This document shows positions 1 to 51,126 of a DNA stretch of 51,126 nt, one piece after another. Made by a program: the position numbers and the translations under genes. The stretch is taken from positions 1 through 51,126 of the forward strand of contig JAHJGM010000059.1 in NCBI GenBank assembly GCA_018824305.1, given 5' to 3'. Origin of the DNA: a bacterium. GTDB lineage: Bacteria; Campylobacterota; Campylobacteria; Campylobacterales; Sulfurimonadaceae. The stretch's first letter is position 1. Every line of letters starts with the position of its first letter. The notes beneath the pieces are model-generated. The model searched no databases and had not been told where the DNA came from. It was given only the letters and a program-made list of their open reading frames with translations.

Positions 1-1014
1 CCAGCCGCCGCCTATAAGTTTATTATCATCATAAAAAACAGCAGCTTGTCCTTTTGCGACTCCAAATACAGGTTCATATAATTTTACTTCCGCTTTGTCG
101 TTCTCTATTATGACACTGCATTGCACAGCTTTTGTCCTATATCTTAGTTTTACTGTAGATTCAAACTCAGTTCTTCCATCAAACATATTGATATCGCGCA
201 AAGTTACGTTATGACAAGCTAAATCCTCTTTTTGTCCTACTACTATCTGATTTTTTTCAGGATCTATGCTTACAACATAATGAGGATCGTGCGCACCTTT
301 GACAGTAAAGCCTTTTCTTTTTCCTATCGTATAGTACATGTAACCTTTATGCTCGCCCACTACATTGCCGTTCATGTCTAATACTTCGCCTGTCTTATCC
401 ACATCAACATACTCTTTTAAAATATCCGTATAGCTTGTCTCGACAAAACAGATCTCACTTGATTCCGGTTGTAATGCAAAAGATTCTAAGCCTCTGATTG
501 ATGCCGCAAGTTCTTTGATATCACTTTTTTTACGTGTCCCCATAGGAAAAAGGAGTCTAGGAACAATCGACTTATCTATATAAAATAGAAAATAGCTTTG
601 ATCTTTTGTATCATCTTTCGCTTGGATAAGATATTTTCCGTCATGTTGGATGTAATGTCCTGTTGCGATATAATCAGCACCTATTTTATCGGCAAACTTG
701 ACCATCTCGCCGAATTTAAGATTTCTGTTACATAAAGCACATGGATTTGGAGTCTCTCCCTCTTCATATGTTTTAATGAAAGGATCGAATACTTTTTCTT
801 TAAATATATCCTCTAGATTAAGTACGTGAAGTTTGATGCCTACGAAGTCTGCAGCTTTTTGTGCTCTGGCTTGATGGATCTCATGATATCCCGGTTTGGT
901 GTGTAAACGCATATACACACCCTCCACATCATATCCATCTTCTTTAAGTATAAGTGCCGATACGGTTGAGTCAACACCTCCGCTCATACCGACTAAAACT
1001 TTTTTCTTCATCAT
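1..1014 (-). CDS. mnmA: tRNA-specific 2-thiouridylase MnmA (3' end cut by window edge)
   Basis: This enzyme puts sulfur on C2 of the wobble uridine of tRNA-Lys, -Glu and -Gln, activating the base with ATP and taking sulfur from a persulfide relay. The reading frame starts MMKKKVLVGMSGGVDST, where SGGVDS is the PP-loop pyrophosphatase motif, and is open for 338 codons to the left edge. Further on are the catalytic Cys in NPCALCN (about residue 100) and the second Cys in SSEICFV (about residue 200). The family is about 340-360 residues long, so only a few C-terminal residues are missing. Two adjacent ATGs (1014 and 1011) are possible starts. It is separated from fliY by 76 bp carrying its own likely promoter. 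Two of its substrate tRNAs, Lys(TTT) and Glu(TTC), are also in this window. Confidence 0.95.
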   Translation of the reverse strand, partial: MMKKKVLVGMSGGVDSTVSALILKEDGYDVEGVYMRLHTKPGYHEIHQARAQKAADFVGIKLHVLNLEDIFKEKVFDPFIKTYEEGETPNPCALCNRNLKFGEMVKFADKIGADYIATGHYIQHDGKYLIQAKDDTKDQSYFLFYIDKSIVPRLLFPMGTRKKSDIKELAASIRGLESFALQPESSEICFVETSYTDILKEYVDVDKTGEVLDMNGNVVGEHKGYMYYTIGKRKGFTVKGAHDPHYVVSIDPEKNQIVVGQKEDLACHNVTLRDINMFDGRTEFESTVKLRYRTKAVQCSVIIENDKAEVKLYEPVFGVAKGQAAVFYDDNKLIGGGW

Positions 1015-1045
1015 TTCTCTTTTATATTGTAAAAATTATGATGAA

Positions 1046-1051
1046 ATTATA
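1046..1051 (-). promoter_or_regulatory. extended -10 element before mnmA
   Basis: On the minus strand the gap between fliY and mnmA reads TGTTATAAT, a TGn-TATAAT extended -10 box, about 32 bp before the mnmA start. No good -35 is visible, which is common in this phylum. It suggests mnmA is transcribed separately from the flagellar operon. Confidence 0.5.
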
Positions 1052-1090
1052 ACATTTTGTAAAATTTATATTTTCAGGTATCGCTATTGT

Positions 1091-1957
1091 TTAAGATTTT
1101 AATTGGTTTAGTCTATCACGCTTTGTGCCTATGGTGGTAATCTGTATCCCAAAGTTACCGTCAACAATAACGACTTCGCCCTGTGCTATAACATGATCAT
1201 CTACCAATATGTCCAATGAATCGTTTGCCAACTGATTTAACTCTATAACGGAACCTATATCCATATTTAGGACATCTTTTAGCAGCATCTTTTTCTTACC
1301 TATTCTTACTCGCACAGGTAGTTTTACATCCATAATCAGTGAAATATTTCTCATATCTCCACAATCAACAGGTTCAACGTTGTTAGAATAAGATGCTTGA
1401 GGAGCTGTCTCTTTTTGTGAACTAGCTGCACTGCCCTGAGCTTTACCGCCGCGAAATGCTTCTTCAAATTGATTATCGGTAATAAGCATCAGTAAAGAAT
1501 TAATCTCACCAAGGACAAATGTATATACGTACATCTTGCTGTAACTGTCAAGATTTATATCGCCGTCATCTTTTATAAACTCGATATTTTCAACTTTTAG
1601 AGTTACTGCAGGAAGTTCTTTTTGAGCACCTAGAGTGTTAGAGATCGCACCCATAATATTTGATACTATCTCTTTTGTAGCATCCAAATCTTCTTCGTTC
1701 ATATCCTCTTTGCTCTCGCCATCACCGCCTAGCATCATATCGCCAAGGGCAGTAGCAAGTGTTGGAGAGATGGCAACCATTATACTTGCGTTTACATCTC
1801 CGCTAACATTTACTTTTACCAAAGATATCGGAGGTAAAATATTTGAAATAATTGATAGAGTCTCTTCCTCTTTTTTTTTCATAGACGGAGCTTGTCCGAT
1901 CAAACTCTCTATCGTAGCTACAGTTTCACGTTCAAATAGCTTTACAAACTCTTCCAT
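1091..1957 (-). CDS. fliY: flagellar motor switch protein FliY
   Basis: FliY is a component of the flagellar C-ring, where FliM, FliN and FliY set rotation direction and support export. The 288 residues show an N-terminal CheC/FliM-like region (about residues 1-170, with paired acidic helices near MNEEDLDATKEIVSNIMGAI). A low-complexity linker (about 170-195) follows, then a C-terminal SpoA/FliN domain (about 205-285) with VRIGKKKMLLKDVL and VDDHVIAQGEVVIVDGNFGIQI. The N-terminal domain distinguishes it from the short FliN. It starts 4 bp after the fliM stop and closes the operon that begins with aroQ. Confidence 0.93.
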   Translation of the reverse strand: MEEFVKLFERETVATIESLIGQAPSMKKKEEETLSIISNILPPISLVKVNVSGDVNASIMVAISPTLATALGDMMLGGDGESKEDMNEEDLDATKEIVSNIMGAISNTLGAQKELPAVTLKVENIEFIKDDGDINLDSYSKMYVYTFVLGEINSLLMLITDNQFEEAFRGGKAQGSAASSQKETAPQASYSNNVEPVDCGDMRNISLIMDVKLPVRVRIGKKKMLLKDVLNMDIGSVIELNQLANDSLDILVDDHVIAQGEVVIVDGNFGIQITTIGTKRDRLNQLKS

Positions 1958-1961
1958 CTAT

Positions 1962-3056
1962 TTACTCCTCATCATATTCAACATTGTCATCTTCATGGAT
2001 AATATCTCTAACACCGCTTATTTTTGCTTTACGCTGTCTTTCTAAATTTTCTAATGTACGTTTTACGGAATCTTTCTCGGTTTGAACGATCTCGGTTATT
2101 TGTATAGATTTTCTAAATCTTCTTAACCCTATCTCACCTTTAAACCTGACTTTACCGTCGACTGAAAGTGTAACTATATCATTTGCATCGGCATTTAAAC
2201 GTATAATATCGCCTACTTTAAGTTCAAGAAGCTCTTTCATATCAAGTTCCGCAGAACCTAGATTTGCTTCAATATTCACTTGTGCACCACCGAGAAGAAC
2301 TTGTAATTCCTGATTTCTACTCTTTTTTGAACTTGTTTCATTCAGCATCAAATCACGACTTGCTAGTTTTGGCAAAACCGGTTCAAGAGAGATGACCGGA
2401 TAACAGATGTTCATCATTCCCGAGCTGTGTCCGATGATGATCTCCATTACGACCATTACGACGATCTCATTTTGTGCAACAATTTGCACGACATTTGGAC
2501 TAGACTCTTTTGATTCGACATTTGGGTATAGATCGGTTACGGGTCCCCACGCTTCTTTTAGTGTTCCCATCATAACACGTAAAATAGTCTCAAACAAACT
2601 GAGCTCTATATCAGAAAACTCACGAGTAGCTTCAAAAGGTTCTCCTTTTCCACCGAGCAACCTATCTAACATAGGAAAAGCGATGGATGGGTTTATCTCT
2701 AAGACTCCGTTTCCTTCAAGCGGTTTCATTGAAAAAACATTAAAACTTGTCGGATTTGGCAGAGACATCAAAAACTCACCATATGTCATTTGGTCTACCG
2801 AGTGAAGCTGTATCTCTACGATCGAACGCATAATAGATGATATCTGAGATGAAAGAGAACGTGCCATCTTGTCGTGAATACCGCGAAATGCCCGTAACTG
2901 CTCTTTTGAAACACGGTTTGGACGTTTAAAATCATATAACGTTATCTGACGCTGTGAAAAGATCTCATCATTGGAAGCCTCTTCTAAAATCTCCTCGCCG
3001 TCATCCACGACGTCCAGTAGAGCATCTATCTCTTCTTGGGAAAGTATATCTGCCAT
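1962..3056 (-). CDS. fliM: flagellar motor switch protein FliM
   Basis: FliM is the C-ring protein that binds phosphorylated CheY and passes the switch signal to the rotor. The N-terminal CheY-binding peptide is visible as LSQEEIDALLDVV (residues 4-16). The middle domain (about 45-230) contains the typical GGKGEPFEATREFSDIE segment. The C-terminal SpoA domain (about 245-325) includes LKVGDIIRLNADANDIVTLSVDGK. At 364 residues it is slightly longer than usual because of a charged C-terminal tail (about 330-364). The start is preceded by a clear AGGAG lying across the end of fliA, whose stop is 1 bp away. Confidence 0.97.
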   Translation of the reverse strand: MADILSQEEIDALLDVVDDGEEILEEASNDEIFSQRQITLYDFKRPNRVSKEQLRAFRGIHDKMARSLSSQISSIMRSIVEIQLHSVDQMTYGEFLMSLPNPTSFNVFSMKPLEGNGVLEINPSIAFPMLDRLLGGKGEPFEATREFSDIELSLFETILRVMMGTLKEAWGPVTDLYPNVESKESSPNVVQIVAQNEIVVMVVMEIIIGHSSGMMNICYPVISLEPVLPKLASRDLMLNETSSKKSRNQELQVLLGGAQVNIEANLGSAELDMKELLELKVGDIIRLNADANDIVTLSVDGKVRFKGEIGLRRFRKSIQITEIVQTEKDSVKRTLENLERQRKAKISGVRDIIHEDDNVEYDEE

Positions 3057-3057
3057 A

Positions 3058-3744
3058 TTATGCTCCTATACTTTCTTTGACTTTGAGGATAACAGACTTA
3101 TGGATCTGCGATATTCTTGACTCAGTAATCTCTAAGACCGCACTGATCTCTTTAAGTGTCAACTCTTCAAAATAATATAACTGAATTACCATCTGTTCTC
3201 GTTGGCTGTATTTTGATAGAACACCCATAATAACTTCAATAAGTTGCTCTTTTTCAATTCTATCCAGCGTCTCGCCCTCATCACCGACGTTCAGCTGGTC
3301 TTGAAGCGGCAAGATCGCATATATCGAAGATGCTATACGGGCTTCGTGTATCTTATCTTCTGTTTCATCTTCGATCATCTCCGCTAGCTCTGCATCCGTA
3401 GGTTCCTGATCATGTGTCAAAAGATACTCTTCGACAATATAATCGATTCTTTTAACCAGTTTTCTGCTTGAACGGCTCATAATATCAAGAGACCTTAGAT
3501 AATCGAGCATCGCTCCATAGACTCTTGTCTTTGCATATCCCCAAAAAGAATCGTTTTGAGTCTCATCATATCTTCTTGCTAATTTTACAAGTTCTTCCGT
3601 TCCGATTGCACTGAGATCCATAAAATCAACAGAACTCGGTAACCTCTCTTTTAGTCTGAATGCCATAGCCTTTACTGCGGGAAGGTACTGGATGGCTAAC
3701 TCATCCTCTTTATGTTTTAATTCACTCTCATATGCATGTATCAT
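3058..3744 (-). CDS. fliA: RNA polymerase sigma-28 factor FliA
   Basis: FliA is the sigma factor for late flagellar genes (filament, motor, chemotaxis). The 228 residues show sigma region 2 (about 15-90, with AIGTEELVKLARRYDETQNDSFWGYA), region 3 (about 95-160) and region 4 with a helix-turn-helix near the C-terminus (EELTLKEISAVLEITESRISQIH). Its ATG overlaps the TGA of the preceding membrane-protein gene as ATGA (3741-3744). Genes for flhF, flhG, fliA and fliM sit together, so regulators of flagellar number and class order share one transcript with the switch. Confidence 0.96.
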   Translation of the reverse strand: MIHAYESELKHKEDELAIQYLPAVKAMAFRLKERLPSSVDFMDLSAIGTEELVKLARRYDETQNDSFWGYAKTRVYGAMLDYLRSLDIMSRSSRKLVKRIDYIVEEYLLTHDQEPTDAELAEMIEDETEDKIHEARIASSIYAILPLQDQLNVGDEGETLDRIEKEQLIEVIMGVLSKYSQREQMVIQLYYFEELTLKEISAVLEITESRISQIHKSVILKVKESIGA

Positions 3745-4076
3745 GCAGCAACCTTAATCTCATCCTGAGTGTTCATCTTTATAGCTACATCCGTAATCTT
3801 ATGTGCCGAATCGATTACTTTTTCTCTTTTGTTTATCTCTTTTACAATATGGTCAAGATTAGCTTCATGACGAGTTTTTGCAAAATTATATGTTCTTACA
3901 GCCAGCGTTCTAAAATAAAACGCAACTATTACATGTGAAAATAGATAAAAAAATACACTGATCAAAAAAGTGTATGTAAGCAGACCATCGGCCGTATCTG
4001 ACTTTAGCAATCCAAAAATGAGTCCGATAAAAAACCCCTGTACTGTAAAAAAAGACACAAAATTTGCCGCTAACAT
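3741..4076 (-). CDS. small two-TM membrane protein of the flagellar operon
   Basis: The 111 residues contain two hydrophobic segments (about 5-24 and 33-56), a basic stretch with AVRTYNFAKTRHEANLDHIV, and a charged C-terminal tail. No enzyme motif is visible. From memory, C. jejuni carries a small integral membrane protein at the same place between fliA and flhG, so the position is conserved even though the function is unknown. The gene starts 19 bp after flhG and overlaps the fliA start by four bases. Translational coupling with fliA would fit a role in flagellar assembly or its regulation, but that is inference. Confidence 0.8.
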   Translation of the reverse strand: MLAANFVSFFTVQGFFIGLIFGLLKSDTADGLLTYTFLISVFFYLFSHVIVAFYFRTLAVRTYNFAKTRHEANLDHIVKEINKREKVIDSAHKITDVAIKMNTQDEIKVAA

Positions 4077-4095
4077 AAAATCCGTACCCCTTTGA

Positions 4096-4971
4096 TTAAA
4101 AATGTTGCATTAAACGTCTAAAAAGCCCCGTTAACCCACTTTCATTAGATGAAACTAGCACATTTCGTTCCAAATTTTTTGCTATCTCTTTTGCTATAAG
4201 CTCTAAATCCATTGCCGGTTGAGAGGTCGGGTTTATTGCACTTACAAGTTCTCTTTGCTTCACTGACATAGAAACTTTGGAATCGGCATTTACTTTTCCC
4301 AAATACGTAAGATTCAGATCCGCTCTTATATTTGATAAAGCGACTTTTTTGATCTTGTCAAAGACCGCCACACCCTCTTTGTCTCCACGGACTTGGTTCA
4401 TTATAACAAAAATATCATTACGCATTGACGCGATCGTCTTAATGGTAGCATACGCATCGGTGATCGCAGCGGGATCGGGGACCGTCACGACTATGACATC
4501 ATCAGCTGCTTTTAAAAACATCTGAATATGTTCTCCTATTCCCGCTCCCGTGTCAATTATCATAACATCAAGCTTATCTAAGACCTGTGCTTCTTGCATA
4601 AATCTTGTAAAAAGGGCTTCATCCGAATATTTTAAGATCTCGTCTCCGCTGTCACCCGGGATCAAAATGAGGTTTCTAGTGATCGGGATAAGAATATCTG
4701 AGACTTTCGCTTCCCCTTTGAGTACATGTAAGATATTTTTTTTGATCTTGACATTGAACATAACGTCCAGATTTGCCAAACCGATATCTGCGTCGAATAT
4801 CCCTACATTCATACCGTTTTGGGACAAGATATATGCCAGATTTGAGCTGATCGTACTTTTGCCGACACCGCCTTTACCGCTTGTAACAGCGACAAATCTA
4901 GTTTTTTTAGATTTTTTAGCTGATGATGTTGCTACTAGTTTTTCTAGTTTCTCAGCTTGATGACCCATCAT
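4096..4971 (-). CDS. flhG: MinD-like ATPase FlhG, flagellar number regulator
   Basis: FlhG (FleN/YlxH) is a ParA/MinD-type ATPase that limits flagellar number and works with the GTPase FlhF. The deviant Walker A SGKGGVGKST lies at residues 31-40. The switch I region is FDADIGLANLDV, switch II is IIDTGAGIG, and a C-terminal amphipathic stretch (GLFRRLMQHF) may be the membrane-targeting helix. A lysine- and serine-rich N-terminal extension of about 25 residues precedes the ATPase core, as usual for FlhG. The first ATG (4971) overlaps the flhF TGA as ATGA, which supports that start over the ATG one codon later. Confidence 0.95.
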   Translation of the reverse strand: MMGHQAEKLEKLVATSSAKKSKKTRFVAVTSGKGGVGKSTISSNLAYILSQNGMNVGIFDADIGLANLDVMFNVKIKKNILHVLKGEAKVSDILIPITRNLILIPGDSGDEILKYSDEALFTRFMQEAQVLDKLDVMIIDTGAGIGEHIQMFLKAADDVIVVTVPDPAAITDAYATIKTIASMRNDIFVIMNQVRGDKEGVAVFDKIKKVALSNIRADLNLTYLGKVNADSKVSMSVKQRELVSAINPTSQPAMDLELIAKEIAKNLERNVLVSSNESGLTGLFRRLMQHF

Positions 4972-6239
4972 ATCTTGCTCCGATTAAATCCATGCAGTAG
5001 ACATTCGACTAAAAAGTCACTGTTTGCCACGATTAAATCTTCAGGAACCTCTTGACCGACTGAAAAATAGCTGATCGGTTTTTTTGTTTCATAAACTAAA
5101 GAAAAAATATTTCCAAAACCTCTGGTCTCGTCAAGTTTTGTAAACATCATCGTATCCACGTCAAGCGCCTCAAAATTGTCGTAAGTCGCTTTTAAATCTT
5201 CATATTTTATAGAACTCGGCATAACCAAAACAACATCGATATTGAACTCCGTTGTATTTGAATTTAAACACTCATATATCTTTTCTATTTTGCCTTTGTC
5301 GTAAGGGCTTGAGCCCATCGTATCGATCAGGATATAGTCACAATATCTCAGTGAGTTAAGCGCACTTGAGAACTCCGGAGGGTCCACAACGGTTTCGATC
5401 CCCAGTTTCATCATCCTTGCATACTGCATCAGCTGCTCGACTGCACCGATCCTGTAAGTATCTAAAACGACAAGACCGACTTTGTATCTTTTTTCCATCA
5501 AGTAGGAGTATCTTGCGGCAAGCTTTGCGATAGATGTCGTTTTGCCCACTCCTGTCGGTCCTACGAGCATGATCACTTTTTTACTCGTCGGTGTCGGAAG
5601 ACTTTCCATTCTAACAGGAACCATTTTTCTAAGTATAGATTTAAAATATCTTTTGACGGTCTCTGAGTTTTCTCTCATCTTTAAAGGCATATGTTCAAGG
5701 CTCAGATGCATCATCTCATCTAGGTGTTCTTTGTTCATACCGCTTTCCAGCGCCATTTTATATATCTCTGCAAATTCAGGCGGGATCGCACGGTCTAGGT
5801 TTGGTGAACGCTCCTGCCAAAACATGTTTTGGATCAGTTTGACTCTGTCGCCCAGTTTGGAAAGTTCGCTTTTTATATCAACCAACTCTTTTGGAGGGAT
5901 ACTTTCCTCTTGCTGTTTCGTCTCGCCGTAAAACTCTTCATCGGTCACTTTGGCGATGTCTGATATCTGGCGTGCGGCTTTTGAAATATTGTAGTAGACA
6001 TCTTCGCTGTCTTGTCTTATAGGCTTTTGCATCTCAAGAGGTCTGGGTTTAGTCGCTCTTGGCGGTGTTTTAGACTGTTTTTCATCGACACCGACAACGA
6101 TCTCATATAACGGTTCTTTGCCTAAAGCTTTTTTTTGGATCTCGCGTGTTTCTATGAGCATCGCTTCTTCACCGACTGCGGCTTGTGCTTTTTTAAGTGC
6201 TTCTGTCGGGGTCTTGCCGCTAAATGTTAAAATCTTCAT
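4968..6239 (-). CDS. flhF: flagellar biosynthesis SRP-type GTPase FlhF
   Basis: FlhF is a signal-recognition-particle family GTPase that marks the pole where the flagellum is built. In Campylobacterota it also feeds into RpoN-dependent gene control. With the start at 6239 the protein is 423 residues and begins MKILTFSGKTPTEAL. The frame is open 16 codons further upstream, but the ATG at 6239 overlaps the folK TGA as ATGA and matches the usual family N-terminus. After a basic linker and helical N domain comes the G domain, with GPTGVGKTTSIAKLAA (G1), DTYRIGAVEQL (G2) and DTMGSS (G3). The G4-like TKLDE lies close to the C-terminus. Confidence 0.95.
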   Translation of the reverse strand: MKILTFSGKTPTEALKKAQAAVGEEAMLIETREIQKKALGKEPLYEIVVGVDEKQSKTPPRATKPRPLEMQKPIRQDSEDVYYNISKAARQISDIAKVTDEEFYGETKQQEESIPPKELVDIKSELSKLGDRVKLIQNMFWQERSPNLDRAIPPEFAEIYKMALESGMNKEHLDEMMHLSLEHMPLKMRENSETVKRYFKSILRKMVPVRMESLPTPTSKKVIMLVGPTGVGKTTSIAKLAARYSYLMEKRYKVGLVVLDTYRIGAVEQLMQYARMMKLGIETVVDPPEFSSALNSLRYCDYILIDTMGSSPYDKGKIEKIYECLNSNTTEFNIDVVLVMPSSIKYEDLKATYDNFEALDVDTMMFTKLDETRGFGNIFSLVYETKKPISYFSVGQEVPEDLIVANSDFLVECLLHGFNRSKI

Positions 6240-6724
6240 CTGCTCATACTTGATAATGGGATAATGACACTTTCTCTTTTCATCCACTCTGGATGCGGGA
6301 CTTTTAAAGATTTTGTATCTATAACACGGTTGTCAAAAAATAAAATATCCAAATCTAAAGTCCTTGGTGCATTTGAAAAACTGCGCTTTCTTGAAAATCT
6401 TTTTTCTAAACGCATAAGAAATTCGAGAAAACGTTTTGGCTGCATCGATGTCGTTAAAACTATCACCGAGTTTAAAAAATCGTCCTGATCCAAATAGCCA
6501 AAAGGAGGATTTTTTAAAATCGGCGCGGTTTGCAAGACCTCGACCCGTTTATCTTTTTGAAGTTTAAAAAAAAGATGATTAAATCTTCTTAAAACATCAC
6601 CCATATTGCCGCCGATCCCGATGGTTACTTCATATCTGTGAAAAGATGAGCGTTTTTTTACAGACGGAAAACGTGTTGTATAAATAAGTGTAAGTTTATC
6701 ACTTAAAACACGTTTTTTTACCAT
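6236..6724 (-). CDS. folK: HPPK, 2-amino-4-hydroxy-6-hydroxymethyldihydropteridine diphosphokinase
   Basis: FolK transfers pyrophosphate from ATP to 6-hydroxymethyl-dihydropterin in folate synthesis. Family signatures are visible: GIGGNMGDVLRRF (about 36-48), the substrate-loop NPPFGYLDQDDFLN, and the strongly conserved APRTLDLDILFF with the two metal-binding aspartates, then VPHPEW. The N-terminus carries an extra, basic stretch of about 33 residues before the core fold. It begins 7 bp after an AAGGAA ribosome-binding site, so the extension appears genuine. folB, for an earlier folate step, lies at 25321 in this window. Confidence 0.95.
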   Translation of the reverse strand: MVKKRVLSDKLTLIYTTRFPSVKKRSSFHRYEVTIGIGGNMGDVLRRFNHLFFKLQKDKRVEVLQTAPILKNPPFGYLDQDDFLNSVIVLTTSMQPKRFLEFLMRLEKRFSRKRSFSNAPRTLDLDILFFDNRVIDTKSLKVPHPEWMKRESVIIPLSSMSR

Positions 6725-6734
6725 CTGTATTTCC

Positions 6735-7211
6735 TTATTGTGCCTGTTGTGCTTTTTGTGCCTCTTGCATCGCTCTTATCTCATTGAAAAGTTGCAGCAT
6801 CCCGACCATAGCAAGATGATATCCAAACGGTCCAAAACCGATAAGTGAAGATGTACACACAGGTGCTATCAGGTTCTTTTGACGAAAATCTTCACGACGG
6901 TAAGTATTTGATATATGCACTTCGATCGTCGGAATAGAAACAGCGCTGATTGCATCGCGGATAGCAACAGATGTGTGAGTATAAGCTGCAGGATTGATAA
7001 TAATTCCGTTTACTTCACCGTAACATTCTTGGATCCTATCTACGAGTTCACCCTCTAAATTACTTTGAAAAAACTCTATCTCAATACCGTTTTGAGTTGC
7101 AACATCTTTCATTTGAGCGTGAATCTGCTCTAACTTCATCGGTCCATAAAACTGTTGTTCACGTACACCTAACATATTTAAATTTGGACCTTGAATCACT
7201 ACAATTTTCAT
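6735..7211 (-). CDS. aroQ: type II 3-dehydroquinate dehydratase AroQ
   Basis: AroQ performs trans-dehydration of 3-dehydroquinate in the shikimate pathway. The 158 residues begin [18 protein letters not shown], the type II signature, with the catalytic Tyr in the flexible lid (QQFYGPM). The active-site stretch [16 protein letters not shown] and the His in [11 protein letters not shown] are present. The type I enzyme (AroD) is unrelated. It is the first gene of the operon that runs through folK and flhF to fliY, with its promoter in the divergent gap before mqnF. A short Gln/Ala-rich tail (EAQKAQQAQ) ends the protein. Confidence 0.97.
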
Positions 7212-7309
7212 TTTTTACCTTTTTTTAGTTTTAAACAGTTTAATTAAGCGCCCATTTTATCAAAATAAAGCATAATATATTTTAAAACCAACTATCATAA
7301 AGAGTAATT
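7212..7309. promoter_or_regulatory. divergent promoter region aroQ / mqnF
   Basis: These 98 bp separate two divergent operons. Leftward, the minus strand has TGATAAAAT (7255-7263), an extended -10 for aroQ and the flagellar genes. Rightward, AT-rich CATAAT/TAATAT around 7271-7280 could serve mqnF, whose ribosome-binding site AAAGAG lies just before the GTG start. No sigma-54 or FliA consensus is visible, so the flhF/flhG/fliA operon appears to be driven by the housekeeping sigma factor. Confidence 0.4.
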
Positions 7310-8530
7310 GTGAAAATTATAAATCCTAACTATATCTATACAACCGATACACTGCTTGAAAACCAAGCTATAGCATTTGATAAAACTATACAAAAAATCG
7401 CACCGCTAAGTGAGCTAAAAGAGCTTTATAAAGAAGCACAGGTCATAGAGCTTGGAGAAAACTCGCTTGTGATGCCGGGACTTATCAACGCTCATGTCCA
7501 CTTAGAGTTCAGTGCGAACAAAGAGACGCTGGAATATGGAGATTTTTTAAAATGGCTTTACAGCGTTATAACAAACCGTGAAGATCTCATAAGCTCATGT
7601 GACTCTGCATGTATGAAAAAAGCGGTTGATATGATGCTCGAATCGGGGATCACGACCTATGGAGCTGTGAGTTCACACGGAATGGACTTGGACGTCGCTG
7701 CATCATCAGCACAAAACGTCGTGTTTTTCAATGAACTCATCGGCTCTCAAGCAGTGATGGCAGATGCCCTGTTTAGCGATTTTTTGCAGAGACTAGATGC
7801 TTCAAAAACCGTCAAACGCGAAGGGTTTTATCCTGCGGTTGCTATCCATTCTCCATACTCGGTTCATCCCATACTGATCCAAAAAGCTATGCAGATCGTC
7901 AAAAACGAGGCTCTTAAACTCAGTGCCCACTTTTTAGAAAGCAAAGCAGAAAAAGAGTGGCTGGAAAAAAATGAGGGCGATTTTAAAGAGTTCTTCACAA
8001 ACTTTTTAAAGCAGGACAGATCCGTTACCGATGTAAAAGAGTTCTTGGGTCATTTCGACGATATGCCGACACTGATGACACATGTCGTTCAAGCGGATGA
8101 AGAGGAGCTTAAAGCACTCTCAAAATCAAAACATACGGTAGTTCACTGTCCTATTTCAAACCGTTTGCTGGGCAACGGTGCAATTAGTCTCGATGACTTG
8201 GACAGACATGGCATCAGATGGATCTGTGCCACGGACGGTCTGAGTTCCAACTACACCCTAAACCTCTTTGAAGAGATGAAAATAGCTCTTTTTATGCATC
8301 ACGGTGCCGACCTTCTTCCTCTGGCAAAAAGACTCATCAAAAGTGTCACAAAGGATGCTTCCGATGCACTCGGATTAAATACCGGAGAGATAAAAGAGGG
8401 TAAAAATGCCGATATACTGGTACTTGATCTTACCTCCAAGCCAAATGAGCAGCTCCCGCTTCATTTACTCTTACATGGGTATAATGTATCAAAAATTTAC
8501 ATCAACGGCAAACAAGTAAAAGGAAAATAA
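7310..8530 (+). CDS. mqnF: aminodeoxyfutalosine deaminase-type amidohydrolase
   Basis: This is a COG0402-type amidohydrolase of 406 residues with a GTG start. Metal-site motifs are present in order: NAHVHLEFS (first His pair), the central His in SAHFLES, HVVQADEEEL, HCPISNRLL, and the metal-binding Asp in CATDGLSSN. In Campylobacterota this family is associated with deamination of 6-amino-6-deoxyfutalosine in the futalosine route to menaquinone. A homologue from Nitratiruptor was characterised, as I recall. This assignment fits an organism using menaquinone, and a ubiE/menG gene lies at 11677. Without alignment the substrate is inferred from family and phylum, since related enzymes deaminate other purines and pyrimidines. 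sppA begins directly at its stop. Confidence 0.82.
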   Translation: MKIINPNYIYTTDTLLENQAIAFDKTIQKIAPLSELKELYKEAQVIELGENSLVMPGLINAHVHLEFSANKETLEYGDFLKWLYSVITNREDLISSCDSACMKKAVDMMLESGITTYGAVSSHGMDLDVAASSAQNVVFFNELIGSQAVMADALFSDFLQRLDASKTVKREGFYPAVAIHSPYSVHPILIQKAMQIVKNEALKLSAHFLESKAEKEWLEKNEGDFKEFFTNFLKQDRSVTDVKEFLGHFDDMPTLMTHVVQADEEELKALSKSKHTVVHCPISNRLLGNGAISLDDLDRHGIRWICATDGLSSNYTLNLFEEMKIALFMHHGADLLPLAKRLIKSVTKDASDALGLNTGEIKEGKNADILVLDLTSKPNEQLPLHLLLHGYNVSKIYINGKQVKGK

Positions 8531-9400
8531 ATGGAAGGATTAAAAAAACTTTTTTTACCCATTACAGCGACTATAGGCTTTATCCAAAACCACTTTAAAG
8601 CGATGGTATTTCTGCTTATCGTAGTATTGATATTTATGCCAAGAGGCGATGCTTCTTTGGTTCCTCACAATCTTGAGAAGATATCACTGGTCGGTCCTAT
8701 CATGGATATGACTGAAATCGTTCAAAAGATCGATGAAGCACGTTTGAATGACAGGGTAAAAGGTGTTTTACTTGTCGTAAACTCTCCCGGCGGTGCTGTC
8801 GCGCCTTCGATCGAAGTAGCATATGCGATAAAAAGGCTCAGAGAGAAAAAACCCGTAGTCGTCTATGCCAGCGGAACAATTGCAAGCGGCAGCTACTACT
8901 CATCTATCTGGGCGAACGAGATCATTGCTAATCCGGGCAGTATGGTCGGAAGCATCGGTGTTATCATGCAGGGAGCCAATCTCAGCGAAGTGATGCAAAA
9001 GATCGGTATCAAATCCCAAGTCGTGATGGCAGGAAAATACAAACAGCTTGGAACTGCCGATAGGGAATGGCTTCCGTATGAAAAAGATGAACTCAACAAA
9101 GTGATCCAAGACACTTACAATATGTTTGTGGCAGACGTTGCAACTGCAAGAGGACTGAAAATCGAAAATGCACCCGATTTTGCAAATGCACATATCTTTA
9201 CGGCGCATCAGGCAAAAGAGGTCGGGCTCATCGATAAGATCGGTGTAGGCTTTGATGCACAAGAGGATCTTATCCGTCTTTCAGGCGTTAAAACTCCTAT
9301 ATGGAACAAAGATGATCCGATGGATGAGTTTATCAAAAAACTCTCGGCTCAAACAGCCGTCACTCTCAATACCTATTTTCCGGCACTGACACTAAAATAA
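8531..9400 (+). CDS. sppA: signal peptide peptidase SppA
   Basis: SppA is a membrane-anchored serine protease that clears cleaved signal peptides. The short form here (289 residues) has one N-terminal transmembrane segment (about 22-38) and one protease domain with the ClpP/crotonase fold. The likely catalytic dyad is Ser119 (in ASGSYYSS) and Lys171 (in GKYKQLGTADRE). The motif VVNSPGGAVAPS (about 82-93) forms the oxyanion-side loop. It starts immediately after the mqnF stop, so the two are presumably co-transcribed. The same gene pair follows aroQ in C. jejuni, as I recall. Confidence 0.95.
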   Translation: MEGLKKLFLPITATIGFIQNHFKAMVFLLIVVLIFMPRGDASLVPHNLEKISLVGPIMDMTEIVQKIDEARLNDRVKGVLLVVNSPGGAVAPSIEVAYAIKRLREKKPVVVYASGTIASGSYYSSIWANEIIANPGSMVGSIGVIMQGANLSEVMQKIGIKSQVVMAGKYKQLGTADREWLPYEKDELNKVIQDTYNMFVADVATARGLKIENAPDFANAHIFTAHQAKEVGLIDKIGVGFDAQEDLIRLSGVKTPIWNKDDPMDEFIKKLSAQTAVTLNTYFPALTLK

Positions 9401-9415
9401 TTTAAAGAGGAATTT

Positions 9416-9751
9416 ATGGAAAATATTTTAGATGCATTTTTTGGTTCATGCACTTATCAATGGATATATTGGGGAATTGCATTAATTACAAGCATATTGT
9501 GGGTTATTGATTATCAAAAAGAAACTAAATATGAAGAAGAAGAAAAAAAAGAACAACAAAGCTGTTTTGTCAAATCTATGTGGTATTTTTCCGATTTTTT
9601 TGTTTCGTTTGTCGGATGGGTGAGTTTATACATCTTACTTTATGATATAAAAGAAGAAAAATTTGATAGTTTCAATATTTTTTTAGCAACAGTCGCAATT
9701 ATCTCTATAAGTGGTTACGGTTATAAATTATTTGAAAAACTAAAGGCATAA
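9416..9751 (+). CDS. small membrane protein of unknown function
   Basis: I do not recognise this 111-residue protein. It has three hydrophobic segments (about 15-32, 55-76 and 86-103). An acidic and lysine-rich loop (KETKYEEEEKKEQQ, about 37-50) lies between the first two. Two cysteines are near residues 12 and 49. AAAGAGG lies just before the ATG. Codon use looks more AT-rich than in sppA, 15 bp upstream, and it is absent from the C. jejuni arrangement I remember. It may be a recent arrival or a fast-evolving gene. It is followed by an inverted repeat. Confidence 0.7.
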   Translation: MENILDAFFGSCTYQWIYWGIALITSILWVIDYQKETKYEEEEKKEQQSCFVKSMWYFSDFFVSFVGWVSLYILLYDIKEEKFDSFNIFLATVAIISISGYGYKLFEKLKA

Positions 9752-9768
9752 AGCCACTTTCTTCAAAA

Positions 9769-9807
9769 AGTGACCAAACGTTGAATTTAATTACACTGTT
9801 GGTCACT
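9769..9807. terminator. inverted repeat between convergent genes
   Basis: AGTGACCAA (9769-9777) and TTGGTCACT (9799-9807) form a perfect 9-bp stem with a 21-base loop, in the 69-bp gap between the small membrane protein gene and the FmdE-domain gene. A smaller hairpin, CACTTT/AAAGTG (9755-9772), overlaps its left arm and would compete with it. There is no strong T-run on either side, so termination is only a suggestion. A bidirectional role would fit the convergent genes. Confidence 0.45.
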
Positions 9808-9820
9808 ACTTCTGAAAGCT

Positions 9821-10423
9821 CTAAAGTTCTACTACTTGTACGACCTGATCTATACAATCAACTACTATTTTTTTTACCCGTTCCTGCCAAAGTGTTCCGA
9901 ACTCTTTTATCTCATCTTTGGTAGCTTTGCCCTGCAGCATCGACTGCATCAGAGGCTGCATCTTTTCATCGGCTTTTACAGACGAGGGATCATAAAAAAC
10001 ATCTACGGATTTTCCCGTATCTACTCTTTTAAATCTGGCACTCGAACTTATCTGGGCATCAAAATTCATCAAAGAGTGGCGTGCAAATTTATTGTTCAGC
10101 CCTTTAAATCCGCTTTTATCCGTTGCTCCCGTAATGTGAGTCACGACATTGCCTATCACTCCTGCCACGCCCTCTTGCAGCGATTCTTTAAAGCTGACTT
10201 CTATCATCCCGCGCATCGGTATCTCATCTTTATAAAGTGCTTGCAGCGCTTTGTAGGTCATGATATATGCACCGCCGACGGTCGGACAGCTATGTCCCGC
10301 AGCTTTTACGATATCGAGATAGGTAAAAGTGACTTTGCCATCTGTAAATGTGCCCAAGACGTTTGACAACGGGTCTATCATCTCGATGCTTGCAACTTCG
10401 TCAAAAAACTTTGGATATTGCAT
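9821..10423 (-). CDS. FmdE-domain protein of unknown substrate
   Basis: The 200 residues resemble the FmdE domain named after subunit E of formylmethanofuran dehydrogenase. The hallmark is a His-x-Cys-Pro stretch (GHSCPTVGGAYIM, His44 and Cys46), a plausible metal site. SFKESLQEGVAGVIGNVVTHITGATDKSGF follows as a conserved-looking core. There is no zinc-ribbon tail, so this is the single-domain form. Bacteria in this group do not make methanofuran, so the real role is unknown. It follows xseA by 1 bp and closes the ylxR-infB operon. Confidence is high that it is a gene and moderate for the family. Confidence 0.72.
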   Translation of the reverse strand: MQYPKFFDEVASIEMIDPLSNVLGTFTDGKVTFTYLDIVKAAGHSCPTVGGAYIMTYKALQALYKDEIPMRGMIEVSFKESLQEGVAGVIGNVVTHITGATDKSGFKGLNNKFARHSLMNFDAQISSSARFKRVDTGKSVDVFYDPSSVKADEKMQPLMQSMLQGKATKDEIKEFGTLWQERVKKIVVDCIDQVVQVVEL

Positions 10424-10424
10424 C

Positions 10425-11675
10425 TTAGAACTCCTTTATCTGTATCACTTTTGAAGTGATTTTTAATTTGTCGTTCATCAGATCGAAACTTTCATCTACA
10501 TGTAAGGCCTCTAAAGAAGTCACTTTGCCATCTTTGCTTATCTGTGCAAAGCCGGAGACTATCCTGTTTTTCGGATTGTTAGAGAGCATATTTTCTTGCA
10601 GAGAAGCCAATCTGTTTTTCTTTTGAGAAAGGATACTCTGCATCTGCTGATAGAGTCTTACATGTAAAGGTTCTATCTCTCTTTTTAGAGTCTGAAGACG
10701 AAACATTATACTCTGCTCGAAGCGCTCTTTGTATTGACTTAGCTCAAGTTTTCTCTGTTTTATGCGTTCTTCTATGGAGTTTTGTTCATAAAGTTTTTTT
10801 ACATGTAAAAGCGACTGAGAATAGTTGTACATCTTTGCATCCACGGCATTGTTGTAACTTTGCATCAGTGAATCGATGTATTGATATAGTTCATTGACAT
10901 CGGGAAGGATCATCTGCATCGCTGCACTTGGTGTCGGCGCTCTGAGATCGGCTACAAAATCGGATATAAGCCAGTCTATCTCATGTCCGACGGCAGAGAC
11001 GACAGGTGTTTTGGCTTCAAAAATAGCATCCGCGACGATCTCTTCATTAAACGACCACAAGTCTTCTATGCTTCCGCCGCCGCGTCCTACGACGATCACG
11101 TCATATCCTTTTAAATCGCTTACATGTAAAGCTTCTACGATGCTCTGGGCACTGGCGTTGCCTTGAACCAAGACATCATAGATATCTATATCGATAAGTC
11201 TGTATCTTTGGTTTGCGACGCGGAGCATATCTTGAAGTGCTGCTCCCGTTGCAGAGGTGATAAGAGCTATGCGGCGCGGAAACTTTGGAAGCTCTTTTTT
11301 GCTCTCGGGATTAAAATACCCCTTATCAAAAAGTTTTTGTTTTAACTGCTCATAGGCAAGCGCAAGTGCGCCTTGACCTGAGGGTTCTATCATAAAACAG
11401 TTTATCTGGTACTCGCCTCTTGGTTTATACACAGTAACAGCACCGTCGAGTATGACTTTGAGCCCCTCTTCAAGATTAAAACGGAGTTTTGCCGCATTGC
11501 CCTTGAACATGACACATTTTATGGATGAATCTTTGTCTTTGAGTGTAAAATAGATGTGACCGCTGTTGTGAAAGGTGATGCGGGAGAGTTCACCCTCAAC
11601 AAAGACTCGGACAAAACTGCTCTCTAAAAGCGTCTTTATCTGTTCATTGAGCGATGAAACACTGAGGGTATTCAT
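10425..11675 (-). CDS. xseA: exodeoxyribonuclease VII large subunit
   Basis: XseA is the catalytic subunit of exonuclease VII, which degrades single-stranded DNA from both ends. The 416 residues start with an OB-fold domain (about 1-100, VRVFVEGELSRITFHNSGH). The catalytic domain follows, with VVGRGGGSIEDLWSFNEE and VVSAVGHEIDWLISDFVADLRAPTPSAA. A long coiled coil (about 260-370) binds the small subunit XseB, which is not in the window. Four copies of the TTACATGTAA-type palindrome lie inside the gene, each read as Leu-His-Val. It sits 1 bp after ubiE. Confidence 0.96.
   Translation of the reverse strand: MNTLSVSSLNEQIKTLLESSFVRVFVEGELSRITFHNSGHIYFTLKDKDSSIKCVMFKGNAAKLRFNLEEGLKVILDGAVTVYKPRGEYQINCFMIEPSGQGALALAYEQLKQKLFDKGYFNPESKKELPKFPRRIALITSATGAALQDMLRVANQRYRLIDIDIYDVLVQGNASAQSIVEALHVSDLKGYDVIVVGRGGGSIEDLWSFNEEIVADAIFEAKTPVVSAVGHEIDWLISDFVADLRAPTPSAAMQMILPDVNELYQYIDSLMQSYNNAVDAKMYNYSQSLLHVKKLYEQNSIEERIKQRKLELSQYKERFEQSIMFRLQTLKREIEPLHVRLYQQMQSILSQKKNRLASLQENMLSNNPKNRIVSGFAQISKDGKVTSLEALHVDESFDLMNDKLKITSKVIQIKEF
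10498..11129. repeat. cluster of TTACATGTAA palindromes in xseA
   Basis: Exact TTACATGTAA occurs at 10658-10667, 10799-10808 and 11120-11129, and a one-mismatch copy (CTACATGTAA) has its core ACATGT at 10498. The flanks are similar: CTTACATGTAAAG at two of the sites. All four are read in the frame TTA/CTA-CAT-GTA (Leu-His-Val) of xseA. Confidence 0.85.
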
Positions 11676-11676
11676 T

Positions 11677-12387
11677 TTATAATTTACGAGCGATTATCAG
11701 CGTAGAGATATCCATAGAAAAGCTTTGTGTATAAAGTATCTCAAAACCTGCATCTTTAAGCTCGTTTTGCATGTTTTCTACAGTAGAAAATGTCTCGATA
11801 GAGTTTGGAAGATACTCATACGCTTCAAGATTTTTAGAGATAAAGCCGCCCACTTTAGGAAGTATCCTGTTCATATAAAAATCTCTGATCTGTCCAAGAA
11901 GTGACGGGTTTTCATTTTTCATAAATTCAAGGATAACGACCAAACCGCTTTTTTTAAGAACACGGTTAAACTCTTTTAACGCTGCTTCTCTCTCGACAAC
12001 GTTTCTGATCCCGTACGTGATGCTGAGGATGTCTGCACTCTCGTTTTGTAAAGGGATCTCCGTTGCTTTTGCCGTATGGTATTCAAAATTTGGAAACTTT
12101 ACTTTTGCCACATCAAGCATCCCATTTGACGGGTCTACGCCGACGATCTTGCCCACTGCGATACCGCCCACTTGAGCCTGCTTTCTCCAGTAATCCATCA
12201 TATCGCCCGTGCCGCATGCGACATCGACGATCATATCGACACTGTCGCTGTCGTTGTAGCTGTAAGAGAGATCACACGCTTTTTTTCTCCAGCTTCTGTC
12301 AACACCCATGCTCATAACACGGTTTGCCGTGTCGTAAGTCGGAGCTATATCATCAAACATCGATACAATTTTTTCCTGTTTTTCCAT
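11677..12387 (-). CDS. ubiE: demethylmenaquinone methyltransferase UbiE/MenG
   Basis: This SAM-dependent methyltransferase adds the ring methyl group in the last step of menaquinone synthesis. The 236 residues show the N-terminal family start FDDIAPTYDTANRVMSMGVDRSWRKKA and the SAM-binding motif I VDVACGTGDMMDYW. VDPSNGMLDVAKVKF, SITYGIRNVVEREAALKEFNRVLKKSGLVVILEF and IETFSTVENMQNELKDAGF complete the signature. With a futalosine-route gene in the window and no ubiquinone genes visible, menaquinone is the likely substrate. It lies 14 bp after ribD. Confidence 0.95.
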   Translation of the reverse strand: MEKQEKIVSMFDDIAPTYDTANRVMSMGVDRSWRKKACDLSYSYNDSDSVDMIVDVACGTGDMMDYWRKQAQVGGIAVGKIVGVDPSNGMLDVAKVKFPNFEYHTAKATEIPLQNESADILSITYGIRNVVEREAALKEFNRVLKKSGLVVILEFMKNENPSLLGQIRDFYMNRILPKVGGFISKNLEAYEYLPNSIETFSTVENMQNELKDAGFEILYTQSFSMDISTLIIARKL

Positions 12388-12401
12388 TCATAAACCTTAA
12401 A

Positions 12402-13409
12402 TTATTTTAGTTTCATCCATAGCAATATATCATCGGATATTTTGTCTACATGTAAGAGTTCAAAGTTGTCATCTTCATTATTGAAACGTATTTTACCACC
12501 ACTTTTGGCTGAGACAAAACTCAAATAGTAATCTACATGATTTTTACTGAGTTTGAACATATTTGACCCACCTTCGATCAAAATACATCTGTAATCCGCC
12601 AACTTATCAAAGTTCTCTTCGATCATCACTTTTCTATTTGGCACATGAAACAGCGGGATCGTTTTATCAAACTCTTTGCTGCGGGAGACGATAAGAACAT
12701 CCGGTGCTTTTCCCTCACACAATCTCGCATCAAGTGTAGGTCTGTCGCATCTGACCGTTTCTCCGCCCACAACGATGAGATCACACACATCACGCATCTT
12801 ATGAACGAGTGTTCTTGATTCCTGTGAGCTTATCGTACCCCCATCGATCGTACCGTCAAGTCTCTGTGCCCACTTAAAAAAAACGAATCTTCCATCACTC
12901 CATTTTAAAAACGGGGCTAAAAGTGCATCACCCCTTACATGTAAAGATGAAAACTCGACTTTTGCACCCGAAGCTGCAACAATCTCTTGACCGCCTTTGG
13001 CTTTTTGGCTTTCATCGGCAGTCGCAATGACGACTCTTTTTACACCCAAATGAGAGATGAGATTTGCACAAGAAGGAGTCTTGCCCTCATGCCCACACGG
13101 CTCCAGCGTTACATGTAAAGTACAGTTTTTAAAACATCCATTATGATTTTTCAAAAGATACTCATGTATTTCGTATGAAGATGTTAAAGAGAGGATTTTT
13201 TTATCGTTTGTGAGTTTAAAGTAAGCCGATTGAAGGGCTAAGACCTCTGCATGAGGCCCGCCTGATTTTTTATGTGCTTCTACGGCTAAGAGTTCATTGT
13301 CATTGTTAACAACTGCACATCCGACCGCTGGATTTGGATAAGTAAGAATTTGTGATCCCCACGCTTCAGCGAGCGCTAGATCCATAAAAAAATTATCGTC
13401 GATTACCAT
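12402..13409 (-). CDS. ribD: bifunctional riboflavin deaminase/reductase RibD
   Basis: RibD deaminates 2,5-diamino-6-ribosylamino-pyrimidinone phosphate and then reduces the ribosyl side chain in riboflavin synthesis. The N-terminal deaminase domain has the zinc-site motifs PHAEVLAL (His and catalytic Glu) and EPCGHEGKTPSC (two Cys). The C-terminal reductase domain (about 170-335) has FFKWAQRLDGTIDG and VGGETVRCDRPTLDAR. At 335 residues it is slightly shorter than usual, and the deaminase domain carries an insert between the two zinc motifs. Three TTACATGTAA-type palindromes lie inside. It overlaps the rimP stop by 7 bp. Confidence 0.95.
   Translation of the reverse strand: MVIDDNFFMDLALAEAWGSQILTYPNPAVGCAVVNNDNELLAVEAHKKSGGPHAEVLALQSAYFKLTNDKKILSLTSSYEIHEYLLKNHNGCFKNCTLHVTLEPCGHEGKTPSCANLISHLGVKRVVIATADESQKAKGGQEIVAASGAKVEFSSLHVRGDALLAPFLKWSDGRFVFFKWAQRLDGTIDGGTISSQESRTLVHKMRDVCDLIVVGGETVRCDRPTLDARLCEGKAPDVLIVSRSKEFDKTIPLFHVPNRKVMIEENFDKLADYRCILIEGGSNMFKLSKNHVDYYLSFVSAKSGGKIRFNNEDDNFELLHVDKISDDILLWMKLK
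12446..13118. repeat. cluster of TTACATGTAA palindromes in ribD
   Basis: Exact copies lie at 12935-12944 (extended to CTTACATGTAAAG) and 13109-13118, and a one-mismatch CTACATGTAA has its core ACATGT at 12448. All are read as Leu-His-Val in ribD. Confidence 0.85.
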
Positions 13410-13837
13410 TCAAAATAGGTACGTGCTTTTACTACGTCACTAAAAGGTATAACGACCTCTTCATGATCTACCTTAAGGTAAAGGTTGCCATCTAGCACAC
13501 CTTTTAAGACACCGCTTATTTTCTCTTTTGCTCTTGTTGTGATACTTACTTTTTCACCTATCGAGTTTTCAAAATTCTCTAATTTTACTAGTTTTCTCTC
13601 GATACCCGGTGTTCCCACTTCAAGTCTGTATTCACCAGAGACAGGCGGAGTAACATCTAGCAAGGGATTGATTAGATGCGTTATCTCGACACATCTGTCT
13701 AGGTTTACACCCTTACCCTCTTTGTCTTTTACGCTTACTCTAAAGATAGTCTCGCCGTTTTCACTTGTGATCACTGTGTCATACAGCATCAGTCCGACAG
13801 ATTCTACTATTGATTTGATATCAGTTTCAAGACTCAT
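13403..13837 (-). CDS. rimP: ribosome maturation factor RimP
   Basis: RimP assists assembly of the 30S subunit. The 144 residues contain the conserved VEITHLINPLLDVTPPVSGEYRLEVGTPGIERKL stretch (about 46-80, written here across two motifs). A C-terminal SH3-like domain begins with ENFENSIGEKVSITTRAKEK. The gene overlaps both neighbours slightly (rbfA by 11 bp, ribD by 7 bp), as expected in the infB-rbfA-rimP cluster. In many bacteria rimP comes first in this cluster; here it follows rbfA. Confidence 0.94.
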   Translation of the reverse strand: MSLETDIKSIVESVGLMLYDTVITSENGETIFRVSVKDKEGKGVNLDRCVEITHLINPLLDVTPPVSGEYRLEVGTPGIERKLVKLENFENSIGEKVSITTRAKEKISGVLKGVLDGNLYLKVDHEEVVIPFSDVVKARTYFEW

Positions 13838-14192
13838 GTTTGCCCTCTTTTTCTATACGTTTAAAAAGATCTTCTATACTTTGGCTTTTTTCCAACTGGT
13901 CGTCAAAAACAAATGTCAGCTTTGGAGATTTGAACCATCCCTGATCTTTTAAGCAGTACTCTTCGATGATCGGAGCGACTTTTTTAAACTGCTTTACATA
14001 AAAAGCTTTTTCCTCTTCAGTAAAAACATTAGGGTCTATATAGACCTTTGCATCACTTCTACCGCGAGAACATTTTACTTCCACAACATCAAGTTCATGC
14101 ATTCTTGCATCGTTTAATGAGCTGAGAGCTTCAGGGATCAACTCCTGAAGAATCGACTCCGTACGTTTTACTTTTATCTCAGCCGGATTCAC
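13827..14192 (-). CDS. rbfA: ribosome-binding factor A
   Basis: RbfA binds 16S rRNA late in 30S assembly and is needed for maturation of the 5' end. The 121 residues begin with the typical [17 protein letters not shown] helix and continue with a KH-like fold ([19 protein letters not shown], about 36-54). A charged C-terminal tail follows. It overlaps the infB stop by four bases (14189-14192) and the rimP start by 11 bp, which indicates translational coupling of the three genes. Confidence 0.92.
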
Positions 14193-16792
14193 AGAGAAAC
14201 CTTATCCTCTTTTTTCGTGAATGTCTCGATCACATCGCCTTTGAGAACATCATCGTAACCTTTGATAACAACACCACACTCATAACCGTTACCGATCTCT
14301 GCGACATCGTCTTTAAAGCGTTTGAGTGAAGTAAGCTCACCCTCAAATACAACAACACCATCACGAATGACACGAACAAGTCCGCCACGTACAAGCTTAC
14401 CGTCAACAACCACACATCCTGCGACCATTCCGCCTTTTGGAATCTTAAATGTATCACGGACTTCTGCTTGTCCTGTGTTTACCTCAGTAAATTTAGGAGA
14501 CATCATACCTGTCAACATTCCCGTAATATCATCGATCAACTGATAGATGACAGAGTAGGTTCTGATATCGACACCTTTTTGTTTTGCACTTGCTTTAACG
14601 ATACCCGTCGGACGTACATTAAATCCGATAAGTGCCGTGTTTTGACTGTTTGCAACCAGTTCGACATCGTTTTCAGTGATCCCGCCCACGCCGCTAGAGA
14701 TAATATCTACTTTGACTTCATCGTTACGAAGTTCAGACAGTGCCCCGCGAATCGCTTCAAGAGAACCGTGAACATCGGTTTTAAGTACGATTTTAAGAGT
14801 TTTGAGTCTTCCCTCTGCAATAAGTGAAGTAAGCTCGTCAAGAGTCGTTTTCGTAGAGTGTGAAAGCTCTTTACGTCTTTCATATTCATAACGTTTTTGA
14901 GCATATTCACGTGCCTCTTTATCAGAGTTCATCGCTATCATAGTCTCGCCAGCTGAAGGAACTTCATTTAGACCTACAACAACTGCCGTATGACTTGGTT
15001 TTAGCTCTTTGATCTGTGCTTTTTTATCATCGATCATCGCTTTTACACGTCCATATGATTGACCACAAACAACGTAATCACCCACTCTTAAAGTACCGTT
15101 TTGAACGATTACTGTAGCGACAGGTCCGCGTCCTTTTTCTAAAGAACTCTCTACTACAACCGCTTTTGCATTTGTCTCTTCATTGGCTTTTAGTTCTAAC
15201 ACTTCGGCAGTTAAAAGGATGTTCTCCAAAAGTTCATCTATCCCCTCGCCTTTTTTAGCAGACATAGGGATAAACTCGATATCTCCGCCCCAATCCACAG
15301 GATTAAGACCCTTTTCTGCCATCTGCGCTTTTACCATGTCAGGATTAGCGTTTTCTTTATCCATTTTGTTTAATGCGACTATGATAGGCACACCTGAATC
15401 TTTTGCTATTTTTATAGCCTCAAGTGTTTGAGGTTTTACACCATCATCAGCAGCAACGACAATAACGATAATATCTGTCAGATTCGCTCCGCGTTGACGC
15501 ATTGAACTAAATGCAGCGTGACCTGGAGTATCTAAGAATGTGATCCATTTGCCGTTTTGTTTTACTGTATATGCACCGATATGCTGAGTGATCCCGCCGG
15601 CTTCACCAGCTGCTACTTTTGCACTACGAATTGCATCTAAAAGTGATGTTTTACCATGGTCAACGTGTCCCATAATCGTAATGACAGCAGGACGTTCAAC
15701 TAAGTTTTCATCACTCTCTATCACTTCTTCTTCATAATTTTCTTCATAGTTAAAAGCATCTTTAGGGTCAATTGTCGTTACCTCGACGCCAAACTCTTCA
15801 GCCAAGATCTCGATCTCGTCTTTGCCGAGAAAGTCATTTTTAGTCATCATCATACCAAGATCAAATAGAACTTTGATGATATCTATCATAGGACGATTGA
15901 TCTTCTCTGCAAACTCATAGACACGAATATCTTCCGGGATCTCAACATGCGTTACGATCTCATCAGATACTTTGTCTTTTATATATTTTTTACGTTTATC
16001 ACGTGATACTTTACGCTGTTTTGGTGCACCTGCTTTTTTGCCGGAATTTCTTCCGATAGGTTTTGGTGTTTTTGGTTTTTTAGGCTCATCGATCTTGATC
16101 TCGTTCATCGTCGATGCATTTAAATCGACCAAAACAACTTCATCATCATCATAATCCATAGAAAGTTCGCTTAGACTCTCACCAAAGATATCCAGTTTCA
16201 TCCCGCCGGATTGTTTTTTGCCTGTTGTTACCGATACGGCAGCTTTGTTTTTCTTTTTACGAGAATTTAATTCAGCTAAAGCTTCAGCACTCATCTTGCC
16301 GTAGTTAGAGACTGATTTTACAAAGTTATCGTCTTGTGCATCCGATTTAAGCTCTTCTTCGACTTTTGGTTTTTTCTTTTTAACGATTTTTAGACCCGAT
16401 GTCTTTACCGGAGCTGCCATAGTTATAGGCATTTTCTTTTCATCTTTTTTCGACTCGACCTCTACAGACGCCTCATCTTCTTTCACTTGCGACAATACTG
16501 ATTTTTCTTCAGGTTTAGCGTGTGCGACAACCTTAGCTGCACTCTTAGGTTCGACATCTTTTGTAACTTCTTTATTTGTATCATTAACAGTAGATGCTGC
16601 TTTAGGTGCTTCTGTTTTCACTTCGCTTTCAGCACCGTTCATAATATAGTTTACTATCTTTTCAGCTTCTTCCATCGATACCGTACTTGATGCTGTTTTA
16701 AGGTCAAGACCCATATCTGTTGCTTTTTTAACAACTTCTTTAGATGTAACTCCAAGTTCTTTTGCTATTTCGTGTACTCTAACTTTTTCCAT
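14189..16792 (-). CDS. infB: translation initiation factor IF-2
   Basis: IF-2 is the GTPase that places initiator tRNA on the ribosome. The 867 residues have an IF2_N helical domain (about 1-50) and a long charged linker rich in Lys, Glu and Ala (about 55-270). A second IF2_N-like domain (about 280-340) leads to the G domain with GHVDHGKT (375-382), DTPGHAAF and NKMDK. The beta-barrel and C-terminal initiator-tRNA domains follow. ylxR overlaps its start by 14 bp and rbfA its stop by 4 bp, forming the usual translation-factor cluster. Confidence 0.98.
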
Positions 16793-17042
16793 TCTGAGCT
16801 ATGATCTCCTTTAACTGGTTAGACAAACTTGCCATATCACCTATTTTACATTGTCGCATCAATGATTTAACGACTTTATTTTCATTTTTCAAACACTCTT
16901 GGCAAAGATAAAAACTTCGACCATGATTTGAATAATGTTGTAGTGACTTATCCACACATCTCAAACGTAATAATACATCCTGCGAGAACCTAGTTCTGCA
17001 AGTTATACACATTCGAGTTGGATTGCTGTAAATTTTCGGCAT
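16779..17042 (-). CDS. ylxR: YlxR-family (DUF448) protein
   Basis: The 87 residues match the YlxR family that precedes infB in many bacteria. The cysteine motif MCITCRTRF (about 11-19) is followed by [21 protein letters not shown] and the terminal helix. YlxR is thought to bind RNA and has been linked to gene regulation and RNase P in other phyla. Its role here is inferred from position. There is no clear ribosome-binding site before the ATG. TATAAT almost touches the start (minus-strand GATATAATG), so the transcript may be nearly leaderless or begin further upstream in thrB. Confidence 0.88.
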
Positions 17043-17074
17043 TATATCTTAATATTACTTCAATTTTCTATAAA

Positions 17075-17956
17075 CTAACGTTCTACAACGAGACCGTTAT
17101 TGTCAAAATCCAAACATTTGACCTCATATTCCGGAAACTTTTGCTTAAACCTATTTGTCAAAGCTGCAGCATCTTGATCATATACCATTGAGAAAAATGT
17201 CGAACCGCTTCCTGAGAGCGTACTCATCAAAGCACCGCTGTCATAAGCCAACTTTTGTATCGTAAAAAGTTCAGGCATCATCTTCATACGTATCTTTTGG
17301 TGAAACCTGTCTTGCGTAGAGAGACGTAGCATCTCCCAATCCTCATTAAAAAATGCCGCGACCGTGACTGCCGTATGAGAAAGATTATAGACTGCATTCT
17401 CTTTTGAATACGATTTTGGCAAAAGTGTTCTTGATTTTGACGTATTGATCGGTTTGTTCGGTATGACAACAACCGCTTTTAAATAGTCCGGCATATGTTT
17501 TTTTTGTGAAAAGACCTTGTTTTTCTCAATCGTCGCTGCATTGAATCCGCCCATTACTGCCGGAGTGATATTATCCGGATGAGATTCATACGTCAGAGCA
17601 TGGTTGAGTATTCTTCTGTCTGAGACTCTTACCCCCGCTGCTTCGTGCGCAGTCGAGATGGCGCTTACGATCACCGCCGATGAGCTGCCAAGTCCTCTTG
17701 ACATAGGGATTTGATTGTGAAACGTAAACTTGAAGTTTTGCTTTTTCTCTGTCAAGCGTGCATAATGCTCATTAAATATACTTACAAAAAGATTGTTTCC
17801 CTTTAATCTAGGGTTGTTTGCTCCCTCACCCTTTATAGCAATGCTAAAAAACTTCGATGGATGAAACTCAACCACATTTCTAAGATCAACGGCAAGCCCG
17901 AGTGAATCAAATCCCGGTCCTAGGTTCGCACTTGTTGCTGGTACGCTAATTGTCAC
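17075..17956 (-). CDS. thrB: homoserine kinase ThrB
   Basis: ThrB phosphorylates homoserine on the route to threonine. It is a GHMP kinase of 293 residues. The N-terminus [19 protein letters not shown] is the family start, [16 protein letters not shown] (about 88-104) is the ATP-binding GHMP motif, and [12 protein letters not shown] near residue 250 is the third motif. It follows the tsaB-like gene by 8 bp. The order lpxC-tsaB-thrB-ylxR-infB is, as I recall, the same as in C. jejuni. Confidence 0.96.
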
Positions 17957-17964
17957 TTTTTTCC

Positions 17965-18429
17965 TTATCCAACAGCACCGATTCCGTATTCTGGAACTGT
18001 TTTATTATCAAAATCACTATAATTTAAAAAATTTGGTAACTCAAAGTTCGACAAAATGACCTCGTCAAACTTTTTAGTCTCAATCCCTTTTGAAGTTTTA
18101 ACAAAATAGAGCTTTCCAACTGCTTTGATTGGTTGATTTTTATTAAAATAAAATGCATCTGTTGCAAAGAGTGGTATATTTTTCAAGATCGAAAGCGATT
18201 TTAAAAAAATATACGCTACTTTTATTGCCATAAAACTTCCGGGACCATTTGCATAAAAAATATTGTTTATTTTATACTTTTTTTCCAAAGTTTCATATAT
18301 GAGGGGAAGTATATCTGAACTTTTTTCATCTGTGACTATAGACTCTGTAAGTTTTTTATCTTCATAAACTCCGACCATAATCGGGGAGCTTAGGGCAAGT
18401 ACAATTAGATCAGCCTCTTTTTTATGCAT
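17965..18429 (-). CDS. tsaB: short TsaB-like protein (tRNA t6A synthesis)
   Basis: TsaB is an inactive ASKHA-fold partner of TsaD in making threonylcarbamoyl-adenosine on tRNA. The 154 residues keep the N-terminal half: [30 protein letters not shown], then the family motif [21 protein letters not shown] (about 75-95). The C-terminal half is much shorter than in E. coli TsaB (about 230 residues). I chose the ATG at 18429 because it overlaps the end of lpxC by only 8 bp. A longer open frame upstream runs inside lpxC. The family assignment rests mainly on the GPGSF motif and the position. Confidence 0.75.
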
Positions 18430-19306
18430 AAGCTCTTGCGTACTCTTTCTCTTTGACACCCACAATATCTACTATTTCATAATTTTCCGGGTCTTTTAAA
18501 AGCTCTAGTGTCAACTTATGGTTAAGATCGTGACTTCCTGCCAATGCTTCATAATTGCCGATAAAATTCATCCCTATTAGGCTCATATCTCCGATAGCAT
18601 CAAGTATCTTGTGTCTTACGAACTCATCTGTAAATCTGAGACCTTCAGGATTTAGTACTTTTTTTTCATCCAAAACGATCGCATTTTCCAAAGAGCCGCC
18701 GAGTGCGAGTCCTTTTGATCTCAGGTACTGGACCTCATGCAAAAATCCGAATGTTCTGGCACGCGCGATCTCTTTTTTGTAATTGTCTTTGCTAAATTCA
18801 AGGACATAAGCCTGATTTTCTATGACCGGATGTGCAAACTTGATAGTAAAGTCATATTTCAGATCTTTTGAGGGTGAAAGCTTTACATACTTCTCCCCCT
18901 CTTTGATCTCTACGTCTTTTTTAATGATCATCACACGTTTAGAAACATCTTGCTCTGCAATCCCCGCTTCATCCAATAGCATACAAAAACTTGCACTGCT
19001 TCCGTCCATGACAGGAACCTCATCGGCATCTACGACTACTTTTATATTATCTATGCCGTATGCGTATATGGCAGATAAAAGATGTTCGATCGTCGAAATA
19101 GAATAACCGTCTTTACCGATAACCGTAGCCATTTTTGTATCAACTACGTTTTCAGGGGAAAGTGGGATCGAGACACCTACGTCTTTTCTTACAAATACAA
19201 TGCCCTGACCTGCTTCAAGAGGCTCTAAAGTCAAATTTACCGGATTTCCGCGATGCAGGCCTATTCCAACAAGTGAAACAGGTTTCTTAATAGTTGTTTG
19301 ATACAT
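18422..19306 (-). CDS. lpxC: UDP-3-O-acyl-N-acetylglucosamine deacetylase LpxC
   Basis: LpxC is the zinc deacetylase that commits the cell to lipid A synthesis. The 294 residues show the family start [16 protein letters not shown] and the zinc His in [16 protein letters not shown] (about 76-91). [26 protein letters not shown] follows, then [14 protein letters not shown] with the second zinc His and Asp. The catalytic GSHDLNHKL is near residue 260. It confirms a Gram-negative outer membrane, in line with bamA at 31455. An 85-bp gap separates it from the upstream peptidase gene. Confidence 0.97.
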
Positions 19307-19391
19307 AGTTTATATCCTGTTATCTTTATACATAAGTTTTAAGCCAGCAATAAATATTCCATAATAGTAACCTATCGAAGCTATAAAAAGT

Positions 19392-20762
19392 CTACTGTCT
19401 GTCTATTACTTTTTTTGCTTCAGCAATAACATCTTCCAAATTAACTTTCATCCAATGTTTGTCCATCCACTCTTCCGGACGTACTTCTATTCCCTGCACT
19501 AAAACTCCAAAATGAAGATGGTCTCCCATCGCATAACCGGTCATCCCGGTTTTTGCGATCTCATCACCCACTTTTAGATCATCGCCCTCGTTTACTGTCA
19601 AGCTTGAACAATGTCCGTACAGTGTATAAAGACCCATTCCATGATCGATGATCGGATTGTTTCCGTAAAGACCGTTATAGTTGGCAAATACGACATGTCC
19701 AGGGTTTTGCGTCGTGATCTCCCCCATCTGCACACTTGCAAGGTCAAGCCCCATATGATAAGCTTCGCTAACGATCTTTCCTTGATATGAATAGATCCTA
19801 TGATCGCCAAAACTCGCAACAGGAGCAGCATTTTTTAACGGATACATCGGTCTTATACTAAAGTCTGTGATCATTTTATCTTGTGCAACTTTTGATGTTA
19901 TTTTGTGAATCAACTCTTCATTTTTTGCGCGGACTTTTTCATTAATGATCTTAAATCTCTCTATTCTGTCATCTACACCGTCCGTTTCTTCAAACTCATT
20001 TGCAAGTTCCGCTATTTTCCCGTCTAAGAACTTATCTTTTAGTGTTATATGAGATTCTTTGTACTTTCTATCTTTAAGATACAATCTTACATACTCTTGT
20101 GAAACATTTCCGGCCAAATCTTCTACTACGATAGTCGCTCTGAAACTGCTCTGTTTTATAGGCCATGCGATTAGTGATATATAATACCCGTCTTTATAAA
20201 AAGGCTCTGCCAAGAAATCTTTGCCAAAACTTGTAGAGATCTTTATATCTTTAAGATTTTCATCACTTGCTTTAAATATGACAACGGCACTACCGCCTTT
20301 TTGAATAGAATACGAGTTGGCGATACTGACTAGTTCCGGTCTTTTTGAATCGACGATAAAATTAAACTCTTTGGTAACTTCATTGCCTTTTAAAAAATCC
20401 CATTTACTCGCATCTCTTGCAATCACTATCAATTTTGCATCATCTGCTTTTATTCTATAAAGCTGTTTTGGTGCTTTCACGTCAAAAGAGATACCGTTTT
20501 GTTTGGATATAAACTTTTCATCCGCGATCGCAAAAACTTCATCTTTTACTTTCAACATGATCTTATATGAGACTATTCCCGTATCATCGTCTATCGTTAC
20601 ATGTAAAGGGTCTTTTAGATTCCAATATCCATTGTTATCTACCTTGACTACAGGGGCATTTCGCTCAAACATCGATGAATTAAATACAAACACCGCCCCT
20701 GCTATAACAGCTATAAAAAATATCAAAACTAAAAGTGATGACGAATCTCTTCTTTTTCTCAT
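19392..20762 (-). CDS. membrane-anchored M23 peptidoglycan endopeptidase
   Basis: This is a zinc metallopeptidase of the LytM/M23 family that would cut peptidoglycan cross-links in the periplasm. The 456 residues have an N-terminal membrane anchor (about 9-28), two beta-rich Ig-like segments (about 35-230) and a short helical stretch (about 240-295). The M23 domain follows, with zinc ligands His336 and Asp340 in HMGLD and His384 and His417 in YGHCSS and HLHFG. All four key residues are present, so the enzyme should be active. Related M23 enzymes shape helical cells in Helicobacter and Campylobacter. Whether this one does is unknown. Its ATG overlaps the upstream stop by four bases. Confidence 0.93.
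   Translation of the reverse strand: MRKRRDSSSLLVLIFFIAVIAGAVFVFNSSMFERNAPVVKVDNNGYWNLKDPLHVTIDDDTGIVSYKIMLKVKDEVFAIADEKFISKQNGISFDVKAPKQLYRIKADDAKLIVIARDASKWDFLKGNEVTKEFNFIVDSKRPELVSIANSYSIQKGGSAVVIFKASDENLKDIKISTSFGKDFLAEPFYKDGYYISLIAWPIKQSSFRATIVVEDLAGNVSQEYVRLYLKDRKYKESHITLKDKFLDGKIAELANEFEETDGVDDRIERFKIINEKVRAKNEELIHKITSKVAQDKMITDFSIRPMYPLKNAAPVASFGDHRIYSYQGKIVSEAYHMGLDLASVQMGEITTQNPGHVVFANYNGLYGNNPIIDHGMGLYTLYGHCSSLTVNEGDDLKVGDEIAKTGMTGYAMGDHLHFGVLVQGIEVRPEEWMDKHWMKVNLEDVIAEAKKVIDRQ
20597..20606. repeat. TTACATGTAA palindrome in the M23 gene
   Basis: Exact copy, followed by AGGG on the plus strand. It is read as Leu-His-Val in the gene (DPLHVTI). Confidence 0.8.
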
Positions 20763-21703
20763 TGTTTACTTTCCTTTATAAGTTTAATTATTTGTTGTGT
20801 CGATTCTTCTAAATCATTATTTTCAAGCGTAAATCCGGCTGCGTGTGGATGTCCGCCGCCGCCGAAGATTTGTGCTATAACGTTTACATCGACACTTCCT
20901 TTGCTTCTAAGAGAGCCTTTAAGCGTCAAATTTTTATTCTCTCTTAACAAAAGAGCGACCTGTACGGTCGGAAGATGCAGGGCCTCTTCCAATGCCGCTT
21001 CACAATCACTTGCCTTTGCACCATATTTTTGCATCATCTTCTGGTCCACATGTAAGACGGAGATCGTCGCATCATCATAAAGTCTCATATCAAGCATCAT
21101 CGCACCTTTTAGACGATAAGCCGAGAGTGACATATATTTTGACACGAAAATACTGCATGATGCAGAATCTGCACCCAGCTGACACAACTCTCTTGCCATA
21201 TCAAAGACTCTATGGTCTGTTTTATGACTTAAAAAGTTAGATGAATCATCGATCAGACCGGCATAAAGCGCAGTCGCCATCTTTTGGTTGATACCTATCT
21301 CATTTGCTTTAAAAAAATCAAACAAGACCTGAGTCGTACTGATCGCAGATGCATCCACGACATTATATTTTGCAAAGTTATCGTTACTTTGATGATGGTC
21401 AAAGTTGATAAGGTCAATCTCTAACTCTACACCGAGTCTTGAATAAGCACCACAATCCAAACTTATCGCCAGATCGGCATCACGAGGAAAACTGTTTTTT
21501 AACTTCTCGACCCAAGGTAAAAACTTCAGTTTTTCATCTATATTCTTGGATGCACAAAAAAAGGAGACCTTCTTGTGCAATTTTAGCATATAAGTATAAA
21601 CAGCAGAAGCACTGCTGAGAGAATCCGTATCGGGATTGACATGTGAAATGACTACCACATGCTTCGCTGCATGGATCCGCTCTATTATCTCTTGGTTTTT
21701 CAT
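20759..21703 (-). CDS. DHH-family phosphoesterase (NrnA-like)
   Basis: The 314 residues carry the DHH and DHHA1 domains. Visible motifs are ISHVNPDTDSLSSA (motif I, about 19-32), the Asp in SLDCGAY, NFDHHQSN (the DHH box, about 104-111), GLIDDSSNF, and C-terminal GGGGHPHAAGF. This pattern fits the NrnA group, which degrades short oligoribonucleotides and dephosphorylates pAp. Other DHH enzymes (RecJ, cyclic-di-AMP hydrolases) are longer or carry other domains. It lies between flhB and the M23 peptidase gene. Confidence 0.9.
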   Translation of the reverse strand: MKNQEIIERIHAAKHVVVISHVNPDTDSLSSASAVYTYMLKLHKKVSFFCASKNIDEKLKFLPWVEKLKNSFPRDADLAISLDCGAYSRLGVELEIDLINFDHHQSNDNFAKYNVVDASAISTTQVLFDFFKANEIGINQKMATALYAGLIDDSSNFLSHKTDHRVFDMARELCQLGADSASCSIFVSKYMSLSAYRLKGAMMLDMRLYDDATISVLHVDQKMMQKYGAKASDCEAALEEALHLPTVQVALLLRENKNLTLKGSLRSKGSVDVNVIAQIFGGGGHPHAAGFTLENNDLEESTQQIIKLIKESKQ

Positions 21704-21718
21704 AAGTGCAATTATAGG

Positions 21719-22777
21719 CTATTTTTTATTCATCTTGTAAACATATGCCAAAACTTCTGCGACAGCGGCGAAGAGCTCTTCTGGTATTTCGCGTTCTACT
21801 TCGACCTGTGCATAAAGGGCACGTGCAAGCGGAGGATTTTGAAGGATGTGGACATTATGTTCACGCGCTATCTTTTTGATCTGAATAGCCATATGGTTCA
21901 TCCCTTTTGCCACTACAATCGGCGCACGGGTTTTCTTTTCATCATATTTTATTGCAACGGCGTAGTGCGTCGGATTTGTTATGACCACATCCGCTTTTGG
22001 AATTTCTGCCATCATCCTTTTTCTTGAGGCCTGCATCTGGATCTGGCGGATCTTAGATTTGATCAGTGGATCCCCTTCCATGTTTTTCATCTCGTCTTTG
22101 ATCTCTTGCTTACTCATTTTGAGATTGTCAAAATACTGTTTTCTAACGATAACCAGATCGATAATAGCAAATATCCCTATGATAAAAAGCATGATCAAAG
22201 CCAAAATAATCGCTTTTTCAACCATCCATGCCAACTGGTCATGCAGATTAAAAAGAGCGACTGTAGGAAGCTCTTTTGTATAGATATAAAAGAAGTAGAA
22301 CCCTATGCCCAAAGTAGTCAAGGACTTAAATGTCGTCTTAACGGCTTCAAGCAGTTTTTTTAAAGAAAAAAGATTTTTAAGACCGCTTATAGGATTTAAT
22401 TTTTCAAACTTCGGAGCTATGGCATCAGTGTTAAACAAAAATCCAAACTGTGCGAGTGCACCAAGAACACCCGAAATAGCAACGACCAATGAAAGCGGTA
22501 TGACAATGATCAAAAACTCTTTCATGGAGACTATCGCGATATTCATCAGCGTATCACGGGTAAGCTCGGTATTGCCGACCATTGAGAAATAATATTTGAC
22601 TAAAAATACAAGATGATCTCGCATAAAACCAAAGAGCATCAAAAGCGCAAGAATGGCTACAAAAAGAGTGATGACTCCCGAAGCATCCTGACTTTTAGGG
22701 ACATTGCCTTTTTTCCTGGCATCTTCTATCTTCTTGGCGGTGGGTTCTTCTGTCTTTTCGCCTTCGTCTTCAGCCAT
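21719..22777 (-). CDS. flhB: flagellar type III export protein FlhB
   Basis: FlhB is the export-gate membrane protein that switches substrate class from rod/hook to filament. The 352 residues begin with the family motif GEKTEEPTAKKIEDARKKG, then four membrane segments (about 34-52, 85-112, 150-168 and 185-212). The cytoplasmic domain follows, with the self-cleavage site Asn268-Pro-Thr-His271 in ITNPTHYAVAIKY. It stands apart from the flagellar operon at the left of the window, between nadC and the DHH gene, a dispersed layout common in this phylum. Confidence 0.97.
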   Translation of the reverse strand: MAEDEGEKTEEPTAKKIEDARKKGNVPKSQDASGVITLFVAILALLMLFGFMRDHLVFLVKYYFSMVGNTELTRDTLMNIAIVSMKEFLIIVIPLSLVVAISGVLGALAQFGFLFNTDAIAPKFEKLNPISGLKNLFSLKKLLEAVKTTFKSLTTLGIGFYFFYIYTKELPTVALFNLHDQLAWMVEKAIILALIMLFIIGIFAIIDLVIVRKQYFDNLKMSKQEIKDEMKNMEGDPLIKSKIRQIQMQASRKRMMAEIPKADVVITNPTHYAVAIKYDEKKTRAPIVVAKGMNHMAIQIKKIAREHNVHILQNPPLARALYAQVEVEREIPEELFAAVAEVLAYVYKMNKK

Positions 22778-22787
22778 ATGCTAGTGC

Positions 22788-23603
22788 CTAATCCATTTTC
22801 ATAGAGATATCTATCCAATTCGCCTGATGAATGAGTGAACCGCTGCTGATGGCATCGATTCCTGTCTTGGCATACTCTTCAATCGTTGATAGAGAGATAT
22901 TTCCGCTTGCTTCTAAGAGTATCGAGGGATAGTTTGCTGTTTTATAACTCACGACCTCTTTCATCTGCTCCGGTGTCATGTTGTCACACATCACGATATC
23001 AGCACCCGCTTTCATAGCAGTTATTGCCGTCTCTAGAGTTTCCGCTTCCACCTCTATCTTACATGTAAAGGGGATCTTCTCTCTTGCGGTTTTGATGTAT
23101 TTGTCTAGATCATCTATCGTCTTTAGATGGGTGTCTTTGAGCATCAGACAATCGTCAAGTCCCATCCTGTGGTTTACTGCGCCACCTGTTCTTGTCGCAT
23201 ATTTCTCAAAATTTCTCAACATCGGACGGGTCTTTCTTGTGTCAAGCAGTTTTGTTCCGTAAGGTTTTATCAGCTTCACATATTTTGACGTAAGCGTCGC
23301 TATGGAACTTGCATGTAAAAGCATATTTAGCAAACTCCGCTCACAACGCAAAAGCGTATGGGAAGAACCTTTTATCTTAGCGATGACATCGCCTTTTTCA
23401 AATGCTTCGCCGTCACATTTGTACCACTCTGTGTCAAAGGCTTCAAGCCCTGCTAAAACATCGACATACTTGACTCCTGCGACTATCCCATCGCTCTTTG
23501 CGATTATCTTTGCCATCGCATCGCGCGGAGGTTCGACCAAAGCATAAAGGTCACCGCGTCCGACATCTTCAGCGAGTGTCGCTTTTACAAATTCCTCTAT
23601 CAT
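22788..23603 (-). CDS. nadC: nicotinate-nucleotide pyrophosphorylase (quinolinate phosphoribosyltransferase)
   Basis: NadC joins quinolinate and PRPP to give nicotinate mononucleotide, with release of CO2. The 271 residues show EDVGRGDLYA near the start, the helix RSLLNMLLHASSIATLTSKYV, DTRKTRPMLRNFEKYATRTGGAVNHRMGL with the substrate-binding basic residues, and IVMCDNMTP. EASGNISLSTIEEYAKTGIDAISSGSL completes the barrel. It overlaps nadA by four bases. No nadB is in the window. A TTACATGTAA palindrome inside is read as Phe-Thr-Cys-Lys, not Leu-His-Val. Confidence 0.97.
   Translation of the reverse strand: MIEEFVKATLAEDVGRGDLYALVEPPRDAMAKIIAKSDGIVAGVKYVDVLAGLEAFDTEWYKCDGEAFEKGDVIAKIKGSSHTLLRCERSLLNMLLHASSIATLTSKYVKLIKPYGTKLLDTRKTRPMLRNFEKYATRTGGAVNHRMGLDDCLMLKDTHLKTIDDLDKYIKTAREKIPFTCKIEVEAETLETAITAMKAGADIVMCDNMTPEQMKEVVSYKTANYPSILLEASGNISLSTIEEYAKTGIDAISSGSLIHQANWIDISMKMD
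23059..23068. repeat. TTACATGTAA palindrome in nadC (different codon phase)
   Basis: Exact copy within the 13-base form CTTACATGTAAAG. In nadC it is read as TTT-ACA-TGT-AAG (Phe-Thr-Cys-Lys), which shows that the DNA word is not tied to one peptide. Confidence 0.8.
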
Positions 23604-24598
23604 AATGCCATCATTCTATCAAGTGCGACTTTTGCCCAGTAACTCGTATTTTCATCGACAAATATCTCGTTTATCGGTGCACCGTCGTCTATCGCTTTGA
23701 GTGTAAGATACACATCTTCCAAGGTCGTCTCGTTCATCGTCGGACACTCCGGTTTTGTGGATGAAAGTACATAGGTGTTTTTTGGACGCAGGCGGTTTAC
23801 CATGTTAAACTCCGTCCCGACAGCCACCTTTTGATCTTCAGGAAGTTCCGTGATATATTTGATCAGCTGAGAAGTCGAACCTACGAAATCGGCTTTGTCA
23901 CAGATAGCAGGATCACATTCAGGGTGTACGGCGATAAGGATTCCCGGATATTTTTTACGGTAAAACTCGATATCTTCGACACTAAAAAGCTGATGCACGG
24001 AACAAAAACCGTCATAACAGATGATGTCGCACTCTTTTGGATCACCGCCAAGACCGATGACCATAGATTTGAGTCCCATCTGGTTTGCTATGTTCTGTCC
24101 AAGACATCTGTCTGGAACAAAAAGGATCTTTTTACCCTCTTTTAGAGCGTTTGTGATGATCGTTTTTGCATTCGCACTCGTACACACCATACCGCCCATC
24201 TCGCCCACTTTTGCTTTTACGTCCGCATTTGAGTTGATATATGTGATAGGAAGTACATTCTCTTTTTTTATCCCGTTTTTCTCTAAAAATGCGACAGATT
24301 CGTCAAAGTAAAGCGTGTCGATCATCCTTGCCATCGCACAGCAAGCCACTTTTGGCATGACTACGCGTTTCTCAGGACTGAGTACCTTTACGCTTTGTCC
24401 CATAAAACCGACACCGCAAAACAGCACGAACTCCGCATCGTCAGCCTGTGTCTTTTTTGCGAGTTCCAACGAATCACCGACGATATCAGCCATCTCAAAA
24501 ACCTCATCTCTTTGGTAAAAATGGGCAACGACAGTCACACTTAATTTATCTTTTAATTCGCGTATCTTCTCTTTTAATTCTTCAGTAGTATATTGCAA
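23600..24598 (-). CDS. nadA: quinolinate synthase NadA
   Basis: NadA condenses iminoaspartate with dihydroxyacetone phosphate to quinolinate using a [4Fe-4S] cluster. The 332 residues contain VAHFYQRDEV, GDSLELAKKTQ and CGVGFMGQSVKVLSPEKRVVMPKVACCAMA. Further motifs are YINSNADVKAKVGEMGGMVCTSANA, VPDRCLGQNIANQ and HPECDPAICDKADFVGSTSQ. Candidate cluster cysteines lie in the CCAMA, MVCTSA and KPECPTMNE stretches. It overlaps nadC (ATGA-type) and precedes it as the first gene of the operon that runs down to thrB. Confidence 0.97.
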   Translation of the reverse strand: MQYTTEELKEKIRELKDKLSVTVVAHFYQRDEVFEMADIVGDSLELAKKTQADDAEFVLFCGVGFMGQSVKVLSPEKRVVMPKVACCAMARMIDTLYFDESVAFLEKNGIKKENVLPITYINSNADVKAKVGEMGGMVCTSANAKTIITNALKEGKKILFVPDRCLGQNIANQMGLKSMVIGLGGDPKECDIICYDGFCSVHQLFSVEDIEFYRKKYPGILIAVHPECDPAICDKADFVGSTSQLIKYITELPEDQKVAVGTEFNMVNRLRPKNTYVLSSTKPECPTMNETTLEDVYLTLKAIDDGAPINEIFVDENTSYWAKVALDRMMAL

Positions 24599-24618
24599 TT
24601 TGAAAGTCCTAAAAATCT

Positions 24619-24634
24619 ATAATTTCGAAATTAT
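24619..24634. promoter_or_regulatory. 16-bp perfect palindrome between nadA and plsY
   Basis: ATAATTTCGAAATTAT is a perfect 16-bp palindrome in the 108-bp divergent gap. It overlaps a minus-strand TATAGA (24616-24621) that could be the nadA -10. It ends about 20 bp before TATAAT (24655-24660), the likely plsY -10. The placement fits an operator for a dimeric repressor acting on one or both promoters. The regulator is unknown. Confidence 0.5.
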
Positions 24635-24654
24635 ATCAAATTATATAACCTCTT

Positions 24655-24660
24655 TATAAT
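24655..24660 (+). promoter_or_regulatory. -10 element of the plsY-folB promoter
   Basis: A consensus TATAAT lies 47 bp before the plsY start. No TTGACA-like -35 is seen 17 bp upstream; that region is part of an AT-rich stretch beside the palindrome. Confidence 0.45.
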
Positions 24661-24706
24661 AAAAGAATATGTATGCTTTCATTTATTAAAACTAGGATTA
24701 TAAACG

Positions 24707-25324
24707 ATGATGGATTTTTTATTTAGTTTAAACGGAGAACTTTTTATAGCGGCTTACCTTGTGGGCGGTATCCCTTTTGGTCTTTTACTTGCCAAATTTT
24801 TTGCCGGAGTCGATGTGAAATCCAGCGGCAGCGGAAGCATCGGAGCCACAAACGTACTTCGCGTCGTAAAAGAGACAAATCCTGTATTGGCAAAAAAACT
24901 CGGTGCCGCAACACTTGCTCTTGATGCACTCAAAGGTGTTTTAGTTCTTGTTGCAGGGCATTTTTTAGGTGCCAGCGAAGCCACTTTATGGGGTGTTGCC
25001 GTATTAGCGGTCATCGGTCACTGTTTTAGCCCTTACCTGAACTTTGAAGGCGGAAAAGGTGTCGCTACGGGCATGGGCGTCATGATGTTCATGCTTCCTT
25101 ATGAGACTATCATCGCACTTGCCGTATGGTTTGGCTTTGCAAAAACTCTTAAGATCTCATCAGCTTCTTCACTTCTTGGTCTGAGTGCTTTGATGATCTC
25201 AAGCTTTTATATCCATCCACAAATGGCGCATGCACCCGTGATGCTCATCGGTTTTATCCTTTTTTATAAGCATATACCAAATATCATCAGAATCATCCAA
25301 GGCAAAGAGAAAAGAGTCATTTGA
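24707..25324 (+). CDS. plsY: glycerol-3-phosphate acyltransferase PlsY
   Basis: PlsY transfers acyl groups from acyl-phosphate to glycerol-3-phosphate, the first step of phospholipid synthesis. The 205 residues are a multi-spanning membrane protein. The three family motifs are SGSGSIGATNVLRV (about 36-49), GHCFSPYLNFEGGKGVATGMGV (about 103-124, given in two parts: GHCFSPYLNF and EGGKGVATG) and a C-terminal KHIPNIIRIIQGKE. Two ATGs stand in tandem at the start. The stop overlaps the TTG start of folB. Confidence 0.96.
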   Translation: MMDFLFSLNGELFIAAYLVGGIPFGLLLAKFFAGVDVKSSGSGSIGATNVLRVVKETNPVLAKKLGAATLALDALKGVLVLVAGHFLGASEATLWGVAVLAVIGHCFSPYLNFEGGKGVATGMGVMMFMLPYETIIALAVWFGFAKTLKISSASSLLGLSALMISSFYIHPQMAHAPVMLIGFILFYKHIPNIIRIIQGKEKRVI

Positions 25325-25647
25325 AAGTCTATATAGAAGATTTTAGATTTAGCTGCATCATCGGGATACTTGATTTTGAAAGAGTGATGCCCCAAGATGT
25401 GATCGTAAATCTTGAATTGGAGTATGAGTTTCAAACGGAGTTTATCAATTATGCCGATATCGCAGAGATTATCAAATCCTCTATGCAAGAGAAAAGGTTT
25501 GAACTTATCGAAGATGCGCTGGGCTATCTTTTTTCACTTTTAAAAGAGAAATATACAAACACGTCATCCCTCTTTATAAAGATCACAAAACCTTCGATCC
25601 TGCAGGACTGCAGAGTCAGCGTAAGTGACTACAAAACTTATCTTTAA
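25321..25647 (+). CDS. folB: dihydroneopterin aldolase FolB
   Basis: FolB makes 6-hydroxymethyl-dihydropterin, the substrate of FolK (6236-6724). The 108 residues begin KVYIEDFRFSCIIGILDFERVMPQDV, the family N-terminus with the catalytic region GILDFER. The later KITKPSILQDCRVSVSD matches the conserved KP...V...V end. The start is TTG, overlapping the plsY TGA as TTGA, an unusual variant of the ATGA overlap. Its last four bases (TTAA) also hold the stop of the convergent antiporter gene. Confidence 0.9.
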   Translation: MKVYIEDFRFSCIIGILDFERVMPQDVIVNLELEYEFQTEFINYADIAEIIKSSMQEKRFELIEDALGYLFSLLKEKYTNTSSLFIKITKPSILQDCRVSVSDYKTYL

Positions 25648-27245
25648 TCACATTTTAGCGCATGATTTACAAGCAGATTCGAGATCTCGTAACTTGCATC
25701 CACAAGCTCCAGTTCGGGAATATCTTTCATACTTTTTTTCTCTTCCGCATTGTCGACTTTTATGATGATGTTAGCATCAGGAGAGAACTCCAGTATCGCT
25801 TCGCTGATCAGCCTTTTGTTATGTTCGCTGCTGACCGTGATGATAATGGCTTTTGCTTCATCGACTGCCAAAGACTCCAAAACGGGCAATTTGTTTAAGT
25901 GACCGAAATATGCCATATAGCCTGATTTTCTTGCCAAAAGGACATGTTTTAAGTTGTCCGAGATGATAATAAAATCCGCTTTTCTTGCTTTTAGATCTGT
26001 CGCGACTCTTCTTCCAAGCGTTGAAAATCCCGCCACGATGATGTGGTTTTTTCTCTCGATCGGCGTAATAACATCCGACTCATAGAACTCTTTTTCAAAA
26101 TAAGAGGAGAGTTTATAGATATTGGTCAAGATAATCGGTGTGAGGATCATAGAGATGACACTCACAAGAATTAAAAAACTCGCCATCTCATGAGTAATAA
26201 GTTTGTATGAACCGGCAAGTGCAAAAACCGCAAAAGAAAACTCACCGATCTGAGCAAGTGCCAAAGCTGTTTTTGCAGAGGTGTTTTTATCCGAGTTTCT
26301 TCTGATGATGGCATAGATGACGATCGATTTAAATAGCATCGCCAAAATAAAGATAAAGACGATGATATGGATATTTTCTAAAAAATAGATCACGTCTATT
26401 TTAGTCCCGACACCGAAGAAAAAGATGCCAAGCAGCAGATCTTTATAACTTGTGATATCTGATTCCACTTTGACGTTATACTTGGTATCGGCTATGATCA
26501 TCCCGGCTATAAAAGCACCTAAAGAGTAAGTGAACCCCACTGTATGTGCCAGTAAAGAGGCTCCGATAACGATGGAGAAAACGGAACCTAAAAACAGCTC
26601 CTCTATTTCTGTTTTTGCAGAAAACTTCAGTAAAGCATTGACTATCTTTTCACCTATCGTAAACATAAATGCAACGACTAAAGCAGCAAAGACCAGAGTC
26701 TGCACCAATACTTCGCCGATTGAGAGTTGATGATCCGAGAGAAATGTTATAAGCAGCAAAATCGGGATCACGGCAAGATCTTGAAATATCAATATCCCCA
26801 TCGATTTTTGCCCGTAGGGCGTGATGATATCTTTGGATTTTTTCAGATATGTCAGGACTATTGCCGTTGATGAGAGCGAAAATGCCAAAGAGATGATGAG
26901 CGATGTATTAAAATCAAGTTTAAAAAGATAAAACGAAAGTAAAAATATCACGACGACACTGAGACAAACTTGCAGTAAGCCGTTTGTCAGCAGTATCTCT
27001 TTCATCTTTTTGATCTTGCTAAAACTGAGTTCAAGCCCTATGGTGAACATCAAAAACACGATGCCGAACTCTCCGATCAATTCAAGTGAGTAGATGTTCA
27101 GGCCGTTAAACCCAAAGATATAGCTAATGATCGTTCCCGTTAAGATATATCCCACTATATGAGACACTCCAAATCTTTTTAGGATGATGTTTAGCACCGT
27201 AGCTATCGCTATTGTTAAAAAGATTGCAAAAAGTAGATTTTCCAT
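25644..27245 (-). CDS. Kef-type cation:proton antiporter with RCK domain
   Basis: This is a CPA2-family transporter of 533 residues. About twelve membrane segments (1-375) include VGYILTGTIISYIFGFNG and the core helix SLAFSLSSTAIVLTYL, typical of Kef/GerN proteins. A cytoplasmic RCK_N (TrkA-N) nucleotide-binding domain (about 395-520) begins HIIVAGFSTLGRRVATDL. It would exchange K+ or Na+ for protons under nucleotide or redox control. The glycine loop reads GFSTLG rather than the common GxGxxG, so ligand preference may differ. A TATAAT box lies just 7 bp before the ATG (27252-27257), which would give a leaderless transcript if used. The gene is not in the C. jejuni order I remember. Confidence 0.9.
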   Translation of the reverse strand: MENLLFAIFLTIAIATVLNIILKRFGVSHIVGYILTGTIISYIFGFNGLNIYSLELIGEFGIVFLMFTIGLELSFSKIKKMKEILLTNGLLQVCLSVVVIFLLSFYLFKLDFNTSLIISLAFSLSSTAIVLTYLKKSKDIITPYGQKSMGILIFQDLAVIPILLLITFLSDHQLSIGEVLVQTLVFAALVVAFMFTIGEKIVNALLKFSAKTEIEELFLGSVFSIVIGASLLAHTVGFTYSLGAFIAGMIIADTKYNVKVESDITSYKDLLLGIFFFGVGTKIDVIYFLENIHIIVFIFILAMLFKSIVIYAIIRRNSDKNTSAKTALALAQIGEFSFAVFALAGSYKLITHEMASFLILVSVISMILTPIILTNIYKLSSYFEKEFYESDVITPIERKNHIIVAGFSTLGRRVATDLKARKADFIIISDNLKHVLLARKSGYMAYFGHLNKLPVLESLAVDEAKAIIITVSSEHNKRLISEAILEFSPDANIIIKVDNAEEKKSMKDIPELELVDASYEISNLLVNHALKCD

Positions 27246-27317
27246 AAGCGAATTATAAGATATATAATAGGATTTTTTACGATATCGTGTTTAAAATATA
27301 TACATAAATAATACAAC

Positions 27318-27352
27318 CTACCGTTTATAACAGCTTTATAGGTAGATACCTA
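27318..27352. promoter_or_regulatory. overlapping inverted repeats between antiporter and hsrA
   Basis: TAGGTA-GA-TACCTA (27339-27352) is a perfect 14-base inverted repeat. A second one, CTACC...GGTAG with inner TATAA/TTATA (27318-27345), overlaps it. They lie in the 269-bp divergent gap, about 70-110 bp before the antiporter start, and could be an operator. No regulator is known. Confidence 0.35.
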
Positions 27353-27405
27353 AAAATATATTTGCAACAATCGATGCTAAAAAGTTTCAATATCTGAAAG
27401 TTCTA

Positions 27406-27437
27406 TTCTTAATCTAATATTAGAGAAATTTTAAGAA
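27406..27437. promoter_or_regulatory. nested inverted repeats upstream of hsrA
   Basis: TCTAATATTAGA (27413-27424) is a perfect 12-bp palindrome inside a wider pair TTCTTAA (27406-27412) and TTAAGAA (27431-27437). The block lies 78 bp or more before the hsrA start and upstream of a TATGAT box at 27470-27475. Autoregulation by HsrA is a reasonable guess since HsrA controls its own promoter in Helicobacter. Confidence 0.45.
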
Positions 27438-27514
27438 AAGTTGAAAAAAACTTTAAATTTTTCTAAAAGTATGATATCATTGCGCAAAATTTTTCGCTTA
27501 TAGGAACTTAAAAT

Positions 27515-28189
27515 ATGCGCATTCTTATTATAGAAGATGAAGTTACTTTAAACAAAATGCTAGCAGAGGGGCTAAAAGAGTTTGGCTACCAAAGTGATGT
27601 CGTAGAAACTTTGAAAGATGGCGAATACTATCTTGATATCCGTAACTATGACCTAGTATTAATGGATTGGATGTTACCGGATGGTAACAGCGTTGACATT
27701 ATCCCTAACATAAAAACAAATACTCCAAAAACTGTAGTAGTTGTACTTTCTGCTCGTGATGATGATGAGAGCGAAATAGAAGCTCTACGTTCAGGTGCTG
27801 ATGATTATATCCGCAAACCTTTTAACTTTGATGTTTTAATCGCTCGTTTGGAAGCTCGTCTTCGTTTTGGCGGAAGCTCGATCATCGAGATCGAAGATTT
27901 GACGATCAATCCTGAAGAGGAAAAGATCATCTACAAAGAGCAAGAGATAGAACTTAAAGGTAAACCTTTTGAAGTATTGACTCACCTGGCTCGCCATCGT
28001 GATCAAATCGTATCAAAAGAACAACTTCTTGATGCGATCTGGGAAGAACCGGAACTTGTAACTCCAAACGTTATCGAAGTCGCGATCAACCAGATTCGTC
28101 AAAAAATGGACAAACCTCTAGGAATCACGACAATCGAAACAGTTCGTCGCCGCGGTTACAGATTTTGTTTTCCAAAAGAGATAAACTAA
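27515..28189 (+). CDS. hsrA: OmpR-family response regulator HsrA
   Basis: The 224 residues have a receiver domain (1-118) and a winged-helix DNA-binding domain (about 125-222). The second half, with ELKGKPFEVLTHLARHRDQ, EEPELVTPNVIEVAINQI and RRRGYRFCFPK, is the hallmark of HsrA, the homeostatic regulator of Campylobacterota (HP1043 in Helicobacter, essential there). In Helicobacter the receiver lacks a usable phospho-acceptor. Here the acidic pair Glu7-Asp8, the acceptor Asp51 (VLMDWMLPDG) and the Lys in IRKPFN are all present. A histidine kinase gene follows 159 bp downstream. HsrA targets respiration and translation genes in relatives. Confidence 0.95.
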   Translation: MRILIIEDEVTLNKMLAEGLKEFGYQSDVVETLKDGEYYLDIRNYDLVLMDWMLPDGNSVDIIPNIKTNTPKTVVVVLSARDDDESEIEALRSGADDYIRKPFNFDVLIARLEARLRFGGSSIIEIEDLTINPEEEKIIYKEQEIELKGKPFEVLTHLARHRDQIVSKEQLLDAIWEEPELVTPNVIEVAINQIRQKMDKPLGITTIETVRRRGYRFCFPKEIN

Positions 28190-28202
28190 TACCATTTATT
28201 TA

Positions 28203-28238
28203 GAGCACTGGATGGAGCAAAACTCCATCGACATGCTC
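28203..28238 (+). terminator. hairpin after hsrA
   Basis: GATGGAG (28211-28217) pairs with CTCCATC (28223-28229) around a CAAAA loop, and outer arms GAGCA/TGCTC extend the stem. No T-run follows directly, so this may be a Rho-assisted or attenuating hairpin rather than a classical terminator. It separates hsrA from the kinase promoter. Confidence 0.5.
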
Positions 28239-28292
28239 GATACTTCATATCTCCCCCTGTTTCCTAACAAATGTATTTCTAAAATCAAACTC

Positions 28293-28320
28293 TTTACATG
28301 TAAGACTCTTTCGTTATAAT
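28293..28320 (+). promoter_or_regulatory. histidine kinase promoter with the palindrome as -35
   Basis: TTTACA (28293-28298), a 16-bp spacer and TATAAT (28315-28320) form a good sigma-70 promoter 28 bp before the kinase ATG. The -35 hexamer lies within the palindrome TTACATGTAA (28294-28303), in its 13-base form CTTTACATGTAAG. It is the only exact copy outside a gene. Confidence 0.65.
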
Positions 28321-28348
28321 TTCAATATATCTTCATTAGGATTTTATT

Positions 28349-29647
28349 ATGCTCATGCAAAGAAGTATCAGAAAACGTTTCTTTATCCAGCTAATCATCG
28401 CTTCTGCATCTTTAATACTCATATTTACTTCATTTGCATACCTGTATATCGAAAAATCCATCTACGATGAAAAAAGAGACGAGCTTATTAAGCTTGCTCA
28501 AAATATCGCGTCATTTAAATCTCTCTATGATGCAACTGTAACAAATCCCGATACACTGATGGGATTATCCGTTGAACTTGTCAATCTTAAACAGCAGTTA
28601 GACTATGTTCACATGTACGAAAAAACTCAAAGAGACAGGACATACCTTACAATCGTATATCCTTTTAAGATCGAAGATTTGAGCTATCTCAAGATCACCC
28701 GTGATATTACCCCGACAAAACAGCTCCTAAACAATATTTTAAACTCGATCTTTATTATTAACAGTGTCGGCTTTGTACTCATCATCCTCTATGCGGTCGC
28801 GCTTTCCAAGATGCTTATCGCTCCTGTTAAAACACTTTCAAACAGGCTGTCCAACATGAATGAGCATCTTATGCAGACCATTAAGATAGAGGAGCTTCCA
28901 AAAGAGTTCGAGCCTCTAGGCATTACCCTAAATCATCTCATAAACAGAGTACAGAACTTTGTCAAATACCAAAAAGAACTTTTTATCGGAACAGCGCACG
29001 AGCTCAAAACTCCGCTTGCCGTCATCAAGCTCAAAAACCAAGTCACTTTAATAAAAAAACGTACCCCTGAAGAGTATATAGATGCCCTCAAGACTACAAA
29101 CAAGGCAGTGGATGATATGAACCATATCGTCTCCAACATACTCAATATCGGGCGCCAAGAGGGTGCACAGCTCGAAAAACCGGTGGAAGTCGATATCATC
29201 GCTGTCTTAAAAGAAAAAGCAAATGATTTTAAACTGCTGGCGGAAAATGAGAACAAAGATCTCATGATCAGTTTCAAACCGGATCTCTTTATGGCAACGC
29301 TTCAAGTCAGTCTGCTCAACCAGATTGTTCAGAACTTTTTGCAAAATGCTTTAAAGTTCACACCAAAAGGCAAAAAAGTCTCTATCAGCAGTTATCAAAA
29401 TCATGAAGGGCTTGTTATCGAAGTGCTTGATGAGGGGTGCGGTATCGATGAAAGTGTCGATCTATTCGCTCCTTTTAAACGTCAGGGAAATAAAAGCGGT
29501 GTAGGTTTAGGACTCTTTTTAGCAAAAAGTGCAGCGGATGCAATAGGTGCTAAAATAGTGCTAAAAAATAGAGAGGACGGGATATCAGGCACAAAAGCAT
29601 CACTTACGATTATCTCTAAATTATGCTGTCCTTTGCATTTCAAATAA
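28349..29647 (+). CDS. membrane sensor histidine kinase
   Basis: The 432 residues have two membrane segments (about 12-34 and 131-152) enclosing a periplasmic sensor of about 95 residues. The H box is GTAHELKTPLAVIKLKNQ with His217. The ATPase motifs are NQIVQNFLQNALKFTPKGK (N box), LDEGCGID (G1) and GVGLGLFLAKS (G2). The sensor loop has no domain I recognise. The gene follows hsrA, so the two may form a pair, although it has its own promoter. The ribosome-binding site is AGGA, 7 bases before the ATG. The C-terminus ends in a short extension with LCCPLHFK. Confidence 0.93.
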   Translation: MLMQRSIRKRFFIQLIIASASLILIFTSFAYLYIEKSIYDEKRDELIKLAQNIASFKSLYDATVTNPDTLMGLSVELVNLKQQLDYVHMYEKTQRDRTYLTIVYPFKIEDLSYLKITRDITPTKQLLNNILNSIFIINSVGFVLIILYAVALSKMLIAPVKTLSNRLSNMNEHLMQTIKIEELPKEFEPLGITLNHLINRVQNFVKYQKELFIGTAHELKTPLAVIKLKNQVTLIKKRTPEEYIDALKTTNKAVDDMNHIVSNILNIGRQEGAQLEKPVEVDIIAVLKEKANDFKLLAENENKDLMISFKPDLFMATLQVSLLNQIVQNFLQNALKFTPKGKKVSISSYQNHEGLVIEVLDEGCGIDESVDLFAPFKRQGNKSGVGLGLFLAKSAADAIGAKIVLKNREDGISGTKASLTIISKLCCPLHFK

Positions 29648-29705
29648 TCTAAAGGTTAGTTTCGCTATAAATCGGGCATAAAACAATTAACTATAAGGTT
29701 TTTGA

Positions 29706-29960
29706 ATGGCATTACTAATAAACGAAGAGTGTATAGCGTGTGACGCATGTCGCGAAGAGTGTCCTACAATGGCGATTGAAGAGGGTGACCCAATTTACTT
29801 TATAGATCCGGATAGATGTACTGAGTGTGTCGGTGTTTATGATGAACCTTCATGTATAGCCGTTTGTCCTGTTGAATGTATCGTTGCCGATAAAGACAAT
29901 GTCGAGACTATTGCAGAACTTCAATATAAGTACAAAGCAATTTTAGCGGAAGAGGAATAG
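29706..29960 (+). CDS. fdxB: YfhL-type 2[4Fe-4S] ferredoxin
   Basis: The 84 residues hold two cluster motifs: CIACDACREECP (about 8-19) and CTECVGVYDEPSCIAVCPVECI (about 38-59, quoted in parts: CTECVG, PSCIAVCP). The eight-residue insert in the second motif and the acidic C-terminal tail mark the YfhL/alvin-type ferredoxins, which have very negative potentials. It lies between the kinase gene and the ppx gene, which starts 1 bp after its stop. C. jejuni has fdxB at the same place, as I recall. Its redox partner cannot be read from the sequence. Confidence 0.9.
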   Translation: MALLINEECIACDACREECPTMAIEEGDPIYFIDPDRCTECVGVYDEPSCIAVCPVECIVADKDNVETIAELQYKYKAILAEEE

Positions 29961-29961
29961 T

Positions 29962-31428
29962 TTGGCAAAAATAACGGCAGTCATAGATATAGGGTCAAAC
30001 TCGGCCCGAATGGTTGTCTATGAAAAAACTAGCCGTTTTGCTTTTCATCTTCTTCATGAAGTAAAAAGTCGGGTTCGCCTTCCTGAAAATGCCTATAAAA
30101 ATAACGGCTATCTTCAAGAAGAAGCGATGCAAAGGACGTATGACGCACTTGAAAACTTTTTAAGGATAGCGTCATCTTACAAAGTAAGAAAAATCCTCTG
30201 TGTCGCTACCTCTGCTCTTCGTGATGCTCCAAACAAACAGGAATTTTTATCTCGCGTCAGAAACGGTTTGAAACTCAATATAAAAGTCATAGACGGAGAA
30301 AAAGAGGCACTTTACGGTGCTGTTGCCTGTTTAAATCTATTACCAAAAGCCGATGCCCTTACAATAGATATAGGCGGGGGTTCTACGGAATTTTCATACA
30401 TTCTTGAGGGCAAAGTCACAAACACTTTATCATTGGCACTAGGAACGGTAAGATTAAAAGAGCTGTTCTTTGACAAGAACGATATTGACGGAGCTAAAAG
30501 ATATATCAATGCGGAGCTGGATAAACTCAGTAATATCGAGATCTCAAATCTCATCGGTATAGGCGGTACTTTTCGTGCGCTTTGCCGTGCTATTATGAAA
30601 GATATCAAATATCCGCTTAACAAACTTCACTCTTTTGAATGTTCATCAAAGACGATGTCTATATTTGTAGACAAGGTCATGAATGCCAATGAACGGCGAC
30701 TGAAAACTCTCAACATACGCCCTGAACGTTTTGATGTCATAAAACCGGGAAGCCTGATCATCTCAGAGCTCCTAAAAAGAAAAACCGACATCAACAACAT
30801 CATAACAAGCGGTGTTGGCGTAAGAGAGGGAGTCTATTTAAGCGATATCCTCAGAGGTCAAAAAGACAATAGTTTCCCTGCAAACTTCAATCCTTCTGTC
30901 AGATATCTTCTTGATTCTTACATCGTAGACAACAACCATTCCAATCAGCTTGCCAAACTCTCTAAACGCATCTTTGAACTGACATACAACACATACGACA
31001 TTGATAAGAAATATGCAAAAGAGCTGGTGATCGCAGCCAAGCTTTCACCTATTGGTGCGTCACTACATAACTATTCAAGCAATCAGCACAGTTATTATCT
31101 GATCCAGACTGCACTGGAATATGGATTTACGCATCAGGAGATCATCCTTATCGCGACATTGACAAAATATGCCAAAAGAAGAGCACCTGCGACTGCGCAT
31201 ATAGCCGAGTATAAAAATATTTTGCCCGATGAAAGAGTTGCAGAGTTTTTAAGTTTTATCATATCGCTCTCCTCTGCACTTCTAACACACAGACCAAGAG
31301 ATCTGCAATATGAGATCGGTTTTAGCGACAACTGCTTACATGTAAGCTCGCAAGACAATCTTTATCTGGCAAAAGACGCAGTAAAAAAACTAGAATCACC
31401 AAAAGGGATAAGAGTAGAGTTTCTTTAA
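29962..31428 (+). CDS. ppx: Ppx/GppA exopolyphosphatase family protein
   Basis: Enzymes of this family cut phosphate from polyphosphate or from pppGpp. The 488 residues have an ASKHA-type fold: AVIDIGSNSARMVVYE (about 5-20), LCVATSALRDA, DIDIGGGSTEFSYI-type motif near residue 136 (TIDIGGGSTEF), and GIGGTFRAL. The C-terminal helical region (about 310-480) has weak HD-domain character. The start is TTG directly after the ferredoxin stop, giving coupled translation. Polyphosphatase and pppGppase cannot be told apart here. One TTACATGTAA palindrome lies near the 3' end. Confidence 0.92.
   Translation: MAKITAVIDIGSNSARMVVYEKTSRFAFHLLHEVKSRVRLPENAYKNNGYLQEEAMQRTYDALENFLRIASSYKVRKILCVATSALRDAPNKQEFLSRVRNGLKLNIKVIDGEKEALYGAVACLNLLPKADALTIDIGGGSTEFSYILEGKVTNTLSLALGTVRLKELFFDKNDIDGAKRYINAELDKLSNIEISNLIGIGGTFRALCRAIMKDIKYPLNKLHSFECSSKTMSIFVDKVMNANERRLKTLNIRPERFDVIKPGSLIISELLKRKTDINNIITSGVGVREGVYLSDILRGQKDNSFPANFNPSVRYLLDSYIVDNNHSNQLAKLSKRIFELTYNTYDIDKKYAKELVIAAKLSPIGASLHNYSSNQHSYYLIQTALEYGFTHQEIILIATLTKYAKRRAPATAHIAEYKNILPDERVAEFLSFIISLSSALLTHRPRDLQYEIGFSDNCLHVSSQDNLYLAKDAVKKLESPKGIRVEFL
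31336..31345. repeat. TTACATGTAA palindrome in ppx
   Basis: Exact copy in a plus-strand gene, read Leu-His-Val (NCLHVSS). It shows that the word is not restricted to minus-strand genes. Confidence 0.8.
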
Positions 31429-31454
31429 AAAACCCTCTCTCACTTCTCTTTATC

Positions 31455-33677
31455 TTAGAATTTTTGTCCCATTGTAAACTCAAAGTGAGATGTATTGTCT
31501 CCAGTTTGTGCATTCATCGGGTTTGCGAACATCAACTGTATCGGTCCTACCGGTGAGAACCATTCAAGTCCCATACCGTAGCCTCCGCGAGATGTTTCGC
31601 TCAATGAATTATCCCCGATAAAACCCCAATCGATAAAAGTCACCAAACGCATCTTAGCTTTTGCAACTAATGGAAAGCTTATCTCCGCTGTATTGGAAAA
31701 AGTTTGTTTAGACCCTATAGTATTGCCTGATGAATCCTCTGTACCAAGAGAATATGATTGATATCCTCTAACGCTCCCTATTCCACCCATGTAAAATCTC
31801 TCAGCGACTGGAAGATATCCATTATCTATCGCATAGTTAAATCTTGCTTTGTATCTAAAGATCGCGTCAAATCCGACATAATCATTTAACCCTGTATATT
31901 TATTAAAATTCGTTAAGAATTTCGTAAACTTCGCATCAGATCCAAGTCCTGCTTTTTCTATACTTTCTCCTGCAGTAAAACCCTCTCTTGGAAGATAATA
32001 ATCATCCGTATTATCAAAACTCATACTGGCTACCGCTGAACTTTTTCCATAACTTTGAAAATAGTAACTTCCGTATGTCGCTGTTGCATTTGCGTCTACA
32101 TTGCTATATGTATTTTGAGAATAGTTATACCCCAGATATCCGGATATATGTCTCGTAAATCTATGTCCGACACCCGCACTCACACCGTTGCCCGCAACCG
32201 AATAACTTGAATAATCCGTTCCTGACTGATAAAGAGAAAAGTTTCCACTAAAATCACTGTCGTTTAACCTGGGGTTTGAGATAGAAAACGAATAGTTACG
32301 TGTTGTCTGGGATTTATCAAGTTTCACTCCCATATTGATACCGGAACCGAAGATATTTCTGTCATTAACAGATATACTTAAAAGCAATCCGCCATAACTT
32401 CCGTATCCTCCGCCTATTTGTATGTTTCCTGTCGGTGTCTCTTTGACTTTCACTATAAGGTCCATACTTCTTTCGTCTATGCGTTTTTCCTCGATGGTAT
32501 TACTCTCAAAGTAACCCAGACGTCCTAGAGAAGCCCTTGAATCTTTTAAATCTGTTAGACTGTACATATCTCCTGGTCCAAGAAACAGTTCACGTCTGAT
32601 GATCCTGTCCAGTGTACGGGTATTACCGGAGATGATCACATTCCTAATTCGTACTTTCTCACCCGGTATGACTTTAAAGACGACCTCGACGGTATGGTTC
32701 TTATTATCTTTTCTAAGATCGGGAACCACATTGACAAAAGCGTACCCAAGATCGGCGATGATCGTTTTGATCCTGTCCGAATCCTCTCTGAATGTCTTGA
32801 TGTTAAACGCTTCATTTTTTACGAGTTTGACAACCTCCAGAAGTTTTTCATCCTCTACGACCTGTTTGGTCTGTTCGATACTGATCCCGCTGATGCGGTA
32901 AACGTCACCCTCCGCGATCTGGTAACTCATCTCTCCCGTATAGTGGTCGAAGTTCACTCTGACAAACGGAGCATCGACTTTTGCATCAAGGTAACCGTAC
33001 TGCATGTAGTAATCACGTATTCTAAACGGATCATACTGAAGGTCTTGTATCATCAGATCGCCGCTGTTTCTTCCCCAGAACCAGCCCATAAACTGATGCT
33101 CTTTATTGGCTACGACATCGTCAAAATCAGTACCTTCAAATCTTTGAAGACCGCTGTATCGTATCTTTTCGATAATGATCTTTGCACCTTCATTCGTGAC
33201 AAATTTGATATGGATACTTCCATTATCCTGAAGCTCTTTTTCGACTTCGACGACGGAATCGATCTTGCCGTCGTGATTGAGCGACTCGATGATCCTGTTT
33301 TTTGCATTTTCTATCTTTTTCTCATCATACAAAGTACCGCGCTTTATCATGACTACGTCATTTAAAAAATCTTTATCATCCTCTTTATAGCCTTTTAGCT
33401 CTATTTTTGAGATGATAGGCTTCTCTTTGAAATGAAATGTCACGTTCCCGTCTTCATTAGTGACATATATATCTTGAAAATATCCTTGGTCAAAATACTT
33501 TTTTATAGCATCATCTATTTTAGTATCATCTATCTCATCACCGACGTCGATATCGATCATACGGATTGCCACATCTTTCGAGATGTGAAATAAACCATCA
33601 TAATTTATCTCTTTTATTTTCTCTGCATAAACACTCAAGCTTATCAAAAAAGCAAGTGCTAAAAAAACAATTTTCAT
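31455..33677 (-). CDS. bamA: outer membrane assembly factor BamA
   Basis: BamA inserts beta-barrel proteins into the outer membrane. The 740 residues begin with a signal peptide (about 1-18, ends VYA). Five POTRA domains (about 20-410) follow, then a 16-strand barrel (about 420-740). FYMGGIGSVRGYQSYSLG contains the conserved VRGY lid-lock motif, and the protein ends in Phe (HFEFTMGQKF), the expected outer-membrane signal. It converges with ppx across 26 bp without a clear terminator. It is divergent from tyrA, as in C. jejuni from memory. Confidence 0.97.
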   Translation of the reverse strand: MKIVFLALAFLISLSVYAEKIKEINYDGLFHISKDVAIRMIDIDVGDEIDDTKIDDAIKKYFDQGYFQDIYVTNEDGNVTFHFKEKPIISKIELKGYKEDDKDFLNDVVMIKRGTLYDEKKIENAKNRIIESLNHDGKIDSVVEVEKELQDNGSIHIKFVTNEGAKIIIEKIRYSGLQRFEGTDFDDVVANKEHQFMGWFWGRNSGDLMIQDLQYDPFRIRDYYMQYGYLDAKVDAPFVRVNFDHYTGEMSYQIAEGDVYRISGISIEQTKQVVEDEKLLEVVKLVKNEAFNIKTFREDSDRIKTIIADLGYAFVNVVPDLRKDNKNHTVEVVFKVIPGEKVRIRNVIISGNTRTLDRIIRRELFLGPGDMYSLTDLKDSRASLGRLGYFESNTIEEKRIDERSMDLIVKVKETPTGNIQIGGGYGSYGGLLLSISVNDRNIFGSGINMGVKLDKSQTTRNYSFSISNPRLNDSDFSGNFSLYQSGTDYSSYSVAGNGVSAGVGHRFTRHISGYLGYNYSQNTYSNVDANATATYGSYYFQSYGKSSAVASMSFDNTDDYYLPREGFTAGESIEKAGLGSDAKFTKFLTNFNKYTGLNDYVGFDAIFRYKARFNYAIDNGYLPVAERFYMGGIGSVRGYQSYSLGTEDSSGNTIGSKQTFSNTAEISFPLVAKAKMRLVTFIDWGFIGDNSLSETSRGGYGMGLEWFSPVGPIQLMFANPMNAQTGDNTSHFEFTMGQKF

Positions 33678-33768
33678 ATATTTCCTAAAATTTAAATAAC
33701 AAGTCCAAGATTTTACACTGAAAGTGATTAATATTACGTAAACTCAAGCAATTTAAGTGTATCATTAG

Positions 33769-33861
33769 GGTCAAAAAGAATCGTTTTTTAACGATAAACA
33801 AGCACTTTTCAATAAATACTTTGCTTTAGAAACAGATGAAATTTATCTTGTAACCGAATAA
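33769..33861 (+). pseudogene. possible gene remnant upstream of tyrA
   Basis: Between bamA and tyrA the plus strand has a start-less open stretch that reads GQKESFFNDKQALFNK and then YFALETDEIYLVTE before TAA. The composition looks protein-like, but it is only about 30 codons and has no in-frame start after the upstream TAG. It could be the end of a decayed gene or chance. A hairpin ATCGTT/AACGAT (33780-33795) lies inside. Confidence 0.25.
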
Positions 33862-33910
33862 GAGATAAAGTTTGTTCATAATATTATAAAAATTTAAACA
33901 GGAATAGATT

Positions 33911-34741
33911 ATGAAAATAGGTATAATCGGCCTTGGTCTAATGGGTGGTTCCTTAGCACTTAGCCTCAAAAAACTACCGTTTATACAAGAGATAGTAGGA
34001 AGTGATCATAATAAAGAGCACCAAGAACAAGCTCTTGAACTCTCACTTGTAAAAAAGATCGTAGAATTCGAAGAGATAAAGAAGTGTGATCTTATCATCC
34101 TTGCAGTTCCGGTGGATGGCATTATCTCCATTATAAACCAATTGACAGACATTCCCGAGAATACAACGGTCATAGACTTCGGTAGTACGAAAGAAAAGAT
34201 CGTAAGTTCTATCCCTGCACAGATACGTAAAAATGTCGTAGCAGCTCACCCGATGACGGGGACAGAGTTTTTTGGACCTTATGCAGCAATAGAAGAACTT
34301 TATACAAACAGCGTCGTCGTACTTTGTGACCTCGAAGATAGCGGAGCACACCAAAAAGAGGTAGCTATCAAACTTTTTGAAGCACTTCGCATGAATATAA
34401 GCTACATGCATGCTCATGAACATGACCGTCATACGGCGTTTATCAGCCATATGCCTCACGCCATCTCATACTCGCTTGCAAATACGGTTATCAAACAGGA
34501 AAACAGAGATGACATCTTGACACTTGCTGCGGGTGGTTTCAGATCGATGAGCCGTCTTGCGAAAAGTTCTCCGGCGATGTGGGAAGATGTCTTTAAACAA
34601 AACAAAGACAATGTCCTTGAAGCGATAGAGCTTTTTGAAAAAGAGCTGCAAAACTTTAAAAAGCATATCAAAGACGAAAACTGGAAAGAGCTGCATAAAG
34701 ATATGCAAGACGCCAATACTCTTTACAATATCTTCAGTTAA
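33911..34741 (+). CDS. tyrA: prephenate dehydrogenase TyrA
   Basis: TyrA converts prephenate to 4-hydroxyphenylpyruvate on the tyrosine branch. The 276 residues start with the NAD-binding fingerprint GIIGLGLMGGSLALSLKK. DFGSTKEKI, the substrate-site stretch AAHPMTGTEFFGPYAA and the catalytic His region FISHMPHAISYSLA are clear. AAGGFRSMSRLAKSSPAMWEDVF follows. There is no chorismate mutase or ACT domain, so it is the short monofunctional type. Its stop shares TTAA with the convergent batD gene. Confidence 0.95.
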   Translation: MKIGIIGLGLMGGSLALSLKKLPFIQEIVGSDHNKEHQEQALELSLVKKIVEFEEIKKCDLIILAVPVDGIISIINQLTDIPENTTVIDFGSTKEKIVSSIPAQIRKNVVAAHPMTGTEFFGPYAAIEELYTNSVVVLCDLEDSGAHQKEVAIKLFEALRMNISYMHAHEHDRHTAFISHMPHAISYSLANTVIKQENRDDILTLAAGGFRSMSRLAKSSPAMWEDVFKQNKDNVLEAIELFEKELQNFKKHIKDENWKELHKDMQDANTLYNIFS

Positions 34742-36198
34742 AACCCATACCTTTTTCTAAGCTCTTTTAGCTTAGTCTTATCGATCATCACATCTTCGCC
34801 AGTATAAAGTTTTTTCTCCAAAAGATCTATCATCTCTTTGACATCGGCATCATCTTTAAACTCTATAAGTCTTGATAGTATCGCTTTTGTATCTTTTGAC
34901 GATATAGTTGAACTGCCTTTTCTCATGGCGATCAGCGGTCTTATCAACATAAATAAAACACCGAGCAAAAACCCTGCCAAACCTGCTAATGACAAATAAA
35001 GATAAGAGATTTTATCTTCCGTTTTTACCATGACCCTTTCATCATTTGAAGATGCTTTTTCTATCTTCAGAGGTACATTACTTTTTTGAACCGTATTTCC
35101 TAGTACGCTTACATGTACAGGTTCTGTTTTTAAAATTTTCACGCTGTTTGTTTTTGTATCCAGATACTTTATCTGGATTGAGGGAATCGTAAAGTTTCCA
35201 TCTCCTACAAAGGCCATCTTTTTTGTGTACTCGCCGCTATAAACGCCGTTTTTTATAAGATGCTCAATCTTCGCATCATCTTCAAAAACAGAGATATTGG
35301 GGATAAAAGGTTTCAGTGAGCCGATATCCTCGAAATTGGCGACGCCCGTCAGTTTGATCGTCGCATTCACGGGTTCGTTTTGATTTACTTTTGTCTTGTC
35401 CACACTGATATCAAGAGTGATATTATGCCCGACAAGATCGATGCCCTTTGGCAAAGGTTTCACCCTTACATGTAGGGAGTTTGAGAGATATTTACTCCAA
35501 TTGAGATTTGGCATCATATCGCCGAAGAACGGGTCTCTTGACGTGGCTCTTTGAGCCAGGCTCATCTTTGCGGGCTGTAAAGTGAGATTGCCGTCTCTTT
35601 GTGCCGCCAAGATATATATGACCTTTCTTTTGATGTAATCCCCGTCATAAACGGCATCCAGCTGCTGTTGCTTCTTGACCCAAAATCCATTCATAACAGA
35701 AGGCTCAAATCTAGAATCGACTACTTTCATATCTCTGCGGATCTTCGAAGTAAGTATGACCTCAAACGGTTCTCCCACATAGACATCTTTTTTATCAGTT
35801 TCATACGAAAGTGAAAATCTTGCTTTAGCGTCCGCTGAGAGAGGGCGTACCTCTATTTTGATAGGTTTTGTTGTTACCGTTCCCTCATCCGTTTTTACTT
35901 CGATCGGATCTATCGTACATGTATGCTCCGGTGAAAAACTATATGAAAGTGTCTGCGTCTTTGTAAACTGACCGTTGACCCCGCTTATGCTCGTTTGTGA
36001 TGAACGTCCTAGAACATTCACACCGCAAAGCGTATCTATACTTGGTTTTTCAAATCCGCTGCCGCTTACCTGCAAAGTAAAATTTACGACATTTCCCGGT
36101 GTTATGACTCTTTGATCCACATCTGCACTGACGGCGGCAAAAAGATCGATGCTAAAAATTAAAAACAGTATTATCTTACCAAGGTTTTTCATTCTCAT
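34738..36198 (-). CDS. batD: BatD-like (oxygen tolerance) protein
   Basis: BatD is the large periplasmic member of the Bat (Bacteroides aerotolerance) system. The 486 residues have a signal peptide (about 1-21) and several Ig-like beta domains (about 22-380) containing TPGNVVNFTLQVSGSGFEKPSI and the YVGEPFEVILTSKIRRDMKV stretch. One membrane segment follows (about 394-418), with a cytoplasmic helical tail rich in Lys and Asp. The start overlaps the batB/C stop by 23 bp; a second ATG two codons later is possible. Its placement at the end of moxR-DUF58-batA-batB/C-batD is typical. Confidence 0.88.
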   Translation of the reverse strand: MRMKNLGKIILFLIFSIDLFAAVSADVDQRVITPGNVVNFTLQVSGSGFEKPSIDTLCGVNVLGRSSQTSISGVNGQFTKTQTLSYSFSPEHTCTIDPIEVKTDEGTVTTKPIKIEVRPLSADAKARFSLSYETDKKDVYVGEPFEVILTSKIRRDMKVVDSRFEPSVMNGFWVKKQQQLDAVYDGDYIKRKVIYILAAQRDGNLTLQPAKMSLAQRATSRDPFFGDMMPNLNWSKYLSNSLHVRVKPLPKGIDLVGHNITLDISVDKTKVNQNEPVNATIKLTGVANFEDIGSLKPFIPNISVFEDDAKIEHLIKNGVYSGEYTKKMAFVGDGNFTIPSIQIKYLDTKTNSVKILKTEPVHVSVLGNTVQKSNVPLKIEKASSNDERVMVKTEDKISYLYLSLAGLAGFLLGVLFMLIRPLIAMRKGSSTISSKDTKAILSRLIEFKDDADVKEMIDLLEKKLYTGEDVMIDKTKLKELRKRYGF

Positions 36199-38053
36199 TT
36201 TCCTTATCGGTTTTCATAGATTTGAGCTTATAGATATGTGCAGGAGTGTTTTCGTTTAAGCGTTTCAGCCATTTTTGCTCCTCTTTGTCACTCATGAAGC
36301 TTTCATCTTTTTGTGATGCATCAGCACCATTTTGTATCTGCTCCTTTTGCTCCGCTTTATCGCTTTTTTGTGTTTGGTTCAGATCTTTTTGCTGCTCATC
36401 TGTTTTGTTTTGATCTTCATTATTTTGTTCACTGTTTTTTTGCTCTTTGTTCTCATCTTTTTTTGACTGTTTCTCGTTGTTTGATTCATTTTTACTATTT
36501 TGCTGTTTGTTTTGATCTTGGCTATCTTTATCCTGTTTATCTTTTTTATCTTGGGAGTTTTGTTGATCGCTGTTTTTATTCTGCTGATTATCTTGATTCT
36601 GTTTGTTTTTCTCGTTTTTATTATTGTCGTTCTTGTTTTGTTGATTGTTCTGATCTTGTTTTTTATCTTTTTTATTTAAAAGTTTTTCTATGATCTCTTT
36701 ATTTTCCTTCGCATCCTCATCCTCTTTTAAAGAGAGAGATCTGTTGTAAGTATCGAGTGCTTTTTGAAGCTCTCCCGATTTGGCATAGGCGTTGGCAAGG
36801 TTATATAAAACACCTGCCTGCTTATCCTTGTCTGCAAAATGAACGCTGTTATACAGATGTGATGCTTGTTCATATTTTTTATCTTTATAGAGCGAAGATG
36901 CAAGATTATAGTTTGCCTCGTTGGTGTCGTGGTCTTTGACGTATCGGTCATATAAAACACTGCTTTTTTTATAATCTCCGTTCTCATACGATTTTTTTGC
37001 GTCATCAAGAAGCTTGAAATCCATCATACCCGCATGTGAGGGAATAGAAACAGACAGGAGAAAAGCGATTAAAAAAAGATTGGGGACATTGACCGCTTCG
37101 CGTCTGCTCATCGAACTAGTAGCTACCAGCAACAAAAACAGAGCAAACCCGATTGGCACATAAAAGAGCGGAATGTATCTCGTGATCGTCTCAGATTTGA
37201 GAGTCTTTTGTTTTACTTTTGATTCTATCTCTTCTATCATCGCTTTGACATCTTTAGATGAGTTCACACCTTCTATGTAGACTCCCCCTGTGCTTGTCGC
37301 CAAAGATGCAATGGAGGGGTTGAGTTTTGAGATGATGATCTTGCCGTTTTGTGTTATAAAACCATCTTTATCTTTGATGGGAGCGCCTTTTTTTGTCCCA
37401 AGTGCAAGAACAAAAACAGTGATCTTATGCTCTTTTGCATAACTTATCTCTTTGCTAAAATCCTCATCATCACCGCCGTCGCTAAAAAGCAGAAGATACC
37501 TGTTTTTCTGCTCCTTTAGACTCTCGTTCACGGAGTATAAAAGCTGCATAATATCAGTCCCTTTTTCCGTTATGGAACTAGGTTCAAGCTGTCTTGTCAA
37601 AAAAGAAACCGCATCATGGTCAAAACTAAGCGGCGATACGAGATAACTTGATTTTGCAAATGCGATCACTCCGATTCGCTCATTCGGTGCTATTTTCAGG
37701 AGTTCCAATATCTTGTGTTTTGCAAGTTCTAGACGAGAAGGGTACACATCCGTCGCTAGCATAGAATCAGAGATATCAAGTCCTATCATGATATCCGCAC
37801 TTTTTGCCTTGACCTCGAATTTCCCGTTAGGAACGGCAGGCTGGGCAAGAGATAAGATAAGCAAAATACCTATGATAAAAAAGAGCACATTTCTGGTTTT
37901 CAGAGTCATGCTGTTAGAGTTTACCCGCAGTTTGTCCATCACCTCTTTGGAAAAAAAGAACCCCTCTCTCTCTTTTTGCGTCAGAAGAAGTGCAAAAAGT
38001 GCGACTAATGGAATGATCATATAGTATATGAACTCCGGATGCAAAAAAGTCAT
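36176..38053 (-). CDS. batB: BatB/BatC fusion: VWA domain plus TPR and low-complexity tail
   Basis: The 625 residues combine two Bat proteins. N-terminal membrane segments (about 10-25 and 56-72) lead into a von Willebrand A domain with the metal site DISDS (Asp93, Ser95, Ser97), about residues 85-270. A membrane segment (about 297-315) follows, then a second hydrophobic stretch (about 326-342). TPR repeats lie at about 350-440 (LSLKEDEDAKENKEIIEKLL at the end). The tail (about 455-590) is made almost only of Lys, Asn, Gln, Asp and Glu. BatB and BatC are separate genes in Bacteroides and spirochaetes, as I recall. It overlaps batA by four bases. Confidence 0.9.
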   Translation of the reverse strand: MTFLHPEFIYYMIIPLVALFALLLTQKEREGFFFSKEVMDKLRVNSNSMTLKTRNVLFFIIGILLILSLAQPAVPNGKFEVKAKSADIMIGLDISDSMLATDVYPSRLELAKHKILELLKIAPNERIGVIAFAKSSYLVSPLSFDHDAVSFLTRQLEPSSITEKGTDIMQLLYSVNESLKEQKNRYLLLFSDGGDDEDFSKEISYAKEHKITVFVLALGTKKGAPIKDKDGFITQNGKIIISKLNPSIASLATSTGGVYIEGVNSSKDVKAMIEEIESKVKQKTLKSETITRYIPLFYVPIGFALFLLLVATSSMSRREAVNVPNLFLIAFLLSVSIPSHAGMMDFKLLDDAKKSYENGDYKKSSVLYDRYVKDHDTNEANYNLASSLYKDKKYEQASHLYNSVHFADKDKQAGVLYNLANAYAKSGELQKALDTYNRSLSLKEDEDAKENKEIIEKLLNKKDKKQDQNNQQNKNDNNKNEKNKQNQDNQQNKNSDQQNSQDKKDKQDKDSQDQNKQQNSKNESNNEKQSKKDENKEQKNSEQNNEDQNKTDEQQKDLNQTQKSDKAEQKEQIQNGADASQKDESFMSDKEEQKWLKRLNENTPAHIYKLKSMKTDKENENEKPW

Positions 38054-38979
38054 TCATGCCCCCTTTTATTCATAAGGTAGACATAAAGCATCAGTGTAAG
38101 CAATCCGATAAAAAGCGGATAGAAATAAAAATATTTCACGTTTGTAAAACTTTGTGTTTTTATCTCCGACTTTTCAAGCTTATCTATGTCATCATAGATA
38201 TCCTGCAACTGCGAAGCGTTGTGCGCGCCATATGCTTTAGCACCCGTCTCCTGAGCGATCTTTACCAAAAGGTTCTGATCGAATTCTCCCTGATTGCCAA
38301 TACCGATCGCATAAACCTTTATCCCCTCTTTTTTAGCCATATCAAGTGCTACATGTAAGGGGATTTTGGTGGCTTCTGGCGTGTTGTATCCATCTGTCAG
38401 AAGTATGGCGATCTTTGTCTTTGCATGTGAGTTTTTCAACAGATTCACACCCTGTGCCAATGCATCGTACAGTGCCGTGTATCGTCCTGCTATCGAGATG
38501 TACAACTGATCGACGACTTTTTGAAGTATGTTTTTATCATAAGTAAGCGGCGAAGCGATAAAAGAGTAAGCCCCAAAGACAACGACTCCGAGATTATCGT
38601 TTTCTCTTTTTGCTATAAACTCTTTGACTATGTTCTTCACAACATCGAATTTTGTAGCGTTTATATTTGTATTATCAAAACCCTGCGAACTCATAGATTC
38701 TGAACTATCCAAAATAAGTGCTATATCATAGCCCTCTTTAGGCGCGATCTCATACGGTTCATCTTTTACCGGTGACATAAATGCAAGGATGAGCATAACG
38801 ATAGAAAGCCATTTCAGTAAAAACAGCAATTTTGACTTGCCCAACGTCTCTTTGGCAAACTGCTGTGAATGGGGAAAATAAAATGAGGGCAGACGCATAC
38901 GGCATAAAGAGGCACATGCTATGAAAAAGAACAAAACAAAAAAAACTTTCGGATGTTCAAAATACAAGCCATCAAACAT
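38050..38979 (-). CDS. batA: BatA-like VWA-domain protein
   Basis: The 309 residues show two N-terminal membrane segments (about 10-27 and 52-70) and a VWA domain (about 82-270) with the complete metal-ion motif Asp91-x-Ser93-x-Ser95 (LILDSSESMS), Thr in GRYTALYDAL and Asp in LLTDGYN. A C-terminal membrane segment (about 283-303) follows. It would sit in the inner membrane with the VWA domain in the periplasm, binding partners through metal. The gene overlaps its upstream neighbour by 8 bp and batB/C by 4 bp. A palindrome variant CTACATGTAA lies at 38349-38358, read Leu-His-Val. Confidence 0.92.
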   Translation of the reverse strand: MFDGLYFEHPKVFFVLFFFIACASLCRMRLPSFYFPHSQQFAKETLGKSKLLFLLKWLSIVMLILAFMSPVKDEPYEIAPKEGYDIALILDSSESMSSQGFDNTNINATKFDVVKNIVKEFIAKRENDNLGVVVFGAYSFIASPLTYDKNILQKVVDQLYISIAGRYTALYDALAQGVNLLKNSHAKTKIAILLTDGYNTPEATKIPLHVALDMAKKEGIKVYAIGIGNQGEFDQNLLVKIAQETGAKAYGAHNASQLQDIYDDIDKLEKSEIKTQSFTNVKYFYFYPLFIGLLTLMLYVYLMNKRGHE

Positions 38980-39370
38980 CTATCATCCCTTTATAAAGTT
39001 CAAAATAACTTTTTGTCTCCTCGTCGATGGACTCCACATCTTTTTTATACTTATATTTTTCCAGTCTGTCCACTAGATTATGATACATATCGCTATTTCT
39101 TTGTGAATCACTTTTAAAAAGATAACCATATTTTGTTATCTCATAAGCCGCTTTTTTCGGCTCACTTAGTGTTACATGTACAAGCTTGTTATAAGTGTTT
39201 TTTCTTATATTGATACGTTTTTTATTTTTATACCATTTAAAAAGAAGGTACATAACGCCAAAAATGATTATTAAAGATAGTGCGACCAGTGCAAAAAAAA
39301 GATAGATACTATGGTCATGTATCTCTAAAAGCGGTTTTATATCTCTTATCTCTATATCATCTGGATTCAT
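38972..39370 (-). CDS. single-TM protein of the Bat operon (DUF4381-like)
   Basis: The 132 residues begin with an acidic, proline-containing segment (MNPDDIEIRDIKPLLEI). One membrane helix (about 24-46) and a basic, helical cytoplasmic domain follow. The layout and the place between the DUF58 and batA genes match the DUF4381 proteins of other Bat operons. Sequence similarity is too weak to be certain by eye. It overlaps both neighbours (4 and 8 bp), so it is very probably translated with them as part of the complex. Confidence 0.75.
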   Translation of the reverse strand: MNPDDIEIRDIKPLLEIHDHSIYLFFALVALSLIIIFGVMYLLFKWYKNKKRINIRKNTYNKLVHVTLSEPKKAAYEITKYGYLFKSDSQRNSDMYHNLVDRLEKYKYKKDVESIDEETKSYFELYKGMIDV

Positions 39371-40200
39371 TGTCTTCTCTCAAATACTCTTCTCAAGCTT
39401 ACGCTGGCGACATCGTCGGTATATATCTTTGTAAAGCGTACCCCGCTTTTTCTAAGATTTTCATAGAGCTCTTTATCATGTATATGGACTTTTTTTGCGT
39501 ATGCTTTGACACTTTTTTCATTAAAATCACCCTCTAGCACACCGCCGCTCTCAGGATCCATAAGTGATGAAAAACCCATTGAAGGAGGATTTTCTTCCAG
39601 CCTGTCACGCACGATCAAAGCGATGACTTCATGTTTTTTGGCTAAGACCTTTATATCGGGTATCTCAAAAAAATCAGCTATCAAGACTATCAAAGATTTT
39701 CGTCTCAATCTTTTATACAGACTCTCTATCATCAAGTTATAATCAGCTTTTTCGTTTAACGGATCAAAAGAGAGTATCTGCTCCACATTTTTTGTGGCAA
39801 AACTCATCTTTTTAGTCGGTTTTGAGTGTGAAACGATCCTATCCGTAAAAATATATGAACTAAGAAGATCACCGTTTTTCAAGGTCGAGAAACTAAGCAG
39901 TGCCACCAGTTCGGCAATGAGATCCTGTTTGAACTTTTTGCTCCCAAAATAAACACTGCCGTTGAGCATCGTAGCAATGACGACATTTAGTTCTCGCTCC
40001 TCTTTAAATATCTTTATATAAGGAGACTGCATCTTCGCCGTGATATTCCAGTCGATATGGCGGATATCATCACCGGGCATATATTCACGAAGTTCTATAA
40101 AATCATACCCCTCCCCTTTAAAGATGGAGGGATTGTTTCCGCTCATCTCGCTAAAGACTTGGCGGCGTGCACGAACGAGTATCTTTTTTAGTTTACTCAT
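39367..40200 (-). CDS. DUF58-domain protein of the Bat operon
   Basis: The 277 residues carry the DUF58 signature GEGYDFIELREYMPGDDIRHIDWNITAKMQSPYIKIF (given here as GEGYDFIELREY, PGDDIRHIDW and PYIKIF), about 29-66. A VWA-like fold follows (VVIATMLNGSVYFGSKKF, then LIVLIADFFE). There is no membrane segment, so it should be cytosolic and act between MoxR and the membrane Bat proteins. DUF58 is always found next to MoxR ATPases, and the biochemical role is unknown. The gene starts 9 bp after moxR. Confidence 0.92.
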   Translation of the reverse strand: MSKLKKILVRARRQVFSEMSGNNPSIFKGEGYDFIELREYMPGDDIRHIDWNITAKMQSPYIKIFKEERELNVVIATMLNGSVYFGSKKFKQDLIAELVALLSFSTLKNGDLLSSYIFTDRIVSHSKPTKKMSFATKNVEQILSFDPLNEKADYNLMIESLYKRLRRKSLIVLIADFFEIPDIKVLAKKHEVIALIVRDRLEENPPSMGFSSLMDPESGGVLEGDFNEKSVKAYAKKVHIHDKELYENLRKSGVRFTKIYTDDVASVSLRRVFERRQ

Positions 40201-40209
40201 AACAGACCT

Positions 40210-41157
40210 TTAGGGAATCGGAACTGTTTTTACGATTTTATCTATTATAAAGTCTGTTGTTATACCTTCGGCTTCGGCCTCGTATGTCAGGACCAAACGA
40301 TGGTGCATCACCTCTTTTACGATGTAAGCGACATCCACAGGTGTCACAAAGTCCTTGCCTCTTAAAAATGCCATCGCTTTTACGGCTTTGAACATATCGA
40401 TGCTTACACGTGGACTTGCACCGTATTGGATATATTCTGCGATCTCATCAAGACCGTACTGTTTTGGATTACGAGAGGCATCTACAAGAGCTATCATATA
40501 CTCTTCCACTTCAGCATCCACATGTATGGCTTTTACAACCTCTTTGAGTTTTAAAAGATCATCTTTGTTTATTACAGCTTGTATCTGCTCATATTTTCCG
40601 CTAGAGATTCGTCTTGCTATTTCAAGCTCTTCATCTTTTGTGTTATACCCGACATTGAGCTTTAGCATAAAACGGTCAAGCTGAGCTTCTGGGAGCTGAT
40701 AAACACCCTCTTGTTCCACAGGGTTTTGTGTCGCCATAACAAAAAATGGTGCATCAAGCTTGAAACTCTCTTCGCCGATCGTTACCTGACGCTCTTGCAT
40801 CACTTCCAGTAATGCCGATTGTACCTTGGCTGGAGCACGGTTTATCTCATCTGCCAAAAGAAGATTTGTAAAGACAGGGCCCTGCTTTATTTTAAACTCA
40901 TTTGTCTGTGGGTCATATATCTGTGCGCCTAAAATATCTGATGGTAAAAGATCGGGTGTAAACTGTGCACGTTTAAAATTCAATCCTAAACTTTGAGAGA
41001 GTGCTTTGACAGTCGTAGTCTTAGCAAGACCGGGAACACCTTCGATGAGAATATGTCCCTCACAAAGCAGCCCGATAAGAAGACCGTCAATCATCTTTTC
41101 CTGACCGATTACAACTTTTGCAACCTCATTTTTTATCTCGTTAATCTTAGAAATCAT
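40210..41157 (-). CDS. moxR: MoxR-type AAA+ ATPase
   Basis: MoxR ATPases act as chaperones that assemble or load metal into VWA proteins. The 315 residues show Walker A GVPGLAKTT (about 40-48), QFTPDLLPSDILG, Walker B LLADEINRAPAKVQSALLE, sensor 1 ATQNPVEQEGVYQLPEAQLDRFM (given as ATQNPVEQEG and LPEAQLDRF), and sensor 2 near GASPRVSIDMFKAVKA. It is the first gene of the Bat operon. A TATACT box on the minus strand (41203-41208) is a possible promoter. The gap to the tRNA genes is divergent. Confidence 0.95.
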   Translation of the reverse strand: MISKINEIKNEVAKVVIGQEKMIDGLLIGLLCEGHILIEGVPGLAKTTTVKALSQSLGLNFKRAQFTPDLLPSDILGAQIYDPQTNEFKIKQGPVFTNLLLADEINRAPAKVQSALLEVMQERQVTIGEESFKLDAPFFVMATQNPVEQEGVYQLPEAQLDRFMLKLNVGYNTKDEELEIARRISSGKYEQIQAVINKDDLLKLKEVVKAIHVDAEVEEYMIALVDASRNPKQYGLDEIAEYIQYGASPRVSIDMFKAVKAMAFLRGKDFVTPVDVAYIVKEVMHHRLVLTYEAEAEGITTDFIIDKIVKTVPIP

Positions 41158-41202
41158 CCATTTTTCCTATATTTAGTAACATTAAAATATCATCTTCGTG
41201 AC

Positions 41203-41208
41203 AGTATA
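41203..41208 (-). promoter_or_regulatory. -10 element of the moxR/Bat operon
   Basis: The minus strand reads TTATACT about 46 bp before the moxR start. No clear -35 is seen. The 5' leader would be about 40 bases. Confidence 0.4.
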
Positions 41209-41260
41209 ACTTAGTAGAAGTAAATAAATACCAAATAAAATTATTTTTAAAGAAAAACTC

Positions 41261-41289
41261 TTGACTTTAAAAAATAGTTTTACTATAAT
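41261..41289 (+). promoter_or_regulatory. strong promoter of the tRNA-Lys/tRNA-Glu genes
   Basis: TTGACT (41261-41266), exactly 17 bp, and TATAAT (41284-41289) form a near-consensus sigma-70 promoter, the best in the window. A C-rich stretch (CCCCTCC) fills the discriminator region. In other bacteria G+C-rich discriminators go with stringent control of stable RNA. Transcription would start near 41296. Confidence 0.8.
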
Positions 41290-41297
41290 TCCCCTCC

Positions 41298-41320
41298 ACA
41301 AACACTGGTGTTTGTTTTTC
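41298..41320 (+). terminator. terminator-like hairpin at the start of the tRNA transcript
   Basis: ACAAACAC (41298-41305) and GTGTTTGT (41308-41315) can form a stem, realistically with a CTGG loop, followed by TTTTC. This looks like a weak intrinsic terminator or a 5' cap hairpin, placed right at the expected transcription start. Confidence 0.4.
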
Positions 41321-41353
41321 AGAAACATCGCATGCGAGCGTTTCACTTGTTTT

Positions 41354-41429
41354 GTCTCGTTAGCTCAGCTGGTAGAGCACGTCACTTTTAATGATGTGGC
41401 CGATGGTTCGAATCCATCACGGGACACCA
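41354..41429 (+). tRNA. tRNA-Lys (anticodon TTT)
   Basis: The 76 bases fold as a full cloverleaf: acceptor GTCTCGT/ACGGGAC (one G-T pair), D arm GCTC...GAGC, anticodon stem CGTCA/TGATG around loop CTTTTAA (anticodon TTT), and T arm GATGG-TTCGAAT-CCATC. The discriminator is A and CCA is encoded. This tRNA is a substrate of MnmA, encoded at the left of the window. Confidence 0.98.
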
Positions 41430-41466
41430 TCGCAAACTTGTTTGCAAATTTATAAACCACAATAGT

Positions 41467-41541
41467 GGCTCCATCATCTAATGGTTAGGATTCAAGGTTT
41501 TCATCCTTGCCATAGGGGTTCGAATCCCCTTGGAGTCACCA
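41467..41541 (+). tRNA. tRNA-Glu (anticodon TTC)
   Basis: The 75 bases fold with acceptor GGCTCCA/TGGAGTC, an anticodon stem CAAGG/CCTTG around TTTTCAT (anticodon TTC), and T arm AGGGG-TTCGAAT-CCCCT. CCA is encoded. It lies 37 bp after tRNA-Lys in the same transcript. A small hairpin GCAAAC/GTTTGC (41432-41445) between the two could be a processing signal. Confidence 0.98.
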
Positions 41542-41585
41542 CTTCATTTTTAAAATCAAATTTTTACTTCCTAAGGCAGACTTCA

Positions 41586-42134
41586 ATGAAAGCTTATTCG
41601 ATTAATCCCAAAACAAAAAGCATAGAAACACAAGATTTTGACGGACAAGTCAATAGCATATATACCTTTTTCAATTCTATTTTAGTAGATACCTCAGACA
41701 TTTTGCATGAACACATCATATACACTAACGGAAATGCTTTAAGCACTACACATACTCCATACTTTATCGGTCAGCAACTGTTTTTAGGCGAATCACTTAT
41801 TCTTGGTCAAAACGGCTTGGAAGAAGTAGATGTCAAGATACATGAAAATGAATTAGAAAAACTGATCAGCTACGATATAAACGATTTTTACAAAAAAGCA
41901 CTTGACTCATTGGCACTTCAAGATATAAACCTGTACAAAACATTCGAAGTCAATGATAATGACTCAAGATTACTTTTAAACTATGAATGGGTCATCTATA
42001 CTTTTAATATGGCAGATGTAAAAACACAAAACTATTTTTTAATCGAGTTAGACAAGATCATAGATGAACAAAAAAGCATAGAAGAACATTTTCAAAAAAT
42101 GGCCCAACTCGCCGTAAATGCAGGTAATATATAG
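41586..42134 (+). CDS. hypothetical protein with DUF3846-like N-terminus
   Basis: The 182 residues begin MKAYSINPKTKSIETQDFDG. The segment HEHIIYTNGNALSTTHTPYF...GESLILGQNGLEEVDVKI is reminiscent of DUF3846, a small family found in phages and bacteria, but the match is by eye only. The rest is helical and acidic (LIELDKIIDEQKSIEEHF). The start was set at 41586, since the open frame reaches back into tRNA-Glu and an AAGGCAG precedes this ATG. It sits 44 bp after tRNA-Glu and could be read from the same transcript. No function is assigned. Confidence 0.72.
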   Translation: MKAYSINPKTKSIETQDFDGQVNSIYTFFNSILVDTSDILHEHIIYTNGNALSTTHTPYFIGQQLFLGESLILGQNGLEEVDVKIHENELEKLISYDINDFYKKALDSLALQDINLYKTFEVNDNDSRLLLNYEWVIYTFNMADVKTQNYFLIELDKIIDEQKSIEEHFQKMAQLAVNAGNI

Positions 42135-42145
42135 AGAAACTCTCT

Positions 42146-44062
42146 CTAGCTATTTATTTTTTTAACCTCTTCTAACATACTATCCATCAAAACAAATAAC
42201 TCAGAACTTGCTTTTTCCATCTCTTTGAAATTTTTAATGATCTCATCTTTATGCTCTAAAACATTTGTCGAAGGATTTTCCGCCTCTAAGAATTTCATAT
42301 TTCCATTTGCGTTTTTGTGTACAATAGAGTGAGGTGCAGAAAATTTCGGATATGCTCCCGTATGGTCAAATCTCTCTTTTCCTTCACCGTCATACCATTT
42401 GCCTAAACGACATCCATGATGATCGACTACAGAGAGTACAGGCTTAGCAGTGATAATACTGTTATATGCACGTGATTTGTAAAGGATATGATCTATTTTA
42501 GCCAAAACAACAAATACACTGTTTTCCATACTGAAAGAGGATTTGACTATACTTGATGAGTTATCACTAAGTTCCGTCAATGTTTTTTCAAACTCATATA
42601 TCTTATTTGTTGATTCCTCCACGATAACGCTCATCGAATCACTGCTCGCTTGTATCTCACTCATCCCCTGTTGTAAAGTCTTAATAGAGATGGATATCTC
42701 GCCTGTTGCTTTATGTGTACGCTCAGCGAGTTTTCTTACTTCATCTGCGACAACTGCGAAACCACGACCGTGTTCACCCGCACGCGCAGCTTCGATTGCA
42801 GCGTTAAGTGCCAAGAGATTCGTTTGATCTGCGATATCGGTAATAAGTTCGATTACAGACGTAATATTTTCAGCCTGAGACGCAAGTTCATCTATAGCAT
42901 GGCTGTTTATACCGACCTGCTCTTTTAAACTTTCCAGCTCTTTCACTATCTGTTCTGTATTCTCTTTAGAATCAGTTGCCTGAGTCTCAGCGGATTTTGT
43001 CGCCTGCGTGACAGTTTTGAGTGCTTCGATGTTATTTGCAAGATCTTGTTGGATAAGAGTCATACTTTCCGTAACACCGATGCTCAAACTGCTTAGTTCA
43101 GAATTAAAGCTGTCTTGTTTCTTTTTATGCTCCTGTTCTTTCATAACAAAGATGCTCTCTTTTACAAGTTCAATAGCACTGACAAATTCACCCTTCATCC
43201 CATCAGCTTTGATCTCAAAACTAAAGTCACCTTTTGATGCTCTACTGATCGAACTATTGATTTGATGCACAAAATTTTCAATTTGATCTAAAAGCGATGA
43301 AAGGGCAATGCCCATGACTCCAAACTCGGTAGTAGTATTTTTAGTAATATCTTTATGTTTTAAATGACCTTCTGCCGTATTTTTCATAACCTGAGTAAAA
43401 TCACTTATGCCGCTAATAATGGATCTAATAAGAATTTGAGAGAATATCAAAACTCCGATGCCTATACCGATCCCTGAAATTAGTGCAACATATTTGTAGA
43501 TAGACATAGTTTTAGACATACTGTCACTTGCAACCTCTAAACCACTTTTCTTCAAATTAACGACTTTTTTAAATTTTTCACGTGCATCTTGAGCCGGAGG
43601 GGTCAATGTTGCTTTATATATCTTATAAATTCCCTCTTTGTTTTGACTTATTTGTTCAGGAGTTAAAGACTGCATTAACTTAAATGCATTATTCAAAAAA
43701 AACATTGTTGATTTTTCTGCTTCTTCTATTAACTGAAGTTCATTTTCATCGATAGCAGTCTCTCTAAGATTTTTAAAGTTTTTAGATATATTCTCAATTC
43801 TTTGTGATATCGTTTCTATATCTTTCTCATGGTCTCCGCCTAAAATAATATCTCTATCTGTTCTACTCACAAAATTCATATCTGCTTCTATTGATAGCGT
43901 ATAAATTTGACCTGCAACGTCTTTGTCTTTTAAAGTATGAAATTTTGAGTCTATGTTATTTAAAATAAAAAATATAAATACCGATCCTGAAAATATTGAT
44001 AATACTATGAAGATCAAAAGAAAGTTCATCTTTTTATGAATACTTATGTTAGAAAAGTCCAT
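42146..44062 (-). CDS. methyl-accepting chemotaxis protein with C-terminal CZB domain
   Basis: The 638 residues are a transmembrane chemoreceptor. Membrane segments are at about 13-32 and 190-212, enclosing a helical periplasmic sensor. A HAMP domain (about 213-265) and a second HAMP-like segment follow. The signalling tip is [43 protein letters not shown] (key parts [34 protein letters not shown]). At the C-terminus is a CZB zinc-binding domain with HGCRLGKWY, two more His in the [13 protein letters not shown] stretch, and DHILYKS. CZB receptors report zinc or oxidants such as hypochlorite. The flagellar genes in the window supply the output. No cheW or cheA is nearby. Confidence 0.95.
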
Positions 44063-44134
44063 TTCTACGCCCTGCCTTGATTTGTAATATCCGATTATTT
44101 TATCATATTTTATTATAAAGTATACATTTATGTA

Positions 44135-44494
44135 CTACCAATCTTTAAATATTTCAGACTTATGTTTATCTTTCTTATACTTCCTATTGTTTTTAGTTTT
44201 TTCAAGTTTATTAGCCTTGTATAATATATCACATTTTATATTTTCGATGGATTCGTCACTGTTTAAATTTGCGATAATCTCTTTTACCAATACCTCTAAA
44301 TCACTAAACTCACCCTTATATAACGCTACACTTTGTGTTTTTTGAAAATATTTTAAATTACTCTCGATCTTTTTATCATATCCCTCTTTAGTAATACCAT
44401 CAGGCAAGGATAAATACGACACTACACTTTTTAGAAATCTTTCCAATACTCTTATATATTTAAGTCTTAAAGAAGACTCTATTTTATTTGACAT
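44135..44494 (-). CDS. hypothetical basic, helical protein
   Basis: I do not recognise this 119-residue protein. It is predicted by eye to be mostly helical, without membrane segments or signal peptide. It ends in a very basic tail (NKLEKTKNNRKYKKDKHKSE). Cysteine occurs once. It lies between the chemoreceptor gene (same strand, 72 bp away) and the divergent rhodanese gene, in the part of the window with most accessory genes. The AT-rich sequence and lack of known relatives suggest a lineage-specific gene. Confidence 0.6.
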   Translation of the reverse strand: MSNKIESSLRLKYIRVLERFLKSVVSYLSLPDGITKEGYDKKIESNLKYFQKTQSVALYKGEFSDLEVLVKEIIANLNSDESIENIKCDILYKANKLEKTKNNRKYKKDKHKSEIFKDW

Positions 44495-44520
44495 TATTTA
44501 CCCAATTATTAATTTATACA

Positions 44521-44536
44521 AGTATAATTATATACT
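44521..44536 (+). promoter_or_regulatory. divergent promoter with inverted repeat before the rhodanese gene
   Basis: AGTATA-ATTA-TATACT is an inverted repeat that contains TATAAT (44523-44528), a -10 element about 30 bp before the rhodanese start. The 64-bp gap must also hold the promoter of the minus-strand hypothetical gene. Confidence 0.4.
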
Positions 44537-44558
44537 AAAAACTCATAGGACATATTAT

Positions 44559-44954
44559 ATGAAAATATTCATACTCTCACTTCTTTTTATCGTCACATCT
44601 TTGTTTGCCCAAGTCACAAAAATATACCCGAACAAAGATTTTTTAAGCAACAATATTCCCGTAGTCGACATAAGGACTGAGGGTGAATGGAAAGAAACAG
44701 GACTCTTAAAAGGTGCCATTCCCATAACTTTTTTTGATGAAAAAGGCAATTACAACGTTCCCGTTTTCTTAAAAGAGTTGTCAGAAAAAGTCGACGTAAA
44801 AAAACCATTTGCCCTAGTTTGCAGAACAGGAAGTAGAACAAACCTAGTTTCAAAGTTTCTATCCAATGAACTTGGCTACGATGTTTACGACTTAAGTGGC
44901 GGGATGATGTACATCATAGGTGAAAAACTACCTATAATTCCTTATAAAAAATAG
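44559..44954 (+). CDS. periplasmic rhodanese-domain protein
   Basis: The 131 residues start with a signal peptide (about 1-18, MKIFILSLLFIVTSLFAQ). A single rhodanese domain follows, with VVDIRTEGEWKETG near residue 35 and the active-site loop VCRTGSRTN near residue 88, whose Cys would carry a persulfide. Export indicates sulfur transfer or redox work in the periplasm, reasonable for a sulfur-metabolising Campylobacterota, but the partner is unknown. The gene stands alone. Confidence 0.92.
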   Translation: MKIFILSLLFIVTSLFAQVTKIYPNKDFLSNNIPVVDIRTEGEWKETGLLKGAIPITFFDEKGNYNVPVFLKELSEKVDVKKPFALVCRTGSRTNLVSKFLSNELGYDVYDLSGGMMYIIGEKLPIIPYKK

Positions 44955-44970
44955 TTTTTAACATTATTTC

Positions 44971-44986
44971 TGGCATAATAATTGCT
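44971..44986 (+). promoter_or_regulatory. sigma-54 (RpoN) promoter of the diguanylate cyclase gene
   Basis: TGGCATAATAATTGCT has GG and GC separated by exactly 10 bases and keeps the TGGCA and TTGCT consensus parts, close to the RpoN boxes of Campylobacterota flagellar genes. It lies 40 bp before the gene start, which puts transcription start near 44997. Confidence 0.75.
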
Positions 44987-44989
44987 TGC

Positions 44990-45006
44990 TTCCATAGAAT
45001 ATGGAA
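44990..45006 (+). promoter_or_regulatory. inverted repeat at the expected transcription start
   Basis: TTCCATA-GAA-TATGGAA is a perfect 7-bp inverted repeat with a 3-base spacer. It covers the position where transcription from the sigma-54 promoter should begin, so a repressor site is more likely than a complete RNA hairpin. Confidence 0.45.
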
Positions 45007-45026
45007 ACAAAATGAAGGGATAATGT

Positions 45027-46256
45027 TTGAAATTTATTGATACTCTTCGCATAAAAAGTAAGCTTTTATTTCTCTTCATACTCATAACACTTGGTCTTAC
45101 ATTCATCGGAATCGTCGGGACAGTAAACATCTCTTCAATGAAAAAGAATCTTGATTCTTTATATTTTGCTTCTTTTATTACTGTATTGGAACTAGATGAT
45201 ATTTTAAATACCTATCATATGAAACTTCAAACAAATATCTATCTGGCAAAAAACAATAGCATAAATCCTCAGCAAATAGCAGATATTATTGATCAATCTA
45301 TCAATAAAATAGACAAGAGCTGGGAGCATTATAAAAATCAGTATAAAAGCAATGATGAACTTCCATATGTCAACTATGCTACTATAGAGATTGAAAAATC
45401 AAAAAAATATTTTCAAGAATTGAAACAAGTATGTATGAACGGCTGCGATACAAGAAAGATTTCTATAGAAACATTAACTTCACAAATCACACATATCGAT
45501 ACTATCATATATAAACTAAGAGCCTATGAGATAGAGAGTGCCAAGTTTCAACGAAAAGAGCTTCTAGAGACATACTATGAAACGAAAATACGATTAGGAC
45601 TTATCCTGTTTTTTACAATAGGCGGTGTCTTACTCATCTCTTTTGCTGTTTTTAGAAGTATACAAAAAGACCAGTCAGATTTAGAAATCGCTTCCCGCAA
45701 GCTCAAAGAAGTAAATAAGAAACTGGAAAATGCCTCTTATACAGATTCGCTTACAAATCTACATAACAGACGATACTTCAATATGGTGTTTGACAGAGAA
45801 GTCAAACGTGCAAAGCGTGCAAGATCTCAGATAACATTTATGATGCTTGATGTGGACTTTTTCAAACAATATAACGATACATACGGACATATAGAGGGGG
45901 ATCTCGCGCTAAAAGCGGTTGCAAAAGTCCTCAAATCTGTTTTAAAAAGACCTAGTGATTTTGTTTTTAGACTCGGTGGAGAAGAGTTCGGAGTTCTTGC
46001 TACAGACATAGATGAAGAAGATAGTGCAGCACTGGCTCAAAAGATATGTACTGAGATGGAAAATTCAAAAATACCGCACAGTGCCAATAAGGTCAGTAAA
46101 TATTTAACCCTCTCTATAGGTGTCGTGTCATGTATAGCCGATGAGACATTAAATGAAGAAGATATCATCAAACAAGCCGATAAAAAGCTCTATGAAGCTA
46201 AGAAAAACGGAAGAAACAGATACATTATGAGCTGCGGGATCATTAGCTTAATATAA
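45027..46256 (+). CDS. membrane diguanylate cyclase (GGDEF domain)
   Basis: This enzyme should make cyclic di-GMP from two GTP. The 409 residues have membrane segments at about 13-33 and 190-209 around a helical periplasmic sensor that resembles four-helix-bundle receptors. A short coiled coil (about 212-240) leads to the GGDEF domain, with the active motif GGEEF (317-321) and an intact product-inhibition site Arg308-x-x-Asp311 five residues before it. The start is TTG at 45027 with AAGGGA 6 bases upstream. A nearby ATG at 45023 gives only a 5-codon frame. The sigma-54 promoter upstream suggests co-regulation with flagellar assembly. Confidence 0.94.
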   Translation: MKFIDTLRIKSKLLFLFILITLGLTFIGIVGTVNISSMKKNLDSLYFASFITVLELDDILNTYHMKLQTNIYLAKNNSINPQQIADIIDQSINKIDKSWEHYKNQYKSNDELPYVNYATIEIEKSKKYFQELKQVCMNGCDTRKISIETLTSQITHIDTIIYKLRAYEIESAKFQRKELLETYYETKIRLGLILFFTIGGVLLISFAVFRSIQKDQSDLEIASRKLKEVNKKLENASYTDSLTNLHNRRYFNMVFDREVKRAKRARSQITFMMLDVDFFKQYNDTYGHIEGDLALKAVAKVLKSVLKRPSDFVFRLGGEEFGVLATDIDEEDSAALAQKICTEMENSKIPHSANKVSKYLTLSIGVVSCIADETLNEEDIIKQADKKLYEAKKNGRNRYIMSCGIISLI

Positions 46257-46480
46257 ATAATCTCTTTTTTAATCTATCTCAATCTATTGTTCTCAATAGT
46301 GAACTTCTATTAAAATGTCTATCGAGCCTTATTGACTTAGCTGCATATCATTCTTATACAAAAGATACTATCTCTTATAAAGTCTTTCTATTAATAGTTA
46401 TATATACATGCTAATACAAAAATATCTATATCTATGACTACCAATTAAAACTATATATATAAAAATGATTATTGAAATTA
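46257..46480. other. gene-free AT-rich gap after the cyclase gene
   Basis: The gap between the cyclase and porin stops is 281 bp, with the porin terminator at its right end. The rest has no open frame with a start and ribosome-binding site. A 6-bp hairpin CTATTG/CAATAG (46284-46299) is the only structure seen. Confidence 0.5.
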
Positions 46481-46517
46481 AAAAAAAGAGAGAGAAGCTT
46501 TCGCCCGAAGGCGAAAG
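46479..46517 (-). terminator. intrinsic terminator of the porin gene
   Basis: Read on the minus strand, CTTTCGCC-TTCG-GGCGAAAG is a perfect 8-bp stem with a stable TTCG tetraloop, followed by a pyrimidine tract that ends in a run of T. It lies 20 bp past the porin stop. It is the clearest terminator in the window, as expected for a very highly expressed gene. Confidence 0.9.
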
Positions 46518-46537
46518 AAGTTAACTAAAACTTTATA

Positions 46538-47941
46538 TTAGAAGTTTAGAGTTAAGTATGCTTGTACTTGAGAATATGCAGAACCTTCTGTTGAAGTTCC
46601 AACGTTTTGATCTGTAGCTTTGATATTGCTGTAAACAAGACTTGCATCAAGTGGACCGAATGATCTGCTTGCAGTTACAGTAACTTCTGTTAATTTTCTT
46701 TCAACATTTGCAGTACCAGTATTCAATGTACCATTTAAAACAGCACCTTTTGAACTTTGTGTTACATCTGTATAATAAACACCAAAATCAGCTATGTCTT
46801 TTACAGGTACTTCTAATGTAACATTATATGCTGTTGCACCTGACTCAGTTACATAACCATAGTTCCACCATGCTTCAGTATAAAGTTTAGATTGAGCAGT
46901 TCCTAGTGCAGTTGCAGTATTGAAACCTGCTCCTATATTATCACTATCACCTGTTGAAGAGTATGAACCTTTGATTGTAAACATATCTTTCATCTCATAT
47001 CCAACCATTACAGCATATACATCACCACTTAAGTCTTTTGTAACGCCTAAACCAGTTAATAAATCACTGCCTTTTTCAAGTGTAACACCTGAATATTGAG
47101 CACCGACCATAATACCGTCCATGCTTAAATCTGCTTGTAACCAGTATGCTTGAGCTAGTTTTGATACATCATAGTACCAACCTTGAACAGTTAAAGGTTT
47201 GAAAGAGTTATTGATGATACCAGCTGCATATGCACCGTTTTCACCGTAAGTTGTAAAAGTTCCATTTTGGTTAACAACTGCACCAACTGCTAAACCTAAA
47301 CCTGCAACTGTATTTGAAAGACTTTGTCCATATGTTTCAGTACCATTTCCGTTACCTACATATGCACCTACTAAAGTAGTATCTGGTAAATCACTATTAA
47401 TTGCAACAGCTGATTCAAAGCTATTGCTTTCGATTGACCAAGTTTCAGTAAACGCAAGAGGAGTATCCAAGTTCATACGACCAACTTTTAAAGTCGTTTT
47501 ACCAGCAGTTACAGCTGCCCATGCTTCATTCATCCAGCTAGAGTTTTCAACTTTAGCTCCATTATATGGTGATGCACTTGCATAACTAGCAGCAGTACCA
47601 GTAGTTACACCATGAGAACCAGCCCATACGTTACTTACCATATTGTTCTCTAAACCTAAAGTAGAGATTGCTGTATATGCAGCACCCGCACTTACGCTTA
47701 CTAAATCATTTTTAGCTAAATCAGCTGATACATTTAAGTGTAAAGCAGCATCTGCAGCAGAAGAGTCTTTATCAAAAAGAGTACCGCTTGTTTTACCTAC
47801 TAAAGCATTAGATGTTTGATCTTTTGCATCTTTTGTACTATAGAAAACTTGTGCATCACCAGATATCTTAATGTTATCAACTGCGAACGCTGACGCACCA
47901 ACTAATACCGCTGCTGCTAAACTCATTTTTACTATTTTCAT
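46538..47941 (-). CDS. major outer membrane porin
   Basis: The 467 residues begin with a signal peptide (MKIVKMSLAAAVLVGASAFA, about 1-20). Alternating beta strands follow throughout (for example TLKVGRMNLDTPLAFTETW), and the protein ends in Phe (AYLTLNF), the outer-membrane assembly signal recognised by BamA. It is rich in Ala, Thr, Gly and Ser and has no cysteine. Codon use is strongly biased, with many GCA, ACT and GTA codons, unlike its neighbours, which fits very high expression. It has its own extended -10 promoter and terminator. It resembles the Campylobacterota major porins, but transport specificity cannot be read. Confidence 0.88.
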   Translation of the reverse strand: MKIVKMSLAAAVLVGASAFAVDNIKISGDAQVFYSTKDAKDQTSNALVGKTSGTLFDKDSSAADAALHLNVSADLAKNDLVSVSAGAAYTAISTLGLENNMVSNVWAGSHGVTTGTAASYASASPYNGAKVENSSWMNEAWAAVTAGKTTLKVGRMNLDTPLAFTETWSIESNSFESAVAINSDLPDTTLVGAYVGNGNGTETYGQSLSNTVAGLGLAVGAVVNQNGTFTTYGENGAYAAGIINNSFKPLTVQGWYYDVSKLAQAYWLQADLSMDGIMVGAQYSGVTLEKGSDLLTGLGVTKDLSGDVYAVMVGYEMKDMFTIKGSYSSTGDSDNIGAGFNTATALGTAQSKLYTEAWWNYGYVTESGATAYNVTLEVPVKDIADFGVYYTDVTQSSKGAVLNGTLNTGTANVERKLTEVTVTASRSFGPLDASLVYSNIKATDQNVGTSTEGSAYSQVQAYLTLNF

Positions 47942-47989
47942 TCATTCTCCTTAAATAAGCTTGACCTATTTTAATTTTTTGTCGAAACC

Positions 47990-47995
47990 ATTGTA
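47990..47995 (-). promoter_or_regulatory. extended -10 element of the porin gene
   Basis: On the minus strand TGCTACAAT is an extended -10 (TGn-TACAAT) 48 bp before the porin start. An AAGGAG ribosome-binding site (47947-47952) lies 5 bases before the ATG. Confidence 0.6.
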
Positions 47996-48067
47996 GCACA
48001 CATTTCTTAAAAATTTCTGTAATAACAAATAAATTATTTTCAGTGTAACACCCCCTATTTCAAGGAG

Positions 48068-48086
48068 TTATCACATAATTATCACA
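48068..48086. promoter_or_regulatory. tandem TTATCACA repeat between porin and lipoprotein genes
   Basis: TTATCACA occurs at 48068-48075 and again at 48079-48086, an exact direct repeat with an 11-bp period, one DNA turn. OmpR-type regulators bind such phased direct repeats. It lies about 75 bp upstream of the porin -10 and 40 bp upstream of the lipoprotein -10. Confidence 0.45.
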
Positions 48087-48122
48087 GCAACAGATGCAAT
48101 ATTATAAAAAACACTCTTTTTT

Positions 48123-48131
48123 TGATATACT
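48123..48131 (+). promoter_or_regulatory. extended -10 element of the lipoprotein gene
   Basis: TTGATATACT contains TGA-TATACT, an extended -10, 41 bp before the ATG. AAAGGG precedes the start codon by 6 bases. Confidence 0.5.
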
Positions 48132-48172
48132 TGTGTTTCATTTAAAAAAAAATTAAGTTATAAAGGGTTTTT

Positions 48173-48578
48173 ATGGGTTTTACTAACCATATCATTATGT
48201 TTACTTCTGTAACACTCGCACTTACTGCATGTAGCGGGCACACTTTGCAAGACTATGCAGATGAACATTTTAATAATAAAGATGAAATTAAAAAAGAGAT
48301 CATCACACCGACAAAAAATAAAGAACTAAACACTATATCCCCATCACATCAAGATAAAGAGGATGGCAAGATGCAAAAATCGCTGGATAATTGGCTTGAG
48401 AATGACTGGACGCCGACTGTTGAAAAGAATGAGACCATAAAAAAGATGGATGAGAATGAGAGTAGAAACTTCACTCTGCAAGAATATGTAGATAAAGTAG
48501 GCGCTTATATCAAAAATAAGCCAAAGTCAAATGAGCCGTCTATGAAAGAGAAGATGGACAAGATGCCCGTTATAGGGA

Positions 48579-48583
<5 letters not shown>
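48173..48583 (+). CDS. putative lipoprotein
   Basis: The 136 residues start with a lipoprotein signal peptide (MGFTNHIIMFTSVTLALTAC) whose lipobox LTAC puts the lipidated Cys at position 20. The mature part is very hydrophilic, rich in Lys, Glu, Asn and Asp, with several short helices (HTLQDYADEHF, NFTLQEYVDKVGAYIK) and no known domain. The two LQDYAD/LQEYVD segments are a weak internal repeat. It is divergent from the porin and convergent with fabI, with only 6 bp between the two stops. Function unknown. Confidence 0.75.
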
Positions 48584-49423
<840 letters not shown>

Positions 49424-49479
49424 TTATCTCCTTAATTTTATTTCATAAAATGAAGGGAACCCCCTATCATTTTTATTAC

Positions 49480-49531
49480 GTAAAAGGAAGTAATCCCTTT
49501 TACTACGATAACTCTGCGTTCTCTTCGGCAG
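49480..49531 (-). terminator. two hairpins between tpiA and fabI
   Basis: CTCTGC/GCAGAG (49512-49533 region) and GTAAAAGG (49480-49487)/CCTTTTAC (49496-49503) are two stems in the 152-bp gap after tpiA. Neither has a long T-run, although the second is followed on the minus strand by GTAATAAAAATG. They could end the pgk-tpiA transcript before the fabI promoter. Confidence 0.4.
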
Positions 49532-49569
49532 AGTGCCCATGCCACTTTGTAACTTTTTAACTTTTTAAC

Positions 49570-50274
49570 TTATTTTATATTGTCTGCATCATTTATCATA
49601 GAGCAAAAATCATTCACATTTAATGCTCCGCTTCCTACCAACACACCGTCTACATTTTCTAAAGGCAATATCTCTTTTACATTATCCACTTTAACACTTC
49701 CGCCGTAAAGCAGAGGAGCTTTACATGTAAGGCGAAGTGCAGTGTGGACTTTTACGATATCTTCATTTGTCGGAGTAAGCCCTGTACCTATCGCCCAAAC
49801 AGGCTCATAAGCAACGATTAAATTTTCATAATCCATATCAATCCCGACCATTTGAGAAGCAAGATAATCCATCATCTTTGCTTCTCCGCTTTCTCTTACA
49901 TCTAAAGGTTCGCCGATGCAATAGATGATCTTGTATCCCAAAGCCTTATAGAAATTATACTTGCTGATTATAAACTCTTGACTCTCTTTTAAAACATGTC
50001 GACGTTCACTATGACCGATAAGAACAGTTTTGATATTAAACTCATCTAGTTGATCCGTGCCTATCTCTCCAGTGAATGCCCCGTTTTTTGTCGGATATGC
50101 ATTTTGAACACCGATATTTACTTTACCGCTGTGATTATCCAAAGAGGTTGCTGTCGGGAATACAAAAACTTCTTGACGAACATTATTATCAGATACGAAT
50201 TTTTCTAAGTGAATCAGATACTCTTTTGTCTCTAAACGCGTTAAGTTTGTCTTGAAGTTTGCTGCAATGATCAT
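49570..50274 (-). CDS. tpiA: triosephosphate isomerase
   Basis: TpiA interconverts dihydroxyacetone phosphate and glyceraldehyde-3-phosphate. At 234 residues it is the short form common in this phylum. Active-site residues are in place: Asn and Lys in AANFKTN (near the start), His in IGHSERR (about residue 85), Glu in VAYEPVWAIGTG (about 155), and the phosphate loop LYGGSVK. Its ATG overlaps the last base of the pgk stop (TAATG). One TTACATGTAA palindrome inside is read Leu-Thr-Cys-Lys. Confidence 0.97.
   Translation of the reverse strand: MIIAANFKTNLTRLETKEYLIHLEKFVSDNNVRQEVFVFPTATSLDNHSGKVNIGVQNAYPTKNGAFTGEIGTDQLDEFNIKTVLIGHSERRHVLKESQEFIISKYNFYKALGYKIIYCIGEPLDVRESGEAKMMDYLASQMVGIDMDYENLIVAYEPVWAIGTGLTPTNEDIVKVHTALRLTCKAPLLYGGSVKVDNVKEILPLENVDGVLVGSGALNVNDFCSMINDADNIK
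49721..49730. repeat. TTACATGTAA palindrome in tpiA (different codon phase)
   Basis: Exact copy in the 13-base form CTTTACATGTAAG. It is read Leu-Thr-Cys-Lys, the same phase as the nadC copy and different from the Leu-His-Val copies. Confidence 0.8.
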
Positions 50275-51126
50275 TATTCAGCCGCCACTTTGACAAGAGG
50301 TTCAACGCCCGGAAGAGTTTTGCCTTCTAAAAGTTCCAGCGATGCTCCGCCGCCTGTAGAGATAAATGTCATCTCGTCATCAAGTCCAATACGCTGAACT
50401 AAGTCAGCCGTATCTCCCCCGCCTACAACAGTTGTCGCATAACTGTCCGCTACGTAACCGGCTATTTTTATCGAGCCGCGTGCAAAACGTTCCATCTCAT
50501 ACACACCCATCGGTCCGTTCCATAAAACTGTTTGAACGTTATTTAAAACTTCACGGTAAAGTCTGACCGTTGCAGGCCCGATATCCAGTCCCATCCAACC
50601 GTCTGGGATCTCTTGAGATGTCACAGCCTTACTGACGGCCTCCGCATCAAACTTCTCCGCAGCAATAATATCAACCGGGAGATAGAACTTCACACCGAGT
50701 CTTTTCGCTTCGTCCATAATGCGCCCTGCTTCATCGAGCAAGTCATCCTCAACAAGTGAAGCACCGATGTTGTAACCAAGCTTTTTCAAGAATGTAAATG
50801 CCATGCCTCCGCCGATAAGTATCTTATCTACGCGTGGAAGAAGATTGACCAGTGCTTCGAGTTTACCGGAGACTTTGCTACCGCCTACTATCGCAACGAA
50901 TGGACGTGCAGGTTTTTTCATCAATGTTGCAAAAAACTGAATCTCTTTTTGAAGTAAAAATCCTGCGGCTTTAGAGTTGTTATCAAAAAAATGCGTGATC
51001 CCTTCTACCGAAGCGTGAGCACGGTGAGAGACACCGAATGCGTCGTTTATATAGATGTCTGCCATTGATGCCAGTTTTTTTGACAACTCTTCATTGTTTT
51101 TTGTCTCGCCTGCTTCAAAACGAAGA
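50274..51126 (-). CDS. pgk: phosphoglycerate kinase (5' part cut by window edge)
   Basis: Pgk makes ATP from 1,3-bisphosphoglycerate in glycolysis or uses ATP in gluconeogenesis. The frame is open to the right edge and enters at [14 protein letters not shown], so about 115-120 N-terminal residues are missing. A TTG inside the window is not the real start. Visible motifs are [19 protein letters not shown], the hinge [28 protein letters not shown], the nucleotide-binding [10 protein letters not shown] and [11 protein letters not shown], and the C-terminal [21 protein letters not shown]. It is directly coupled to tpiA by TAATG. Confidence 0.97.

Follow-up and report, generated by a model that had tools for sequence, protein, structure and literature searches.

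A diguanylate cyclase gene as a probable accessory member of the FlgSR-RpoN flagellar regulon in the Sulfurimonadaceae

We propose, with a probability of roughly 0.8, that a diguanylate cyclase (DGC) gene found in a Sulfurimonadaceae genome of 2.4 Mb (99.7% complete) belongs to the middle (class II) FlgSR-RpoN flagellar regulon as a single-gene, conserved accessory that is specific to this family. The first-pass annotation of the window, by which we mean the whole stretch of 51,126 nucleotides that was analysed, had placed this gene under RpoN control by way of the flagellar pathway. Comparison of sequences among genomes strongly supports that claim: the promoter is kept, FlgR is often the sole activator, the gene is absent (with one exception) where canonical FliF is absent, and the promoter type is shared with flagellar genes. 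Neither FlgSR-RpoN regulons nor sensor DGCs are new, but we found no earlier report in the open-access literature that places a DGC among the conserved members of such a regulon.

The DGC gene is preceded by the following features.

44559 to 44954, plus strand: rhodanese-like gene, co-directional and 5′ of the DGC gene (PF00581, E 2e-10)
44971 to 44986, plus strand: predicted sigma-54 (-24/-12) promoter TGGCATAATAATTGCT, exact GG-N10-GC, conserved before family orthologues
44997, plus strand: predicted transcription start, from sigma-54 geometry (about 12 nt past the -12 GC)
45015 to 45019, plus strand: Shine-Dalgarno-like AAGGG, preceding the TTG start

A near-consensus GG-N10-GC element 40 bp before a GGDEF gene had been noted in the first-pass annotation, and its position, spacing and distance were all confirmed. 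Within TGGCATAATAATTGCT the GG occupies 44972-44973 and, after ten bases, the GC occupies 44984-44985, while the TTG start codon at 45027 lies 40 nt past the 3′ end of the motif. The geometry makes a +1 near 44997 plausible. Nowhere else in the 51 kb window is TGGCAYNNNNNTTGCW matched without a mismatch; once up to two mismatches are allowed, the number of matches is at chance level (42 observed versus 41 expected from shuffled sequence), and the exact match taken alone is weak evidence for a promoter.

The conservation of the element is far more telling. DGC orthologues were found in at least 91 of 121 family genomes when the best 15 candidates per genome were scored, the family being Sulfurimonadaceae as judged from named loci and the 121 genomes a sample from a larger group. 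A search for the same promoter before these orthologues, which had been put forward as a check on the initial proposal, came out in its favour. The strict pattern TGG.A.{6}[TA]TGC occurred within 120 nt of the start in 80 of 88 orthologue upstreams, as against a mean of 0.15 and a maximum of 2 when the same 88 upstreams were shuffled, and GG-N10-GC was present at the same place in 86, the six beyond the strict set having a changed flanking base. The two orthologues without the element are those of genomes G009 and G018. When the elements were aligned, GG.A and TGCT were constant and the flanks were near background in information; the constancy is partly imposed by the search pattern, of which the T after TGC is free. 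Since the upstream DNA outside the element is highly divergent and protein identity among orthologues falls to 38%, the promoter is conserved by selection and not by recent common descent. Separately fetched GTDB loci, some of which come from the same genomes, show the same conservation.

A second site in the window served as a control. TGGAATATTTATTGCT (19346-19361, minus strand) fits the same pattern and lies 39 nt before lpxC, and it is kept in only three of eight genus members, showing that a convincing match and a suitable distance do not of themselves entail conservation. We therefore rejected it as a second sigma-54 promoter; most likely it either arose by chance or became a promoter very recently. 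Outside the family, GG-N10-GC within 150 nt was absent before all 11 Arcobacter-type full-length homologues, and according to published work Arcobacter has neither RpoN nor FlgRS (PMC9321776, PMC2147049). In 299 sampled genomes of the order, only two orthologue-like proteins from outside the family were found, neither of them with the element.

The genome carries two rpoN copies, one of them amid housekeeping neighbours, and only two true sigma-54 activators. One is FlgR-like, with a receiver-AAA+ organization, 387 amino acids and no HTH found in a domain scan, and the other is NifA-like (GAF-AAA+-HTH_8). FlgR of H. pylori, which likewise has no DNA-binding domain, works without binding DNA (PMC3930126), and FlgS is reported in all F3-class Campylobacterota (PMC9321776). 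A single activator was found in 46 DGC-positive family genomes and was FlgR-sized in about 39 among those listed, the type in these other genomes being judged by open frame length. In about 38 relatives the DGC and its promoter are kept with FlgR, again by size, as the only activator found, and among the single-activator DGC-positive genomes whose upstreams were read GG-N10-GC was present in all but G009 and G018. About half of the DGC-positive genomes carry a second activator, which could cross-activate the DGC promoter. The NifA enhancer TGT-N10-ACA occurred in one of 88 upstreams (200 nt), below its frequency in shuffled sequences. Because FlgR is the sole activator in many DGC-bearing genomes and NifA enhancers are absent, FlgR is very probably the activator of the DGC promoter.

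As side observations on these factors, the second rpoN adjoins PII-like and other nif-type genes (neighbour names assigned by eye), and two rpoN genes are likewise present in many family members that have two activators. GAFTDA replaces GAFTGA in both the FlgR-like and the NifA-like activator; this G-to-D change has been described for epsilonproteobacterial FlgR (PMC3162934).

The link to the flagellum is seen both within this genome and across the family. A genome-wide search with the sigma-54 pattern gave 50 sites versus 34 for the reversed pattern, so that roughly a third lie above background. Among qualifying sites, defined in these pattern searches as intergenic and 14-90 nt before an open frame, nine precede flgB, flgE, flgH, flgI, flgL, fliD, fliK, fliW and a flagellin gene. 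The genome has 61 GGDEF-domain matches, and the DGC gene alone among them had a qualifying site. With FliF as the flagellar marker, the DGC was found in 90 of 107 flagellated family genomes and in only one of 14 with no FliF or a diverged FliF; that lone genome is 89% complete and in about 530 pieces. The association has a Fisher P of 1.5e-8, a value that ignores relatedness and overstates significance, the FliF-less genomes belonging mostly to two genera and amounting to about three or four separate cases (the two genera, G041 and G060). Seven genomes (G014, G017, G028, G029, G035, G040 and G041) have RpoN and a NifA-sized activator and lack both canonical FliF and the DGC; G060 has a diverged FliF and a FliG, with no RpoN, activator or DGC. 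The 17 flagellated genomes in which the DGC was not found indicate that it is dispensable for flagella, and thus an accessory and not a structural member.

Two other accounts of the promoter were weighed against these data. The element could be a chance match, with a sigma-70 promoter or read-through from the rhodanese-like gene accounting for DGC expression. The local arrangement lends itself to such a reading, given that the co-directional 5′ gene stops 16 nt short of the site in AT-rich DNA, and in this genus read-through is possible. Yet the rhodanese-like gene is not the immediate neighbour family-wide, the 5′ neighbours vary, and in many relatives the 5′ neighbour is divergent, which makes read-through impossible there; no sigma-70-like match was found between the two genes, and the frequency of the element before orthologues is far above that in shuffled sequence. 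We regard this account as extremely improbable. On its 3′ side the DGC gene often has a conserved convergent neighbour; we looked across the family for a conserved operon or a flagellar neighbourhood around it and found neither.

The sigma-54 promoter might instead belong to a nitrogen-fixation regulon in which NifA and the nif-linked RpoN drive the DGC under nitrogen limitation, and the genome does hold the parts that this would take, namely an HTH-bearing NifA-like activator and a second rpoN that adjoins PII-like and nif-type genes. Against it stand the 46 single-activator genomes, mostly with a FlgR-sized protein and nearly all with the promoter, the near absence of TGT-N10-ACA enhancers, and the absence of the DGC from genomes that retain RpoN and a NifA-sized activator but not canonical FliF. 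Control by NifA is thus very unlikely, and control by FlgR and sigma-54 remains our preferred reading.

The features of the DGC gene itself are as follows.

45027 to 46256, plus strand: diguanylate cyclase gene, 409 aa (Pfam GGDEF and 4HB_MCP_1; AlphaFold2 model)
45738 to 46220, plus strand: GGDEF catalytic domain (PF00990, residues 238-398, E 1e-50)
45948 to 45959, plus strand: RPSD allosteric product-inhibition I-site (RxxD), with R308 and D311 conserved in relatives
45975 to 45989, plus strand: GGEEF active-site motif, invariant in 34 relatives

The start is the TTG at 45027, and TTG is used in all six genus orthologues; an in-frame ATG at 45012 meets a stop after three codons. The protein is ordered as TM1, a periplasmic four-helix bundle (Pfam 4HB_MCP_1, E 3e-14), TM2, a signalling helix and GGDEF, the TM helices having been assigned by eye from the sequence. 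The AlphaFold2 model places helices at 2-75, 81-103, 112-137 and 147-238 ahead of GGDEF, with a mean pLDDT of 84 and a pTM of 0.47 that leaves domain placement uncertain. The active site and product-inhibition site had been described as intact, and indeed both GGEEF and RPSD are present and conserved in relatives. D275, N283, D284 and GGEEF, the metal and substrate residues, are invariant across 34 relatives, R308 and D311 are conserved in at least 90% of these, and five residues separate the end of RPSD from GGEEF. The protein is thus predicted to be catalytically active. Among solved structures, the nearest in sequence are GGDEF proteins of the WspR type (3i5a, 3bre), which have the same active site and I-site, but WspR is a cytosolic protein with a receiver domain whereas the DGC spans the membrane twice and has its four-helix bundle in the periplasm. 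The periplasmic cysteines C136 and C140 were considered for a redox role, which we rejected because the pair is conserved in close relatives only.

By homology to the FlgSR checkpoint of C. jejuni, we infer a link between the DGC and flagellar assembly. In that species FlgS senses when MS ring, rotor and export gate have been put together and then activates FlgR, which leads to sigma-54 transcription of rod and hook genes (PMC7064773). In the scheme that we propose, completion of the corresponding structure would lead FlgS to phosphorylate FlgR, which, having no DNA-binding domain, would act from solution on the sigma-54 RNA polymerase poised at the -24/-12 element. Transcription of the DGC would then coincide with that of the rod, ring and hook genes, and the enzyme would be located in the inner membrane, where the periplasmic four-helix bundle, of the kind found in chemoreceptors, probably gates GGDEF and would supply a second, environmental input, and the RxxD site would cap the output. 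If the DGC is made only at the flagellar stage, the c-di-GMP that it produces would arise only in flagellum-committed cells. A local rather than global action is plausible, since the DGC is one of about 60 GGDEF proteins in the genome.

As to the outcome, the first-pass annotation had put forward a switch between swimming and attachment as no more than a perhaps, and we tentatively suggest a family-wide wiring in which one sensor-gated DGC is tied to the checkpoint, so that building a flagellum arms a later stop of swimming or attachment. The same control by FlgR and sigma-54 could instead feed back locally on flagellar assembly or number and not on the passage from swimming to attachment, a rival on the outcome only that we hold to be a serious possibility, somewhat short of even. 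The predicted co-expression with rod and hook genes and the absence of the DGC gene where the FlgR-RpoN system is missing would fit such a feedback, but 17 flagellated genomes do without the gene, and the single, weak PilZ match in the genome allows neither output to be assigned.

The FlgSR-RpoN class II regulons of C. jejuni and H. pylori have RpoN promoters and a FlgR activator as here, but we found no report of a diguanylate cyclase among their members. Another related system is the flagellum-dependent biofilm response of Vibrio cholerae, where the membrane DGCs CdgA, CdgL and CdgO also tie c-di-GMP to the state of flagellar assembly (PMC7098655); there incomplete flagella raise c-di-GMP, whereas here expression of the DGC is predicted after the first assembly step. 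Predicted sigma-54 sites before DGC genes are also found in E. coli at yeaJ and yhjK (PMC3162934), but they were not tied there to flagella, and the flagellar genes of E. coli are not under sigma-54 control (PMC7064773). The timing of flagellar genes in Campylobacterota has been defined in C. jejuni and H. pylori, and we found little on c-di-GMP there. The Sulfurimonadaceae are free-living in vents, redoxclines and sediments, and a single DGC with a predicted tie to the checkpoint, singled out among so many GGDEF genes, makes the question of swimming versus settling testable through one promoter and one gene.

One further feature lies over the predicted start.

44990 to 45006, no strand: palindrome TTCCATAGAATATGGAA, an inverted repeat over the predicted +1, from a terminator scan

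TTCCATAGAATATGGAA is a perfect palindrome that spans the predicted transcription start, and the terminator scan extends the inverted repeat around it to 12 pairs (44985-45011). Palindromes differing in sequence from that of this genome (G000) were seen by eye at the +1 position in two close relatives, G001 and G007, and among the orthologue upstreams none was seen beyond the genus. TTCCATAGAATATGGAA may act as an operator or fold into a hairpin at the 5′ end of the transcript; as a family feature, a stem-loop spanning +1 was rejected, none being present family-wide and the folds being weak.

Diverged FliF proteins occur in G041 (L234:3377-4921) and G060 (L233:7340-8701), neither of which has a FlgR-type activator. 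That of G041 ends in a FliG_C domain, and its gene lies directly between a hisC-like gene and dxs, a separate fliG being absent; the two are possibly relics or reworked flagellar bases. In the source genome a qualifying sigma-54 site also precedes the gene of a TPR membrane protein, PflB-like by eye only, and intergenic sites precede those of a 112-aa unknown protein, a DnaJ-domain protein, an EF-hand protein and a 61-aa unknown protein (L011, L022, L031 and L132). These last four are candidates for further membership of the flagellar regulon.
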